Source of the DNA: Gemmatimonadaceae bacterium
GTDB lineage: Bacteria; Gemmatimonadota; Gemmatimonadetes; Gemmatimonadales; Gemmatimonadaceae
Reading direction: 5' to 3'
Length of the DNA stretch: 64,000 nt
NCBI GenBank assembly: GCA_036496605.1
Contig: DASXKV010000002.1
Coordinates: forward strand, 1-64,000
The notes beneath the pieces were generated by a model that was not told where the DNA came from, made no database searches, and worked only from the letters and a program-made list of their open reading frames with translations. Of the stretch, positions 1-64,000 are shown in pieces (position 1 is the stretch's first letter; each line of letters begins with the position of its first letter). The position numbers and the translations under genes are program-made.

Positions 1-1185
1 CGCGATCCGATTCTCATGATCGACGAGATCGACAAGATGTCCGGCGGGGGCCCGAGCGGCGACCCGACGGCGGCGATGCTCGAGGTCCTCGATCCGTCGC
101 AGAACAACGCCTTCGTCGATCATTATCTCAACCTGCCCTTCGACCTTTCCTCCTCGCTCTTCGTCTGCACGGCGAACAATCTGTACGACATTCCCGCGCC
201 GCTCCGCGACCGCATGGAAGTCATCAAGATCGCCGGCTACACCGTCGAGGAGAAAGTCGAGATCGCATGGCGGTACATGCTTCCCCGCCTGCTCGAGGAG
301 CACGGCATCACCGACAAAGACATACAGTTCACCGACGAGTCGCTTTCCTTCATCTCGAATCGGTATTCACGAGAAGCCGGCCTGCGCAATTTCGAGCGCA
401 ATCTCGCGGCGATCATGAGGAAGCGGGCGCGCCGCAAGGCAGAGGGCGAAGAGGGCGCGTGGGTGATCGACCTCGAAAAAGTCGAAGAGATCCTCGGCAT
501 TCCTCGTTATGCAGTCGAGGAAGCGGAGAAGGTCCCCGAAGTCGGTGTCGCCACGGGCCTCGCCTGGACGGCGACGGGCGGCGATCTCATGATCATCGAG
601 GCGCTGAAGATGCCTGGTACCGGCCGTCTGACGGTTACGGGTCAGCTCGGCGAAGTCATGCGCGAAAGCGTCGATGCGGCCTACTCCTACGTGCGATCGC
701 GCGCCGGCCAACTCGGGATTCCAGATTCGGATTTCCGCGAATACGATCTACACATTCACCTTCCTGCTGGTGCGATCCCGAAGGACGGACCGAGCGCGGG
801 CATCACGCTCACGCTCACGATCGCCAGCACGCTCAGCGGCCGGCCGGTGCGACGCGACGTGGCGATGACCGGCGAGGTCACGCTCCGTGGAAAAGTGCTC
901 GAGATCGGCGGTTTGAAGGAGAAGATCCTGGCTGCCTATCGAGCGGGTTTGCGCGAGGTGATTCTCCCAAAGTCGAACGAAAAGGACCTTCGCGACGTGC
1001 CCGCCGAAGTGAAGCAAAACATGGCGTTCACCTTCGTCGAGCGCATGGACGAGGTGCTGCACCTGGCATTGCTCCCAGCACCGTTAGGCGTCGCCGACGT
1101 CACCGAGCCGGAGCCGTCGCCAGGTATCGCGGGCTCGTCAACGAGAGTGGATCGCGAAGATTCGGTGGCGGCGCGCGGGGCGTGA
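1..1185 (+). CDS. lon: Lon protease, 5'-truncated by the window edge
   Basis: This is the C-terminal part of an ATP-dependent Lon protease, which unfolds and degrades damaged or regulatory cytoplasmic proteins. The frame is open from base 1; an internal Met codon lies at 16. About 394 residues are visible. They begin at the AAA Walker B motif (ILMIDEIDK), continue through the sensor and lid regions, and end with the S16 peptidase domain. The catalytic Ser is in PKDGPSAG (codon 793-795) and the catalytic Lys is the second Lys of GGLKEK (codon 922-924). The Ser-Lys spacing is 43 residues, as in E. coli Lon. A second, complete lon lies at 30635. The C-terminal tail after the peptidase domain is short and non-conserved. 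The downstream gene converges on it across an inverted-repeat terminator region. Confidence 0.95.
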   Translation, partial: RDPILMIDEIDKMSGGGPSGDPTAAMLEVLDPSQNNAFVDHYLNLPFDLSSSLFVCTANNLYDIPAPLRDRMEVIKIAGYTVEEKVEIAWRYMLPRLLEEHGITDKDIQFTDESLSFISNRYSREAGLRNFERNLAAIMRKRARRKAEGEEGAWVIDLEKVEEILGIPRYAVEEAEKVPEVGVATGLAWTATGGDLMIIEALKMPGTGRLTVTGQLGEVMRESVDAAYSYVRSRAGQLGIPDSDFREYDLHIHLPAGAIPKDGPSAGITLTLTIASTLSGRPVRRDVAMTGEVTLRGKVLEIGGLKEKILAAYRAGLREVILPKSNEKDLRDVPAEVKQNMAFTFVERMDEVLHLALLPAPLGVADVTEPEPSPGIAGSSTRVDREDSVAARGA

Positions 1186-1296
1186 TTGGTGGTTGGTGCT
1201 TGGTGGTTGGTTGCTTGTGATTCGGAACGGCCGGCGCGCACCACGCGCCGGCCTTCGGTATTACGAGCCACCAACGACCAGGCCACCAATCCCCAG
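1186..1296. terminator. Bidirectional terminator inside a TTGGTGG-type inverted repeat
   Basis: This gap lies between the convergent lon and DUF445 genes. At its centre is a perfect 10-bp stem (GGCCGGCGCG at 1229-1238, its complement at 1244-1253) with a 5-nt loop. Outside this, the left flank (1186-1213) is built of TTGGTGG/TTGGTGC units and the right flank (1269-1291) of the complementary CCACCAA units, so the whole gap can fold on itself. There is no T-tract. The same units recur at 16360-16461 and 18073-18155. Confidence 0.65.
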
Positions 1297-2547
1297 CTAC
1301 TTCATCCACTTCGAAATCAAGTAAATCACCGTCCCCGCGAGTCCCCCGACGAGCGTACCGTTGATGCGAATGAATTGAAGATCGCGCCCAATGGCCAGCT
1401 CGACGCGCCGCGACGTGACATCCGGGTCCCACGACGCAACGGTGTGCGCGATGAGGTCAGCCACCTCACTCTGATACCGGTCGACGAGGAACATCGCGAC
1501 ATCGACGATAAAGTCGTCGATCTTCTGAAGCAGCTCGGGATCCTTCACCACTGCTTCGCCGAACGCGTTGATCGCGCGCTCGATCGTTCCCGGCGCAACC
1601 TCCTCTGGCGCCTCTGCGTAGCGAACGAGCGCCGTCTTGGCGCGGCCCCACAGCCCAGACGAGAATCGCCGCGCCGCATCGCTCAGGAGCAACTCTTCCT
1701 TGAGTGCCTCGATGCGCGCGGCGACGGCCGGCGAATTATTCAGTTTCTCGATGAAGTTGTCGATCGCGATGTCGAAGCGCTCGCGCAGTGGGTGCGTCGA
1801 ATCGTCCCGGACCTCGATGAGAGTTCGCTCGATGGCCGATACGATCTTGCGATAGATCTTGTCGTCGATGGCGCTGGGCACCCACCACGGCGTCTCCTCC
1901 TCGACACGGAGTCGGATGAGCGCGTGACTGTCCTCCACGGCATTGGCCGCCAGCCGTATCGCGTCGTTGAGCAACTCCTGATGTCGGTTGTCGGCGGTGA
2001 TGATCGACAACAATCGACTGAGCAATGGGGCAGCCTTGATGGCACGGACACGCTCGGCCACGCCCCGATCGATGAATGCCTCGACGTCCTCGTCGCGGAC
2101 CAGTTGAGCAGCCGAGGCGAGCGATGACGCCGCGTGTCGCGCGATCTGTCGCACGTTGTCCGGACTCGCGAGCCACTCCGCCAGTCGCGGTGCCACGTCG
2201 AGACTTCGCAGCCGGTTCGCGATCACGTCGCGCGTGAGAAAGTTCTTCTGCACGAACGCGCCGAGCGTACGCCCCACACGGTCTTTTCGAGCCGGCACGA
2301 TCGCGGTGTGCGGGATCGGAATCCCCATCGGATGACGGAAGAGCGCGGTCACCGCGAACCAGTCGGCCAAGCCGCCAACCATTGCCGCTTCCGCCGTTGC
2401 TCGAATGACGTCGAGCCACGGGTAGCGCGTCACCAGCAAGCGCGTGACGAAGAAGATCACGGTTGCCAGCACGAGCAACGCCGTCGCCCGGCGTTTCATG
2501 CGGTCGAGCTGCGCCTGACGAGTCGCTTCGTCCTGCAGGAGTTGCAT
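1297..2547 (-). CDS. DUF445 family membrane protein (YjiN-like)
   Basis: The 416-residue protein has the DUF445 architecture. A transmembrane segment lies at about residues 24-40, followed by the conserved segment with GGLADWFAVTALF and HPMG...PHTAIVP. A long charged helical region follows, and a second hydrophobic segment sits at the extreme C-terminus (about 395-412). The family has no established biochemical function; E. coli YjiN is the nearest named relative. The ATG at 2547 lies 11 bp after the stop of the metallopeptidase gene, so this is the last gene of a three-gene operon. Two CTA/TTA-free stretches and normal codon use give no sign of transfer. Confidence 0.85.
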   Translation of the reverse strand: MQLLQDEATRQAQLDRMKRRATALLVLATVIFFVTRLLVTRYPWLDVIRATAEAAMVGGLADWFAVTALFRHPMGIPIPHTAIVPARKDRVGRTLGAFVQKNFLTRDVIANRLRSLDVAPRLAEWLASPDNVRQIARHAASSLASAAQLVRDEDVEAFIDRGVAERVRAIKAAPLLSRLLSIITADNRHQELLNDAIRLAANAVEDSHALIRLRVEEETPWWVPSAIDDKIYRKIVSAIERTLIEVRDDSTHPLRERFDIAIDNFIEKLNNSPAVAARIEALKEELLLSDAARRFSSGLWGRAKTALVRYAEAPEEVAPGTIERAINAFGEAVVKDPELLQKIDDFIVDVAMFLVDRYQSEVADLIAHTVASWDPDVTSRRVELAIGRDLQFIRINGTLVGGLAGTVIYLISKWMK

Positions 2548-2558
2548 TCGTGCGCCGC

Positions 2559-3809
2559 TCAGCCGCCCAGAGTCAGGCGAGCCAAATCGACCAACTGCGT
2601 CGACGTGCCCGTTGGGACATCGACGACGAGCACGACGTTCCTGCCGTCGATCTCGCGCGGAGTCACGACAACCGTTCGCCCGCTGCCGTTGTAGGTGCGC
2701 ACACCGCCGGCACCGCTCTTTGCCGCCGGGGCGCGGTAGCGCTTCTCGAATGCCTCGCCTAACGCATTCACGAACTCTGCCGCGTCGATCGCGCTATCCC
2801 ACGCCGACACCCAGGCGAGACCATTGCCACCGGACGTATGCACTATCGCGTAGCGATCGCCGCCCCAGCCAATCGCCGCGCGCGACGCCACGTCTTGATC
2901 TCCGAGGTGCTCGAACAAAAAGAGGCGGGTATCGAACTCACCCAGGGTGTTCTCGTAGATCGTGCCTGGAATCCTGGGTACTGTAATGCGAATGGGCGCG
3001 TCTCGGGGCGTTGTGAAGAACGCGCGGTCATGCATCACTTGTTCGGTCGACTGCGGCATATCCTGAAATGGCAGTCGTCCAGGCTCGTGCTCCTTGAAGC
3101 GCCTCACGAACTCCGCGCCGTTGATATAGGGGAACAGCAATTCCTCCTGGATCACCATCGGCGCCGCACTGAAGATCGGTGAGCTCTGCGAGTCGCGGAT
3201 CAAGTCGCGCATGCGATCCTGGCCGCCCGGCAGTTGGGTCGCGAGGCTGGCACGTGCGCCCAGCATCCAGGTCATCTGCTCGTATGTGGCTTCACCCTCG
3301 ATCACCGCTTGTGCGGCAGTTTGCCGATCATCGTCCCCGCTTTGATGTTGCAACGAGTCGAGGTTGAAATACTGATCCTGGAGCGCGTGCACGAGCTCGT
3401 GATAGATCGTCACGCCGACAACGTCGTCCGGCGCGCCGTTCATGATGTAAAGCACTTTCGTCTTCGGATCGTAGAAGCCGAGGATCTGCTCGGTGAGCAG
3501 ATCCACGAGCAGCTTTCGCACGTTCATCGTGTCGGGGATCAACCCGAGCAGCTTGTACGCAGCTTCCTTTCCAGCGAGATCGCGTTGTGTCGCCGAATCG
3601 CTGAGCTGAGCGAGCAGAAAAGCGCGCACCTGCGCCCTCGACTTGACCTCGAATTTCGGCGGTTGCTTGAACCGGACACCGACCGCCTTCTCGATCCTCG
3701 GAATGTCTTCCTTGACGTGATCGGCGTACGACTGTTCCGAAGCGCCGCGGCGGCAGGCGGCCGCAGGGAGCAGCAGCGCTAGCGTCGCGAACTGCCTCAA
3801 TCGGTCCAC
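2559..3809 (-). CDS. Putative HExxH metallopeptidase, possible lipoprotein
   Basis: The 416-residue protein has a hydrophobic N-terminus ending in LLLPAAAC. This could be a signal peptide with a lipobox-like Cys19, although Ala rather than Leu at -3 makes lipidation uncertain. The HELVH zinc-binding motif is at residues 137-141 (HELVHALQDQYF), typical of gluzincin-like peptidases, and is preceded by a GFYDPKTKVLYI segment. The exact family and substrate are not recognised. The gene start overlaps the end of the upstream Clp-like ATPase gene by 13 bp, so the two are probably translationally coupled. This suggests the ATPase and the peptidase are needed together, though they may act in different compartments. 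Confidence 0.7.
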   Translation of the reverse strand: MDRLRQFATLALLLPAAACRRGASEQSYADHVKEDIPRIEKAVGVRFKQPPKFEVKSRAQVRAFLLAQLSDSATQRDLAGKEAAYKLLGLIPDTMNVRKLLVDLLTEQILGFYDPKTKVLYIMNGAPDDVVGVTIYHELVHALQDQYFNLDSLQHQSGDDDRQTAAQAVIEGEATYEQMTWMLGARASLATQLPGGQDRMRDLIRDSQSSPIFSAAPMVIQEELLFPYINGAEFVRRFKEHEPGRLPFQDMPQSTEQVMHDRAFFTTPRDAPIRITVPRIPGTIYENTLGEFDTRLFLFEHLGDQDVASRAAIGWGGDRYAIVHTSGGNGLAWVSAWDSAIDAAEFVNALGEAFEKRYRAPAAKSGAGGVRTYNGSGRTVVVTPREIDGRNVVLVVDVPTGTSTQLVDLARLTLGG

Positions 3810-5008
3810 GCCACGCTCTTTCCCGACATCAGACTCACGACACGCGCGATGTCGTGCCCGCGGACGACGATTCCCTGCTCCATCAGGAGCCGACTCAACT
3901 CGGACTCCACTTCGGAGAGCGACGCCGTGCTCGGTGTCGCCGGAGCTGCGCTGGTCGGCGCCGCTGCCTCCGTGCTGGCGCTCGCGCTCGCGCTTGGCGC
4001 GGGACGTTTCGGCGGAGGCCCCATGAACAGCGCCTCGAGCTCCGCGCCAAACCGCTCGAGCGCGCCGAAGCCATCCTGCGGGTAGCGATCCTCAGTCCGC
4101 TCGGCGGCGTCCCGCTCGTCCTCCGCGACTGCTTCCTGCCTAACGCTACGTCGGTCATTCGACTCGTTCTTCGCCGCTTCACGGCGCAGCAACGACACGC
4201 GGCGCCGCATGAGCTCCTCGGCTCGCGGCGGATAGCTCGCGACCGCTTGCATGTGCGCACACGCCTCGTCCAGCGCGTCGATCGCTTTGTCGGGACGCAT
4301 CCGATCGGTCACGTACTCGTCGGTGAGCGTCACCGACGAGCGGAGCGCTTCGTCGGAGATGAGCACATTGTGATGTCGCTCGAGTCGCTCCTTACGCGCT
4401 TGCAGAATCTCGAGCGCCTCCACGGCGCCTAGCTCCCGCACGGCGACCTTCTGAAAGCGGCGCTCCAGCGCTGGATCACCGAGAATCCACTTCTCGTATT
4501 CGTCGTTCGTCGTCGCGCCGATAACGCGGAAGTCGCCGCGGACGAGCGCCGGCTTGAGCATGTTGGCGGCATCCATCGCGGCGCCGAGCGCGGTGCCCTG
4601 TCCGATCAGATTGTGCAACTCGTCGATGAAGAGGATCACGTTGCGTGCAGCGGTCGTCTCGGCGACGAGTGCGCTGATGCGCTGTTCGTACTGTCCGCGA
4701 TAGGTCGTGCCCGCGAGCAGCCCAACGTGATCCAGCGAGAGCAGGCGCACGTTGCGCAGGACCAGCGGCACGCGCCCTTCGGCAATGCGTTGCGCCAGAC
4801 CTTCGGCAATTGCGGTCTTTCCCACACCGGCCGGTCCGACGAGCGCTGGATTGTTCTTGCCGTGCCGCAGCAGGATATCGATCACCCGATCGACTTCGGC
4901 GTCGCGACAACGAACGGGTTCGAGGCGCCCGCCGCGTGCGTCCGTCGTGAGATCGCGAGTGAAGCGTTTGAGCGCATCACCCTCTGGCGCCAGGAAATCT
5001 CCAATCAC
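3797..5008 (-). CDS. Single-AAA Clp-like ATPase (ClpA/ClpB D1 only)
   Basis: The 403-residue protein resembles the first AAA module (D1) of ClpA, ClpB and ClpC. Walker A GPAGVGKT is at 58-65, Walker B ILFIDE at 125-130, followed by the typical GATTNDEYEKWI segment, an arginine-finger region (DPALERRF) and the D1 lid. An Ala/Pro/Ser-rich linker follows. The protein then ends in a segment like the helix that precedes D2 in ClpB (DIARVVSLMSGKSV). The N-domain, the coiled-coil M-domain and the whole D2 are absent, and no D2 remnant follows because the next gene starts in the overlap. The start is GTG at 5008, with no clear Shine-Dalgarno site. It could be a truncated paralogue that still works as a D1-only unfoldase; this is inferred. 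Confidence 0.8.
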   Translation of the reverse strand: MIGDFLAPEGDALKRFTRDLTTDARGGRLEPVRCRDAEVDRVIDILLRHGKNNPALVGPAGVGKTAIAEGLAQRIAEGRVPLVLRNVRLLSLDHVGLLAGTTYRGQYEQRISALVAETTAARNVILFIDELHNLIGQGTALGAAMDAANMLKPALVRGDFRVIGATTNDEYEKWILGDPALERRFQKVAVRELGAVEALEILQARKERLERHHNVLISDEALRSSVTLTDEYVTDRMRPDKAIDALDEACAHMQAVASYPPRAEELMRRRVSLLRREAAKNESNDRRSVRQEAVAEDERDAAERTEDRYPQDGFGALERFGAELEALFMGPPPKRPAPSASASASTEAAAPTSAAPATPSTASLSEVESELSRLLMEQGIVVRGHDIARVVSLMSGKSVAWTD

Positions 5009-5149
5009 GACAAAAAAGGGTTAGGGGCTAGGGGCACAAGCGAAGGGGCTAGGCTCTTGGGGCTAGGGCCGAGGGACATCGACGATGGGCGCCTTTGAAC
5101 GCCGCGCCTAGCCCTTAGCCCCTAATCTCTAGCCCCTCCTTTCTACCCC
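5009..5149. repeat. GGGGCTA-type imperfect inverted repeat (intergenic)
   Basis: The left arm, about 5018-5073, is made of repeated GGGGCTA/GGGTTA units. The right arm, 5106-5149, is made of the complementary TAGCCCC units. The arms can pair into a long irregular hairpin. The element separates the stop of the prepilin peptidase gene from the GTG start of the Clp-like gene, both on the minus strand. A terminator function or G-quadruplex formation is possible but inferred. Related elements are at 20385-20447, 25079-25292 and 63451-63533. Confidence 0.7.
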
Positions 5150-6001
5150 TCAGCTCCTCAGGAGCCACCCGAGCCACGTCTCTCCCCAAAGCAACGTCAG
5201 CATCGCAGCAGGCGCAAGGAAGACGCCGAATGGAACGAGCGGCGCTGCGAATGGGCCGCCGCCCAGAGCAAGCTCGGTTTGCTCACGTGTATGCGTACGG
5301 CGAAACCACGTAATCGGATACACGACGCCTAAAAAAGTGACCGCACCGAGAGCCGACGCGACGAACACCGTCATGATCGCGCGCTGTGGACCGAGCGCGC
5401 CGCCGATGAACGCCATCAAAGTGACGTCCCCGAGACCCATCGCTTCCTTCCTGAGCGCAACTTCACCCAGCCATCCAACGATCGCGATCATGCCGGCTCC
5501 CGCGCAGGCGCCGATCAGCGCTTCGTAGGGACCTGCGAAGAGCGAACCCTGTCCGAGGAAGAACGCGACGATTGCGGTGAGCAGAGTCCAGAAGAGGCCG
5601 AAGAGTGTGAACCCATCGGGTATGAGATAAGTCTGCGCGTCGGTCAGCGCGACACCGAGCAAGACCGTCCCGAACACGGCGACGCGAATGGCCGTGAATG
5701 TTGGACCGAATGCAAGCACGCAGGCGAGCCATCCCAGAGCAACCGTCAGCTCACCGATGACATACATGGGAGAAATCGGTTCCGCACAGCAGCGACAACG
5801 CGCGCGCAACGCGAGCCAGCTCACGATCGGAATGTTCTCGAACCAAGCGAGGCGATGCCCGCACTGCGGGCAGCGAGAGCGTGGTCGAATCACCGACTGC
5901 TCTCGCGGCCACCGAACGATGCACACGTTCAGAAAAGAGCCGATACAGGCTCCGAACAGGAACGCGAATGCTGGCGCTAGTTCAGGACTTATTCCGATCA
6001 T
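5150..6001 (-). CDS. Prepilin peptidase / N-methyltransferase (PilD/GspO type)
   Basis: The 283-residue multi-pass inner-membrane aspartic protease cleaves and N-methylates type IV prepilins or type II pseudopilins. The N-terminal domain has GSFLNV and the two zinc-binding Cys pairs (CPQCGH and CRCC), as in bifunctional PilD. The two catalytic aspartates are in the LTDAQTYLIPD segment and the MGLGDV motif. About seven hydrophobic segments are visible. The gene overlaps the upstream methyltransferase gene by 20 bp. The matching assembly ATPase is encoded at 34681-36900, so a pilus or secretion system is likely, although its other parts lie outside the window. Confidence 0.95.
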   Translation of the reverse strand: MIGISPELAPAFAFLFGACIGSFLNVCIVRWPREQSVIRPRSRCPQCGHRLAWFENIPIVSWLALRARCRCCAEPISPMYVIGELTVALGWLACVLAFGPTFTAIRVAVFGTVLLGVALTDAQTYLIPDGFTLFGLFWTLLTAIVAFFLGQGSLFAGPYEALIGACAGAGMIAIVGWLGEVALRKEAMGLGDVTLMAFIGGALGPQRAIMTVFVASALGAVTFLGVVYPITWFRRTHTREQTELALGGGPFAAPLVPFGVFLAPAAMLTLLWGETWLGWLLRS

Positions 6002-6770
6002 TCAATCGTAGCTCATAAAGAAGGATACCTGTCGCAACGGCGACGTTGAGCGACTCCACCGCTGGCGCAATCTCGACCGACACGAGCTTGTCGGCGCTTT
6101 CTCGCGTTCGGGCTGAGAGTCCTGCTCCTTCGTTCCCAACCGCTAGCGCCAGCCGAGCCGGGATGGCGTCGCCTCCCTGAACGAGTCGGAACAGGGACTC
6201 GCCCGCGGCATCGGCGCCCCAAAGCGAAAACTGACGCTCGAAACGGAACGCGGTCAGCTCCTCCCAGGTACAAGCAAGCGTAGGGTGGTGGAACAAAGCC
6301 CCCATTGAACTACGGACGACTTTGGCATTCCAGAGGTCAACGGTTCCGGGCAGACTGACGATGGCGGCAGCTCCCAGAGCCGCCGCCGTGCGTACGATTG
6401 TTCCGACGTTGCCAGGATCCTGCACGCCGTCGAGTACCAGGAGGCGAAACGGCTCGGTCAGTTGCAGAGTGGTGAGATCGCATTGGGGGACTTCGGCGAT
6501 GGCGAGGATTCCCTGGGGTGTTTCGGTTCCTGACGCGGACGCGAATTCGGCGGACGTGACCTCTTGCACCGGAATCCCGCGCTCGCGCACTGCTACAAGG
6601 AGCGGCTCCGTGTGAGTGAGATCAGGTGCTGGTGCGGCGAGGACGCCGCGAATAGTGAGGGGGGAATGGAGAAGCTCGGCTACGGTGCGAACGCCTTCGG
6701 CTATGAAGAGCCCGTGGCGCTCGCGCGCGTGTCGGCGCTGCAGGTCCCGGGCTATGCTCAGCACGCGCAC
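5982..6770 (-). CDS. SpoU/TrmH-family RNA 2'-O-methyltransferase
   Basis: The 262-residue protein has the N-terminal SpoU substrate-binding domain (FIAEGVRTVAELL) and the SPOUT catalytic domain. Its three knot motifs are NVGTIVRTAAALG, AVGNEGAGLS and VESLNVAVATGILLYE. Enzymes of this family methylate ribose 2'-OH groups in rRNA (RlmB-like) or tRNA using S-adenosylmethionine; the exact target cannot be told from sequence. The gene runs into the prepilin peptidase gene with a 20-bp overlap. It is divergent from the M48 protease gene, with 75 bp between them. Confidence 0.93.
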   Translation of the reverse strand: MRVLSIARDLQRRHARERHGLFIAEGVRTVAELLHSPLTIRGVLAAPAPDLTHTEPLLVAVRERGIPVQEVTSAEFASASGTETPQGILAIAEVPQCDLTTLQLTEPFRLLVLDGVQDPGNVGTIVRTAAALGAAAIVSLPGTVDLWNAKVVRSSMGALFHHPTLACTWEELTAFRFERQFSLWGADAAGESLFRLVQGGDAIPARLALAVGNEGAGLSARTRESADKLVSVEIAPAVESLNVAVATGILLYELRLNDRNKS

Positions 6771-6845
6771 GCGAGTAGGCCTTGAACGGGACGGCGAATC
6801 AGGGTTTGCTTTCGGCGAGCCTAACCACGATATGCGAGAACGATC

Positions 6846-7661
6846 ATGAGACGAATTCTAGCCGGTGCACTGTTGGCCGTCACGGCCGCGGGGTGCAGCG
6901 TCTCCACGCAGCAGGAAGTGGAACTCGGCGCGCAATACAGTCAACAAATCAACGCGCAGCTTCCCATCATTCAGGACCCTGAGGTCAATCGCTACATCAA
7001 CGTACTCGGCGATTCGATCGCGCGGCTCACCGCGCGGGGCGACCTACCGTGGCAGTTTTTCGTCGTCAACAGCGCGGAAGTCAACGCGTTCGCCGTACCG
7101 GGTGGTTACATCTACGTCAATCGTGGGCTGATCGAGCGCGCACGGAATCTGAGCGAGCTGGCCGGCGTGCTCGGACACGAGATCGGCCACGTCGTCGAGC
7201 GTCACACGATCAAGCAGATGCAGCAACAGCAGGGCGCGCAAGTCGGAGTTACCCTCGGTTGCGTACTGCTCAACGCGTGTGGGAGCGAGATCGCGCAGGC
7301 AGGAATCAACGTCGCCGGCGGCGCGCTCTTCGCCAAATTCAGCCGCAATGACGAAGCACAGGCCGACGAAGTGGGTATTGCGAACGTCGTACGCGCGGGG
7401 ATCAGCCCCAAGGGAATTCCCGAGATGTTTCAGATTCTCATCGACGAGCGACAGTCGAATCCGGGCGCCGTCGACCTCTGGTTCGGCACGCACCCGACCG
7501 AGGAGAGCCGAATTGCAGACACTCAGGCGATCATCGACAAGATCGATCCGGCGATTCTCCGCTCGCTGACGTACGACTCGCCGCGCTTTCACGACTTCAA
7601 GCAGCGCGTGAGGGCGTTACCGGCTCCGCCACCGCAGCGCACGAACAGTCGCGGTTCATAA
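6846..7661 (+). CDS. M48-family metalloprotease lipoprotein
   Basis: The 271-residue protein has a lipoprotein signal peptide (MRRILAGALLAVTAAGC, lipobox TAAGC). A gluzincin peptidase domain follows, with HEIGHVVERH as the zinc site and a downstream EAQADEVG providing the third zinc ligand. It resembles Loi/BepA-type periplasmic M48 proteases, which handle misfolded outer-membrane proteins; the exact role here is inferred. The Met at 6846 follows an AGAACG stretch and directly begins the signal peptide. The tail is short and Pro-rich, with no TPR domain as found in BepA. A second M48 gene begins at 63537. Confidence 0.92.
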   Translation: MRRILAGALLAVTAAGCSVSTQQEVELGAQYSQQINAQLPIIQDPEVNRYINVLGDSIARLTARGDLPWQFFVVNSAEVNAFAVPGGYIYVNRGLIERARNLSELAGVLGHEIGHVVERHTIKQMQQQQGAQVGVTLGCVLLNACGSEIAQAGINVAGGALFAKFSRNDEAQADEVGIANVVRAGISPKGIPEMFQILIDERQSNPGAVDLWFGTHPTEESRIADTQAIIDKIDPAILRSLTYDSPRFHDFKQRVRALPAPPPQRTNSRGS

Positions 7662-8501
7662 GCGGGCGACGACGCCGCTCACCAGACGCTCGAACTTCGC
7701 GGCGGCACGGGCGGTCGTCTCGATGACCTCGTGGTGCGTGATCGGCGTCGTCGAGAGCCCGCAGGCCAGATTGGTCACACAGCTCACACCGAGGACGCGC
7801 AAACCGAGTGAGCGAGCGACGATCGCCTCGGGTACCGTTGACATCCCGACCGCATCCGCACCCAGAAACGAGAGCATGCGCACTTCGGCCGCTGTCTCGT
7901 AGGTCGGACCAAGCAGCCCACAGTATACGCCTTCGGTGAGCGAGATGCCCTCGTCGCGCGCAACGTTTCGCGCCACCACACAGAGCGCATCGTCGTAGGG
8001 CGACGACATGTCGGGGAACCGGACCTCGTCGCCCGTGACCGGGCCGATGAGAGGATTGAGAAACATGAAATTGATGTGATCGCGTATGAGCATCAGGTCG
8101 CCGGGCGTGAGATTCGGGCGAATGCCGCCAGCTGCGTTCGAGACGATGAGCGTCTTTGCGCCTAACGCTGCCAGAACGCGAGTCGGAAACGCCGCGAGCG
8201 CGGCGGCGTGTCCTTCGTACATGTGAAAGCGCCCCGCGAGCGCAATGACCGGCCGCCCGGCGAGCCTGCCGGCGATCAGGACCCCCGCGTGTCCCGCCAC
8301 CATGGCGGACGGAAAGCCGGGAATCTGACCGAACGGAATTCGCGCGCCGTCAGTGATTCGATTGGCGAGACCGCCCAGCCCTGATCCGAGGATCAGTGCG
8401 GCGACGGGCTTGACGTCGCCGAGGACCGAGCGTACGTGATCCGCAGCGGCGGTCGCGTCGCTGGCGCCGTAGGCCACACGAGGCACCTGGATCGCGTTCA
8501 T
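7656..8501 (-). CDS. Purine nucleoside phosphorylase (trimeric type)
   Basis: The enzyme cleaves inosine or guanosine with phosphate to give the free base and ribose-1-phosphate. With the ATG at 8501 it has 281 residues. Family motifs are the phosphate-binding LILGSGLGG and GRFHMYEGH, the loop SNAAGGIRPNLTPGD, the base-site Glu in GPTYETAAE, the MSTVPEA segment and the Asn in CVTNLACG. The start at 8501 overlaps the add stop as ATGA, which argues for coupling; an alternative ATG is at 8510, and further upstream starts would lie inside add. Its 3' end overlaps that of the convergent M48 gene by 6 bp. It is the last gene of the purine salvage operon. Confidence 0.93.
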   Translation of the reverse strand: MNAIQVPRVAYGASDATAAADHVRSVLGDVKPVAALILGSGLGGLANRITDGARIPFGQIPGFPSAMVAGHAGVLIAGRLAGRPVIALAGRFHMYEGHAAALAAFPTRVLAALGAKTLIVSNAAGGIRPNLTPGDLMLIRDHINFMFLNPLIGPVTGDEVRFPDMSSPYDDALCVVARNVARDEGISLTEGVYCGLLGPTYETAAEVRMLSFLGADAVGMSTVPEAIVARSLGLRVLGVSCVTNLACGLSTTPITHHEVIETTARAAAKFERLVSGVVARL

Positions 8502-9571
8502 TCTGGACATCCGGCTTCGAGCGCCGCGATGTCGCGATCGGCGTCGGCGAGCAGCAGACGCCGCTCTTCCCAGGGAAGAAACGCCGCGGCGAAGCCGTTT
8601 CGCGCCACCTTGCACAGCTCGGCCAGGGTGAAGCCAAGGTGCGTTGCCGCGGCCTCGTATTCGTCCGTGAGCGTCGTGTCGCTCATCAACCGATTATCGG
8701 TGTTGAGCACGACGTTGAGCCCGCGATCGTAGTACTCGCGCAGCGGATGCGTCTCGAAGTGTTCCGTTGCCCTCGTCTGGACGTTGCTCGTTAGGCAGAT
8801 CTCGAGCGGAATGCGGCGATCGTTGACGTATTGCGTGAGCGATTCATCTTCGGCAAGGCGCGTCGCGTGCCCGATCCGATGCGCGCCACAGACGTGGACC
8901 GCCTGCCGGATTGATTGCGCGCCATCACCTTCCCCTGCGTGGCACGTGCAGGCGAGGTCGTGCTCTCTCGCGTAACGGAACGCGTCGGCGTGAAGCGTTG
9001 CCGGATGGCCGTGCTCGCCGCCAGCGAGATCGAAACCGACGACTCCGCGATGTCGATACGCGACGGCGAGGTGCGCGAGCTCGCGCGAGACGTCGGGCTC
9101 CATCGTGCGCAATGCGCAGATGATCACCTTGCCCACGATGCCGATCTCGCTCGCCGCCCGCGCGAGGCCGCGCAACGGCGCCTCGACAGCCGCGCCGAGA
9201 TCGAGCGCACCACGCACATTGAGAATGGGTGCAAAGCGCACCTCGATGTATCGAACGCCGTCGGCCGAGGCATCCTCAGCAAGCTCGTAGGCGATTCGCT
9301 CGAGCGCATCGGCCGTCTGCATCACCGCGAGCGTCACGTCGAAGCGCTCGAGATATTGCTCCAGTGTGGATGCATCGTGCACACGCATGTACGACCGGAG
9401 CGAATCGACATCGGTTCGCGGCAGCGTCACGTCGTATTCGCGCGCAAGCTCGAGCAGTGTTGCCGGCCGCAGCGAGCCATCGAGATGACAGTGCAGCTCT
9501 GCCTTGGGCAGACGGCGCAGCAGTTCGCGATCGATGGTCGGCGACGTGCGGCGCTCAGGCGTCGGAGCCAC
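8498..9571 (-). CDS. add: Adenosine deaminase
   Basis: The 357-residue zinc hydrolase converts adenosine (or deoxyadenosine) to inosine. The first zinc ligands are in ELHCHLDGSLRP, the catalytic Glu in CHAGEGDG, and a later metal and substrate region in NTDNRLMSDT, as in bacterial adenosine deaminases. It sits between a 5'-nucleotidase that can supply nucleosides and a phosphorylase that consumes inosine, which fits its assignment. The start at 9571 overlaps the upstream 87-aa gene by 17 bp, and its stop overlaps the next gene by 4 bp. Confidence 0.94.
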   Translation of the reverse strand: MAPTPERRTSPTIDRELLRRLPKAELHCHLDGSLRPATLLELAREYDVTLPRTDVDSLRSYMRVHDASTLEQYLERFDVTLAVMQTADALERIAYELAEDASADGVRYIEVRFAPILNVRGALDLGAAVEAPLRGLARAASEIGIVGKVIICALRTMEPDVSRELAHLAVAYRHRGVVGFDLAGGEHGHPATLHADAFRYAREHDLACTCHAGEGDGAQSIRQAVHVCGAHRIGHATRLAEDESLTQYVNDRRIPLEICLTSNVQTRATEHFETHPLREYYDRGLNVVLNTDNRLMSDTTLTDEYEAAATHLGFTLAELCKVARNGFAAAFLPWEERRLLLADADRDIAALEAGCPE

Positions 9572-9818
9572 CGGTCACCTCGTCGCCGTCGCGCTTTCGC
9601 GCCGGAATGAGACGAAAGATCGAACCGGCACTGACACGCACGTCCGCGGCGATCGGGAGTCCGCGGCTGTCGGTGACGACTCGCTCGCCACGCGTCACTG
9701 CTGCCGCTTCGTCGGCGCTCCAGCTGCGGATGGCGTCAAGCACGGACGCACCCGGCGGTACGTCGACGCCCACGGCATTCACGAAGACGCGCACGGAGCG
9801 CGGCACTTCAGCGCTCAT
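9555..9818 (-). CDS. Small hypothetical protein in the purine operon
   Basis: The 87-residue protein is not recognised. It has a compact pattern of short strands around PPGASVLDAIRSW, then GERVVTDSRGLPI and GSIFRLIPARK, and a charged tail ending TGGSDA. The order strand, PPGAS turn, helix, strands is loosely like ThiS/MoaD beta-grasp proteins, but the C-terminal GG is not terminal, so that comparison is weak. It has no signal peptide or membrane segment. It overlaps the nucleotidase stop by 4 bp and the add start by 17 bp. This tight coupling argues that it is a real gene tied to the pathway. Confidence 0.7.
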   Translation of the reverse strand: MSAEVPRSVRVFVNAVGVDVPPGASVLDAIRSWSADEAAAVTRGERVVTDSRGLPIAADVRVSAGSIFRLIPARKRDGDEVTGGSDA

Positions 9819-12800
9819 GGACGAGGCGCAATCACGAAGCGCTTGTCGTTGGGTGACGCCACAGGCTGTTGTTGATGCTGGAGATACCTGATGAACGCGT
9901 CGAGGTCGACGAGGTCCAGGTTTTCGGCCCGCCTAACGGCGCTGCCGAAACCGAGACCGCTGCCGCCTGTATACTCGAAATCGTTGAGGACGACGGTATA
10001 GCTCCGATTCTCGTCCAGCGGCGAATCGCCGATCCGGACCGAGACCAGCCGCGAGCCAGGCGCTCGCGTCGTATCGTACTCGAGCACGGCTCCGCTGATG
10101 TGGACGATCGGCCGTCGCTTGCCGAGAAGATTCTCGAAGTAACTCCGCAGGTCGCGACCGCCGACGGTCACGCGATAGAGGATATTCCCAAACGGCTGCA
10201 CCTCGAAGAGATCCCCGTACGTCGCCGTGCCCGCGCGCAAGGGTGCGCGGATGCCGCCGTTATTCATGATGCCGATGTCGCCGTTCCCTTCGACGCGCAT
10301 CGCGTCCGCGATGAGATTGCCTAACGCCACTTGCTCTTCGGCGCCCGTGGCGGACTTCTTCATATACTCCGCAACTCGGGCGATGGGCCGATTGGCCCGT
10401 GGCGCTGCTGCGCTCGTCGCCTGAGCGACGAGCGCATTGATCGCCGAATCCGGGGCAATGGAGTCGGGCAGGACGTCGCGCACGTCGTGCGCCGGCATCG
10501 TCCCCTCAGGCGCATCGAGCGGCAAATCGACGACGTCGATCGCCTGCCCCTGGGAACGTCCCTGAACGATCGGCGTGCCATGTACGAGCGTATTCACGAG
10601 GGAATGCGTGTGGCCACTGATGATCGCGTCCACGTGCTGGCTCAGTCGCTGTGCGAGGTCGACGATCTCGCCCGCACAACCGCTTCGGCCCGTGCGGTCG
10701 CAGAAAGCGCCGGCATGGGCCACGACGACGACAACGTCGGCCCCGTTCGCTCGCAGCCGCCGCGTTAGGCTGTCGACGATCGGCGCGGGATCATCGAACC
10801 GCAAACCAACGACATTCGACGCACGTGTCGAAGTTGGCGTCGATCTCGTCGCGAGGCCGATGACGCCGACCTCGATCCCGCCGCGCCTAATCAGCGTGTC
10901 GCTCCGAATCCACGGAACGGCGTGGCCCAGCGTGTCGCGGACGTTCGCGCCTAGGATCGCGTAGTGCGCCTGACGCATGCGCGCGCGCAGCGTATCCTGT
11001 CCCCAATCGAACTCGTGGTTGCCGAGGGCGCCCGCGGCCAGCCCGAGCTGATTGAAGACATCGACGACGGGACGGCCGAAGGCGAAGTTCGACGCCGGAG
11101 TGCCCTGAAACTCGTCGCCGCCGTCGAGCAGCAGCGCGGTGCACTGCGGCAGCTTGCATTCCGCCTCGGCGCGCTGAATCGCGGCGGCGACGTACGCCAG
11201 GCCTCCGCGCAGTACGCCGTTCGCGTCCGGACGCGGCTCGAGCGCGCCGTGCACGTCGTTCGTGCCGATCAGGCGAAGACGACGGCCTGCTATCGCTGGT
11301 CGCGCCGCCGTCCGCGTCGCGCCTTCGCCCGGAATGCGGTGCATCGACGCGTACGCCGTCGCAACGGCAGCGTTAGGCACGATCTCCCAGCTGTGACGAG
11401 CGTACTCCGACGGATCCAGCGTCTTCCGCGCGCGTACTTCGTCGATGAGCAGCTGGCGAATCTCCAGTTGGCGGTCGTCGAGATTCTTCGAGCCGGCGAG
11501 CATTGCGTAGCCGCCGCCGCCCGTCTGACGATAGTTGTTGAGCGCGAACGTGAAGCTATCCGTCGGCGCGACCAGTCGGCCCTGATACTCGAGTCTCGTG
11601 ATGCGCGCGCCGATCGGCTTCGAGACGTCGATTGTGTAGTTGGCGCCGCCAACGATGTCGAAGTTGTACCCTGGAATCGATGGATCGACACCAACGACGC
11701 CGTGTGCATCGGTTCGGAAATAGCGTGCGCTGAACTCGAGATAATCGCGAAGCTGGCGCCCGGAGATTCGGATCTTGCGCAATGTGTTGTCGTACGGATA
11801 CAGCGCCGCAATTCGCGCGACGGTTACCGGCCCGGCCGCGAGATTCGCGTCGAGCGAAAAGGCCGCCGTCGACGCGAGCTGCGCGCCGGTTGCTTTGCGC
11901 TCGACGTCGAGAATGAAGTCGATGAGCGGTGTATCGAGGACGCGCGCCGAATCAGCGCGCCACGCAACGATCGTCGTGCCGACCGGTTGCGTCGCATAGG
12001 CAAGCGTTGCCTTGTGTGCTGCCTCCGTCGCGGCGATCACCACCGCATTCTCGGCGTGGCCGGCCGCAGGAATGAGCGTGCTATGCTTCTCCACGACGCG
12101 CCAGTGCGCGCCTTCTCGCGCCAGTCGCAGCGTCGCGACGCCGAGACTCGTCGCCCAATTCTTCGGCTGCATGAGTAGCGCGCCATCGATCATGGAATCG
12201 GCGAGCTCTTTGTGGGAGTGGCCATAGACGATGAGATCGATCCCCGGCACCTCACGCGCGACGCGCGCAGTCACATTCTCGCTCGCGACCTTGGTGCTCA
12301 CCGTGTCGTAGCTCGACGGTTCGTTGAGCCCCGAGTGCAGCATCACGATCACGACGTCCGCGCCCGCGGCGCGCGCCGCGGCGACCGATTCGCGAACGGA
12401 TGGGATGATGTCGCGCACAACGATTCGACCGGCGAGGTTGTCGCGATCCCAAACGTTGGAGCCGGGCGTCGTTCCGCCGACGAGCCCGATCCTCACCCCC
12501 TCGCGCACGATCATTTTCCACGCGGTGAACGCGTGGTGCCCGTCAGACGAATATGCGTTGGCTGCCAGCATCGGGAAGCGCGCATCTGCTATCATGCGAC
12601 GCAGCGTCGGCACGCCATAATTGAATTCGTGATTACCGATCGCCGCCGCGTCATACGACATCGCGTTCATTGCCGCCGCCACCGGATGGGGTCGCAGCGA
12701 ACTGCTCGGTAATCGAGCGGCCACGTACGTCAGCGGATTCCCCTGGAGCAGATCGCCCGCATCAACGAGCACAACGCGTCCGGGATTCGCACCGCGTAGC

Positions 12801-13078
12801 GAATCGACGATTGTCGCGAGGCGCGTAAGTCCGCGCTCGGGCTCGGGCGCGTTGGCGTAGTAATCCCAGCTGCGAAGCCGCCCATGTGTGTCCGTCGTGG
12901 CCGCGACGACTAAATCGACTTCCGAGCGATGGGGGCTCGGCGGCACATTGATCCGCGTGAGGCGCGTCGAGCGAAGGTCGAAGCGCGATGTCGGCGTCGC
13001 GCAGCCGATCGCGAGAGCAGCAAATGCGAGAAGCGGCGCGCGGCGCTGCACCGCGCCGAGCGAGAGGGGATGCATCAT
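9815..13078 (-). CDS. Tandem double 5'-nucleotidase (two UshA-like modules)
   Basis: This 1087-residue protein is two complete UshA/5'-nucleotidase modules in one chain. Module 1 has the metallophosphatase motifs TTDTHGRL (Asp63, His65) and GNHEFNYG (148-155), then a nucleotidase C-terminal domain. Module 2 starts near residue 605 with TNDVHGALEP, then GGDEFQGT and GNHEFDWG, and its own C-terminal domain. Both modules keep the metal-ligand motifs. The N-terminus is a lipoprotein-like signal (ALAIGC, Cys26). It probably dephosphorylates nucleotides outside the inner membrane, releasing nucleosides and phosphate. Most UshA-family enzymes are about 550 residues, so this is double length. It is the first gene of the salvage operon and overlaps the next gene by 4 bp. 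Confidence 0.92.
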   Translation of the reverse strand: MMHPLSLGAVQRRAPLLAFAALAIGCATPTSRFDLRSTRLTRINVPPSPHRSEVDLVVAATTDTHGRLRSWDYYANAPEPERGLTRLATIVDSLRGANPGRVVLVDAGDLLQGNPLTYVAARLPSSSLRPHPVAAAMNAMSYDAAAIGNHEFNYGVPTLRRMIADARFPMLAANAYSSDGHHAFTAWKMIVREGVRIGLVGGTTPGSNVWDRDNLAGRIVVRDIIPSVRESVAAARAAGADVVIVMLHSGLNEPSSYDTVSTKVASENVTARVAREVPGIDLIVYGHSHKELADSMIDGALLMQPKNWATSLGVATLRLAREGAHWRVVEKHSTLIPAAGHAENAVVIAATEAAHKATLAYATQPVGTTIVAWRADSARVLDTPLIDFILDVERKATGAQLASTAAFSLDANLAAGPVTVARIAALYPYDNTLRKIRISGRQLRDYLEFSARYFRTDAHGVVGVDPSIPGYNFDIVGGANYTIDVSKPIGARITRLEYQGRLVAPTDSFTFALNNYRQTGGGGYAMLAGSKNLDDRQLEIRQLLIDEVRARKTLDPSEYARHSWEIVPNAAVATAYASMHRIPGEGATRTAARPAIAGRRLRLIGTNDVHGALEPRPDANGVLRGGLAYVAAAIQRAEAECKLPQCTALLLDGGDEFQGTPASNFAFGRPVVDVFNQLGLAAGALGNHEFDWGQDTLRARMRQAHYAILGANVRDTLGHAVPWIRSDTLIRRGGIEVGVIGLATRSTPTSTRASNVVGLRFDDPAPIVDSLTRRLRANGADVVVVVAHAGAFCDRTGRSGCAGEIVDLAQRLSQHVDAIISGHTHSLVNTLVHGTPIVQGRSQGQAIDVVDLPLDAPEGTMPAHDVRDVLPDSIAPDSAINALVAQATSAAAPRANRPIARVAEYMKKSATGAEEQVALGNLIADAMRVEGNGDIGIMNNGGIRAPLRAGTATYGDLFEVQPFGNILYRVTVGGRDLRSYFENLLGKRRPIVHISGAVLEYDTTRAPGSRLVSVRIGDSPLDENRSYTVVLNDFEYTGGSGLGFGSAVRRAENLDLVDLDAFIRYLQHQQQPVASPNDKRFVIAPRP

Positions 13079-13185
13079 GGCGACAAGCTAGCGGCACGAC
13101 GGAGGAGGTGGCAGTGTATGCTTATACATGATCGTGACAGAGCGGCCGCTTCATTCCCACCGCGGCCCACGTCAACTTCTGCGCG
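13079..13185. promoter_or_regulatory. Divergent intergenic region with a small palindrome
   Basis: This 107-bp gap separates the divergent nucleotidase operon and udk. It should hold promoters for both. A short inverted repeat, TGTAT-GCTT-ATACA, lies at 13115-13128. It could be an operator, or part of a -10 region (TATACA is embedded in it). No strong consensus promoter could be assigned. Confidence 0.35.
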
Positions 13186-13893
13186 ATGTCGTCGTCCGGG
13201 CCCAGGCGTGACTCGATCGGGCAATCACCAGTGAAGCCGCTCATCATCGGCATCGCAGGCGGTACCGGGTCCGGCAAATCCACCGTCGCGAGAAACGTGG
13301 CGAAGGCACTCTCCACGTCGTCGGTGGCGTTCATCGACATGGATGCGTATTACCGCAACTTCGCGCACGTACCACTCGAGGAGCGACGACACATCAACTG
13401 GGACCATCCCGATGCATTCGACTGGGAGCTCCTCCTCACTCATCTTACCGCGCTTCTCGACGGCGAGTCGATCGACAAGCCGATTTACGATTTCGTCTCA
13501 CACGCGCGAAGCGCACAGAAGACATCGATTGCCGCGGCCGAGGTCATCGTCATCGACGGCATTCTGCTGTTCGTCGACGCGCGCGTTCGCGATCTCTGCG
13601 ACGTGAAAGTCTTCGTCGATGCGGACGCGGACATTCGCCTCATCCGGCGCATTCGTCGCGACGTCGCCAAGCGAGGCCGCGCGCTCGACGACGTCATCGA
13701 ACAGTACCTAACGACAGTTCAGCCGATGCATCTGCAGTTCGTCGAGCCGAGCAAGCGGTACGCAGACGTCATCGTGCCTCGTGGCGGACATAATCCCGTG
13801 GCCATCGAGATGATCGTCGCGAAGATCGAGCGTCGACTCGCCTCAACCCGCATCGACCAGCCCGCGCATGCGGGCGAGAGCACGCGCGCGTGA
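13186..13893 (+). CDS. udk: Uridine kinase
   Basis: The protein phosphorylates uridine and cytidine to UMP and CMP in pyrimidine salvage. From the ATG at 13186 it has 235 residues. The P-loop is GIAGGTGSGKST, followed by the FIDMDAYYRN and INWDHPDAFDWELL segments typical of Udk, and YDFVSHAR. A GTG at 13231, directly before KPLIIGIAGG, is an alternative start that would remove 15 non-conserved residues. The stop overlaps the GTG start of the response regulator as GTGA, so nucleoside salvage and the Pho-type regulator are translationally coupled. Confidence 0.93.
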   Translation: MSSSGPRRDSIGQSPVKPLIIGIAGGTGSGKSTVARNVAKALSTSSVAFIDMDAYYRNFAHVPLEERRHINWDHPDAFDWELLLTHLTALLDGESIDKPIYDFVSHARSAQKTSIAAAEVIVIDGILLFVDARVRDLCDVKVFVDADADIRLIRRIRRDVAKRGRALDDVIEQYLTTVQPMHLQFVEPSKRYADVIVPRGGHNPVAIEMIVAKIERRLASTRIDQPAHAGESTRA

Positions 13894-14636
13894 CCTTCGG
13901 AGCCGGCGGCGGGACAGGCGAGGCGACAACACAAGCAGGTCAGCGTATCCTCGTCGTTGACGACGAAGCCGACATCGTCGCGCTCATCGTGTACCATCTT
14001 GCCAAGGCTGGATATCGCGTGTCGACGGCGGCGACCGGCACCGATGCGCTCGACGCCGCGCGGCGTGAGCAACCCTTGCTGATCGTTCTCGATCTGATGT
14101 TGCCGGATGTCTCCGGCTACGACGTCCTCGAGCAGTTGCGCGGCTCAGAGGCGACGGAGACGGTCGGTGTCCTGATGCTCACGGCGCGCGTCGAGGAAGC
14201 AGATCGGGTACGTGGTCTCGCTCTTGGTGCCGACGACTATCTCACGAAGCCCTTCAGCCCACAGGAGCTCGTGCTGCGCGTCGGCGCCATTCTGCGACGC
14301 ATGGCTGCCGGTCCCAGTGCGCCGTCCGATGTGCTTGCAATTGGACCGATCCACATCGATCGAAGCGAGCACCGCGTGCTCGTCGAGGGTTCGGTCGTCG
14401 ACCTCACACCGACCGAATACAAACTGCTCCTGATGCTCGCGGAGCGTCGAGGACGCGTGCAGGCGCGCGGGCACTTACTCGAGACAGTCTGGGAAGCGGC
14501 GCCCGACATTCAGACACGCACCGTCGACATGCACGTTCAGCGACTCCGCGCGAAGCTCGGTCACGCAGGTGCGCTGATCGAAACCGTGCGTGGCTTCGGT
14601 TACCGGTTGCGGGCAGAAACCGCGCGCTCCTCGTGA
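13890..14636 (+). CDS. phoB: OmpR/PhoB-family response regulator
   Basis: The 248-residue protein has a receiver domain (LVVDDEADIV, phospho-acceptor Asp68 in VLDLMLPDVSG, Lys120 in YLTKPF). A winged-helix DNA-binding domain follows, with the typical TPTEYKLLLMLAERRGRV and TVDMHVQRLRAKLG segments. The start is GTG, overlapping the udk stop by 4 bp. The next gene is its sensor kinase. Assignment as PhoB rests on the neighbouring ppx, ppk1, pit and PhoU-like genes and on the PAS-containing kinase. The family call is firm; the specific phosphate role is inferred. Confidence 0.88.
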   Translation: MTFGAGGGTGEATTQAGQRILVVDDEADIVALIVYHLAKAGYRVSTAATGTDALDAARREQPLLIVLDLMLPDVSGYDVLEQLRGSEATETVGVLMLTARVEEADRVRGLALGADDYLTKPFSPQELVLRVGAILRRMAAGPSAPSDVLAIGPIHIDRSEHRVLVEGSVVDLTPTEYKLLLMLAERRGRVQARGHLLETVWEAAPDIQTRTVDMHVQRLRAKLGHAGALIETVRGFGYRLRAETARSS

Positions 14637-14658
14637 GGCATTTCATCGGGGGGCACGC

Positions 14659-16359
14659 GTGACGCTCACCAAGCGGCTGGTCCTGGGCTCGCTCGTCCTG
14701 GTCTTTCTGCTCGTCGCAGCTATCGTCGTGCTGTCCGGGAATCGCCTCGAGACGCGCCTCGTCGAAGAGACGACAGCAGAGCTGACTCGTGAAGCACGGG
14801 TGATTGGAATGTTGTGGCGGCCAGGCTTCGATACCGACGCGTTGGCGGATTCGGCCGGTGCGGCGCTCCAGCGCCGCGTAACCTTGATTGATTCGTTGGG
14901 CGTTGTCCGTGGCGATTCGCACTTCGACGGCGAGGAGTTGCAACACCTCGAGAACCACTCGACCCGAGCCGAGATCATCGCGGCACGTTCGCAGGGCATC
15001 GGCGTCGGTCACCGGCGCAGCGCGTCTGCTGGCGACGACGAGCTCTATGTTGCGATCCGGCACCCGTTAGGCTTCGTACGGGTATCGATCAGCACCGCCA
15101 CGCTCCGAGATATCGTGTCCGGCGCTCGGCGAGACGTGCTTGTCGCGGGCCTGATCGCAGTCGTCGGCACGCTGCTGCTGGCGTATCTCTTCTCGCGCAG
15201 TGTGACGCGTCCCGTCGTCGAGCTGCGTGACGTGGCGCGAGCGATCGCTGCTGGTGATCTCGACCGGCGGCCGTCGCTCTCGGCTCCCGGAGAAGTCGGC
15301 GATCTGGCGCTCGCGTTACATCGGATGTCCGAGCAATTGGCGACGCGACTGCACGCGCTCGAAGCCGACGACGCGCTGATGTCGGCGCTCGTCGAATCGA
15401 TCAACGAAGGCGTGGTCGCCGTCAGTGGGCGCGGGAGCGTCGTTCGATTGAACGAGAGAGCGCGCGCGTTCCTCGGCGTGGAGAGCGCGGTGCCCTTCCC
15501 CGCGGATCGGCTTCCGCAGGAGCCAGCGGTTCGTGCCGCGCTGCGCGACGCAATGTCGGGCGCGCCCACCGAGCTTCGCGAGATGTTGTTCGCGGGCCGC
15601 ACGCTTGCGCTCACGGCCCGGCCATTGCCAGATGGCGGTGCCGTGCTCGCGCTTTTGGACCTAACGACTCGGCGTCGCCTCGAGACCATTCGGCGCGATT
15701 TCGTTGCCAACGTCTCACACGAGCTGAAAACACCGCTCACGGTGATCAGCGGGTTCGCCGAAACGCTTCTCGACGCGGACATCAGCCCCGAGCATCGCCG
15801 TCAATTCGTCGGCACGATTCAGGCGAACGTCGTGCGCATGCAGCGCATCGTAGACGACCTGCTCGATCTGGCGCGTTACGAATCCGGCGGCTGGGCACCC
15901 AATCCGATTTCCGTCGATCTCAACGCCGCCGCGGGCGAAGTGCTCGCGATCGTTCAGTCGGAAGCCACGCGCAAGAAGCTCGACCTCCGCACGTCGATCT
16001 CTGCTGGCGCCGGGCGCGCCACCGCCGACCCGACGGCATTACGACAGATTCTGCAGAACCTGGTCGAGAATGCGGTGCGCTATACGGCGAACGGAAGCGT
16101 GACCGTGTTCGCGCAACGCAGAGACAGCGGAACCGTCGTCGGCGTGCGCGACACCGGCGTCGGAATACCGCGTGAGCATCTGCCGCGCATTTTCGAACGC
16201 TTCTACCGCGTCGATGCGGGACGCTCGCGCGAAGTGGGCGGCACGGGTCTCGGTCTCGCCATCGTGAAGCATTTGGCCGAGGCACATGGCGGCTCCGTGC
16301 GAGCGACGAGCACGGTTGGATCGGGCACGGAGATCGCCGTGTTCTTTCCCGACGCGTAG
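14659..16359 (+). CDS. phoR: Sensor histidine kinase (PhoR-like)
   Basis: With the GTG at 14659, which follows a GGGGGG ribosome site at the right distance, the kinase has 566 residues. A longer frame upstream lies mostly inside the preceding gene. Order: transmembrane segment about 9-26, extracytoplasmic sensor region about 30-155, second transmembrane segment about 160-178, HAMP about 180-231, PAS-like about 240-335. The dimerisation domain has phospho-acceptor His354 (NVSHELKTPL), and the ATPase domain has NLVENAVRYT, DTGVGIPREH and GGTGLGLAIV. This PAS-HisKA layout is that of PhoR. It is separated from ppx by an inverted-repeat element. Confidence 0.9.
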   Translation: MTLTKRLVLGSLVLVFLLVAAIVVLSGNRLETRLVEETTAELTREARVIGMLWRPGFDTDALADSAGAALQRRVTLIDSLGVVRGDSHFDGEELQHLENHSTRAEIIAARSQGIGVGHRRSASAGDDELYVAIRHPLGFVRVSISTATLRDIVSGARRDVLVAGLIAVVGTLLLAYLFSRSVTRPVVELRDVARAIAAGDLDRRPSLSAPGEVGDLALALHRMSEQLATRLHALEADDALMSALVESINEGVVAVSGRGSVVRLNERARAFLGVESAVPFPADRLPQEPAVRAALRDAMSGAPTELREMLFAGRTLALTARPLPDGGAVLALLDLTTRRRLETIRRDFVANVSHELKTPLTVISGFAETLLDADISPEHRRQFVGTIQANVVRMQRIVDDLLDLARYESGGWAPNPISVDLNAAAGEVLAIVQSEATRKKLDLRTSISAGAGRATADPTALRQILQNLVENAVRYTANGSVTVFAQRRDSGTVVGVRDTGVGIPREHLPRIFERFYRVDAGRSREVGGTGLGLAIVKHLAEAHGGSVRATSTVGSGTEIAVFFPDA

Positions 16360-16461
16360 TTGGTCGTCGGTTATTGGTGGTTGGTGATTCCGAAGTCACC
16401 AACAACCAACAACCAATCACCGATCCACCACCACCAACGAGTCACCACTAAATTTCCGCGC
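16360..16461. repeat. TTGGTGG-type inverted repeat between phoR and ppx
   Basis: The unit TTGGTGGTTGGTGA (16374-16387) is followed after 8 nt by its near-perfect complement TCACCAACAACCAA (16396-16409; one mismatch). Further CCACCACCACCAA units continue to about 16434. The element can form a stable hairpin directly after the phoR stop and before the likely ppx start. It belongs to the same family as 1186-1296 and 18073-18155. Confidence 0.7.
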
Positions 16462-18072
16462 GTGGCTGCGATTTCCTCTGCATTGCGAGAGGCCGATGCG
16501 CGTCGCATCGCGGCGATCGACATCGGCTCCAACTCCATTCGCCAGATCGTCGCCGACGTGTCTGGTGCTGGGGGAATTCAAGTCGTCGATGAGATGAAGG
16601 CCGCCCCGCGTCTCGCGGCTGGTCTCGTCGACACCGGACTGCTCGATGACGGCGCGATGACCCGTGCCGCCGACGACATCGCCCGCATGGCGACGCTTGC
16701 GCGGCAGCTCGGCGCCGAGCGAATCGAGGCGGTCGCCACGAGCGCCGTTCGCGACGCCAGTAATGGCGACGAGTTTCTCCGCCGCGTGCATCGCCAAACG
16801 GGACTCAACGTCCGCGTGCTCGACGGTGAGGAGGAAGCACGGTTGAGTTTTCGCAGCGCGCTCGCGCACTTCGAGCTCGGCGCCGGACGCGCGGTCGTTG
16901 CCGACATCGGCGGCGGCTCCCTCGAGCTCGTGCTCAGCGCCGATGGGGTCATCGAGCGGCTTTCCTCGCTGCCGTTGGGCGCCGTGCGACTCACGGAGCG
17001 GTTTCTCCCTGACGCAACGACGAGTCCAAAAGCGCTTCGCGCCCTGCGCAAGGAGGTTCGGGCGCAGCTGCGGCCGCAGCTTCCGGTTCGCGATTGGCGC
17101 GGTGCGCCGCTGATTGGCTCGGGCGGCACCTTCACGAACCTGGCCGGACTCCACCTAACGAGGCAGGGAATCTTCACGGCGCGGAGCGTGCATGCCGCGC
17201 GGATCCCCCGCGGGGATGTCGAGCATCTGCTCGAGATGCTGCATGCGATGAGTCCCGCCGAACGACGCAACGTCGAGGGCTTGAATGCAGACCGCGCCGA
17301 CATCATCGTCGCCGGTCTTGCCGTCGTCGCGGAGGTCATGGCGCGTCTAGAGGCGCGCGATGTCCAGGTGTCGCGCTACGGCATTCGCGAAGGGCTGCTG
17401 CTGGAGGCGGCGCGCGTCCGACCGGTGGTCGCCGACCCGGGTGAGGCACGTGAGCGATCCGTCCGCGAGTTGGCGGCGCGCTGTCACTACGAGGAGCGGC
17501 ACGCCACGAATGTGCAACGGCTCGCCGTTCGTCTCTTCGACTCGCTAGGGGCACGTCTCGGCGCCACCGCTGCCGAACGTCCGCAGCTCGCGGACGCCGC
17601 CTTGCTGCACGACGTCGGCTATCACATCAGCTACGATCGGCACCACAAGCACTCCTATCACATCATCGTGCACGCCGAGCTACTCGGCGTTCCGCCCGCG
17701 GAGCAAGTCGTCATTGCGAACGTCGCGCGCTATCATCGGGGCGCGCCGCCGAAGAAGAAGCATCGCAATTACGGATCGCTCGATCGCGAGCTGCGCGCCA
17801 GGGTGCGCCGGCTTGCGGCCATTCTTCGCATCGCCGACGGTTTCGATCGCGGGCACACTGGAGCCGTGAAAACGCTCCGCGTTCGCTGGGTCAAGCGCGC
17901 AATTCGCGTCACCCCGGTCGCTAGCGATTCGCGCGCTACACTCCGCCTCGAGTGCTGGGGTGCGCACCGAAAGTCGGCGCTCCTGGCGAAGGTCGCCGGC
18001 GTCCCCGTGGAGATCGTCGCTCCAGACGGCACGGTGCTGTCGTCTCACGACACGGAGACGAACGCGGAGTGA
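16462..18072 (+). CDS. ppx: Ppx/GppA exopolyphosphatase with C-terminal HD domain
   Basis: The enzyme hydrolyses terminal phosphate from polyphosphate, or pppGpp in GppA paralogues. From the GTG at 16462 it has 536 residues. An earlier ATG at 16360 would translate the inverted repeat, so it is rejected, although the GTG lacks a clear ribosome site. Two actin-like ATPase lobes are visible: AAIDIGSNSIRQIVADV, the DGEEEARLSF segment, and DIGGGSLELVL. These are followed by an HD-type domain (ALLHDVGYHISYDRHHKHS) and a C-terminal basic region. It converges with ppk1, the enzyme that makes the polymer. Confidence 0.92.
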   Translation: MAAISSALREADARRIAAIDIGSNSIRQIVADVSGAGGIQVVDEMKAAPRLAAGLVDTGLLDDGAMTRAADDIARMATLARQLGAERIEAVATSAVRDASNGDEFLRRVHRQTGLNVRVLDGEEEARLSFRSALAHFELGAGRAVVADIGGGSLELVLSADGVIERLSSLPLGAVRLTERFLPDATTSPKALRALRKEVRAQLRPQLPVRDWRGAPLIGSGGTFTNLAGLHLTRQGIFTARSVHAARIPRGDVEHLLEMLHAMSPAERRNVEGLNADRADIIVAGLAVVAEVMARLEARDVQVSRYGIREGLLLEAARVRPVVADPGEARERSVRELAARCHYEERHATNVQRLAVRLFDSLGARLGATAAERPQLADAALLHDVGYHISYDRHHKHSYHIIVHAELLGVPPAEQVVIANVARYHRGAPPKKKHRNYGSLDRELRARVRRLAAILRIADGFDRGHTGAVKTLRVRWVKRAIRVTPVASDSRATLRLECWGAHRKSALLAKVAGVPVEIVAPDGTVLSSHDTETNAE

Positions 18073-18155
18073 AACGTGGTTGGTGGTTGGTGCGAAACAG
18101 CACCAGCAACCAATCACGAACGACCATCAACCGACCACCAAGTACCAGCGACCGA
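18073..18155. terminator. Shared inverted-repeat terminator region between ppx and ppk1
   Basis: The gap between the convergent ppx and ppk1 genes holds GGTTGGTGGTTGGTGC (about 18077-18092), then GCACCAGCAACCAATC, which pairs with it apart from a few mismatches. Further CCATCAACCGACCACCAA units follow. No T-tract is seen. It is probably a bidirectional transcription end for both genes and belongs to the TTGGTGG repeat family. Confidence 0.55.
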
Positions 18156-20279
18156 CTACACCAGTGCGCCCACCCCTCTCATCTCACCCGACGTACGTCC
18201 GTCCGGCGATGTGAGCCCCCACGATTCGCGCAGGAGAATGTCATGCGTCGAGTGCACCACACCATTGGGTGTGCGCTGGGTCCAGCTGCCGTCGGCGGCG
18301 AGCTCCCACGCCTGACGGTTGTCCTCGAGGCAGGTGCGCAGCAGGCTACGCAGCCGATCGTGCAACGTTGCATCCTCGACCGGCGCGACGGCTTCGACAC
18401 GGCGGTCGAAATTGCGCTGCATCCAGTCCGCCGAGCCGATATAAAACTCCTCGGCACCGCCGTTCGCAAAGGAGAATAGGCGAGAATGCTCGAGGAAGCG
18501 CCCGACGATGCTGATGACGCGAATGTTATCGCTTACCCCAGGCACGGCTGGCCGCAAGCAACAGATACCGCGGACGATGAGCTCGATGTCGACGCCTGCT
18601 CGCGACGCGCGATACAAGGCCTCGATCGTCTCCGGATCGACGAGGGAGTTCATCTTCGCGACGATGCGAGCCGTTCGGCCGGCGCGCGCGTGCTCCGCCT
18701 CGCGATCGATCAGGTCGAGGACGCGAGGGCGCATGTTCGCCGGCGCGACGAGCAGCTTGCGATATAGCCGCTGGCGCGAGTAGCCAGTGAGTGAGTTGAA
18801 AAGATCCGTAACATCGGCGGCGATCGACCGGCTGCAGGTGAACAGACCGATGTCGCTGTACAGCCGCGCGGTTCGCGAGTTATAATTGCCGCTGCCCAGA
18901 TGCACGTAACGACGGATGCCGTCCGCTTCGCGCCGAACCACCAGCGCGAGCTTCGTGTGCGTCTTCAGTGTCGCCGAGCCATAGGCGACGTGCACGCCGA
19001 AGCTCTCCAGCCGGCGCGCCCACGTGATGTTGTTCGCCTCGTCGAAACGCGCCTTCAGTTCGACCAGCACCGCCACCTGCTTGCCGCGCTGCGCCGCGTC
19101 GATGAGTGCGTCCACGATCGCCGTGTCGCCCGACGTGCGATACAACGTGAGCTTGATCGCGAGCACGTTGTCGTCTTCCGCCGCGGTCTCGAGGAACCGT
19201 TCGACGCTGGCGCTGAATGAATCGTACGGATGATGCACGAGGAGATCGCGCTCGCGGATCACCTCGAAGATCGACCGGCGCGGATCGCGCAATTCCGGCG
19301 GAATAGACGGCGTGAACGGCGGATCCTTGAGAACCGGGCAATCGAGCGCGGCGAGCGCCATCAGGTCGCCGAGGCCAAGCAGCTTTCCGGCTTCGAAGAC
19401 ATCGCGCTCGGTGAGGGCGGTACTCAGCGTCACGTCCTCGCTGCGCAACTCCTCGAGGAGTAGCGTGCGGAGGTGCTGAGGCGTCGCGTCCTCGACCTCG
19501 AGCCTAACGACTTCGCCGAATCGCCGCTTGAAGACCTGCTCTTCGATCGTGGCCAGCAAATCTTCCGGCTCTTCGACGGGTAGCTCGAGATCCGAGTACC
19601 GCGTGATCCGGAACGGATGCCAGCGAAGGACTTCCATTCCCGGGAACAGCGCACCGAGATTCGCGCCGATCACTTCCTCCAGAGGAACGAAGTGATTGAG
19701 CCGTCCGACGACGGGCACCCACCGCGGAAGGCTCTTCGGAACTTTGACCCGCGCGAAATGGTCTTCGCCCGTCTCGGGATCGCGGATCTCGACAGCGAGC
19801 GATAGCGAAAGATTCGAGATGTACGGGAATGGGTGCCCGGGATCGACCGCGAGCGGCGTGAGCACCGGAAAGACTTGCGCCTCGAAGTATTCGTCGAGCG
19901 CGCCCCATTCCCGCGCGCTGAGGTCTGACACGCCAACCAGACGGATGCCCTGCGAAGCGAGTTGCTCGAGCACCTCGTCGAAGCAGCGACGCTGCACTGC
20001 GTGCTGCTCGCGCACCACGCGGTCGATCGCGTCGAGTTGCTCCTGCGGCGTGAGACCGTCCACCGGCGGTTGCTGGACGTTCGCAGCGACCTGTCGCCTA
20101 ACACCGGCGACCCGCACCATGTAAAACTCGTCCAGATTGGTGCTGAAGATCGACAGAAACTTCACCCGCTCCAGCAGCGGCGTACGCGCGTCGACTGCCT
20201 GTTGAAGCACACGGCCGTTGAACGCGAGCCAACTCAACTCGCGGTTGATGAACAGCGAGCTCTGCGCAACTTCTGGCAT
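18156..20279 (-). CDS. ppk1: Polyphosphate kinase 1
   Basis: The 707-residue membrane-associated enzyme makes polyphosphate from ATP. It has the N-domain (SLFINRELSWLAFN), the head domain (VFPVLTPLAVDPGHPFP), and two phospholipase D-like C-domains. The catalytic phospho-His is His441 in the LKTHTKLALVVR motif, and the second conserved His is in FLEHSRLFSF. The SADWMQRNFDRRVEAV segment is also typical. Length is normal for PPK1. It converges with ppx. The upstream region carries a direct repeat that looks like a PHO box (20332-20349). Confidence 0.96.
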   Translation of the reverse strand: MPEVAQSSLFINRELSWLAFNGRVLQQAVDARTPLLERVKFLSIFSTNLDEFYMVRVAGVRRQVAANVQQPPVDGLTPQEQLDAIDRVVREQHAVQRRCFDEVLEQLASQGIRLVGVSDLSAREWGALDEYFEAQVFPVLTPLAVDPGHPFPYISNLSLSLAVEIRDPETGEDHFARVKVPKSLPRWVPVVGRLNHFVPLEEVIGANLGALFPGMEVLRWHPFRITRYSDLELPVEEPEDLLATIEEQVFKRRFGEVVRLEVEDATPQHLRTLLLEELRSEDVTLSTALTERDVFEAGKLLGLGDLMALAALDCPVLKDPPFTPSIPPELRDPRRSIFEVIRERDLLVHHPYDSFSASVERFLETAAEDDNVLAIKLTLYRTSGDTAIVDALIDAAQRGKQVAVLVELKARFDEANNITWARRLESFGVHVAYGSATLKTHTKLALVVRREADGIRRYVHLGSGNYNSRTARLYSDIGLFTCSRSIAADVTDLFNSLTGYSRQRLYRKLLVAPANMRPRVLDLIDREAEHARAGRTARIVAKMNSLVDPETIEALYRASRAGVDIELIVRGICCLRPAVPGVSDNIRVISIVGRFLEHSRLFSFANGGAEEFYIGSADWMQRNFDRRVEAVAPVEDATLHDRLRSLLRTCLEDNRQAWELAADGSWTQRTPNGVVHSTHDILLRESWGLTSPDGRTSGEMRGVGALV

Positions 20280-20331
20280 CGGGGTGAAGTCCGGGAGGAA
20301 CTACCAAAGGTATAGCTCCTAGACTACCCAG

Positions 20332-20349
20332 TTGTCACGGGTGGGTCAC
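20332..20349 (+). promoter_or_regulatory. Candidate PHO-box-like direct repeat upstream of ppk1
   Basis: TTGTCAC-GGGT-GGGTCAC shows two 7-bp direct repeats with a 4-bp spacer, an 11-bp period. This is the arrangement of the E. coli PHO box (CTGTCAT, 4 bp, CTGTCAC). It lies about 55 bp upstream of the ppk1 start, but its orientation is opposite to the gene. On the minus strand, GTGACA-N18-TATACC could be the promoter that overlaps it. Binding by the PhoB-like regulator is inferred. Confidence 0.35.
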
Positions 20350-20384
20350 GCGGACGCGAGGTCGGCTGTCTTGCCCGGCTGAGA

Positions 20385-20447
20385 AGGGGCTAGGGTCTAG
20401 GGACGTAGGGGCGAGGGCAAATCCCTACTCCCTACCCCCTAGCCCCT
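20385..20447. terminator. GGGGCTA-type hairpin downstream of the PiT gene
   Basis: The arm 20385-20418, rich in GGGGCTAGGG and TAGGGG units, is followed by the complementary arm 20422-20447 (CCCTA and CTAGCCCC units). The short loop gives a long irregular hairpin. It begins immediately beyond the stop codon of the minus-strand phosphate transporter gene, so it may end that transcript and insulate ppk1. No T-tract is present. Confidence 0.55.
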
Positions 20448-21491
<1,044 letters not shown>

Positions 21492-21504
21492 GCGTCGCGA
21501 CGCC

Positions 21505-22128
21505 TCACGCGTTCTTCAGCGAAATGCTCTGAAGCACCTGTGCGACGCCCATGCAGCTGTCCGTCGCGCGCTCGAGAGTGTCGTACATCTCCTTCCACTT
21601 CATGACTTCCAACGGATCGGGACGCCCGCTGAAAAGATCACCGACGGCGGAGTGGTAGATGGCGTCGGCCTCTTCCTCGAGGCGTTTGATGAACGCGGCC
21701 TGCTCGGTCACTCGCTTCGTCTGGCGAATAGACGACACGCCGGTTTGAATGTGCTTCGCCGCTTCGACGAGCACGCGCGCGAGCTCACGGGCGGGCTTCT
21801 TGACGACGTCGATGTGCAGCATCTCGAATCGGCGAGCGGTTCCGTCGATGAGATCGATGACATCGTCGAGACGCGAGGCGAGCATGTGAATGTCCTCGCG
21901 ATCGATCGGTGTGACGAAACTCTTATCGATTCGCTGATTGATCGTGCTCGTGAGGACGTCGGCTTTGTGCTCGACATCCTTGATCGCGCGCACGTGATCG
22001 GCGACGTGCTCCGGATCGTCGAACAGCTCGCCGAGCATGCGCGCCGTTTGCGTCAGGTGCGCAGTCAGCTGGTCGAACAGATCGAAAAACAGCTCGTCGC
22101 GCGGAATCAGCCTCGCCAGCACTCCCAC
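21505..22128 (-). CDS. DUF47/PhoU-like PiT accessory protein
   Basis: The 207-residue all-helical cytoplasmic protein is of the DUF47 family (TIGR00153 type), related to PhoU. Visible landmarks are the DVEHKADVLTSTINQRIDKSF segment, PIDREDIHMLASRLDDVIDLID, and RLEEEADAIYHSAV. Proteins of this family are encoded beside PiT transporters and are thought to control them. The start is GTG at 22128, preceded by a good GGGAGG ribosome site about 6 bases upstream. With pit it completes the phosphate island. Confidence 0.92.
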   Translation of the reverse strand: MGVLARLIPRDELFFDLFDQLTAHLTQTARMLGELFDDPEHVADHVRAIKDVEHKADVLTSTINQRIDKSFVTPIDREDIHMLASRLDDVIDLIDGTARRFEMLHIDVVKKPARELARVLVEAAKHIQTGVSSIRQTKRVTEQAAFIKRLEEEADAIYHSAVGDLFSGRPDPLEVMKWKEMYDTLERATDSCMGVAQVLQSISLKNA

Positions 22129-22188
22129 TTCGGCCTCCCAGCAATGGCGCCGGAAGATACCCGGCCCATGTGTACCGTCAAAGACCGC

Positions 22189-22968
22189 TCAGCGAGGAAA
22201 GGACCAAACCTGCGGCGGCCGTGCAGCCGCTTGACGTTCGGCGACGCGCTCTGGCTTCTCGAATAGCTTGATCAACACCATTCCAGTGACGAATCCGCCG
22301 ACATGCGCCCAAACGGCGACGCCACTCGACACGTCAGGGGAGACCTGTGAGAGCGATGGCAACGCCGTGATGAGTTGGATCCCGAACCACCAGATCAGCA
22401 CCAACCACGCGGGAATTGGAATCACGCGAATGATGATGATGAAAATGAAAAGCATGTTGACGCGCACTCTGGGATACAACACGAGATAAGCGCCGAGGAT
22501 GCCCGAGATGGCGCCCGAGGCGCCGACGGTCGGCACTGGGGAGGCGGGCTGCATGAGAACGTGCGTTGCTGCTGCGGCGAGCCCGCAGATGAGATAGAAG
22601 GCGAGGAAGCGAATCGAGCCCATGCTGTCTTCGATGTTGTTGCCGAAAACCCAGAAGAACAGCGCATTGCCAAGGATGTGTAACCAGCCGCCGTGCAGGA
22701 ACATCGATGTCAGCGGCGTGAACTTGTTGATCGGATCGTTGTCGACGACGCAGGCTAGATGCGGAGCGATCGGTACACTCATCCCGAGAGCCGCCCGATG
22801 CGTGAGCTCGCCTGGAATCATTCCCCAGTTGCAGATGCTGGTCGCGAGCCGAAGCTCGTTTAGGCCGGCGCCTTGAGCGGTGAGCCAAACGGCGAACATG
22901 GCGCCTAGGAGTGCCCAAGTCATCACCGGCGGATGAAGCGTCGGGTTTTCGTCGCTGATCGGGAGCAT
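22189..22968 (-). CDS. Rhomboid-family intramembrane serine protease
   Basis: With the ATG at 22968 the protein has 259 residues; an in-frame upstream start at 23073 would add 35 non-conserved residues and run through the dnaK control region. Six or more hydrophobic segments are visible. Rhomboid landmarks are HGGWLHILGNALFFWVFG, the catalytic Ser151 in VGASGAISG, and the catalytic His222 in WAHVGGF. It cleaves membrane proteins within the bilayer; its substrate is unknown. It is divergent from dnaK. Confidence 0.92.
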   Translation of the reverse strand: MLPISDENPTLHPPVMTWALLGAMFAVWLTAQGAGLNELRLATSICNWGMIPGELTHRAALGMSVPIAPHLACVVDNDPINKFTPLTSMFLHGGWLHILGNALFFWVFGNNIEDSMGSIRFLAFYLICGLAAAATHVLMQPASPVPTVGASGAISGILGAYLVLYPRVRVNMLFIFIIIIRVIPIPAWLVLIWWFGIQLITALPSLSQVSPDVSSGVAVWAHVGGFVTGMVLIKLFEKPERVAERQAAARPPQVWSFPR

Positions 22969-23010
22969 TGGCCTGGATGGCGCGCTTGCGTCAGAAATGT
23001 AACCGGACCG

Positions 23011-23028
23011 GTTGGCACCGCTGCCAAC
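23011..23028. promoter_or_regulatory. Inverted repeat between rhomboid gene and dnaK
   Basis: GTTGGCA-CCGC-TGCCAAC is a perfect 7-bp inverted repeat. It lies in the 164-bp divergent control region, about 40 bp upstream of the rhomboid start and 105 bp upstream of dnaK. It could be an operator for either gene. It is not the CIRCE element; no TTAGCACTC-N9-GAGTGCTAA sequence is present here. Confidence 0.4.
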
Positions 23029-23132
23029 TTGGCGCAAGCACTGGGTCCTCGACTTGCCTTGCGTGACAAGCATCGGCGGAGCGAATTGGCGTCACGATAT
23101 GGTCTCCGCCCGACTCAACTCTCGAGGTAGCA

Positions 23133-25079
23133 ATGGCGGATAAAGTCATCGGTATCGACCTGGGTACCACCAACTCAGTGGTCGCGGTGATGGAAGGCGG
23201 CGACCCCGTCGTCATTCCAAACTCAGAAGGGGGTCGCACTACACCCTCGGTGGTCGGCTTCACGAAAGACGGTGAGCGACTCGTTGGACAGGTCGCGAAG
23301 CGTCAAGCGGTCACCAATCCCCAGAACACGATCTTTTCGATTAAACGGTTCATGGGGCGCAAGATCTCCGAGGTTCCGGAGGAGATTAAGCGCGTCCCGT
23401 ACAAGGTCATCTCCGGACCGAACGATCTCACCATGGTGGAGGTGCAAGGCAAGCGGTATTCCCCACCCGAGATCTCGGCGATGATTCTCCAGAAAATGAA
23501 GCAGACGGCGGAGGACTACCTCGGACACGGGGTGTCCAAGGCCGTCGTCACGGTGCCGGCCTATTTCAACGATTCACAACGTCAGGCGACGAAAGACGCA
23601 GGCAAGATCGCCGGCCTCGACGTTTTGCGAATAATCAACGAGCCCACGGCGGCGGCGCTCGCGTACGGACTCGACAAGAAGAAGGACGAGAAGGTTGCGG
23701 TGTTCGACCTCGGCGGCGGCACTTACGACATCTCGGTCCTCGAGCTTTACGACGTCGAAGGGTCGCGGCAGTTCGAAGTCAAATCCACCAATGGCGACAC
23801 GCACCTCGGTGGCGACGATTTCGATCAACGGGTGATCGACTGGATCGTCGGTGAGTTCAAGCGCGATCAGGGAATCGATCTCTCGAAGGATCCGATGGCG
23901 CTCCAGCGGCTCAAGGAGGCGGCGGAGAAGGCGAAGATGGAGCTGTCGGGCACGATGTCGACCGACATCAACTTGCCGTTCATCACCGCCGATCAGTCGG
24001 GTCCGAAGCACCTGAACTACACGCTCTCACGAGCGAAATTCGAGCAACTCGTCGACGACCTGATTCAGCGCACCATCCCCCCGATGCAGCAGGCGCTCAA
24101 GGACGCGGGGATGAAGCCCGAGGAAGTGGACGAGGTCATTCTGGTCGGTGGCTCGACGCGTATTCCAAAGGTCCAAGAAATAGTTAAAAGCTTCTTCAAG
24201 AAAGAGCCGCACAAGGGTGTGAATCCTGACGAGGTCGTCGCCATCGGCGCGGCGATTCAGGGCGCGGTGCTCACAGGCGAGCAGAAGGATGTGCTGCTCC
24301 TCGACGTCACTCCGCTCTCGCTCGGCATCGAGACGTTAGGCGGCGTGACGACGGTGCTCATTCCGCGGAACACGACGATCCCGACCAAGAAGAGCGAGAC
24401 CTTCTCGACGGCGGACGATAATCAGACCACGGTCGAGATCCACGTGCTGCAGGGCGAACGCGAGATGGCGCGGGACAATCGCACCATCGGCAAGTTCCAG
24501 CTCACTGGCATTCCACCCGCTCCGCGGGGCATGCCGCAGATCGAAGTCACGTTCGACATCGACGCGAACGGCATTCTGCACGTGTCGGCGAAGGACAAGG
24601 CCACCAGCAAGGAACAGAAGATCCGTATCGAGGCTTCCAGCGGTTTGTCCGACAACGACATCCAACGCATGGTCAAGGACGCGGAGTCGCATGCCGCGGA
24701 AGACAAGAAGCGGCGCGAGGAGATCGACACTCGCAACCGGCTCGACAGCATGACGTACGACGTCGAGAAGAACGTGAAGGAGTGGGGCGACAAGCTGCCT
24801 GCTGAAGCGAAGGCGAAGCTCGACGCGTCGATCGAACGCGCACGCAAGGCGCTCCGCGGCGACGACATGAACGAGATCCGCGCTGCCCAGGAAGACCTGA
24901 GTCGCGCGTATAGCGAGGCGGGCCAGACCTTCTACGCGCAGTCGCAGGCGCAACCGGGCGGAACACCGGGCGGCGAGCCTGAAGGCGGCGCCGGTCAGCA
25001 AGGTCCGACGGGCCAGCAGCAGCCGAAGGAGGACGTCGTCGAGGCGGACTACGAGATTGTGGACGAGGGGAAAAAATGA
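23133..25079 (+). CDS. dnaK: Chaperone protein DnaK (Hsp70)
   Basis: The 648-residue ATP-dependent chaperone begins [20 protein letters not shown]. It contains the phosphate loops ([24 protein letters not shown]), the linker [16 protein letters not shown], the beta-sandwich peptide-binding domain and a helical lid. It ends in the usual Gly/Gln-rich tail ([16 protein letters not shown]). A GAGG ribosome site lies 6 bases before the ATG. No grpE or dnaJ adjoins it in the window. A hairpin follows at 25117-25153. Confidence 0.98.
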
Positions 25080-25292
25080 GGGGCTGGGGCTAGCGGCTGA
25101 GGGTTAGGGGTGAGGGAGAGCGCCGGCGGCATGCAACAAGCCCCCGGCGCTCTGCGTATGTGGTCAGAATGCTTACCACTTCTTCACTTCACTCCGACGT
25201 GTCCCGAAGCAACCTTTCACTTGTACATTCGTGTCATTCGAAAGCGAGGCATAAGCGTCTAGTCTCTAGCCCCTAGACCCCTAGGCCCTCGG
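25080..25292. repeat. Intergenic element: G-rich arm, hairpin, C-rich arm (dnaK to HtrA)
   Basis: A G-rich arm of GGGGCT/GGGTTAGGGG units (25079-25116) is followed by a perfect 10-bp stem (AGAGCGCCGG at 25117-25126, complement at 25144-25153, 17-nt loop). This hairpin is a likely dnaK transcript end. About 100 bp of ordinary AT-richer sequence follows, then the C-rich complementary arm of CTAGCCCC/CCTAGGCCC units (25258-25292). The two outer arms are inverted relative to each other. The AT-richer part probably holds the promoter of the next gene. Confidence 0.6.
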
Positions 25293-25351
25293 AACTTGCA
25301 GTTTGGATTCGTGTACGGTCCCAAAACTCACCCGACGTGGGAAGGCAGCGT

Positions 25352-26905
25352 ATGACCAAGTACCCCCGTGCCCGACTGACCGCGGCCGTCGTCGTGGCAT
25401 TCCTTTGCGGCCTGGTGTTCGCTTCCAGCTCGAACCTGACGCACTTGGGTTGGGCTCAGTCGAAAACCCCACCAAAGCCGACGCTTCAACAGGTACAGCC
25501 TCTGGTCGAGACGCAGAACGCGTTCGAGGCGATTGCTGATCACGTCACTCCTGCGGTGGTCTCGATCCAGACGGAGCGCTTCGCCCGCAACCGCACCAAC
25601 ACGCGACCCCGCAGTCAACGTCCGGGTGGCATCGAAGATTTCTTCCGGCAGTTCGATCCCCAACAACAGGATCAGCCGAGCGAGGCCAGCGGCTCCGGCT
25701 TCATTGTCAGCAAAGACGGGTACATCCTCACCAACAATCACGTCGTCGCCGACGCCGATCGCGTCACCGTGCGACTGCTGGACAATCGAACCTTCACCGC
25801 GAAAGTCGTCGGCCGCGATCCGACCACCGACGTCGCGGTCATCAAAGTCGACGCCAATGATTTGCCAACGGTTGCCTTGGGCGACGATGCGAACGCGAGA
25901 GTCGGACAGTGGGTCGTGGCGATCGGCAATCCGCTGGGCCTCGACTTCACGGTGACCGCGGGCATCGTGAGCGCGCGCGGACGCTCCCTGGGCGCTCTGC
26001 TGAATACGCGATACGCGATTCAGGACTACATCCAGACCGACGCCGCAATCAATCCGGGCAACTCGGGTGGGCCGCTCGTCAACATTCGCGGCGAAGTGAT
26101 TGGCATCAATAGCGCGATTGCGAGCAACACTGGTTTCTACGCGGGCTACGGCTTCGCGATCCCCGTGACGCTCGCGAAGCAGGTGATGGACGACATCATC
26201 CAGTACGGCAAAGTTCGGCGGGCCGTACTTGGCATCAACATCCAGGATGTCGATCCTAACGACGCGCAGGTTGCGGGCCTCAAGGACATCCACGGCGTGA
26301 AGGTCAGCGGCTTCGATCCGCCAGACGATCCAGATGCGAGTCCGGCGAAGCGAGCCGGCGTGGAAGTCGGCGACGTCATCGTCGCCGTGAACGGCCAGTC
26401 GATCGATCGGGTGAGCACGCTGCAGCGCGTGATCAGGGGCTTCAAGCCTGGACAGAGCGTGGGGATCGATGTGATGCGCTTCGGCGATAAGAAGACACTC
26501 AACGTCAAGCTCGGGGAGCCACCCGCCGATCGCAGCAGCGACGTGGCGTCGGCGGAAGATGACAGCCGCCAACCGGCGTCGCGCGGGACTGAGCGCAGCT
26601 ACGACAAGCTCGGCATCTCGGTTCAATCCGTGCCCTCGGAACTCGCCCAACAGGCAAAACTGAGTGACCAGTGGCGTCGCGGTCTCCTCGTCACCGACGT
26701 TTCGCCGAGCGGTCCGGCATATCACGAGCTGAATGAAAACAGCTCGATCATCATTAGCGTGCTGTATCCAAAGAAGCGCGATATTCGCTCGACGGCGGAT
26801 CTCGAAGAGGCGCTATCCGGCCTGAAGCGCGGCGATCTTATCACCTTGTTGGTCTATGAGGTACGCGCGCAGGGCACGACATCGATCACGCTGAAAGCAC
26901 AGTAA
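25352..26905 (+). CDS. HtrA/DegP-type periplasmic serine protease with two PDZ domains
   Basis: With the ATG at 25352, preceded by GGAAGG, the protein has 517 residues. It has an N-terminal signal or anchor segment (about 10-27). A trypsin-like domain follows with catalytic triad His130 (LTNNHVV), Asp160 (TTDVAVIKV) and Ser238 (NPGNSGGPL). PDZ1 lies at about 275-385 (AGVEVGDVIVAVNGQSI) and a more divergent PDZ2 is at the C-terminus (LLVTDVSPSGPAYHEL). Such proteases degrade or refold damaged envelope proteins. It is followed by a strong intrinsic terminator. Confidence 0.96.
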   Translation: MTKYPRARLTAAVVVAFLCGLVFASSSNLTHLGWAQSKTPPKPTLQQVQPLVETQNAFEAIADHVTPAVVSIQTERFARNRTNTRPRSQRPGGIEDFFRQFDPQQQDQPSEASGSGFIVSKDGYILTNNHVVADADRVTVRLLDNRTFTAKVVGRDPTTDVAVIKVDANDLPTVALGDDANARVGQWVVAIGNPLGLDFTVTAGIVSARGRSLGALLNTRYAIQDYIQTDAAINPGNSGGPLVNIRGEVIGINSAIASNTGFYAGYGFAIPVTLAKQVMDDIIQYGKVRRAVLGINIQDVDPNDAQVAGLKDIHGVKVSGFDPPDDPDASPAKRAGVEVGDVIVAVNGQSIDRVSTLQRVIRGFKPGQSVGIDVMRFGDKKTLNVKLGEPPADRSSDVASAEDDSRQPASRGTERSYDKLGISVQSVPSELAQQAKLSDQWRRGLLVTDVSPSGPAYHELNENSSIIISVLYPKKRDIRSTADLEEALSGLKRGDLITLLVYEVRAQGTTSITLKAQ

Positions 26906-26921
26906 CATTCCCGAGCAAAGA

Positions 26922-26953
26922 GGCCCGGTGCATCGCTGCACCGGGCCTTTTTT
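26922..26953 (+). terminator. Rho-independent terminator after the HtrA gene
   Basis: A perfect 11-bp stem GGCCCGGTGCA (26922-26932) and its complement (26937-26947), with a 4-nt loop, is followed directly by six T residues (26948-26953). This is the clearest intrinsic terminator in the window. Confidence 0.93.
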
Positions 26954-27035
26954 GCTTTACGACTGCGGTAGGGTCGTCTGCCCCATCTGATCAGAGTGGC
27001 CCCGCTCAGTCGCCGGTCTTAGGTTTCGTCGGCGC

Positions 27036-27119
27036 GCGGGAGTGGCGGAACTGGCAGACGCGCTGGACTTAGGATCCAGTGCCCGAAAGGGCTTCGGGGT
27101 TCAAATCCCCGCTTCCGCA
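27036..27119 (+). tRNA. tRNA-Leu (anticodon UAG)
   Basis: The 84-nt sequence folds as a class II tRNA. The acceptor stem is GCGGGAG with CTTCCGC, discriminator A at 27119, and no encoded CCA. The anticodon stem is CTGGA/TCCAG, with loop CTTAGGA giving anticodon TAG (27070-27072). A long variable arm (around TGCCCGAAAGGGCTT) and the T arm CGGGGTTCAAATCCCCG are present. It reads CUA and other CUN leucine codons. The CTA codon is otherwise rare in this window and appears repeatedly in a CTAACG context. The gene is probably cotranscribed with tig. Confidence 0.96.
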
Positions 27120-27127
27120 TCGGCGTT

Positions 27128-27147
27128 TGTCATCCCTGAGGATGACA
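27128..27147 (+). other. Hairpin between tRNA-Leu and tig
   Basis: TGTCATCC-CTGA-GGATGACA is a perfect 8-bp inverted repeat just after the tRNA 3' end and 22 bp before the tig start. It has no T-tract. It may mark tRNA processing or attenuate read-through; the role is inferred. Confidence 0.5.
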
Positions 27148-27168
27148 GAAGAGAGTTAGCTTAGACAC

Positions 27169-28407
27169 ATGGATATTCAGATCACGACGAAGAAAAGCGA
27201 TGGCGTCGAGCGGCTCCTCGAAGTCCAGGTGCCGGTCGAGGCCATTCGTGAGGCAGAGGAGAAGACCGCGCGCCGTTATGCGACGAGCGTTCGCCTCCCT
27301 GGATTTCGTCCAGGCAAGGCGCCGCCGCAGTTGGTGAAGAAGCGATTCAAGGATGCGATCCGGCAGCAGGTGATCGAGTCGCTCGTCCAGGAAGCGTTTC
27401 AGGAAGTCGTCGATCGCGAGCAGCTCAAGGTCGCATCGCAGCCACACGTTCATGATCTGAAGTTCAACGAGGGCGAGCCGCTCACGTTCGAACTGCACGT
27501 CGAGGTCCGTCCCGAGATCGATCTGGGACGCACGCAAGGATTTCGCGTAGCCCGTCCGTTGGGCGAAGTCACGGATGAGCAAGTGCGCGAGCAGATCGAG
27601 CAGATGCGCGAGCAGAAGGCCAGCTGGCATCCGGTCGAGAGCAAGCCCGCGCCTGGCGACATGGTCACCGTACTGTTAGCAACATCGAACGAAGACGGGT
27701 CGATGCCCGACGGGAAGGATTATCGCCTCGTGCTCGGCGGGGGACAGGCGATCCCCGGTATCGAAGAACTCATCATGGAGCTCGCCCCGGGAGAGACCGT
27801 CGAGCGTGCTGTGCGATGGCCTGACGACTTCCCCGACGAATCTCAGCGCGGAAAGAGCAAGGACGTTCGCGTAACGCTGCAGGATGTGAAGCGGAAGGAA
27901 TTGCCTGCTCTCGACGACGCGCTCGCGCGCGAAGTGGGTGACTTCGAGTCCCTCGACGCTCTTCACTCCTCGGTGCGCACGGATCTCGAAGAGAGTGCGC
28001 GCCGAGATGCCGATGCAACGGTGCGGCAGAAGCTGCTCGACGAGATCGCGAGCGCGAATCCGTTTGCCGTTCCGCCAAGCTGGGTGAAGCAGCTCGTCGA
28101 CGGCTACGTGCAAGCCTATCGAGTTCCTGACGAAGAGCGTGATCGGTTTGCCGGGGAATTTCGCCCGATCGCGGAGCGACAGGTTCGTCGCGACCTGATC
28201 ATCGATGCCATCGCTGAGCGCGAGGGACTTCGCGCGTCGGAAGCGGACCTCGACGATCGGATCGCCGAGCTCGCCAAGAAGCGGAACGCTGAGCCCGGAC
28301 AGGTTTACGCTTCGCTACAGAAGGCGGGCCGCCTGAAAGAGATCGAGCACGGGTTGACTGAGGAGAAAGTGTTCAAGTGGTTGTTGGAGAGAAACACGGT
28401 CGAGTGA
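27169..28407 (+). CDS. tig: Trigger factor (ribosome-associated chaperone, PPIase)
   Basis: The 412-residue chaperone binds the ribosome exit tunnel and protects nascent chains. The N-terminal ribosome-binding domain carries the signature around [18 protein letters not shown]. The middle FKBP-like domain (about 150-240) has GDMVTVL and [12 protein letters not shown], and the C-terminal helical domain ends in [11 protein letters not shown]. Order tig-clpP-clpX-lon is the widely conserved proteostasis cluster. It is followed by clpP after 11 bp. Confidence 0.95.
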
Positions 28408-28418
28408 GGTCTGAATCC

Positions 28419-29054
28419 ATGCCAACGTTGTATCCCCCTTATGTCATCGAGCGATCGAGCCGCGGCGAGCGGAGCTACGACATCTTCTCGCGGCTGCTTA
28501 TGGATCGCATCGTCTTTCTCGGGACGCCAATCAACGACGATGTCGCGAACATCATCATCGCGCAGTTGCTGTTTCTCGAGGCGGATAACCCCGAGCGCGA
28601 CGTCCACGTGTACATCAATTCGCCCGGCGGTAGCGTTTCCTCGGGATTGGCGATTTATGACACGATGCAGTACCTGAGGTCGCCGATTAACACAATTTGT
28701 ATGGGTCTCGCCGCGAGCATGGGAGCCTTCTTGCTCACGGCGGGTCGCAAGGGAAAGCGCCACGCTCTGCCACATTCGCGCATCATGATTCACCAGCCTT
28801 CAGGCGGAGCCCAGGGCACTGCGTCCGATATCGAGATTCAAGCGAAAGAGATACTGTACCTGCGCGGCAAAATGAACGAGCTCATGGCGCGTCATACGGG
28901 TCGTCCGCTCGAGCAGATCGAGCGCGATGTCGATCGCGATCGCTTCATGTCGGCCAATGAAGCGAAGGACTATGGTATTGTGGACCACGTGATTACGCAC
29001 CGCGGCGAGGTCGTCGCGGAGAGCGTGATTGCGGCGGCGGCGGCAGCTCGCTAA
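28419..29054 (+). CDS. clpP: ATP-dependent Clp protease proteolytic subunit ClpP
   Basis: The 211-residue subunit forms the tetradecameric peptidase chamber. The ATG at 28419 begins [11 protein letters not shown], which matches the normal ClpP start; a GAGG ribosome site lies upstream, and longer starts would lie in tig. The catalytic triad is Ser100 (GLAASMGAF), His125 (MIHQPSGG) and Asp174 (DRDRFM). A hairpin follows at 29061-29080 before clpX, the partner unfoldase. Confidence 0.97.
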
Positions 29055-29060
29055 GTGCCG

Positions 29061-29080
29061 CTCGTGAAAACGTTCACGAG
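29061..29080 (+). other. Perfect inverted repeat between clpP and clpX
   Basis: CTCGTGAA-AACG-TTCACGAG has perfect 8-bp arms and starts six bases after the clpP stop. It has no T-tract. It could stabilise the clpP transcript or partly terminate before the candidate clpX promoter at 29105-29134. Confidence 0.5.
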
Positions 29081-29104
29081 GATCGGTCGTCAAATGATGT
29101 TGCT

Positions 29105-29134
29105 TGACCGCGCGACGCGCCGCTCCTTATTCTC
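29105..29134 (+). promoter_or_regulatory. Candidate sigma-70-type promoter for clpX
   Basis: TTGACC, 18 bp, then TATTCT lies in the 156-bp clpP-clpX gap, giving a leader of about 70 bases before the clpX ATG. The -35 matches five of six consensus bases and the -10 four of six. It suggests clpX and lon can be expressed apart from tig-clpP. Confidence 0.4.
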
Positions 29135-29210
29135 TAGGACCTCGCATGTTGTCCGTCCGGCCGAGCCGGCTCCCGCCTTCGGGCTTCCGCGTTCTCTGTA
29201 GGGATTCGTT

Positions 29211-30455
29211 ATGTCGCACGACAAACACCTGCGCTGCTCGTTCTGCGGAAAGTCGAAGGACTCGGTCCGGAAGTTCATCTCCGGTCCGTCAGTCTACATC
29301 TGCAACGAGTGCATTGCACTCTGCAACGAGATTCTGGCCGAGGACGAGGAGCGCGAGGTTGCTGAAGCGATAACTCAGGTCCCGACGCCGCAGGAGATCA
29401 AGGACGTCCTCGACCAGTACGTGATCGGTCAGGAGCGAGCGAAGAAGGCGCTTTCGGTTGCGGTCTATAATCACTACAAGCGCATCAACTCGTCCTCGGT
29501 CCGCGACGACGACGTCGAGCTCGACAAGTCGAACATCCTGCTCATCGGTCCGACAGGCGTCGGCAAGACGCTGCTCGCGCAGACGCTCGCGCGAATCCTG
29601 GACGTACCGTTCACAATTGCTGATGCAACGACGCTCACCGAGGCCGGATATGTCGGCGAGGACGTCGAGAACATTTTAGTCCGCCTCCTTCAAGCGGGCG
29701 ACTTCAATGTCGCTGAGTGCGAGCGCGGCATCGTGTACATCGATGAGATCGACAAGATCGCACGCAAATCGGAGAATCCGAGCATAACGAGAGACGTCTC
29801 GGGCGAAGGCGTTCAGCAGGCATTGCTGAAGATTCTCGAAGGCACCATTGCTTCCGTGCCACCGCAGGGTGGAAGAAAGCATCCGCAGCAGGAATACATC
29901 CAGATCAACACGAAGGACATTCTGTTCATCTGCGGCGGGGCCTTCGACGGTCTCGAGAAGATCATCGAGTCGCGCACCGGACGACGCCAGATCGGTTTCT
30001 CCGGAGTCGACACGAGCAAGACGGCTGAGAAGAAGAAGAATCCGTTCTCCGAAGTCGAGCCGGACGATCTGTTGCGCTACGGGTTGATTCCCGAGCTCGT
30101 GGGACGACTGCCCGTCGTCGTCGCGCTCGAGGCACTCGACGAAGACTCGCTCGTCCGCATTCTCAAGGAGCCGAAGAACGCGCTCACGAAGCAGTACGCG
30201 AAACTATTTGAGCTCGAGGAAGTGAAGCTCAGCTTCGACGAGAGCGCGCTGCGCGCGGTCGCTCAGAAGGCGCTCAAGCGCGGTACGGGAGCTCGTGGTC
30301 TTCGCGCGATTGTCGAAGAGATTCTCACCGACGTGATGTTCGATCTTCCGACGCGCGAAGACGTCGAGGAAGTGAAGATCACGGAGGGCTCCGTGATCCA
30401 CGGCACGCCGCCACTGCTCGAGATTTCGCCGCAGAGGAAGAAGAAGGAAGCGTAG
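29211..30455 (+). CDS. clpX: ATP-dependent Clp protease ATP-binding subunit ClpX
   Basis: The 414-residue AAA+ unfoldase feeds tagged proteins to ClpP. The N-terminal zinc-binding domain has Cys9, Cys12, Cys31 and Cys34. The AAA module has Walker A GPTGVGKT, Walker [11 protein letters not shown], and the pore and IGF-loop regions (RQIGFSGVD). The [13 protein letters not shown] sensor-2 segment is near the end. The start at 29211 gives the expected N-terminus. An intrinsic terminator follows at 30501-30531. Confidence 0.97.
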
Positions 30456-30613
30456 TGGGCAGCGGGTAGTGACTAGAGCGCGGAGGGTTGGTTGCGGAGG
30501 GCCCGGCGAATTGCATTTCGCCGGGCTTTTTCGTTTGTCGTGTGCGCGCACCGTTATCTTTCCGCCACTACGCTGTACCCACTACCCATTACGCTCGAAC
30601 CGCTACCCACTAC
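30452..30613. repeat. GTAGTGGG-type inverted repeat pair flanking the clpX terminator
   Basis: The left arm GTAGTGGGCAGCGG (30452-30465) and the right arm CCGCTACCCACTAC (30600-30613) are complementary with one mismatch. Further GGGTAGTG and CACTACCC/TACCCAC units lie between them. The arms enclose the clpX terminator hairpin. The right arm runs close to the lon start and may explain the lack of a Shine-Dalgarno sequence there. This is a third dialect of the window's intergenic inverted repeats. Confidence 0.65.
30501..30531 (+). terminator. Rho-independent terminator after clpX
   Basis: The stem GCCCGGCGAA (30501-30510) with its perfect complement (30517-30526), a 6-nt loop, and a run of five T residues (30527-30531) forms a clear intrinsic terminator between clpX and lon. 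Confidence 0.9.
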
Positions 30614-30634
30614 CCTCCGTACCCTACCCACGGC

Positions 30635-33106
30635 ATGCCTACCCTTCGGCGCGACGCCGAAATCTTCAACGTACCGGATCGACTCGCCGTCCTCGCGCTT
30701 CGGGACGTCGTGATCTTTCCGCACGTGTCGATGCCGCTTCTGGTCGGGCGACCGGCGTCGCTCGCCGCCGTCGACAGCGCCATGGCGGAGGATCGCTTCA
30801 TCCTTCTCGTGACGCAGCGAAGCGGCGATACCGACGAGCCGGCGGCGGCAGATCTCTACCGTGGCGGTGTCGTCGCTCGGATTGTGCAGCTCGCACGAGC
30901 GCCGAGCGGTGCCGCAAAGATTCTCGTCGAGGGACTCGCACGGGTGCGTGTGACTCGTTATGTGCCAACGGGCGACCATCTGCGCGCGCAGGTGGTCGCC
31001 GTCGAGGAGCAAACGTCTCCCGAGGAGATCGACGAGGTCGAAGCGCTCGCACGGCGCGTCGTGGCGCTATTCGAGGAATACGTTTCCCTGCACCGTCGCA
31101 TACCGCCGGAAGTCGTGACGCTGATTCAGGGCGCAGACAGTACGGCTCGTCAGGGGTTCGGGATTGCCGCGCACCTCAGCGTGCGCGTCGAGACTCGTCA
31201 GGCACTGCTCGAGACGTCGTCGCTGCTGGCGCTCTTTCGCATGCTCGCCGAGGTGCTACGCTCGGAGACCGAGCTGCTGCGCCTCGAGCGGAAGATTGAC
31301 GACGAGGTCCGTGGGTCGCTCTTCCAGAACCAGCGCGAGTTTTATCTGCAGGAGCAACTCAAAGCGATCCATCGCGAGCTCGGCACGGACGACGGCGAAG
31401 ACGTGGAAGGGCTCGAAGCACAGATCGCGGCGAAGCACATGCCCGAGCTGGTGCAGACGCGCGCGCTGCGCGAAGTGCGCAAGCTCCGCCGCATGTCTCC
31501 GCTGTCACCCGAGTCGACGGTGGCGCGCAATTACGTCGACTGGCTGCTGTCCCTTCCGTGGACGGAGCGGAGCGACGACGTGCTCGACGTCGCGCACGCC
31601 CGGCGCGTACTCGACGAGGACCATTACGGCCTCCATGAGGTCAAGGATCGAATTCTCGATTATATCGGAGTATTGTCGCTCGTTGGGCGCATGGAGGGTC
31701 CGATTCTCTGCCTTGTGGGGCCCCCTGGCGTCGGCAAGACCTCACTCGGACGCTCGATCGCGCGTGCGCTGGGCAGAAAGTTCGTGCGCATGTCCCTCGG
31801 GGGCGTCCGTGATGAGGCGGAGATCCGGGGTCACCGACGAACGTACATCGGCTCGATGCCGGGACGCGTGATCCAGGCAATGCGGCGCGCCGAGGTGGTC
31901 AATCCCGTCATCCTGCTCGACGAAGTCGACAAGCTCGGTCAAGACTATCGGGGCGATCCGTCGGCCGCATTGCTCGAAGTTCTCGACCCAGAGCAGAATC
32001 GCGCCTTCAACGATCACTTTCTCGAGGTCGATTACGACCTCTCACAAGTTCTGTTCGTCACGACCGCGAACTACCTGCCGCAGGTCCCCGAGCCGTTGCG
32101 CGACCGCATGGAGATCATTCGTCTCTCCGGATATCTCGATCAGGAAAAGCTCGCGATCGCACGACAGTTCCTGGTTCCGCGGCAGTTGCGGCAAAACGGG
32201 CTGGCGCCGGAGAGCGTGACGATCGAGCATGACGTGCTCGGCGAGGTCATTCAGGGCTACACACGCGAGGCGGGCGTTCGCGAGCTCGAGCGGCGGATCG
32301 CCCGGATCGCGCGGAAGCTCGCGCGCCGACGAGCGGAGCAGAACAGCACCGAGCGGCCTGTTGTCGAATCGGCACCTGGAGAACCTAACGAGCACGCCGC
32401 TGCGACGCCGAGCGCGATCGCGCGCGTCGCAGTGTCGGACTTGAAGGATCTGCTCGGGAACGCGCCGTACGATCCATCGGAGCTGACGCTGGAGAGTAAA
32501 GTCGGCGTGGCGACAGGCCTCGCCTACACGAGCGTCGGCGGCGAGGTGCTCGAGATAGAAGTCAGCGTCGTCGGCGGGCGTGGAAAGCTGCAGCTGACCG
32601 GCACGCTGGGTGACGTGATGAAGGAGTCTGCCTCGGCGGCGCTGAGCTACGCACGATCGCGCGCCGGAGCGTTGGGCATCGATCGCGAGTTCCACCGCAA
32701 TCGTGATCTGCACGTGCACATTCCTGCGGGCGCCACGCCGAAGGATGGCCCGTCGGCGGGAATCGCCATCGCCACGGCGATCGTGAGCGCTCTCACCGGC
32801 CTGCCGGTGCGTGGCGACGTCGCGATGACGGGCGAGATCACCTTGCGCGGCCGCGTGCTGCCCATCGGCGGGCTCAAGGAAAAGGCAGTCGCCGCCCATC
32901 GCAACCGAGTTGCGCATGTACTCATTCCGCACGCGAATGCGCGGGATCTCGACGATATTCCGCCCGAGGTGCGATCCTCGGTGAGCTTCCACCCCGTTCG
33001 CACAATGGACGAAGTACTACAGCTCGCGCTGGAACAGCGGGAGGGCACGGGCCGGGAGGATGCGGACAAGCTGGTGGTTCCGGCACCGGGAATGGTCACG
33101 CACTGA
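30635..33106 (+). CDS. lon: Lon protease (complete copy)
   Basis: From the ATG at 30635 the protein has 823 residues; upstream in-frame starts would read through the terminator, so they are rejected. Order: N-terminal LAN substrate-binding domain ([10 protein letters not shown]-like segment [11 protein letters not shown]), coiled coil, AAA domain with Walker [10 protein letters not shown] and Walker B ILLDEVDK, lid, and S16 peptidase domain with Ser in [10 protein letters not shown] and Lys in [11 protein letters not shown]. It is a second Lon beside the partial one at 1-1185. Position next to tig-clpP-clpX is classical. No clear ribosome site precedes the start. Confidence 0.96.
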
Positions 33107-33122
33107 AGCGCTGCACGCGTCG

Positions 33123-33761
33123 ATGACAGAATCCACACATGATCCGCTCGTCATTCGACGGCTCGAGTTCATTGGCCCGATGGCCACTCCCACTGGCTGG
33201 CGTCCGGAAGCCAAGTGGCCCGAAGTGGCCTTTGCGGGGCGCTCGAACGTCGGGAAGTCATCCCTGCTGAACCGCCTGGTGCGTCGCAAACGTTTCGCCC
33301 GCGTGAGTAACACGCCGGGCCGCACGCGCGAGGTGAACTTTTTCCTCGTGAATGACTCATTCGTGCTCGTGGATTTGCCGGGTTACGGATACGCGCGCAT
33401 CTCCAAGGAGCGGCGCGCCGAGTGGAAGCCACTGATCGAGGGCTATCTTCGCTCGAGCACGGAGCTTCGCGGCATCGTTCAGCTGCTCGACGTTAGGCAT
33501 GATCCGACTGGGGATGACCGCCAGATGCTCGCTTTTCTCGCATCGCTGGGCGTCCCCACGCTGTTCGCGCTCACGAAGATCGACAAGCTCACGTCGTCGC
33601 AGCGGAAGTCCCGAATCGAGGCGCTCGTGGATGTTCTGGGCGTCGCCGAGGACCAGGTGATCCCGTTCAGCGCGGTCACGGGCGACGGACGCGACGAACT
33701 GGCCGAAGCCGTGCTCTCGCTCGTCGAGCAGCCCGCCTGGCGTGCAGTGGCGACGTCATAG
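33123..33761 (+). CDS. engB: Ribosome biogenesis GTP-binding protein EngB/YsxC
   Basis: The 212-residue essential-type GTPase helps assemble the large ribosomal subunit. G motifs are present in order: G1 GRSNVGKSS, G2 region NTPGRTREVNFF, G3 DLPGYGYA, G4 TKIDK, G5 near PFSAVTGDG. The ATG at 33123 lies 16 bp after the lon stop; an earlier GTG frame would overlap lon. The link to lon is common in many bacteria. Confidence 0.95.
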   Translation: MTESTHDPLVIRRLEFIGPMATPTGWRPEAKWPEVAFAGRSNVGKSSLLNRLVRRKRFARVSNTPGRTREVNFFLVNDSFVLVDLPGYGYARISKERRAEWKPLIEGYLRSSTELRGIVQLLDVRHDPTGDDRQMLAFLASLGVPTLFALTKIDKLTSSQRKSRIEALVDVLGVAEDQVIPFSAVTGDGRDELAEAVLSLVEQPAWRAVATS

Positions 33762-33821
33762 ACCGGCTGGACGACCGCGTTACCTTGGTATCAGGTCCAC
33801 GTACTCAACCGTTCGCGTCAC

Positions 33822-34667
33822 ATGGCACTCCTTCCCCTACGCGCGCTCGCCGATCGACCAGTAACGTCGGCAGCGCGGGACTGGCTCGAGCAGCTCGAAG
33901 CCACGCTTCGTGATCCGTCGGCGAATCGCAATCAGCTCTGTCGCGAAATTCTCACCGAGCTGTGGTATCCCGAACACGCGAAGGACTGGGAGACCGCCGT
34001 CAACGACTCGCGATTGTCGCGTTCGACGCGACTCGCGCTGTCGACGATGGACCCCTGTAACATCACGCTCGAGCCGGAATACTATGCCGACTGCGATCAT
34101 GAGCGTTTTCAACGGGTAAAGCCCCTGCTCTGGCTCTGGTACTCGTTCGACCGCACTGCACCAGGCGGGCAGAATGTGTGGTTAGGCGTCGAGCTCCGGC
34201 GTATTCTCGCGCGATACATTTTCCGGCGGTGCGGCGAGAACTTCAAGGCGTTCCACAATGTGGAGTTCTCGTTCGGCTACAACATGGAAGTCGGCAACAA
34301 TGTCGTCGTCCACCGCAACGTGCTGCTCGACGATCGGGGCGGGATCGTGTTGGGCAACAACGTCTCGATCAGTGATTACGCCAACATTTACAGCCACACG
34401 CACAGCATCGTCGACCAGAAAGACGTGACCAATGCCTGTACGCGAATCGACGACGGTGTTCGCATTACCTATCACGCCACCGTGCTCGCGGGCGTTCATG
34501 TGAACGAACAGGGGATGGTGGGCGCGATGGCACTCGCGACGAAGGACGTGCGACCGTATCACGTGTATGTCGGGATTCCGGCGAAGAGCGTGCGCGTGAA
34601 GCCGAATGCGCCGGCCAATGTTACCGTGTTGCGGACCACGCACGAGCGGGGGGAAGAGCGAAGCTAA
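33822..34667 (+). CDS. Hexapeptide-repeat (left-handed beta-helix) acyltransferase
   Basis: The 281-residue protein has about 125 N-terminal residues that I do not recognise, then a left-handed beta-helix acyltransferase domain. The helix region shows repeated V/I-G-N units (MEVGNNVVVHRNVLL, GGIVLGNNVSI) and a His-rich catalytic loop (YANIYSHTHSIVDQ). It ends with GAMALATKDVRPYHVYVGIPAKSVR, typical of maltose/galactoside O-acetyltransferase-like enzymes. It likely acetylates a sugar, perhaps in envelope polysaccharide; the substrate is unknown. Confidence 0.85.
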   Translation: MALLPLRALADRPVTSAARDWLEQLEATLRDPSANRNQLCREILTELWYPEHAKDWETAVNDSRLSRSTRLALSTMDPCNITLEPEYYADCDHERFQRVKPLLWLWYSFDRTAPGGQNVWLGVELRRILARYIFRRCGENFKAFHNVEFSFGYNMEVGNNVVVHRNVLLDDRGGIVLGNNVSISDYANIYSHTHSIVDQKDVTNACTRIDDGVRITYHATVLAGVHVNEQGMVGAMALATKDVRPYHVYVGIPAKSVRVKPNAPANVTVLRTTHERGEERS

Positions 34668-34680
34668 GAGAGACAATTCC

Positions 34681-36900
34681 CTACCTCACTCTCAGCACGT
34701 CCTCGACCGGCCCCGCATCTCCATTCCTCAACAGGTGCTCGATCTCACGCAGCGCTTCGCGCTCGCGCGGCCACTGGAAGCGCTCGAGCGCATCGACGAC
34801 GCTGAGCCATTCGGCGCGTTGGTGTTCGCTGCCTAACGTGAGCGTCGCCGGCTCGTCGACGAAGGCGGCGAAGACCACCGCGAGTTGCACGGTGTGCGAG
34901 CGATGGAGATAGAACGGCTGCACGGTGACGTTATACAGCCGAGCGACGTCGAGCCCCGTCTCCTCGCGGAGCTCGCGAACGGCGGCGTCTTCAGGTTCCT
35001 CGCCTTGCTCGATGTGGCCATGCACGGACTCCCACGCCGTTGGGCATCGAGTGTCGAGCGCACGTTGAAGGACGAGCACGCGCCAACCATCGCGCCGGGG
35101 ACGAATGACGTACACGTCGATGGTGCCGATCTCGAGTCGAGACACGCGGGGTTCGCCGAGTCGCGGGGACGATGACTGCCGCTGCGGGAGATAACGCAGT
35201 GCCGGCTCGTCGTCTACCGGGCCAGTGGCTGTGAGTAGGTCAGGAGCTTCCGCCGCCGGCGGCTGGGCAACGCGAATCAATTCCTCCTTCGTGGTGTCGC
35301 CTGTGCGAACGCGAGCCATCCCGGACTGCCAGAGCGATTGCATGCCGTCTCGTCGAGCGGCTTCGGCGATTCGCTCCGCTGGCTCTCCGGCGGCCACCTG
35401 TCGCTCGAACTCGGGCGTCGCGATGAGAACCTCGACGATTGCGAGCCGGCCATGGTAGCCGCCGCCACCGCACTGGGGGCAACCGATCGTTGGATTCGGG
35501 GCGCACTTCGCGCACACGCGCCTCAACAGTCGTTGCGCGAGCACACCTTTTACGGCGGTCGCGATCTTGTAGGGTGCGACGCCGATGTCGATCAGACGCG
35601 TGACGGCGGTCGCGGCGTCGTTGGTGTGCAGCGTCGAGAGGACAAGGTGTCCTGTGAGCGAGGCTTGAATCGCAATCTCGGCCGTCTCGCGGTCGCGAAT
35701 CTCACCGATGAGCAGTACGTCCGGGTCCTGACGCATGATCGAGCGCAGCGCCGCGGCGAACGTCAGGCCGGCGCGTTCGCGCACCTGCACCTGGACGATG
35801 CCGGCCAGGCGGTATTCGATTGGATCCTCGACCGTGACGATGTTCACACCGCGCCGCTTCAAAAGGCGGAGTGCGGCGTACAGAGTCGTTGTCTTGCCCG
35901 AACCCGTTGGACCGGTAACGAGGAGCAGTCCCTCGCGCGCTTGCAACAATCGCTCGATACGCGCGAGCTCGTCGCGCGCGAATCCGATTGATTCGAGGCT
36001 CCGAACCGCTGTGCGACCATCGAGGATACGAATTACGATCTTCTCGCCATGCGCGGCAGGCAGACTCGAGATGCGCAGGTCCACGGCGACGCCATCGACT
36101 GCAACGCGCGCGCGGCCATCCTGCGGCCGCAAGCGATCGGCGATATCGAGACCAGAGATGATCTTGATGCGCGACGCCAGCGCTGACGCGAGCGACCGCG
36201 GCAGCCGGCGTGCCACGCGAATGACGCCGTCGACGCGATGCCTGACGATGATCACTTCCTCCTCGGGTTCGATATGGATGTCGCTCGCACGCTCGCCGAT
36301 GCCGGCCCCGAGCAGCTCGTCGACGAGTCGCGAGATCGCCTGGTTGTCGTCCGTGAGCACCGCCTCCTGTTCGTAACGCTCGGGCTCCGCGGCAAGGAGC
36401 TGCACGTCGACGTGTCGATGCGTCTCCGGTTCGAGCGACTGCTCGGAGGACTCGAACTCCGCGTTCCCGTAGATCGCGTCGATACCCGCCGCGATGACGT
36501 TGGGCGATGCCAGGACAAATCGAATCGGGCGGCCCGCAGCGAAACCGAGGGCGCGCTCACAGTCGACGTCGCATGGATTCGACGTCGCGACGACAAGCGT
36601 ATCGTCCTCGATGGTCAGCGGCAGCACGCCGAACTGTCTCGCCCATCGTTCCGGCACAAGCTCGAGCGCTTGCGTGCTCACGCGTCGCAGGTCGGCGATC
36701 GGAGCGTGAAAGTGTCTCGCGATCTCGAGGAGAAGCTCGTTCTCGGACAGCAGTCCACGCTCGACGATCAGCTCCCAGATGCTTTCCGCAGTCTCGTTCT
36801 CGAGCAGCTCGACTACGTCTACGCCGAGACGTTTCGACACGGCGGGGACAAGCCAACGATCGCGCGCTGCGACCGTCGAAGTTGGTGAGCTGGCTGACAT
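34681..36900 (-). CDS. GspE/PilB assembly ATPase fused to a C-terminal Nudix hydrolase
   Basis: This 739-residue protein carries two unrelated enzymes in one uninterrupted frame. Residues 1-545 are a secretion or pilus assembly ATPase: MshEN-like N-domain, Walker A GPTGSGKT (330-337), Asp box VTVEDPIEY, Walker B LLIGEIRDRET, His box TLHTND, and zinc motif CAKC...CPQC (463-477). After a linker (about 546-590), residues 591-720 form a Nudix domain. Its perfect Nudix box (GX5EX7REUXEEXGU) runs from Gly628 to Leu650. Nudix enzymes hydrolyse nucleoside diphosphates linked to X. There is no Met between the domains, and an in-frame GTG near residue 586 has no ribosome site, so fusion is the best reading. 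Pairing with the prepilin peptidase at 5150 supports the ATPase role. Confidence 0.93.
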   Translation of the reverse strand: MSASSPTSTVAARDRWLVPAVSKRLGVDVVELLENETAESIWELIVERGLLSENELLLEIARHFHAPIADLRRVSTQALELVPERWARQFGVLPLTIEDDTLVVATSNPCDVDCERALGFAAGRPIRFVLASPNVIAAGIDAIYGNAEFESSEQSLEPETHRHVDVQLLAAEPERYEQEAVLTDDNQAISRLVDELLGAGIGERASDIHIEPEEEVIIVRHRVDGVIRVARRLPRSLASALASRIKIISGLDIADRLRPQDGRARVAVDGVAVDLRISSLPAAHGEKIVIRILDGRTAVRSLESIGFARDELARIERLLQAREGLLLVTGPTGSGKTTTLYAALRLLKRRGVNIVTVEDPIEYRLAGIVQVQVRERAGLTFAAALRSIMRQDPDVLLIGEIRDRETAEIAIQASLTGHLVLSTLHTNDAATAVTRLIDIGVAPYKIATAVKGVLAQRLLRRVCAKCAPNPTIGCPQCGGGGYHGRLAIVEVLIATPEFERQVAAGEPAERIAEAARRDGMQSLWQSGMARVRTGDTTKEELIRVAQPPAAEAPDLLTATGPVDDEPALRYLPQRQSSSPRLGEPRVSRLEIGTIDVYVIRPRRDGWRVLVLQRALDTRCPTAWESVHGHIEQGEEPEDAAVRELREETGLDVARLYNVTVQPFYLHRSHTVQLAVVFAAFVDEPATLTLGSEHQRAEWLSVVDALERFQWPREREALREIEHLLRNGDAGPVEDVLRVR

Positions 36901-36978
36901 GCCAGCAGAATGCCTCTAGGCGTCTGGAGACGCGGCATCGTTGCGCCGCACGGAGTAGCACTTTCGTGTGTGCGTCGT

Positions 36979-39141
36979 CTAGAGAACACTCCAGAACTCC
37001 GGATTGACGTCGAAGGCGAAGAGCCAGCGTCCCGTTCGGAGGCCGCGCGACACGTCGAAGCGAACCAGCTCGAAGAACGTCAGCAGACCCGCGCCGAGCG
37101 CGGTGTAGCCGCCAGGAGCGGTCGTCAACAGCTGTCCGTCGCGCTGAACCGTGGCTCGGCGGCCGGCGATGCCGGCGAACTCAACATACGGAGCGAACGT
37201 CGCCGACGCCGGAATCCTTCCGAAGCGGCCAAGCGGAACCGCGATGAACGGAATCGGCGATCGCCACTCGAGACGCTGGCTCCACCCACCGCGCCCCACC
37301 AGTTGATGAAAATCGTAACCTGGTGCGCTCACCGGTCCGCCGAGGTAGAAGAGCTCCTGCGAGGGAATGACGTCGTGCTGGCCACCAACGGCACCGGCAA
37401 TGGTGTGGAGTACCAGGCGCTGGCTGCCGAAGGGCCGCTCGAGGTCGGCGACGAGCGAGCCGCGCAGCGTCGTGTAGGTCAGCGGGCAGGCATCGAAGCC
37501 AGAGCAGGGTGCGGCAGAGTCACCGTCGGCCTTGAGCGCTCGCAGCTCGACGAGCGTGCGGAGCTCGGTCCCAAAAACCCAGAGCGATGTCGGCCGCTCG
37601 CGGCGAATCGTCATTCGCGCATAACGAGACGATGGGACACCGACGAGGCCGAAGAAATTCCCCGTGACAGGGGCGTCGTGAATCGCGAGCGTCGTCGGGC
37701 GCTCGATGGCCACTTCGACCGTCCATGCGGGCTCTCCCGCCGGCGCATTCTGCAGGGTGAGGCCACCGCCCTCTATCCCATACGGATCGGAGTAATCGCT
37801 ACCAAACTCCTGGGCGGCGATGCTGTTTACCGCGCGCGAACGTTCGGGCTCCTCGCCCAAGTCACGAAAGTCGCGCTGGCCGAATGCGCGGATCGAAAGT
37901 CCCGCACCGTTCTGCCATTCGAGGCGCGCTTGCCATTTGACAACCTGGTCATCGATTCCATAACGCAAGCGACCAGCTACGCTCACACCGCCGCCAATGC
38001 CTTGCGTGAGTCCGCCACCGAGTGCGAGCCCCTCGACGCGATCGACGCGCGCAAAATCGGATACTCCGCGAGCCGACAGCGCCAGCGTCCGCGCTCGCTG
38101 CAGCGCGCGTTGTCGTACGAGAGCGCGCGCCTCCTCCTGAACGCGACGCACGTCTGCGTCGGTCACTGCGCGAACGTCTGGCGGGAGCGAATCGAGCACC
38201 CGTGGCGTTGACCACGCGTGGCGCTGCTGCTCGGACGCCGGCGCTTGAACGATTTCCGGACCGCCGAAGATGCTGTACGGAACGCCTTTGTTGATCTGAT
38301 AGTCGCCAATTTCCCAACGTCCGCGGATGATGCCTCGCACGGGATAGTCGAGCCACGTGCCAGTGCGACGAATCTCGATCTCCTGGCGCGACGGAAGCCA
38401 GAAACGCGTCCCGACGAGGCGGTTCTCGAGCACGATCGAGACGTCCTCCAGCTGCTTGTCGAGGAGCGCGGCACGCGTGAAGCTGAGCGCCATACGGACG
38501 ACTTGTCCCTCGGTCCGATCGATGTAGACCGCACCGACGACGCGTGGCTGCCGGTCATCCTTGGGGCGCACGCCGACTTCGTACACGTTGACGGTTCGTC
38601 CGGGCAGCTGGATGCGCAAGCTGTCTTTGATCGCGAAGTCGTAAAGCTCGAGGCCCGCCGGCGAGAGCGGGTGCGGGACGTCGCGCACTTCATCTCCTTC
38701 GCCAAGCCGGATGATGTTTGGAAAGTTGTTCTGGACGATGCCGAGGTGGTCGCGGTGATAGGCGATGTCCGTCGGCAGGAGCAACGTGTCTCGGCGTCCG
38801 ACAATTCGCTGCTTGCTGAGACCGGGCGCGCGCCAGTAGACTTCCAGCGCCAGCTCATCAGCCTTGACGATTCGCGGCGGCTCGGTGAAGCCCTGTCCGA
38901 CCTGCGCGAGAAAAGTGAGATAGCCGTGGGCGTCGGCACGATAGTCGGTAAGGCCGGTGTCGGCGAGTTGCGCCGCGCGAAGTCGTGTGGCAAGCTCCAC
39001 GAGCGCTCGCGTCGTTGAATCGTTCCAAACCAATTGCGCGACCGTCACCCGAGGGGCGCTCAATGCGATTAGCATCGCAGCGACGCGCACCGCGATGGGA
39101 ACAATCACCCTCGATGGTTTTTTCGGTGTCAAACGCAGCAT
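36979..39141 (-). CDS. Outer-membrane protein with Omp85-like C-terminal barrel
   Basis: The 720-residue protein has a signal peptide ending in VTVAQ (about residue 36). A soluble N-terminal region follows (about 40-340) with mixed strands. The long C-terminal region has alternating strands typical of a beta-barrel, including FFLGG-like FYLGGPVSAPGYDFH and RLEWRSPIPF. These resemble the BamA/TamA surface-antigen domain. It has no recognisable POTRA repeats. It ends in FWSVL rather than the usual terminal Phe. Function unknown; it may display or export an enzyme or lipid. It is divergent from trpE with 57 bp between. Confidence 0.65.
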   Translation of the reverse strand: MLRLTPKKPSRVIVPIAVRVAAMLIALSAPRVTVAQLVWNDSTTRALVELATRLRAAQLADTGLTDYRADAHGYLTFLAQVGQGFTEPPRIVKADELALEVYWRAPGLSKQRIVGRRDTLLLPTDIAYHRDHLGIVQNNFPNIIRLGEGDEVRDVPHPLSPAGLELYDFAIKDSLRIQLPGRTVNVYEVGVRPKDDRQPRVVGAVYIDRTEGQVVRMALSFTRAALLDKQLEDVSIVLENRLVGTRFWLPSRQEIEIRRTGTWLDYPVRGIIRGRWEIGDYQINKGVPYSIFGGPEIVQAPASEQQRHAWSTPRVLDSLPPDVRAVTDADVRRVQEEARALVRQRALQRARTLALSARGVSDFARVDRVEGLALGGGLTQGIGGGVSVAGRLRYGIDDQVVKWQARLEWQNGAGLSIRAFGQRDFRDLGEEPERSRAVNSIAAQEFGSDYSDPYGIEGGGLTLQNAPAGEPAWTVEVAIERPTTLAIHDAPVTGNFFGLVGVPSSRYARMTIRRERPTSLWVFGTELRTLVELRALKADGDSAAPCSGFDACPLTYTTLRGSLVADLERPFGSQRLVLHTIAGAVGGQHDVIPSQELFYLGGPVSAPGYDFHQLVGRGGWSQRLEWRSPIPFIAVPLGRFGRIPASATFAPYVEFAGIAGRRATVQRDGQLLTTAPGGYTALGAGLLTFFELVRFDVSRGLRTGRWLFAFDVNPEFWSVL

Positions 39142-39198
39142 GATTCGTGAATCTCGCCAGCGGGATATTCAGCAGCAACGGATGACAGGGCAGTTGCC

Positions 39199-40791
39199 AT
39201 GACATTCGCTGCGTTTCGCGAGCTCGCACACGACGCGACAAGAGGTAGCACGGCGGCGCTCGTTCCGGTTTGGCGCGATTACCTGCTCGACACCGAGACA
39301 CCGGTCGCCGTGTTCGCGAAGCTGCGCGAACCGCCGTTCGCGTTTCTGCTCGAGTCCGCACCAGCCGGTGGCGAGACGTGGGCGCGTTACACGTTCCTCG
39401 GCACTGCGCCGCGAAGCGCTTGGCGCCTGCGAGATGGCGTCGTCGAAGACTGGACGCCCGATCACGGCTGGCACGGTGCGCGGTGTCCCACGGATCCGCT
39501 CGCGGATCTCGACATGCTTCTGCGTCGCTATGAACCGGCCAAGCTACCAGAGCTGGGCGAGTTCTGGAGCGGCGCCGTCGGATTTTTCGGCTACGACGTG
39601 GTGCGGTATATCGAGCGATTGCCAAAGCCGCCTTCGCGAGCGCCATCGCTGGCCGACATTCCCGACGCGTTGTTCGTCTTCACGAGTGCACTCGTGATCA
39701 TCGACAATCTGCGAGGACAGGCACGCATTGTCGTCGGCGTGCCAATCGATGCCGGGATGAGCGAGGCGGCGCTGCGCCGCGCCCACGAGGAAGCCGAAGC
39801 CGAGATCGCGACGACGATCGCACGTATCCGAAAGCCATCGACGTTGCAGGCGGTGGACTTTCCGCTGTCGGCTGAACCGACGGCGGGAAACTCCAACTTC
39901 CAGCGCGAGAAATTCCTCGCCGACGTCAACCGCATCAAGGAGTACATCGTCGCCGGCGACGCATTTCAGGTGCTCCTTGCTCGGCGCATCGACGTACCAC
40001 ACGACTTCTCGTCGGCATCGCTCTACCGCGCACTGCGAGCACTCAATCCGTCGCCTTACATGTATCACCTCGTGCTCGACGGTCTGGAGATCGTCGGTAG
40101 CTCGCCGGAGCTGCTCGTGCGCGTCGAGCGCAGACGCGTCACGGTGCGTCCGATCGCTGGCACGCGGCCACGTGGCAAGACGGCCGAGGAGGATGACGCA
40201 CTCATCGCCGAGCTTCGGTCCGATGAGAAGGAGCGGGCAGAACACGTGATGCTCGTCGATCTCGGCCGCAACGACGTCGGCCGTATAGCGAAGTACGGCT
40301 CGGTGGAGGTGACGGAACTCATGATTGTCGAGCGGTACTCGCATGTGTTCCATCTCGTGAGTCAGGTCGAGGGTGAGCTGCGCGAGGGACTCACGGCGAT
40401 GGACGCACTGCGCGCGACCTTCCCCGCCGGCACGATGACCGGAGCGCCCAAGGTACGCGCGATGGAGATCATCGACGAGCTCGAGCCGGAGCGGCGAGCT
40501 GCGTACGCGGGTGCGATCGGCTACATCGCGGCTGGCGCGCAGCGCATGGATCTCGCGATCACCATACGCACTTGTGTAATCGCGAATGGGATTGCATCGG
40601 TGCAGGCAGGCGCCGGCATCGTCCACGACTCGGTACCGGAGCGGGAGTGGGAGGAGACGGAGAACAAGGCCCGAGCGCTTCTCACGGCGATTGGGCGCGT
40701 TCGCGATAGTTCGCGGCGCGACGTCGATAGCGCACAACGCGAGCGGACCGAATCCACACGTGCGTCGTCTCGTGTGTCGACGTCTGTGTGA
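39199..40791 (+). CDS. trpE: Anthranilate synthase component I (TrpE type)
   Basis: The 530-residue chorismate-utilising enzyme makes anthranilate from chorismate with ammonia or a glutaminase partner. The LLESAPAGGETWARYTFLG segment near the N-terminus carries the feedback-type motif of TrpE rather than PabB. Catalytic landmarks are PIAGTRPRGKTAEED, HVMLVDLGRNDVGR, FPAGTMTGAPKVRAME and GAGIVHDSVPE. No trpG or other trp gene adjoins it, so the operon is split. The assignment to PabB cannot be excluded. Confidence 0.9.
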   Translation: MTFAAFRELAHDATRGSTAALVPVWRDYLLDTETPVAVFAKLREPPFAFLLESAPAGGETWARYTFLGTAPRSAWRLRDGVVEDWTPDHGWHGARCPTDPLADLDMLLRRYEPAKLPELGEFWSGAVGFFGYDVVRYIERLPKPPSRAPSLADIPDALFVFTSALVIIDNLRGQARIVVGVPIDAGMSEAALRRAHEEAEAEIATTIARIRKPSTLQAVDFPLSAEPTAGNSNFQREKFLADVNRIKEYIVAGDAFQVLLARRIDVPHDFSSASLYRALRALNPSPYMYHLVLDGLEIVGSSPELLVRVERRRVTVRPIAGTRPRGKTAEEDDALIAELRSDEKERAEHVMLVDLGRNDVGRIAKYGSVEVTELMIVERYSHVFHLVSQVEGELREGLTAMDALRATFPAGTMTGAPKVRAMEIIDELEPERRAAYAGAIGYIAAGAQRMDLAITIRTCVIANGIASVQAGAGIVHDSVPEREWEETENKARALLTAIGRVRDSSRRDVDSAQRERTESTRASSRVSTSV

Positions 40792-40871
40792 CCACGACCC
40801 CCGCACTGACAGTCTTGAGCTAGGCGAGGCTTGCCCGGCGATTCATATTCCAGCGGCGATTATCAGGATTC

Positions 40872-42503
40872 ATGCGGTACAGGCTGACAAGCACTGACGG
40901 TCTTCAACAACACGAGCTGCGCGCGGGTGTGCAGCTCGTCGTCGGTCGCGCGCCATCCAGCGACATTGCGATCTTCGATCCGACGATCTCGCGCCGGCAC
41001 GCCGAGCTGCTCGTGGACGACGCTGGATTGCGCGTACGCGATCTCGGTTCGAGCAACGGCACGTTTCGAAATGGGGAGCGCCTCGAGGACCAGGACTTGG
41101 TGAAGCTCGAGCCGGGCGACACCGTGACCTTCGGCAAGGTGGCATTCCGCGTTCAGCCGACTGGCCCGACCACTGTGCATTCACCCTCCGGCGGATTCAC
41201 GTCGCCAGCCGAGGAGGGTAACAACGGGCACCCTCGACAGTCGGCGACGATCGTGCGCCAATTGCCGGTGCGTGACTCGCAGGGACTCGTCGGACTCGGC
41301 ACGAGCGATCCACGCATCAATACCGCGCCCAACGCCGCCGCCTCGCTGAGCGAAGACAAGAGTCAGCAGAAGCTAGCAACGCTGCTCGAGGTGTCGAAAG
41401 GATTGGGGAAGTCGGTGGACATCGACGCGCTGCTCGAGAAGATCGTGCGGTATGCGTATCAGATTCTCGAGGTCGATCGCGTCGCGATCGCGCTCTGTGA
41501 GGATGGCCAGGAACTCGTGCCGAAGATTGCGCGCGACAAGCGCGGCAGTGAGCAGCCACGCGCCGTACCGCAGTCGATTGCCCGGAAGGTGGTGGAAGAC
41601 AAGGTGGCCATTCTCTCGGACAACGCTGGTGAGGACGCGCGCTTCGGTGGGCAATCCATCTTGATGCAGCAGATTCGGAGCGCCATCTGCTGTCCGCTCG
41701 TCGGAAGCGAGGATCGCGTGCTCGGCGTGCTGTACGTCGACAACGTGACGACGACGCATCGTTTCAGCGAGCACGATCTCGAGTACCTCATTGCTTTCGC
41801 CGGTATCGCCGCGGCAGGCATCGAGAATCAGCAGTACGCGCAGCGTATCCAGAAAGAGATGCTTGCTCGCGAGAATCTCACCCGGTACTTCGCGCCGCGA
41901 GTCGCAGAGCGAATCGCGAGCTCTCGTGAGGCGGCGCGGTTAGGCGGCGAGAAGCGTCCCGTCGCGGTGTTATTCAGTGATATTCGCGGCTTCACGCCGT
42001 TGTCGGAGACGATGAACCCGGACGACATGGCGAGCTTGTTGAGCGAATACTTCACGGAAATGGTCGAGTGCGTGTTCCGGCACGATGGCACACTCGACAA
42101 GTTCATGGGCGACGCCGTCATGGCGCAGTGGGGCGCGCCGATCGGCGGTGAAGACGACGCCGACCGAGCGCTCCAGGCGGCGGTGGACATGATGCGGGCG
42201 CTCAAGAAGCTCAACGCGAAGTGGCGCACGGAGGGCCGGCCGCAACTTCAGCACGGCATTGCCGTCAACTATGGCGAGGCGTTTGCCGGCAACATCGGAT
42301 CGGAGCGACGGCTCGAGTTCACGGTCATCGGCGACACGGTGAACACGGCGTATCGTCTGTGCTCCGCGGCCGAAGCGGGGCAGATCCTCATCACCGAAGA
42401 GATGCGCCAAGCACTGGCCAAACCGCCACGTTTGGCCGCGTGCCCGCCGATGGAGTTGAAGGGAAAGAGCCAGCCGATTCCGGTCTACTGCGTGGTCCTT
42501 TGA
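40872..42503 (+). CDS. FHA-GAF-class III adenylate/guanylate cyclase
   Basis: The 543-residue cytoplasmic signal protein has three modules. An FHA phosphothreonine-binding domain lies at about 20-95 (VVGRAPSSDIAI, SRRHAEL, GSSNGTF). A GAF domain follows (about 165-320). A class III nucleotide cyclase domain is at about 355-520, with metal-binding Asp in VLFSDIRGFTPLSE, FMGDAVMAQWG, and the nucleotide-site DTVNTAYRL. It probably makes a cyclic nucleotide in response to a phosphoprotein and a small ligand. The ATG has an AGGA ribosome site. Its stop overlaps the TTG start of the next gene. Confidence 0.92.
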   Translation: MRYRLTSTDGLQQHELRAGVQLVVGRAPSSDIAIFDPTISRRHAELLVDDAGLRVRDLGSSNGTFRNGERLEDQDLVKLEPGDTVTFGKVAFRVQPTGPTTVHSPSGGFTSPAEEGNNGHPRQSATIVRQLPVRDSQGLVGLGTSDPRINTAPNAAASLSEDKSQQKLATLLEVSKGLGKSVDIDALLEKIVRYAYQILEVDRVAIALCEDGQELVPKIARDKRGSEQPRAVPQSIARKVVEDKVAILSDNAGEDARFGGQSILMQQIRSAICCPLVGSEDRVLGVLYVDNVTTTHRFSEHDLEYLIAFAGIAAAGIENQQYAQRIQKEMLARENLTRYFAPRVAERIASSREAARLGGEKRPVAVLFSDIRGFTPLSETMNPDDMASLLSEYFTEMVECVFRHDGTLDKFMGDAVMAQWGAPIGGEDDADRALQAAVDMMRALKKLNAKWRTEGRPQLQHGIAVNYGEAFAGNIGSERRLEFTVIGDTVNTAYRLCSAAEAGQILITEEMRQALAKPPRLAACPPMELKGKSQPIPVYCVVL

Positions 42504-43315
42504 GCCGACTCGCTTCGGGCGCGGCGCCCGATGGCTATGAGCGCGACGAGGTGCGTGGCACCATCATCGTTGCGCAGCGCGAACAGCTGGGCGCCGTACG
42601 CACCGCCCTCGAGTCGGGGTCGCTCTACGAGTACGCGGCGCAGCACCAGGAGGCTCGGTCGCTCTCCGGCCGCGGCGTTGCCTACGCCGCGCCGCTTCCC
42701 GGCGGCGGGCGGGTGGTCGTTAGGCACAACCGCCACGGTGGGTTGCTCGCGCCCCTCACCAGAGATTGGTTCGTCCTACCGACGCGAGCGCCCTACGAGT
42801 TGGACACGTCGCTACGGCTGCTCTCGCTCGGTATCCCGACACCCGAGATCGTCGCTTACGTCGTGTACCGCGCGGGTCCGCTTCTCCGACGGAGCGACGT
42901 GGCGTCACGCGAGATACATGAGAGCACGGATCTCGCGAACGTGCTCACGACGAGCACGGCCGGCGAACGACGGGCGGCACTGGAAAGCGTTGCCGGCCTC
43001 ATTGGCCTCATCTCGGCGTGCGGCGTACGACATCACGACTTGAACGTCAAGAACGTTCTCCTCGCCCGCGACGCGGCGCGCGGAGATTCACTGGTTGCAT
43101 TCGTGCTCGATGTGGATCGCGTGGAGTTCGGCCGGCCGGGCGATAGCCGAATCACCGAACGAAATCTCGATCGATTCATGCGCTCGGCGCGAAAGTGGCG
43201 CGAGCTTCATGGCGCGCGAATCGAAGAGGCAGAGCTCGTTCGAGTGGCCGCTTCGGTGAGACGCTTCGTTTCGTCGCGGCCGTCGAGTGGCGCGCGCGTG
43301 ATGACGCGGTCATAG
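42500..43315 (+). CDS. Kdo kinase / LPS kinase family protein
   Basis: The 271-residue protein belongs to the Kdo/WaaP kinase family, which phosphorylates sugars of the LPS inner core with ATP. The kinase-like catalytic loop is GVRHHDLNVKNVLL and the metal motif is LDVDRVEF. The proposed start is TTG at 42500, overlapping the cyclase stop by 4 bp (TTGA); a GTG at 42551 is an alternative. Its last 109 bases overlap the 3' end of the convergent GT4 gene. Context with glycosyltransferases supports an LPS core role. Confidence 0.85.
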   Translation: MSRLASGAAPDGYERDEVRGTIIVAQREQLGAVRTALESGSLYEYAAQHQEARSLSGRGVAYAAPLPGGGRVVVRHNRHGGLLAPLTRDWFVLPTRAPYELDTSLRLLSLGIPTPEIVAYVVYRAGPLLRRSDVASREIHESTDLANVLTTSTAGERRAALESVAGLIGLISACGVRHHDLNVKNVLLARDAARGDSLVAFVLDVDRVEFGRPGDSRITERNLDRFMRSARKWRELHGARIEEAELVRVAASVRRFVSSRPSSGARVMTRS

Positions 43316-44370
43316 ACGGCCAGCGTTCGTGCAGCCATTCGTTCGACCGAAAACTCGGCGGCACGCGCGCGTGCCGCCGCACCGAGCCGCTGCGCGAGAG
43401 AGCGGTCGATGAGCAACTTTGCAATGTTTTCACCGAGCGCTCGGGCATCGCTGACGGGCGCGAGTAGGCCGGTGACGTCGTGTTCGACGACATCCGGAAT
43501 GCCGCCAGCGCGGGTCGCGGCGATCGGTTTACCGAGCAGGAGCGCGTCGAGCAGAACGGACCCCAATCCCTCCTCACGTGAGCTGAGCACGGCGACATCG
43601 GCGGCGGCGAGCAATCCGTCGGCGTCGCTACGATAGCCGGCAACGTGAAGGACGCCAGTGAGCCCGAGCGCGCGTATCGTGTTCTCGACCGACATGCGGA
43701 GCTCGCCCTCGCCGACGAGCAACGCCTGAATCGTTGGGACGCGCTCGCGCCCGGCGGCGATGGCACGAACGAAGTTGACCGGATCCTTGTGCGGCACGAG
43801 CTGCGCCACCTGAACGACGAGGGGGGCGTTCTGCTTCACGCCTAACGCGAGCAGCGCGTCCGATGACGCGGGAGTAATCCGCCGATGCACATCGGTGCCG
43901 TCGGGGACGATGGCGATCTTCGATGGCTCGATTCCGTCCGCGGCGAGAATATCGGCCACGGCCCGCGAGATGGCGATCACGGCGGCCGCGCGGCCGTACT
44001 TCCATTGCGTCCCGAGGTTGCGGCGCAAATGAAAATCGACTCGTCGAGCCGCCACGAGCGGGACACCAGATCCTACGTTCGCGACGGCGGCAAGGCCCAG
44101 CGCGTGCGCGGTGTGCGCGTGTATGAGCTCGATGCGACGATTTCTGATGATCCGGCGGAGACGCAGTGCCGCGCGTGGATCGGCCTCGAGGCGCGGATTG
44201 CACGAGACGACCTCGAGGCCTGCCTCGCTCGCACGTTGCGCCAATGGCTCGCCTGGTCGCGCGGCAACGATGGACAGATGGCCACGCCGCCCCAGCTCCG
44301 CTGCAAGCCAGAGTGCCTGACGCTCGCCGCCGCGCCAACCGCGCTCCGTGTCGATGTGAAGAATGCGCAT
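43207..44370 (-). CDS. Glycosyltransferase family 4
   Basis: The 387-residue GT-B fold retaining glycosyltransferase begins MRILHIDTERGWRGGERQAL, the acceptor-side loop. It contains LVVQVAQLVPHKDP at the start of the nucleotide-sugar domain and the EX7E motif in SREEGLGSVLLDALLLGKP. It likely adds a sugar to LPS core or a surface glycan. The C-terminal tail (about 36 residues) lies over the 3' end of the kinase gene on the other strand. It is divergent from the GT9 genes. Confidence 0.92.
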   Translation of the reverse strand: MRILHIDTERGWRGGERQALWLAAELGRRGHLSIVAARPGEPLAQRASEAGLEVVSCNPRLEADPRAALRLRRIIRNRRIELIHAHTAHALGLAAVANVGSGVPLVAARRVDFHLRRNLGTQWKYGRAAAVIAISRAVADILAADGIEPSKIAIVPDGTDVHRRITPASSDALLALGVKQNAPLVVQVAQLVPHKDPVNFVRAIAAGRERVPTIQALLVGEGELRMSVENTIRALGLTGVLHVAGYRSDADGLLAAADVAVLSSREEGLGSVLLDALLLGKPIAATRAGGIPDVVEHDVTGLLAPVSDARALGENIAKLLIDRSLAQRLGAAARARAAEFSVERMAARTLAVYDRVITRAPLDGRDETKRLTEAATRTSSASSIRAP

Positions 44371-44426
44371 CAGAGTGTGATCGCAGGCTGCGAGCGGGGA
44401 ATGGCTGAAGTTAGCTTTGTCGTCGC

Positions 44427-45392
44427 ATGTCCGTCGACCGCATACTCATCGTCAGTCTCGACAACCTTGGCGACACGGTGTTCGCGTCCGCGCTCGCGCC
44501 ACCACTGCGTGAGCGCTTTCCGCAGGCAACACTCGATATCTGGTGCAAAGACTATGCAGCCGACGTCGCCCGGCTCGTTCCAGGAGTATCCGACGTGATC
44601 GCATCCGATCCGTTTTGGGACCGAGCCCCAGGCCGAAGCAAGGGGTCGAAGGCATCGTTCTTTCGAGCGATGAAACGCGTGCGCGCCAAACGCTACGATG
44701 TCGCCGTGCTCGCCGCCGCACCGTGGCGAACGGCGGCCGCGGTGGCGGCAACGAGAATTCCAACGCGCATTGGTCTGCGTCGCCGAAAGAATCGCGCGTT
44801 CCTCACCGAAGCGCTGCCTGACGAGAATCCACGCGAGCCGGTGATGTCCGAGCTCGCGCGTCTTCTCGAGCCACTTGGCATCAGAGCTGGCCCGCTTCGC
44901 TACCGACTCGACGCGTCGTCGTTGAGCCCACGACGCGCTCGTCTTGCCGCGAAGATCGCGTCGCCCTACGCCGCTCTGCACCCATTTGCCAGCAAGGAGA
45001 ATCGGTGCGTCGCCGTCCCGGTGTGGATCGAGCTCGCGCGACAACTTGGCGCGCGCGGATCGAACGTTCTCTGGGTCGGCAGTGCGAGCGAGCTCGAGGC
45101 GTTTCGCGCCACGGCCAACGATCCGACGTGGCGATACGTCGATCGCGACAGCGATGGTTCGCTCGCCGACACTGCGGCCGCCGTCGCGGGCGCTGCGCTT
45201 TTCGTCGGACATGATTCGGGGCCACTTCATATCGCCGGCGCGTTTGGCGTGCCCGTGGTCGGCATCTTCGCTCCTGGTGAGCCGCTGCGCACCTTCCCGC
45301 AAGGCATCGGACCCTCACGCATGTTGGCTCGTCCGTCGCCGGTCGGGATTGCCGCCGAGGACATCCTCCGCGAAGTCGACGCGCTGCGATGA
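44427..45392 (+). CDS. Glycosyltransferase family 9 (heptosyltransferase-like), first copy
   Basis: The 321-residue GT9 protein has the N-terminal SLDNLGDTVFASALAPPLR loop and the C-terminal GHDSGPLHIAGAFGVPVVGIF segment of ADP-heptose:LPS heptosyltransferases. It is shorter than the second copy and only moderately similar to it. It likely adds heptose, or a related sugar, to the LPS inner core at the cytoplasmic face. Its stop overlaps the ATG of the next gene by 4 bp. Confidence 0.9.
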   Translation: MSVDRILIVSLDNLGDTVFASALAPPLRERFPQATLDIWCKDYAADVARLVPGVSDVIASDPFWDRAPGRSKGSKASFFRAMKRVRAKRYDVAVLAAAPWRTAAAVAATRIPTRIGLRRRKNRAFLTEALPDENPREPVMSELARLLEPLGIRAGPLRYRLDASSLSPRRARLAAKIASPYAALHPFASKENRCVAVPVWIELARQLGARGSNVLWVGSASELEAFRATANDPTWRYVDRDSDGSLADTAAAVAGAALFVGHDSGPLHIAGAFGVPVVGIFAPGEPLRTFPQGIGPSRMLARPSPVGIAAEDILREVDALR

Positions 45393-46426
45393 AGGTCGTG
45401 AATCTGGATCGCATCTGCATCGTGATGATGAGCGCCGTCGGCGACGCGGTGCACGTGCTTCCCGTGCTTCACGCGCTCCACCGACACTCTCCAGAGACAC
45501 GCGTCACCTGGGTGTTGCAACCCGGACCGGCGACACTCGTCCGCGGGCATGAGCACGTCGATGAGATTATCCTCTTTGATCGCTCGAAGGGCTGGCGCGC
45601 GTTCACCGATGTCCGACGTGAGCTCTCGACGCGGCAGTTCGATGTCGTCCTCGATTTCCAGGTGTACTTCAAGGCCGGGATGGTCACATCCTTCACGAAT
45701 GCTCCCGTGAAGCTCGGCTTCGATCGCGCGCGTGCGCGTGACCTCAATTGGCTGTTCACATCCGATCGCATTCCGCCGCACGCGCCGCAGCACGTCCAGG
45801 ACCAGTACCTCGAATTCCTCACCGCGCTGGGAATACCTAACGAGAACGTCGCCTGGGAGCTCGGGCCGTGGCCTGGCGAGCGTCAGTGGCAACGGGAGTT
45901 CTTCGCACCGCTCGATCGGCCAGCCGCGGCGATCGTCGTTGCGACGAGCAAGCCGCAGAAAGACTGGCTGCCCGAGCGTTGGGCGGGAGTCGCCGACGCC
46001 CTGTACCATGAGTTTGGGCTCCAGCCGGTGCTCGTGGGCGGCCGCACGGAGCGCGAATTGGCGGCCGAGCGCGTGATCATGGAACACGCGCGACAAAAGC
46101 CGGTCTCCGCGCTCGGAAGCGGGCTTCGGAACCTGGTCGGCATACTCGACGGCTCGGCGCTCGTCCTCGCTCCAGACACCGGGCCACTGCACATGGCCGT
46201 GGCGCTCGACCGGCCGGTGATCAGCTTGATGGGTTACACAAATCCAAAGCGAACCGGCCCATATCGACGTTTCCATGATCTCATCATCGACGCGTACGGC
46301 GAGCCTGGCGAAAACTACCCGATCTCGATGGAGAATCGCGAGGATCGGATGCCGCGCATCTCGGTGCGCGACGTTCTCGAGCGCGTCGAGCGCTGGCGGA
46401 CTCGTTATGCCGTCCCGTCCCGATGA
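45389..46426 (+). CDS. Glycosyltransferase family 9 (heptosyltransferase-like), second copy
   Basis: The 345-residue GT9 protein has MMSAVGDAVHVLPVLHAL at the N-terminus and VLAPDTGPLHMAVALDRPVISLMG at the sugar-nucleotide site. The TSKPQKDWLPERWA segment is typical of the family. Coupling with the preceding GT9 gene suggests sequential additions to one acceptor. Its 3' end overlaps that of the convergent maf gene by 22 bp. Confidence 0.92.
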   Translation: MKVVNLDRICIVMMSAVGDAVHVLPVLHALHRHSPETRVTWVLQPGPATLVRGHEHVDEIILFDRSKGWRAFTDVRRELSTRQFDVVLDFQVYFKAGMVTSFTNAPVKLGFDRARARDLNWLFTSDRIPPHAPQHVQDQYLEFLTALGIPNENVAWELGPWPGERQWQREFFAPLDRPAAAIVVATSKPQKDWLPERWAGVADALYHEFGLQPVLVGGRTERELAAERVIMEHARQKPVSALGSGLRNLVGILDGSALVLAPDTGPLHMAVALDRPVISLMGYTNPKRTGPYRRFHDLIIDAYGEPGENYPISMENREDRMPRISVRDVLERVERWRTRYAVPSR

Positions 46427-47040
46427 CCCGCGCGCAACGGCCCAAACTCGTAAACGAGCCCCAACGACTCGAGCAGCCGGGCGAGCCGATTCAGCGGCAG
46501 TCCCATCACCGCGAAATAATCGCCGTCGACACGCTCGACGATGGTCGCACCGTACCCCTGGATACCGTAGGCCCCTGCTTTGTCCATCGGCTCGCGCGTC
46601 GCGATGTAGGCCGCGATGTCCTGATCGGAGAGCGTCCGAAAGGTCACGGCCACTTCCTCGACGTCGGAGAGCATCCGACCGTTCCAGCTCGCCGCGACGG
46701 CCGTGATCACGATGTGTGAGCGCCCGCTCAACCGTCGCAGCATGCGAGCCGCCTCGCCGTCATCTCGTGGCTTGCCAAGGACGTCGTCATCGACGACGAC
46801 AATGGTGTCGCTACCAATGGTCACCGCGCCGGGCGCGGTGATCGCCGCTGCTTTGCCGCGCGCCAGGCGCTCGGCGTGCTCACGCGGCACCTCGCCGGCG
46901 AGATATCGCTCGTCGATGTTCGCGGGCCGCACCTCATGCGGTATGCCGATCAGCGTCAGCAGGTCGCGTCGCCGCGGCGACTGCGAGGCAAGAACGACGG
47001 GAACCAGATCGCCGTTAGGCGACGACCGGCGCTTTATCAT
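46405..47040 (-). CDS. maf: Maf-family nucleotide pyrophosphatase
   Basis: The 211-residue house-cleaning enzyme hydrolyses non-canonical or pyrimidine nucleoside triphosphates. Motifs are VVLASQSPRRRDLL, the catalytic GSDTIVV and LGKPRD, and DKAGAYGIQGYGA. Length is usual. The start overlaps the dtd stop by 4 bp, so maf and dtd are coupled quality-control genes. Confidence 0.93.
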   Translation of the reverse strand: MIKRRSSPNGDLVPVVLASQSPRRRDLLTLIGIPHEVRPANIDERYLAGEVPREHAERLARGKAAAITAPGAVTIGSDTIVVVDDDVLGKPRDDGEAARMLRRLSGRSHIVITAVAASWNGRMLSDVEEVAVTFRTLSDQDIAAYIATREPMDKAGAYGIQGYGATIVERVDGDYFAVMGLPLNRLARLLESLGLVYEFGPLRAGHRDGTA

Positions 47041-47486
47041 CGCTCGAGCCAGAGAGTGACCGGACCGTCGTTCACCAGGTCGACGTCCATCATTGCGCCG
47101 AACTCGCCCGTCGCCACCGTAACGCCCTTCTCGCGCAGCAGCGCAACGAAGCGGTCGTACAGGGGAATGGCCGTCTCCGGCCGCGCGGCATCGATGAAGC
47201 TCGGACGGCGACCCTTCGCCGCGTCGCCGTAGAGCGTGAACTGCGAAACGACGAGGAGCTCGCCGCCAACGTCGCCAAGCGCGAGGTTCATCTTATCCTC
47301 GGCATCAGCGAAGAGGCGAAGCCCGACGACCTTGTCAGCCATCCAGGCAACGCGTGAGTCGTCGTCCGCATGCGTGAAGCCGACAAGCAGTAGAAAGCCG
47401 CGGCCGATGTGTCCAGCCTGACGGATCGCACCGCCCTCGCGGATTCGTACTTCGGCGCGGGAGACGCGCTGCAAGAGAACACGCAT
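47037..47486 (-). CDS. dtd: D-aminoacyl-tRNA deacylase
   Basis: The 149-residue enzyme removes D-amino acids from mischarged tRNA. The ATG at 47486 gives the standard start MRVLLQRVSRAEV; a GTG at 47501 would add five residues. Conserved motifs are the SQFTLYGDA segment and the Gly-Pro motif NDGPVTLWLE. It is the first gene of a two-gene operon with maf. Confidence 0.94.
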   Translation of the reverse strand: MRVLLQRVSRAEVRIREGGAIRQAGHIGRGFLLLVGFTHADDDSRVAWMADKVVGLRLFADAEDKMNLALGDVGGELLVVSQFTLYGDAAKGRRPSFIDAARPETAIPLYDRFVALLREKGVTVATGEFGAMMDVDLVNDGPVTLWLER

Positions 47487-47603
47487 GAATTCGTCAGGCA
47501 CCCGGTGCTCAGTTGAGCCAAGATAGCGAGTACGATCGACGGCCGCCGATTGCCCTGTATAGGGTGCTTGCCACGCCCGAACCGCTACGTCACCTTCCTG
47601 CTC

Positions 47604-49502
47604 ATGTCGTTACCCAGGCCCGATGCTCGTGGAACCGAGCGAGGCCGCGCGCCGTCATCGCTCTCGCAAACGGTCGATGTGGAGACGCCGGAGCTCGTCG
47701 TCTTCTCGTACACGATCGCGGGTGTGGGATCGCGCGCGCTGGCCGCGCTGATCGATACCCTGATCATCTTCGGCATCATCGTCGCAATCATGCTCACGCT
47801 CGTCGGGCTCGCACCGTCGGAGTCTGGTTCTGCGGAAAAGTCTGGTGTGTTCGACGCCTGGGCGCTGGCTATCGTGTCGATCGCGATCTTCTGCGTGCTC
47901 TGGGGTTATTACATCCTCTTCGAAGGCCTGGCCGACGGACAGACGCCCGGCAAGCGGCTCCTCCGACTGCGCGTCGTTCGTGATGGTGGCTACTCGGTAA
48001 CGTTCGGCGCGTCGGCAGTCCGGAATCTCATTCGGCTGGTCGACATTCAACCGTTCGGCACGTACGCGGTTGGAATGCTCAGCATCATTTTCTCGAAGCA
48101 GGGCAAGCGCCTTGGCGACGTCGTTGCCGGAACGATCGTCGTCCGTGAAGCGCTGGTGAGACAGCTCGCGCCGATCGAAGTCGACGCACCGGCCGAGGCT
48201 GCAGCGCCGCTGGAAGCGGCGCTCACCGAGGACGAATTCGTCGTGCTCGAGCGCTTCATGGATCGGCGGACAATGCTCGACGCTGACCGCCGCGTTGCTC
48301 TGGCATCCCAATTGGCGATTCGGCTCGCGAGCGCCCTGCCGGCCAACGAAGCCGGGCTCGGCGACGGAAGCGCTGATCTCGGCCGATTGGCTCGGTTGTA
48401 CGATACCGAGCGCGCGGCCCGCGCCCGCGGCGCCGCCGCGCGCCAGCAGCGTGGTGCGGCTCGCGAGCGCAACGTCCTCGTGGCCACGCGTTCGCCGCGC
48501 TGGAACGCGTTCGCCGCGCGCCTGGCCGACGCACAGCGTCGCGGCCTGCGATCGTTCGGCGAGGACGGCGTGCGCGAGTTCGTCTCGGAATACCGGGATC
48601 TTGCGTCGGATATGGCGCGCCTGCGTACGGCCGCGCAGGGGCGCGAGACACCGGAACTCTTCTACCTCAGCCGATTACTCGCCGGTGCGCACAATTTGCT
48701 CTATCGCGGACGTGCCCTCACGCTGACGGACGTGGTGCGGGTCGTCGCGATCGAAGCGCCCCGGGAGGTCCGGCGCTCCTGGCGCCCGATCCTGCTCGCC
48801 GCCGCGCTGCTCTTCGGCCCGGGACTCATCGCCTACGAGGCGGTCGTTAGGCAGCCAGCGGTCGCGTCAACGTTCATCCCGTCCGGGATGCTCGACCGGG
48901 CCGAAGAGGGTGTGCGCCGGGCAAAGGAGCACACGGGCTACATACGCGATCCGGAAATCTTCAGGCCGACGATGGCGAGCCAGATCATCAGCAATAACGT
49001 GCAGGTGACTTTCGGTGTCTTCGCTGCCGGCATCACCGCGGGGATCGGCACGCTGTTCCTGCTCGTGCTGAACGGCGTCAGCCTCGGCGGCGTGATGGGG
49101 TTGTATCAGTCAAAGGGAATCATCAAGCTCATCCTCGCGTTCGTAGCGCCGCACGGCGTGCTCGAGCTGAGTGCGGTGTGTATCGCCGGTGGAGCGGGGT
49201 TCCTGCTGGCGGCAGCGCTGCTGTTGCCGGGGCGACGAACACGAAAGCGCGCGCTCGTCGAGAACAGCCAGCGCGCGATTCGCCTCGTCGCGGCCGCGGC
49301 GGTGCTGCTGCTCGTCGCCGGCTCGCTCGAGGGCTTCGTGTCGCCGATTCCGACGTGGCCGCTGAGTGCGAAGCTTGCCGTCTCTGGGGCGACATTGGTG
49401 CTGCTGGTGTTGTATCTCAGTTCTGGCCGCGAGCGCCCAACCGTGACGATTCCGACCGACGAATCGGCGGATGTGCAGGCGGAATTGTTGTCGTTGGGGT
49501 AA
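47604..49502 (+). CDS. RDD domain fused to SpoIIM-like (DUF95) membrane protein
   Basis: From the ATG at 47604 the protein has 632 residues. The first part is an RDD membrane domain (about 25-170; SRALAALIDTLII, DGQTPGKRLLRLRVV, GKRLGDVVAGTIVV). A charged Arg/Ala-rich region follows. The second part is SpoIIM-like, with several membrane segments and SQIISNNVQVTFGVFAAGITAGIGT and APHGVLELSAV. In many genomes RDD and SpoIIM are separate neighbours of MoxR/DUF58 genes; here they form one chain, and those genes lie on the other strand downstream. An upstream in-frame TTG at 47550 is less likely. Function unknown. Confidence 0.88.
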   Translation: MSLPRPDARGTERGRAPSSLSQTVDVETPELVVFSYTIAGVGSRALAALIDTLIIFGIIVAIMLTLVGLAPSESGSAEKSGVFDAWALAIVSIAIFCVLWGYYILFEGLADGQTPGKRLLRLRVVRDGGYSVTFGASAVRNLIRLVDIQPFGTYAVGMLSIIFSKQGKRLGDVVAGTIVVREALVRQLAPIEVDAPAEAAAPLEAALTEDEFVVLERFMDRRTMLDADRRVALASQLAIRLASALPANEAGLGDGSADLGRLARLYDTERAARARGAAARQQRGAARERNVLVATRSPRWNAFAARLADAQRRGLRSFGEDGVREFVSEYRDLASDMARLRTAAQGRETPELFYLSRLLAGAHNLLYRGRALTLTDVVRVVAIEAPREVRRSWRPILLAAALLFGPGLIAYEAVVRQPAVASTFIPSGMLDRAEEGVRRAKEHTGYIRDPEIFRPTMASQIISNNVQVTFGVFAAGITAGIGTLFLLVLNGVSLGGVMGLYQSKGIIKLILAFVAPHGVLELSAVCIAGGAGFLLAAALLLPGRRTRKRALVENSQRAIRLVAAAAVLLLVAGSLEGFVSPIPTWPLSAKLAVSGATLVLLVLYLSSGRERPTVTIPTDESADVQAELLSLG

Positions 49503-49519
49503 TCGCGTGGAACGGCCGC

Positions 49520-50845
49520 TCAGAGCGTGCCGCGCGCCTTGATCTCCAGATACCGGTTCACGACGGCGGCCGTCATCGTGGCGGGCGAGACGTCGAGGAC
49601 GGTGACGCCCGCGGCGCGCATGCGCTCCAGCGCCTCGGCGCGCGCGGTGATGAGCTCCTCGGCGGCGGCGCTTTCGTAAAGCGTTTGCTCATTTGCCGAC
49701 GACGGCTTTGCGGCGACGTCGATGGCGTCGTTGCGAAGTGCGACGACGACCACCAGGTGACGTGCCGCACTCCGCGCCACGTGGGCGATGAGCGCCCGCG
49801 ACGCCCGCGCGTCGATCACGTCCGTGAAGAACACCATGAGTGCACGCCGACGTTGTCGCACCGCGAGAAAACGGAACGCTGCGGCGTAATCGGGCTCGGT
49901 GAGGGTGGCCTGCACGGGAACGAGTGCATTTCGCACAGCGCGTAACGCCGGCTGGCCGCGCTGCGCCGGGACGAACGCGCGGACCTCGTCGTCGAAAACC
50001 AGCACGCCGACCCGGTCGCCTGCTCCGGCGGCGACATCAGTGAGGACCAACGCCGCGGAAAGCGCGTGTTCGAATCGCGTGAACGTGCCGGCAAGCTGCG
50101 TCATGGAACGGCCGGCGTCGATCAGGCAGAACACAGTCTGCGATTGCTCGACAGTGAACTCCCGCGTGATCGTCTTCGCTCGACGCGCGGTCGCTTTCCA
50201 GTCGATGTGCCGCGGATCGTCGCCGACCACGTACTCGCGGAGGTTCGCGAAGCTGCGCCCCTCCCCGTGTCGCCTAACGGCGCGAACACCGGCCTCGTAC
50301 AGGCGATGCTGAATCGCCAATAGCCGGAAGCGGCGAACGCTCGCCACCGATGGCGTGACGAGGATCGAGTCGTCAGGAAGCCAGCGCAGCCGGCGTGCCA
50401 TCAAACCGACGCGCGTGCGCACGCGCAGGGCGATCGGGCCTAATGCGAACCGCCCGCGAACCGCGCCAGCAATCGGCACGGTGAGCCGGGTGGATCCTCG
50501 TGCCGGCACGTCGAGCTCGTGAGTGACGGCGCCTCCCGCGACACCAACTGGAAGGTCGTCTTCGAGACGTGCCCGCAACGGCATGCCCCAGCGCGAGCGG
50601 ACCACATACTCCCCCTCGAGATGATCGCCGATCCCGACACTCGACGGCAGCGTGCGCTCGACGGCAATGTCGTTGAAGGATGGTAGTGCGATCGCGTCGA
50701 CGACGACCGCGAGGAAAAGCGCCACCGCGGTCACGAGAATGCTGACCCGGCCGATCGTTCCCGGGATGAGCCAGAGCGGTGCGAGCACCGCGACGATCAG
50801 GGCGAGCCGAGGCTCCGGAGTGAGCTGCAGCAGCAGCGGCCGCAC
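49520..50845 (-). CDS. DUF58 family protein
   Basis: The 441-residue protein has two N-terminal hydrophobic segments. A beta-rich region follows, then the DUF58 signature YVVGDDPRHIDWKATAR leading into a von Willebrand A-like domain (CLIDAGRSM, metal-site-like DAGRS). DUF58 proteins accompany MoxR ATPases and are thought to be assembled or activated by them. The start is GTG at 50845, 10 bases after the moxR stop. It is the last gene of the five-gene operon. Confidence 0.88.
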   Translation of the reverse strand: MRPLLLQLTPEPRLALIVAVLAPLWLIPGTIGRVSILVTAVALFLAVVVDAIALPSFNDIAVERTLPSSVGIGDHLEGEYVVRSRWGMPLRARLEDDLPVGVAGGAVTHELDVPARGSTRLTVPIAGAVRGRFALGPIALRVRTRVGLMARRLRWLPDDSILVTPSVASVRRFRLLAIQHRLYEAGVRAVRRHGEGRSFANLREYVVGDDPRHIDWKATARRAKTITREFTVEQSQTVFCLIDAGRSMTQLAGTFTRFEHALSAALVLTDVAAGAGDRVGVLVFDDEVRAFVPAQRGQPALRAVRNALVPVQATLTEPDYAAAFRFLAVRQRRRALMVFFTDVIDARASRALIAHVARSAARHLVVVVALRNDAIDVAAKPSSANEQTLYESAAAEELITARAEALERMRAAGVTVLDVSPATMTAAVVNRYLEIKARGTL

Positions 50846-50855
50846 CGTCAGCCAC

Positions 50856-51851
50856 TCATTGGGGCGCAGGCACCCGCGATACCAAGGCGCCGAGCACGTC
50901 GTCTGGCGTCCGGCCTTCGACCTCGAGCTCCGGCGCCAGCGTGATCCGGTGCCGCAACACGCTCGCGACGCGCCCTTTGACGTCGTCCGGCACGACGTAA
51001 TCTCGGGCCTCGAGCACGGCGCCGGCGCGTGCCGCGCGCATGAGAGCGACTGATGCGCGCGGCGAGGCGCCTAACGAAATCGACGTCTCACCACGGGTGG
51101 CGCGCGTGATGGCTGCGATATACTGTCGAACTTCGGGCGCGACTTTCACCCCGTCGACGAGCGTGCGAATCTGATGGGCAGCCCCGTCGCCAACCACCGT
51201 TGGCACGATGACGTCGGTGGCTCGCTCGGGATCGAAACCGGCCTCATGCTGCGCCAGCATCGCCAGCTCTGCTTCGGCCGACGGATATCCCATCACCGTC
51301 TTGAGGAGGAACCGATCGAGCTGCGCCTCAGGAAGCGGATACGTGCCCTCGTGCTCCACCGGGTTCTGCGTTGCAAAAACTGTAAACAGGGAATCGAGTG
51401 GCCGCGTGCATCCGTCGACGGTGACCTGGCGCTCCGCCATCGCCTCGAGCAGCGCCGCCTGCGTCTTGGCGGGCGCGCGATTGATCTCATCGGCGAGCAG
51501 GACGTCGGTGAATACCGGTCCAGGGTGAAACTCGAATCCCTTTGCTGGATCGCGCAACATGCTCACACCGGTGACGTCCGACGGCATGAGGTCGGGCGTG
51601 AATTGAATGCGCGCGAACTTGAGGCCAAGCGCTGCCGAGAGCGTACGAACGAGCAGCGTTTTGGCAGTGCCGGGAACGCCCTCGATGAGCAGATGGCCGC
51701 GTGCGAGAAACGCAACGAGCGCGTCTTCGATTGCCGCGTCCTGGCCAACGATGCGCGATGCCACTGCTTCGCGGACGCGCGCGAGGAGCGCCGCGCCCTC
51801 CTCGCGTGCCGCTGGTACCGGCGCGGCTCCATGGTCCGATGTGACGGTCAT
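50856..51851 (-). CDS. MoxR-family AAA ATPase
   Basis: The 331-residue AAA+ chaperone-like ATPase has Walker A GVPGTAKT, Walker B VLLADEINRAPAKTQ and the sensor region TQNPVEHEGTYPLPEAQLDRFL typical of MoxR. Such proteins act on VWA-domain partners encoded nearby, here DUF58. The start overlaps the DUF4350 gene's stop by 4 bp. Confidence 0.95.
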   Translation of the reverse strand: MTVTSDHGAAPVPAAREEGAALLARVREAVASRIVGQDAAIEDALVAFLARGHLLIEGVPGTAKTLLVRTLSAALGLKFARIQFTPDLMPSDVTGVSMLRDPAKGFEFHPGPVFTDVLLADEINRAPAKTQAALLEAMAERQVTVDGCTRPLDSLFTVFATQNPVEHEGTYPLPEAQLDRFLLKTVMGYPSAEAELAMLAQHEAGFDPERATDVIVPTVVGDGAAHQIRTLVDGVKVAPEVRQYIAAITRATRGETSISLGASPRASVALMRAARAGAVLEARDYVVPDDVKGRVASVLRHRITLAPELEVEGRTPDDVLGALVSRVPAPQ

Positions 51852-53248
51852 CTCCGCTGAGTGAGAAGTGATTCTTCGATGCGCTCGAGCGCGCCGCCCA
51901 CAGCTTCGAAATCTCGTTTGCCAAGGGGGTCGGAGAGCGCGCGGCGAATGAGGGCCACCTCGTCGGCGAGCCCCGGCACCTTCGCGGCCTCCTCGAGAAA
52001 ACGCGCGTCGCCCTCGGTTGCCGTTAGGCGCGCGTCGCCGCGAACACTGCGCTCGACGCGCCGACGCACGCCTCGCAAGAGACGTGAGGTCGCCGTCCGC
52101 GTGGCACCAACCCGGCTGTACGCTTGCGCCAGGGCTGTCACGTGCTCCAGGGGCGACCGGCGCTCGATGCGTTCCACGTTACGCGCCGGCAGCGTTCGCG
52201 GACCGAGAGCGAGAAGGAGTACCAATCCGCCAAGCAACGCCTGGAGAAGCATGTGTCCCGAGGCAGCCCGGGAGAGATAGCCAAAGATCGCGCGCACGGT
52301 GCCGGGATGCGCGCCGAAACCCTGATGATACTCATCGAACACGAGCGAATCGCGATGTGGTAGGCCCGCCGCGACGTACTCGAGCATGCGTACAGCAACC
52401 ACGTCGATACCCCATCGACACACGCGCAGAACGTCGTTGCGCAGCAGATCGGGATCGGAGATCACGACGACTCGGCCGCGTCCTTCGGGGTATCCCGCGG
52501 CGGCCACGGAGGAAGTCTTCGACGTCGAGTCACTCCGCCGCCCTTCCGGAGCCGAGCGGGCGAAGATGACCGTGCGGGGCGGCCGCGGACCACTCCACGC
52601 CAACCGATAGAGCCGCACCGTCTGGTCCGGCCACAGAGCGAGTGCTCCGCCGTTAGGCGCTGTGTTCGAACACGCGTCGCTCGTGGACGGCTCCTCGTCG
52701 TCGGCCTTCCTGCTGTCGCTTGCCGAGTGAGCGTACCGCCGCGCCCTCAACGTGTCCGTCGCGGTGTTGCCGTCTGGTGCCTCGGCCGTTCCGGCGTCGG
52801 TCGGTTCGTAGATGCCTCCGGATAGGCCAAGTTTCAGATGCAAGGAATCGTCGAGCGCGGAGTGACCACTCATGACGTAGAGCAGGCCCGCACCGGCGCG
52901 AACACGCTCGAGTAGATGGTGCGCTTCGAGTGCACCCAGGGGCTGTGCGGGATCGAGAACGGCAACGACGGTGCCCGGACCGGCCTCTACCATACCGTCG
53001 GTCGTCCACCGCACGACATGCCAGCCCAGTCGGGAGCCAAGCTCGTAGAGCAGCCGCGCGCCCTGTGCCTCCGCCGAATAGGTAGTTAGGCGGGAATCGC
53101 CGCCGCGGCCGGTGACCATCTCTGGTGTGAGCAACGCCGCGACGACGATTAGCGTCAGGACCGCGGCGAGCGCGATCCATCGACGTCTGCGGCGCTGCCG
53201 CAGTGACTGCCCGGCGGCGTTGACGTTAGGCACGATGGGCGGCGTCAC
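51848..53248 (-). CDS. DUF4350 domain protein
   Basis: The 466-residue protein has a transmembrane segment at about 25-42 and a soluble DUF4350-like domain (ARLLYELGSRLGWHVVRW, GPGTVVAVLDPAQPLG). A second transmembrane segment follows after FGYLSRAASGHMLLQALLGGLVLLLALG (split across about 330-357), then a cytoplasmic tail with EHVTALAQAYSRVGATRTA. Start is GTG at 53248, overlapping the DUF4129 gene's stop by 4 bp. Biochemical role unknown; it belongs to the MoxR cluster. Confidence 0.82.
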   Translation of the reverse strand: MTPPIVPNVNAAGQSLRQRRRRRWIALAAVLTLIVVAALLTPEMVTGRGGDSRLTTYSAEAQGARLLYELGSRLGWHVVRWTTDGMVEAGPGTVVAVLDPAQPLGALEAHHLLERVRAGAGLLYVMSGHSALDDSLHLKLGLSGGIYEPTDAGTAEAPDGNTATDTLRARRYAHSASDSRKADDEEPSTSDACSNTAPNGGALALWPDQTVRLYRLAWSGPRPPRTVIFARSAPEGRRSDSTSKTSSVAAAGYPEGRGRVVVISDPDLLRNDVLRVCRWGIDVVAVRMLEYVAAGLPHRDSLVFDEYHQGFGAHPGTVRAIFGYLSRAASGHMLLQALLGGLVLLLALGPRTLPARNVERIERRSPLEHVTALAQAYSRVGATRTATSRLLRGVRRRVERSVRGDARLTATEGDARFLEEAAKVPGLADEVALIRRALSDPLGKRDFEAVGGALERIEESLLTQRR

Positions 53249-53880
53249 GCGGCGCGCTCGGTATCGCGCAGGCTCAGGACCGCCCGCGCTTCATCGAGGA
53301 GTGCGGCATACTCCGCGGCGTCGCACGTTCCCGTGCCGTAAATGATGCGATCATAGCGGCGACCGAACTGCCGGAAGGGCGCGTGAGCGCCGGCGCCGCG
53401 ACGTCGCAGCTCACGCGCATAATCTCCGCTCGTCTTCGAATCGTGCAGCCGCACGAGTCCCTTCACGGCGAGCATCGAGGTCGTGGCGCGGTACAGGGCA
53501 TGCGCGGCCTCGGTGAATTGGCCCGTCGCGGCCAAATCTTCCGCCGAGCGCCAGGGATCGGACGCCGTCGTCGCGCGCCCGCGAGCGGGCATCGATGTGC
53601 CGTCAGGAGTGGCGCGCAGTCGCGCGGCGTACAGGACGCGCGCCACAACAAGGATCACGACGACCGCCACGGCGATCGTCGCGATGAATCTGCCGTGCGG
53701 AATGCCGCCGAACCCGCCGAAGAGTCTCGAGAACGTATCGCCGATCCACTGGAGCATGCGGTCGAACAGCGATCGTGTGAGTTGGCGACGATACGGGGCT
53801 TGCTTCACGATCGCAGCCACGGTGTCGTGAATCGCCGCGCGAGGCCACACCGTCGCGAAGGGCACCTGTGGCGCGATCAT
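53245..53880 (-). CDS. DUF4129 domain protein
   Basis: The 211-residue protein has one transmembrane segment (about 66-88). The C-terminal DUF4129 domain includes AEDLAATGQFTEAAHALYRA, HDSKTSGDYARELRR and FRQFGRRYDRIIYGTG. DUF4129 domains occur in transglutaminase-like and MoxR-linked proteins. It follows a membrane-protein gene after 25 bp. Function unknown. Confidence 0.82.
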   Translation of the reverse strand: MIAPQVPFATVWPRAAIHDTVAAIVKQAPYRRQLTRSLFDRMLQWIGDTFSRLFGGFGGIPHGRFIATIAVAVVVILVVARVLYAARLRATPDGTSMPARGRATTASDPWRSAEDLAATGQFTEAAHALYRATTSMLAVKGLVRLHDSKTSGDYARELRRRGAGAHAPFRQFGRRYDRIIYGTGTCDAAEYAALLDEARAVLSLRDTERAA

Positions 53881-53905
53881 CGAAGCGACGCGCTCCCTCG
53901 CTGCC

Positions 53906-54733
53906 TCAGGTGGGACTCGTGGCCGACGGCGCTCCCAGTGCGCCGGTCATGACCTCGATGTCGAACCCCTCCGCACGGATTCGCGCGTCGTAGTAGAGGA
54001 TCATCTGCGTGATGCCCACGAGCGGATAAGCCACAACGGTGTAAACCGTTTGCAGAACGACGCTCACCGTGGTGCTGCCGACGATCCCCGCGATCACCGT
54101 TACGGCAGACGAGAGCATCACGAAAATCACGAAGATCAGCGTGAGCGTGAGCAGGATATGCCCTTTGCGATTCTTCGAGAGCACCCCTGACCGCGCAAAT
54201 GCCTCGACGACGCCCCGGTTTTCGAGAACGATCAACTGATAGATGGCAAAGAAGCGGGCCAACGCGTAGAAAATCCACACCATCGCGATCACGACGCCGA
54301 GGAAAATCAGCAAACCGTTGTTCAGTCGGAGGCCGATGATCGCGGGTAGGAATCCGAGCACAAAAACGAGACCATACAAGAACGCTGCCCCGATCAGGCG
54401 AGGGACCAGCTTCACGACGTCGCGAATCACCTCAGCGAGCCCCGTGGGCCGTTCGAGATACACGTCCGACGAGAAACGACTCAACACCGCGGACATCAGC
54501 GAATATGCAAAAATGCTGACGATCACGACGACGATTGACCCGCTCACCGTCGCATTGAACGCGGCGGCGGAGCCGAGCGTCATGCCGCGCATGAAAATCA
54601 GTTGGGCGACGACGAGCGGGGCATAGGCGATGCCGGCAACGAGCACGTACTCGAGTGCGTCGCGCTTGTACAACTGAAACGCTGCATCGACGATCTCGGT
54701 GACTGACCGTGCGCGGAGTCGAAGGTCGGACAT
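53906..54733 (-). CDS. Multi-pass membrane protein of the MoxR cluster
   Basis: The 275-residue protein has a short cytoplasmic N-terminus (LRARSVTEIVDAAFQLYKRD) and about six hydrophobic segments. A conserved-looking LARFFAIYQLIVLENRGVVEAFARS loop precedes the last two. It resembles glycerophosphodiesterase-type membrane domains and other unassigned integral proteins; the exact family is not firm. It is the first gene of the minus-strand operon running to 49520. The gap to glmS (90 bp) shows no clear terminator. Confidence 0.7.
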   Translation of the reverse strand: MSDLRLRARSVTEIVDAAFQLYKRDALEYVLVAGIAYAPLVVAQLIFMRGMTLGSAAAFNATVSGSIVVVIVSIFAYSLMSAVLSRFSSDVYLERPTGLAEVIRDVVKLVPRLIGAAFLYGLVFVLGFLPAIIGLRLNNGLLIFLGVVIAMVWIFYALARFFAIYQLIVLENRGVVEAFARSGVLSKNRKGHILLTLTLIFVIFVMLSSAVTVIAGIVGSTTVSVVLQTVYTVVAYPLVGITQMILYYDARIRAEGFDIEVMTGALGAPSATSPT

Positions 54734-54823
54734 GGGCGGCGGAGGAGGAAGTCCAGCGTGCGCGACGGGGTGGCCTGAAAATGACGCAGACCACCCGGCT
54801 GGGCTAGGCGTCTCCCCAGACTT

Positions 54824-56653
<1,830 letters not shown>

Positions 56654-56716
56654 GGAACAAAACTCCTCATGAGAACGATGAACTCTTTTCGAGGCTCGGG
56701 TCTGGACCCTAGGCCC

Positions 56717-58090
56717 TCACTTCAACTTCTCCAACGGCTCTCTCGCCCGCGACACCAGCTCATTCGCCTCCCGTGCCGTCGGCGCCTCGGCAATCACCCG
56801 CACGATCGGTTCGGTTCCGGACGGTCGCACATGCAGCCATCGATCCGACCATCCCAGCCGCAGCCCGTCTTGCGTATCGGCACTCGCATCCGAAAAGGCT
56901 TGACGTAACGCCGCATAAACGGAATCGAGACTCGCCGCCGGCCGATCCAGTTTGTCTTTGACGATCACGTACCGCGGCAGGTCCCCCACTATTGACGACA
57001 ACGACCTGTTCTCTTCGTGCATGAGTTGCAGCGTCAACGCAGCACCGACTGGTGCGTCGCGACCCAGATGCACTTCTCGCAAAATCACCCCCCCATTCCC
57101 CTCGCCACCGATCGGAGCACCCTCGTCGCGCATGCGAATCGCGACGTTGATTTCGCCCACTGGAGCTCGCACGACTTCGGCTCCCGCCGTGCTCGCCGCG
57201 TCGTCTACTACCCGGCTCGTCGAGAGATTGGTGACTACCCTGCCGTGTCTGTGCCGGAGCACGACCCGCGCGGCGAGCGCGAGCGTGTAATCCTCACCCA
57301 CCGCCCGCCCCAAGTCCGAAACGAGGGCTAGCCGATCGACATCCGGATCGACCGCAAACCCTACCGCGGCACCGCTCTCGAGCACGACCCGTTCCAGTTC
57401 ACCGAGGTTCTCCGCGACTGGCTCAGGAGGACGCGGGAACCGTCCATCGGGCTCCAAATTGATCGCCGTGACCTCACATCCCAGCCGCTCGAGAAGAGCC
57501 GGCATGATGACCTTTCCGGCGCCGCGAACGCAGTCGAGCGCGACCTTGAAGCGCCTCGCGCGAATGCCCTGCACGTCGAGATAGGGAATCGAAAGGACAC
57601 GGTCGAGGTGTCGCTCGGCCGCACGCTCGTCGAGTGTCACCTGCCCGAGGTGATCCCAGGTCGCGCGTGGAATGCCGCTCTCCACCAGCGCCCGCATCTC
57701 GGCTCCCTCGTGCGCCTCCAGGAAAAGTCCTGACGATCCGATGAACTTGAGCGCGTTCCACTCGATCGGGTTATGGCTGGCCGAAATCATTAGGCCGCCG
57801 GACGCGTGCAGGTCTTCGACGGCGAGCTGACACGTCGGGGTGGTCGTAAGGCCGATATCGATCACGCCACAGCCCACCGACTGTAGCGCCCCGACGGCCA
57901 CACGATGGAACATCGGCCCGGAGACGCGGCTGTCGCGTCCCACGACGATCCGGCCATCCGCCTTCGGCCGACGAGCCGACCACGCTCCGAAACCTGCCGC
58001 AAAGCGCGCGATGACTTCGGGCGTCAGCGCCTCGCCGACGCGACCCCGAATTCCCGACACGCTGACCATCAAACCGTCGTTATCCGACAT
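56717..58090 (-). CDS. glmM: Phosphoglucosamine mutase (GlmM-like)
   Basis: The 457-residue phosphohexomutase has the four family motifs: catalytic Ser105 in MISASHNP, metal site DPDVDRLAL, sugar-binding GEGNGGVI, and phosphate-binding RPSGTEPIVR. It interconverts glucosamine-6-phosphate and glucosamine-1-phosphate. Adjacent glmS supports GlmM over phosphomannomutase, but the family overlap leaves some doubt. It begins the operon; upstream (58091-58220) lies the divergent gap to the chemotaxis receptor. Confidence 0.88.
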   Translation of the reverse strand: MSDNDGLMVSVSGIRGRVGEALTPEVIARFAAGFGAWSARRPKADGRIVVGRDSRVSGPMFHRVAVGALQSVGCGVIDIGLTTTPTCQLAVEDLHASGGLMISASHNPIEWNALKFIGSSGLFLEAHEGAEMRALVESGIPRATWDHLGQVTLDERAAERHLDRVLSIPYLDVQGIRARRFKVALDCVRGAGKVIMPALLERLGCEVTAINLEPDGRFPRPPEPVAENLGELERVVLESGAAVGFAVDPDVDRLALVSDLGRAVGEDYTLALAARVVLRHRHGRVVTNLSTSRVVDDAASTAGAEVVRAPVGEINVAIRMRDEGAPIGGEGNGGVILREVHLGRDAPVGAALTLQLMHEENRSLSSIVGDLPRYVIVKDKLDRPAASLDSVYAALRQAFSDASADTQDGLRLGWSDRWLHVRPSGTEPIVRVIAEAPTAREANELVSRAREPLEKLK

Positions 58091-58220
58091 GCGAGAGTGC
58101 GTCCGTGGTCCGAATGTCTCCTAAACAACGGAGCGCGCGCGCAAAGCGCCGAGCAGGAAAGTAACGCTGGGTCGGCATTGTGCGTCGATTGCCAGAGTCT
58201 TCACGCACCTCTCCCAACGG

Positions 58221-59993
58221 ATGACCGCCTCGCTCTCACCGTCCTCGAGCACCACTTCCTCGCTGCGCGCCGCGACCGGAGTGCCGTTTCGGATCAAGAT
58301 GGCCGGGATCAGCGCGGCGGCGGTGATTGTCACGCTCGCGGTCGTTCTCATTCCGGTCTACGTGCTCAGCAAAGACTTGCTGACACAGGTTCTCGGCGAG
58401 CAGGTGAGCGCAGTCACGCGCAGTACCAGCGTTGCCTTGTCGGGCGACTCACTCGACCGGATCGCCGAGCACGGCGGTCAGAACACCAACGCGTATCGCC
58501 TCACCCGCACGATGCTCCAACGCATGTGGCTCGCGAACGGCGGGAGCCTCACCGACCTCGTGAACGGCGTCGCAATCGTCCGCGTCGACACCGCGCGCCG
58601 CTTCCGCTATCTCGTGCACTCCACGTGGCAGCCGGGCCAGGCGCAGTTCATCGCGACTTGGCAACCACCTTCCGGCCTGCTCGACAGCTTGCGCGCGGGC
58701 CGCGGCGGTGTGACCGAGATCTACGACGCCGGCGGCACCAAGGTACTGACCGCGGCCGCGCCGGTGCGTCGAGCCGACGGCACGTTGGCCGGCTTCGTCA
58801 TCACGACACTCGGCGCCTCGGCGCTCTTCTTCAACGTGTCGCGACAGCTCCAGAGCTACATCGCTTTTCCACTTGTCGCATTCGCCATCGCCGTCATCTT
58901 CGCGTACTGGGGCGCCGCACGCCTAACGGGTGGCATCATCGCCATCGCCGAGCATGCGGACGCCGTCGCGTCGGGCACTCTTCGGCACGATCTCGAGTTC
59001 TCGTCAGGCGACGAGGTCGGCGCGCTCGCCGACTCCTTCCGTCGCATGAGCACCAGCCTGCGCGCGCTGCTGCTGGAGATCGAGACCGGCGCCTCCGAGG
59101 TCGCCGCGACCGCGGAGCAGCTCGCCGCCGGCGCACAGCAGATGACGGCATCGACCGACCAGGTTGCCGGTGCCGCGCACTCCATTGCCCAATCGGCGAC
59201 GGTGCAGACGAAGGGAATCAACACCGCCGTCGATGCGTCGACACGCGTCGCCGATCGCGCGTTCGCGGTCGCCGGTCACGCGCGCAGCGCGCAGTCCGCC
59301 GCGGATGTCGTCGCCCGCTCGGCCCGGCGCGGCGTCTCTGCGGCCGAGCAGGCGCTCGAGAGCATGAGTGCGATTGCTCGCGTGACAAAGGACGCCGTCC
59401 CCGCCGTCAACGAGCTCGGTGAGAAATCGCAGCGCATCGGTAAGATCACGGACGCGATTGGCGCCATCGCGCGTCAGACGAACCTGCTCGCACTCAATGC
59501 AGCCATCGAAGCGTCGCGCGCGGGCGAACACGGCAAAGGGTTCGCCGTCGTCGCCGACGAAGTGCGCAAGCTCGCCGGGGAGAGCGCACGCGCTCTGGAC
59601 ACGATTCGCAAACTCGCAACCGAGATCAGAAACGCCGCCATCCGCACCGAGGAGCACATCGGTCAGGTGAGTGACCGCGTCGCCGAGGGCGAATCGGTCA
59701 TCCGCGCGTCATCGGTGGCCCTCGGGCAGATCTCACGTGAGATCGAAGCCAGCCGGAGCGCGGTCGATCTCATCGTTGCTTCGGCCGACGCGCAGCGCGA
59801 AGAGGCTGCCGCATTGGCAAAGGAGATCGAGAGCATCGCCGTGGTCGCCGAGCAGAATGCCGCCACGTCGCAGGAGGTGAGCGCCGTCGTCCAACAACAG
59901 ACGGCGTCGATGACGGCCGTGGCCTCGTCGAGCCAGCACCTCGCCGCGATCGCCGAGCGCCTCAAGGGCTCGATGACCCAATTCAATCTCTGA
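58221..59993 (+). CDS. Methyl-accepting chemotaxis protein
   Basis: The 590-residue receptor has a transmembrane segment at about 29-49, an extracytoplasmic sensing region of about 160 residues, and a second transmembrane segment at about 213-232. HAMP follows, then a long signalling coiled coil. The hairpin tip is conserved: [37 protein letters not shown]. No other che gene is near. The next gene begins 11 bp downstream, so it may be cotranscribed. Confidence 0.94.
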
Positions 59994-60004
59994 TTGGGAA
60001 TTCC

Positions 60005-61003
60005 GTGAGTCGTTATGCAGTCCGCGTCGGCGTCCTGGTGTTCGCCGCACTTTCTGCCGGTTGCGACGACGCGTCGAACCTCGCCGATCATATCGCTGGC
60101 CACCGTGCGTCTCCGTTCGCGCTCTTCGGTCGCGACGACATGCGCGCGGGATTGCGTTTTGACGTGCTCCGCCACGCCGCCAAGAAGGAGTCCACGAAGC
60201 AGTACGAATGCGTTGGGCTCTGGGCGAGAGCGCAGCGCTGTTCCGTGCCGATCGAATCCGGCATGCTCTCGGCGGTCGTGGACAGCACCGGACACGTCAT
60301 CCGGCTCCTGGCGTTCACGGACCCGATTCTTCGTAACGGACTCAATGTGCACGGTCAGCTGATCTATCGAGATGTCGTGCGCGACACACGCGCCGCGTGG
60401 GATTCAGTAGGCTCGTCGCACGTCGACGACAGCGATCCTGCGGCGCCGCAGATGCGCTGGCTCGATCGAAGCAGCCGATGGGGTAGCTCATTGTGGTACT
60501 CGCGCGCGCATCGGGCAGACGTGCCCCGCTCGTCAGGCCTCACGCTCACGACGGAGATGGCGATGACGCTGCCCGAGAGCATCGGCGTCACCGACCTGCC
60601 GGCCTATGCGGTGTTCGTCCAGCGCCAGCCGACGCCGCCTGGGGTGCCAGAAGCGACAGCGACCGCGCGCAGAGACAGCACGCCCCTACGACCGCCGATT
60701 CCCGACGAGATCCTAACGATGCTGCGTTCGGATCTTCGTGCCGTGGCGATCGCCGAGGAGGAAGCTGTCCATCAGACGGGGCGCTACGTAACGCGTCTCG
60801 ACAGCTTGCACATCACGCGCACCGCCGGCGTCACGCTCGAGTTGCTGCGCTCGACGCCCGATGGCTGGAGCGCCGTTGCCAGCCACCCCGGTCTCCCGGG
60901 ACTGACCTGCGTCCTGTTCGCCGGCAATGTCGACAACCCGCCGTCGACGCAGAAGGAACGTCGTCGCGCCCCCACCGGCGAAATCGCATGCGACAGACCG
61001 TGA
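60005..61003 (+). CDS. Lipoprotein with a pilin-like C-terminal segment
   Basis: The 332-residue protein starts at GTG 60005, with GGGA upstream. It has a lipoprotein signal (VFAALSAGC, Cys20). Residues about 40-200 form an unrecognised region with Cys69 and Cys79. A Pro/Thr-rich linker (about 208-233) leads to a C-terminal segment, 234-310. There, LRAVAIAEEEAVHQTGRYV, then TAGVTLELL, WSAVASHPGLPGLTCVLFAGNV resembles the globular part of minor type IV pilins, but without a pilin leader. It follows the chemotaxis receptor by 11 bp. Function unknown. Confidence 0.7.
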   Translation: MSRYAVRVGVLVFAALSAGCDDASNLADHIAGHRASPFALFGRDDMRAGLRFDVLRHAAKKESTKQYECVGLWARAQRCSVPIESGMLSAVVDSTGHVIRLLAFTDPILRNGLNVHGQLIYRDVVRDTRAAWDSVGSSHVDDSDPAAPQMRWLDRSSRWGSSLWYSRAHRADVPRSSGLTLTTEMAMTLPESIGVTDLPAYAVFVQRQPTPPGVPEATATARRDSTPLRPPIPDEILTMLRSDLRAVAIAEEEAVHQTGRYVTRLDSLHITRTAGVTLELLRSTPDGWSAVASHPGLPGLTCVLFAGNVDNPPSTQKERRRAPTGEIACDRP

Positions 61004-61052
61004 TTTAGAGAGGGAGTTCGAGCGGCGTCGTCGACAGTTCGCGTCCGTCGCA

Positions 61053-62153
61053 TCAGACAAGAGCGATTTTCGCTCCACCTGTAACCGCGGCGAACTGTCC
61101 GGTATTCCGCGGCAACAGAACGAGATCACCGCTGCGCACCGCCTGTTCGACCGCCGTAACGACTTGCTCGTCGAACTGTGTGCCCGCGTTGTGTCGCAGC
61201 TCCGCCAGCGCTTCCTCCAGCGACAACTCGTTCCCGCGATAGGGTCGACCGCTCGTCATCGCATCGATCGCGTCCGCGACGGCAACGATGCGCGCCTCGA
61301 GAGGAATCGCGTCGCCCGAGAGCCCATCGGGCACGCCCCGACCATCCATTCGCTCGTGATGCGAGCGAACGATGTTGAGCGCAATCGGCGCGTCGCCTAA
61401 CAGCGGGGCGAGAATTCGCCAGCCGACGAGCGGGTGAATCATGATGTGCTCGTACTCCTTGTCGGTGAGCTTCTCGGTCTTGTTCAACACCGCTTCGCGC
61501 ACGCCGATCTTCCCGATGTCGTGCACGTGACCGCCGAGCTCGATCTGCCGCACCACTTCGTCGTCGAGCTGGAGCGTTCGCGCGAGGATCGATGAGTATT
61601 GACTAACGCGGACCGAATGACCGCGCGTGTACGGATCTTTGAGCTCGAGCGCCTCCGCCAACGCCTGTACGCCCGCGAGGAACATCTGCTCGAGGCGGCT
61701 CGCCTGCGCTTCGACGCGAACCCTCAGCCGTTCCTGGAAATGACGATTTTCGAGAATTAATCGCCGTCGATCCATGGCTTGCGAGACGCGCGCGCGTACT
61801 TCCTCGAGATGAAAAGGCTTTGTCAGGTAGTCCATCGCGCCTCCCGACAAGCAGTTGACGGCTGCTTGCACGTCGGGGACCGCGGTGATCATCACGATCG
61901 CAACGTCTGCATGAAGGTTGCGCACGTGGCGCAGAAGCTCCATGCCATCCATCCCCGGCATGCGCAGATCCGTGAGCATGAGCGAGAATGGGTAGCGACG
62001 CAGTTGCTCGAGTGCTTCATGTCCGTTCGCCGCCTCAACGCACCGAAAGCCGTCTCTGCGCATGATGTGCATCAAAACCTGACGCAACCGCTCTTCGTCA
62101 TCGACGATGAGACAGTACGGCGCATTGATGACGGCCGCGGCGGCGGCGCTCAT
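61053..62153 (-). CDS. Response regulator with HD-GYP-type domain (GVP variant)
   Basis: The 366-residue protein has a receiver domain (phospho-acceptor Asp62 in LTDLRMPGMDG, Lys112) and a coiled linker. An HD-GYP phosphodiesterase domain follows, with the HD pair 211-212 (HVHDIGKIGV), the HHERMDGRGVPDGL segment, and DAIDAMTSGRPYR. The name-giving GYP is GVP at 273-275, and the preceding Trp is Met. All visible metal ligands are kept. HD-GYP domains degrade cyclic di-GMP; activity of this variant is uncertain. It is convergent with the lipoprotein gene, 49 bp apart. Confidence 0.92.
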   Translation of the reverse strand: MSAAAAAVINAPYCLIVDDEERLRQVLMHIMRRDGFRCVEAANGHEALEQLRRYPFSLMLTDLRMPGMDGMELLRHVRNLHADVAIVMITAVPDVQAAVNCLSGGAMDYLTKPFHLEEVRARVSQAMDRRRLILENRHFQERLRVRVEAQASRLEQMFLAGVQALAEALELKDPYTRGHSVRVSQYSSILARTLQLDDEVVRQIELGGHVHDIGKIGVREAVLNKTEKLTDKEYEHIMIHPLVGWRILAPLLGDAPIALNIVRSHHERMDGRGVPDGLSGDAIPLEARIVAVADAIDAMTSGRPYRGNELSLEEALAELRHNAGTQFDEQVVTAVEQAVRSGDLVLLPRNTGQFAAVTGGAKIALV

Positions 62154-62215
62154 GGCTCGTCCGTTGCCGTCGCCGGGACTATCTTCAGAGCGACATTCAG
62201 CAAACGAGCTTGCCC

Positions 62216-63430
62216 ATGACTCGCGTCTTCGACGAGGATCTCTCCCCCGGTTTCGGCACGCGCGCCATTCACGCTGGCCAGCGTCCGGAGCCGCTCGCGG
62301 GCGCGATCATGACGCCCGTCTACCTCACGTCGACGTACGTGCAGGACGCGTTGGGCGAGCATAAAGGCTATGAGTACGCCCGCGGGAAGAACCCGACGCG
62401 GGAGGCATTCGAGCGCAACGTCGCTTCTCTCGAGGGCGGCCGGCACGGCTTCGCATTCGCCAGCGGCATGGGCTGTCTCGATTCGATCATGAAGCTGTTC
62501 CGTTCCGGCGACCACATCATCTGCGCTGAGAACGTATATGGCGGGACGTTCCGTCTTTTTGATCGCGTACTTCAGCACTTTGGGCTTGCCTTCAGCTACG
62601 TGGACACCCGCGATGCTCAGCGCGTCGCCGATGCGGTACGACCGAACACGCGAGCGATTCTCGTCGAGACTCCGACGAATCCGCTCATGCGCATTACAGA
62701 TCTGACCGCCGTTGGTACGATCGCGCTGAAGGCTGGTGCACTACTCATCGTCGACAACACGTTTTCCTCGCCCTATTTCCAGCGCCCGTTCCAGTTCGGC
62801 GCTGACATCGTGTACCACTCGACGACCAAGTATTTGAATGGGCACAGCGACATGATCGGCGGAATCGCGATCGTCACCGACGATGAGCTCGCTGCCAAGT
62901 TCGAGTTCATTCAAAACGCGGCCGGCGCTGTTGCGGGTCCGTTCGACGCCTGGCTCGCACTTCGCGGCACGAAGACGCTGCATCTTCGCATGCGGCAGCA
63001 CGATGCCAATGGCCGGCGGATCGCGGACTGGCTCGTTGAGCAGATCGGCCCGGACAAGGTCTATTACGCCGGACTACCAAGCCATCCACAGCATGAGCTC
63101 GCGAAGCGACAGATGACGGGCTTTGGCGGGATGATCAGCATCGAGCTCGGCACGCGCGAGCGAGCGGCACACCTCCTCGGTCACGTGAAAGTGTTCTCTC
63201 TTGCGGAGTCGCTCGGCGGTGTCGAATCTCTGATCAGTCACCCCGCGTCGATGACCCACGCGTCGGTACCACCAGAGATGCGTGCGAAACTCGGTATCAC
63301 CGATGGTCTCGTTCGTCTTTCTTGCGGTGTCGAAGATGTCGAAGATCTGCTGGCGGATCTGCAACACGGCTTCGAGGCTATCCCTAGAGCGAAGGGCGGT
63401 TCGAGCCGCGAGCAGGTCGCTGCCGATTGA
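62216..63430 (+). CDS. Cys/Met-metabolism PLP enzyme (cystathionine gamma-synthase/lyase family)
   Basis: The 404-residue enzyme uses pyridoxal phosphate bound to Lys205 in HSTTKYLNGHSD. Other family motifs are YARGKNPTREAFE, FASGMGCLDS, ETPTNPLM, VDNTFSSPYFQRP and the C-terminal SLAESLGGVESLISHPASMTH. This family includes cystathionine gamma-synthase, gamma-lyase and methionine gamma-lyase; the sequence alone does not decide. The upstream gap is 62 bp, too short for a SAM riboswitch. The ATG at 62216 is chosen over an in-frame TTG at 62210. Confidence 0.92.
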   Translation: MTRVFDEDLSPGFGTRAIHAGQRPEPLAGAIMTPVYLTSTYVQDALGEHKGYEYARGKNPTREAFERNVASLEGGRHGFAFASGMGCLDSIMKLFRSGDHIICAENVYGGTFRLFDRVLQHFGLAFSYVDTRDAQRVADAVRPNTRAILVETPTNPLMRITDLTAVGTIALKAGALLIVDNTFSSPYFQRPFQFGADIVYHSTTKYLNGHSDMIGGIAIVTDDELAAKFEFIQNAAGAVAGPFDAWLALRGTKTLHLRMRQHDANGRRIADWLVEQIGPDKVYYAGLPSHPQHELAKRQMTGFGGMISIELGTRERAAHLLGHVKVFSLAESLGGVESLISHPASMTHASVPPEMRAKLGITDGLVRLSCGVEDVEDLLADLQHGFEAIPRAKGGSSREQVAAD

Positions 63431-63536
63431 TTATGCGTAACTCTGGCTGTTCTGGGGCCGTAGGGGCTCTGTCTGGCACCTGGCACCCTATCATCGAGCC
63501 CTGGCTCCTAGGCCCAAGCCCTTAGCCCCTTTTCAC
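63431..63536. repeat. GGGGCTA-type intergenic repeat region before the second M48 gene
   Basis: The left part, 63451-63470, has CTGGGGCC and TAGGGGCTC units. The right part, about 63497-63533, has the complementary GAGCCC, CTAGGCCC and TTAGCCCC units. A short direct repeat TGGCACC occurs twice near 63475-63489. It may form an irregular hairpin that ends the PLP-enzyme transcript. The C-rich arm runs up to the next start codon, leaving no ribosome-site-like purine run. Confidence 0.5.
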
Positions 63537-64000
63537 ATGCCTCGCGTCAACCTCACGCAAATCTCCTCGCGCGCCTGGGAGCATCCGGCCGACCGCGCCG
63601 CGCTCAACACCCTCCGGGCCATCCCCGGCTTCGACGAAGTCGTGCGCAAGGTCGCTGGCTTCTTCGGTGAACGCGGCATCCGACAACTCTTTCTCGCGAA
63701 TGCCGTGCGAGTGAGCCCGCGGCAGCGACCGCGTCTGAATCAGATCTACACCGAGGTGCTCGAGACCCTCGATTGGCCGACGCGGCCACAACTCTATGTC
63801 ACGCAGACGCCCTTCGTGAATGCCGGCGCCGTCGGCTTCGATGACCCGTTCATCATCATGAATTCGGGGACTATCGACACGCTCAATGAAGAAGAGCAGC
63901 GTTTCATACTCGCTCACGAGCTCGGGCACATCATGAGCGGCCATGTCACATACGTGACGATCGCGATCATCCTCCTCAATTTCGGCGTGCGCAACTTGCC
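63537..64000 (+). CDS. M48-family peptidase, 3'-truncated by the window edge
   Basis: The frame starts at ATG 63537 and stays open to the end of the window (154 codons). The visible part has a helical N-terminal region (TLRAIPGFDEVVRKVAGFF) and NAVRVSPRQRPRLN. A peptidase segment follows with PFVNAGAVGFDDPFIIMNSG and the zinc motif HELGH, then the start of a hydrophobic stretch (VTIAIILLNFG). It lacks a signal peptide, so it differs from the M48 lipoprotein at 6846 and may be a membrane-bound HtpX-like protease. Confidence 0.88.
   Translation, partial: MPRVNLTQISSRAWEHPADRAALNTLRAIPGFDEVVRKVAGFFGERGIRQLFLANAVRVSPRQRPRLNQIYTEVLETLDWPTRPQLYVTQTPFVNAGAVGFDDPFIIMNSGTIDTLNEEEQRFILAHELGHIMSGHVTYVTIAIILLNFGVRNL

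Follow-up and report, generated by a model that had tools for sequence, protein, structure and literature searches.

The closest described relatives of the protein reported here are, for one half, the PilB and GspE ATPases and, for the other, Ap4A hydrolases of the NUDT2 type and E. coli NudB. Nudix proteins are "house-cleaning" enzymes, and in the known Nudix fusions, NrtR and NadM-Nudix, the partners belong to NAD metabolism. The protein examined here resembles those fusions in joining a Nudix domain and a second module in one chain, but its partner is a motor ATPase, and we know of no other Nudix protein with such a partner. MshEN domains have been described in association with phospho-receiver (REC) domains, among others (PMC5013675). 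Because of that precedent, the MshEN-T2SSE-REC arrangement of the protein's orthologues, which is also the ancestral one, is not new in kind. The protein itself differs from the described MshEN-REC proteins in lacking the REC domain, having a Nudix domain instead, and lacking the MshEN motifs.

The window, a 64,000-nucleotide stretch of a Gemmatimonadaceae genome, carries the gene on the minus strand (34681..36900), the strand of all features described below. Read from 36900 to 34681, it starts with ATG and encodes 739 amino acids with no internal stops. A sequence-only reading of this DNA had proposed an uninterrupted frame for a GspE/PilB-type ATPase and a Nudix hydrolase and had suggested a domain search; the frame check and Pfam confirmed a single open reading frame with both domains complete, in the order MshEN (residues 73-148; 36457..36684; PF05157, 3.6e-17), T2SSE (residues 184-543; 35272..36351; PF00437, 6e-120), and NUDIX (residues 596-718; 34747..35115; PF00293, 3.6e-18). 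The motifs listed in that reading are also present. The Walker A sequence GPTGSGKT lies exactly at residues 330-337 (35890..35913) and is invariant in 28 fused proteins. The zinc cysteines, CxxC at 463-466 and again at 474-477, form a shortened tetracysteine motif, CxxC-x7-CxxC (35470..35514), of which C463, C474, and C477 are invariant in fused proteins. The Nudix box runs from G628 to L650 (GHIEQGEEPEDAAVRELREETGL; 34951..35019).

In a structure model of the fused protein the N-terminus, the ATPase, and the Nudix domain are ordered, and residues 551-585 (35146..35250), which hold the position of the REC domain in relatives, are disordered (pLDDT 33-38). Within the window's genus the ATPase has a dN/dS ratio of 0.10-0.11 and the Nudix domain one of 0.07-0.12, whereas the linker reaches 0.44-0.74. 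Both domains are under purifying selection, and the linker is relaxed or free to vary.

The ATPase half has the T2SSE domain, intact Walker A, and catalytic segments of a GspE/PilB-type ATPase. It shares with PilB and GspE the fold, the conserved GEIRDRET and LHTND segments, and the zinc cysteines, and its best PDB matches are PilF, PilB, and GspE (E values down to 7e-42). However, because its full-length scores fall below both equivalog cut-offs (505.6 versus 630.25 bits for GspE; 495 versus 675.65 bits for PilB), the ATPase half is, as judged from sequence, a member of the superfamily that is neither a GspE nor a PilB equivalog. It further differs from PilB and GspE in its shortened zinc insert, its C-terminal Nudix domain, and its location outside any pil or gsp operon, with neither a platform protein (PilC/GspF) nor a secretin encoded beside it. 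The only PilC in the genome is encoded elsewhere (C33), beside PilB and PilT, and the only secretin at C51; a second type II secretion system or pilus machine was therefore rejected. The fused ATPase is thus an orphan. With only one PilC in the genome, the ATPase must share that PilC if it drives a pilus-type machine. Its homology and the lack of a second PilC suggest that its role is most likely that of an accessory motor for the type IV pilus machine.

The MshEN-type N-terminal domain does not carry the c-di-GMP binding motifs found in PilB. A scan with the 24-residue motif defined in PMC5013675 (RLGxx..G....L..Q), in strict and relaxed forms, found none in the window protein and none in any orthologue tested, and the genome's own PilB, which served as the control, carries two in the relaxed form. 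Sensing of c-di-GMP through this domain was rejected on that basis.

The Nudix half has the Nudix fold and the G-x5-E-x7-REUxEExGU box of a Nudix hydrolase, and the G, E, RE, and EE positions of the box do not vary among 63 relatives, whether fused or separate. Modelled alone, the domain folds with a pLDDT of 95.5, and its nearest folds are Ap4A hydrolases and other Nudix enzymes. By profile, the solved proteins closest in sequence are Ap4A hydrolases (best at 2e-13) and, from E. coli, NudB (3e-11). Identity to NUDT2-type Ap4A hydrolases and NudB is only about 20-26% in fold alignments, however, and these enzymes are not joined to an ATPase; the score for NudB itself, 51.3 bits, is below the 103-bit cut-off of NCBIfam NF006961. 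Sequence and model together suggest that the Nudix half is most likely a general pyrophosphohydrolase of the Ap4A, NTP, or dihydroneopterin-triphosphate type. Six further Nudix matches were found in the same genome.

The phyletic survey that the sequence-only reading had proposed found the same single-frame fusion in 8 genera (g1, g2, g5, g7, g10, g11, g15, and g30) with 30 genomes between them, a count drawn from a search of 99 family genomes, a phylum sample, and the loci read. Full-length matches occurred in many of the 99 family genomes, and the nearest locus among named records was that of a Gemmatimonadota MAG (L037). Outside the family no fusion was found among the matches listed from 298 phylum genomes or among the best 80 loci of the genome collection, and no plasmid record showed coverage of 80% or more. 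A text search of the open literature gave no description of a GspE-Nudix protein, and the first reading had known of none. The ATPase-Nudix protein is a true, conserved domain combination, apparently undescribed as far as the open literature was searched. One further genome, G014 of genus g15, was counted beyond the 30. It has a rearranged copy (locus L141, C43:136000-151000) in which an ATPase without Nudix, in a frame of 567 amino acids, is followed by two partial ATPase copies with unrelated open reading frames between them, the last copy with an intact Nudix domain.

The same position in the genome is occupied differently in other relatives. The locus lies in a conserved block, ClpX-Lon-EngB-acetyltransferase-[Nudix/ATPase]-DUF5686-TrpE-FHA/GAF/cyclase, and the conserved synteny indicates that the fused and separate loci are orthologous. 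The co-directional upstream neighbour (36979..39141) has a weak DUF5686 match (31 bits, under the cut-off), is found in the same place in most relatives, and possibly encodes an outer-membrane barrel protein. Other genera of the family, and likewise two sister families, have an ATPase orthologue that runs on into a CheY-like REC domain (for example, Response_reg at 3e-30 in the tail of L033), and 45 of 46 REC-bearing orthologues keep the phosphorylation-site residues (D, D, T/S, K). Pfam found no C-terminal REC in the window protein, which is thus not an ATPase-REC protein. Most of the family, and part of the sister families, have a separate Nudix gene after the ATPase on the same strand, with its core 11-205 nt past the ATPase stop. 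The sequence-only reading, in which GspE-type proteins normally end after the zinc motif and C-terminal helices, missed both the REC domain that is usual at the C-terminus of the orthologues and the adjoining separate Nudix gene that is the state of most relatives. It thus did not see that the motor had earlier been joined to a signalling domain, which the Nudix lineage then lost. An in-between state, a separate Nudix gene after an ATPase with no recognizable REC, was also found (L142, L147, L148, L154, L155, genus g14). A REC remnant in the g14 tails is not claimed; the match reached 8.1 bits in one sequence, with an HHalign probability of 31%.

Two other features of these ATPases were observed. 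Between the ATPase and REC domains there is a short motif like FELVDD or FQLVDE, possibly a binding motif, which some tails without REC have kept (tails examined include L033, L036, L124, L030, L142, and L155). Several phylum genomes have a second, diverged ATPase-REC paralogue elsewhere (L150, L151, L152, L153, L202).

Each part of the fusion also occurs alone, an argument for a separate task of the Nudix enzyme. Close Nudix relatives (53-72% identity) remain in 24 of the 31 family genomes without a strong match to the ATPase orthologue, and each of the 16 loci read from such genomes has an intact Nudix box. Two loci initially classed as ATPase-less (L247, L249) were each found to hold a piece of the ATPase. 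Where enough flanking sequence was available, the Nudix gene of ATPase-less loci was mostly between EngB and TrpE (L239-L242, L245, L246, L252, L254); some of these loci have no detectable DUF5686 neighbour either. In L244, which has no strong ATPase match, TrpE and DUF5686 are still beside the Nudix gene, and in L243 the Nudix gene stands without any other gene of the block. Conversely, several genomes of sister family f2 have the ATPase-REC gene with no Nudix gene found nearby. Genera in which the ATPase was lost still have an intact Nudix gene at the same spot, so the Nudix enzyme can do without the ATPase.

When the tree of ATPase cores is rooted with the sister families, a single clade (SH-aLRT 90) holds every fused gene and nearly all genes without REC. 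Within it there were at least four changes between fused and separate states, and placing all fused genes in a single clade was rejected (AU test, p = 3.4e-5). Hence the genes were either joined repeatedly or, once joined, split again in part of the lineages; one fusion with later re-splitting could account for the pattern.

The reading that best fits these observations is a fusion of operon neighbours after loss of the REC domain, leaving two independent enzymes on a disordered linker, to which we assign a probability of about 0.7. The comparison makes the origin of the gene clear. At the level of the order, the ancestral first gene encoded an orphan ATPase of the GspE/PilB type that ended in an intact REC domain, and the next gene in the operon a stand-alone Nudix pyrophosphohydrolase. 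The REC domain was lost or decayed in the window's clade, and in-frame joining of the two neighbours, with a disordered linker between them, made one frame of ATPase and Nudix. Each of the joined halves would still work alone, the Nudix domain being only tethered to the ATPase, and cross-talk between the two is most likely absent. One observation speaks against simple tethering: the fused state is kept in 8 genera that are not one clade, which could mean that there is some benefit in keeping the parts together.

A rival reading is a regulatory fusion. The Nudix domain might sense or clear a nucleotide signal, for example Ap4A, at the motor and might so have taken over from the lost REC domain in controlling it. 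It is in keeping with this possibility that the Nudix domain holds a position earlier occupied by a signalling domain, that its active site is fully conserved, that 8 genera keep the fusion, and that Ap4A hydrolases are among its closest folds. However, an intact stand-alone Nudix remains where the ATPase was lost, separate Nudix genes stand beside ATPases that still bear REC, and the linker is disordered and unconserved; we therefore consider a regulatory fusion unlikely. A type IV pilus-type motor in which a working Nudix domain has replaced the phospho-receiver, and in which the motor-bound enzyme tunes pilus activity by hydrolysing an alarmone, Ap4A for instance, is rather improbable. The sequence-only reading had offered both sensing or removal of a nucleotide signal near the motor and an accidental fusion of two enzymes sharing a transcript. 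The latter fits the comparative data best, since the two genes are operon neighbours that are joined in only some lineages and that each occur alone, and no supporting evidence was found for the former.

The fusion may also be partly nominal if the one frame yields two products, the full-length protein and a free Nudix enzyme started at the GTG of V586 (35143..35145), which coincides with the ancestral Nudix start codon. About 25 of 31 joined genes still have an ATG or GTG at the position of the old start or adjacent to it, despite the variable linker around it, and the N-terminally truncated ATPase piece in G014 retains an intact Nudix domain. The GTG in the window, however, has no clear Shine-Dalgarno sequence (duplex -2.1 versus a control mean of -2.4), the start codon was lost in genus g2, and GTG is a common valine codon at high G+C. 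The retained old starts mostly have no clear Shine-Dalgarno sequence, but separate Nudix genes often have none either. A second product of this kind seems doubtful. In genus g15, the sequences of all five species (L010-L013, L141) show, as judged by eye, an out-of-frame TAG or TAA at a distance of exactly 10 nt upstream of the old Nudix ATG. This triplet may be what is left of the stop codon that once ended the ATPase gene. That two genes were joined by an artefact is so improbable that it can be set aside: only the draft state of the genome (5.97 Mb, 70 contigs) points that way, whereas the same single frame, with both sides under purifying selection, in 30 genomes of 8 genera rules out the sequencing or assembly error hiding a stop and start (residues 545-590) that the first reading had named as a refutation.

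As a fusion of operon neighbours, the gene can be understood without invoking machinery of a new kind. The analysis has also brought to light an orphan ATPase-REC that is conserved in this order at one fixed locus, and on which no study was found in the literature. Should the fusion prove regulatory, pilus motors would be tied to the turnover of alarmones. Its history is visible in living relatives, which preserve intermediates on the path from a REC-bearing orphan ATPase with an adjacent Nudix gene through REC loss to fusion. The locus is therefore a good natural case of fusion between operon neighbours and a warning against inferring function from fusion alone.
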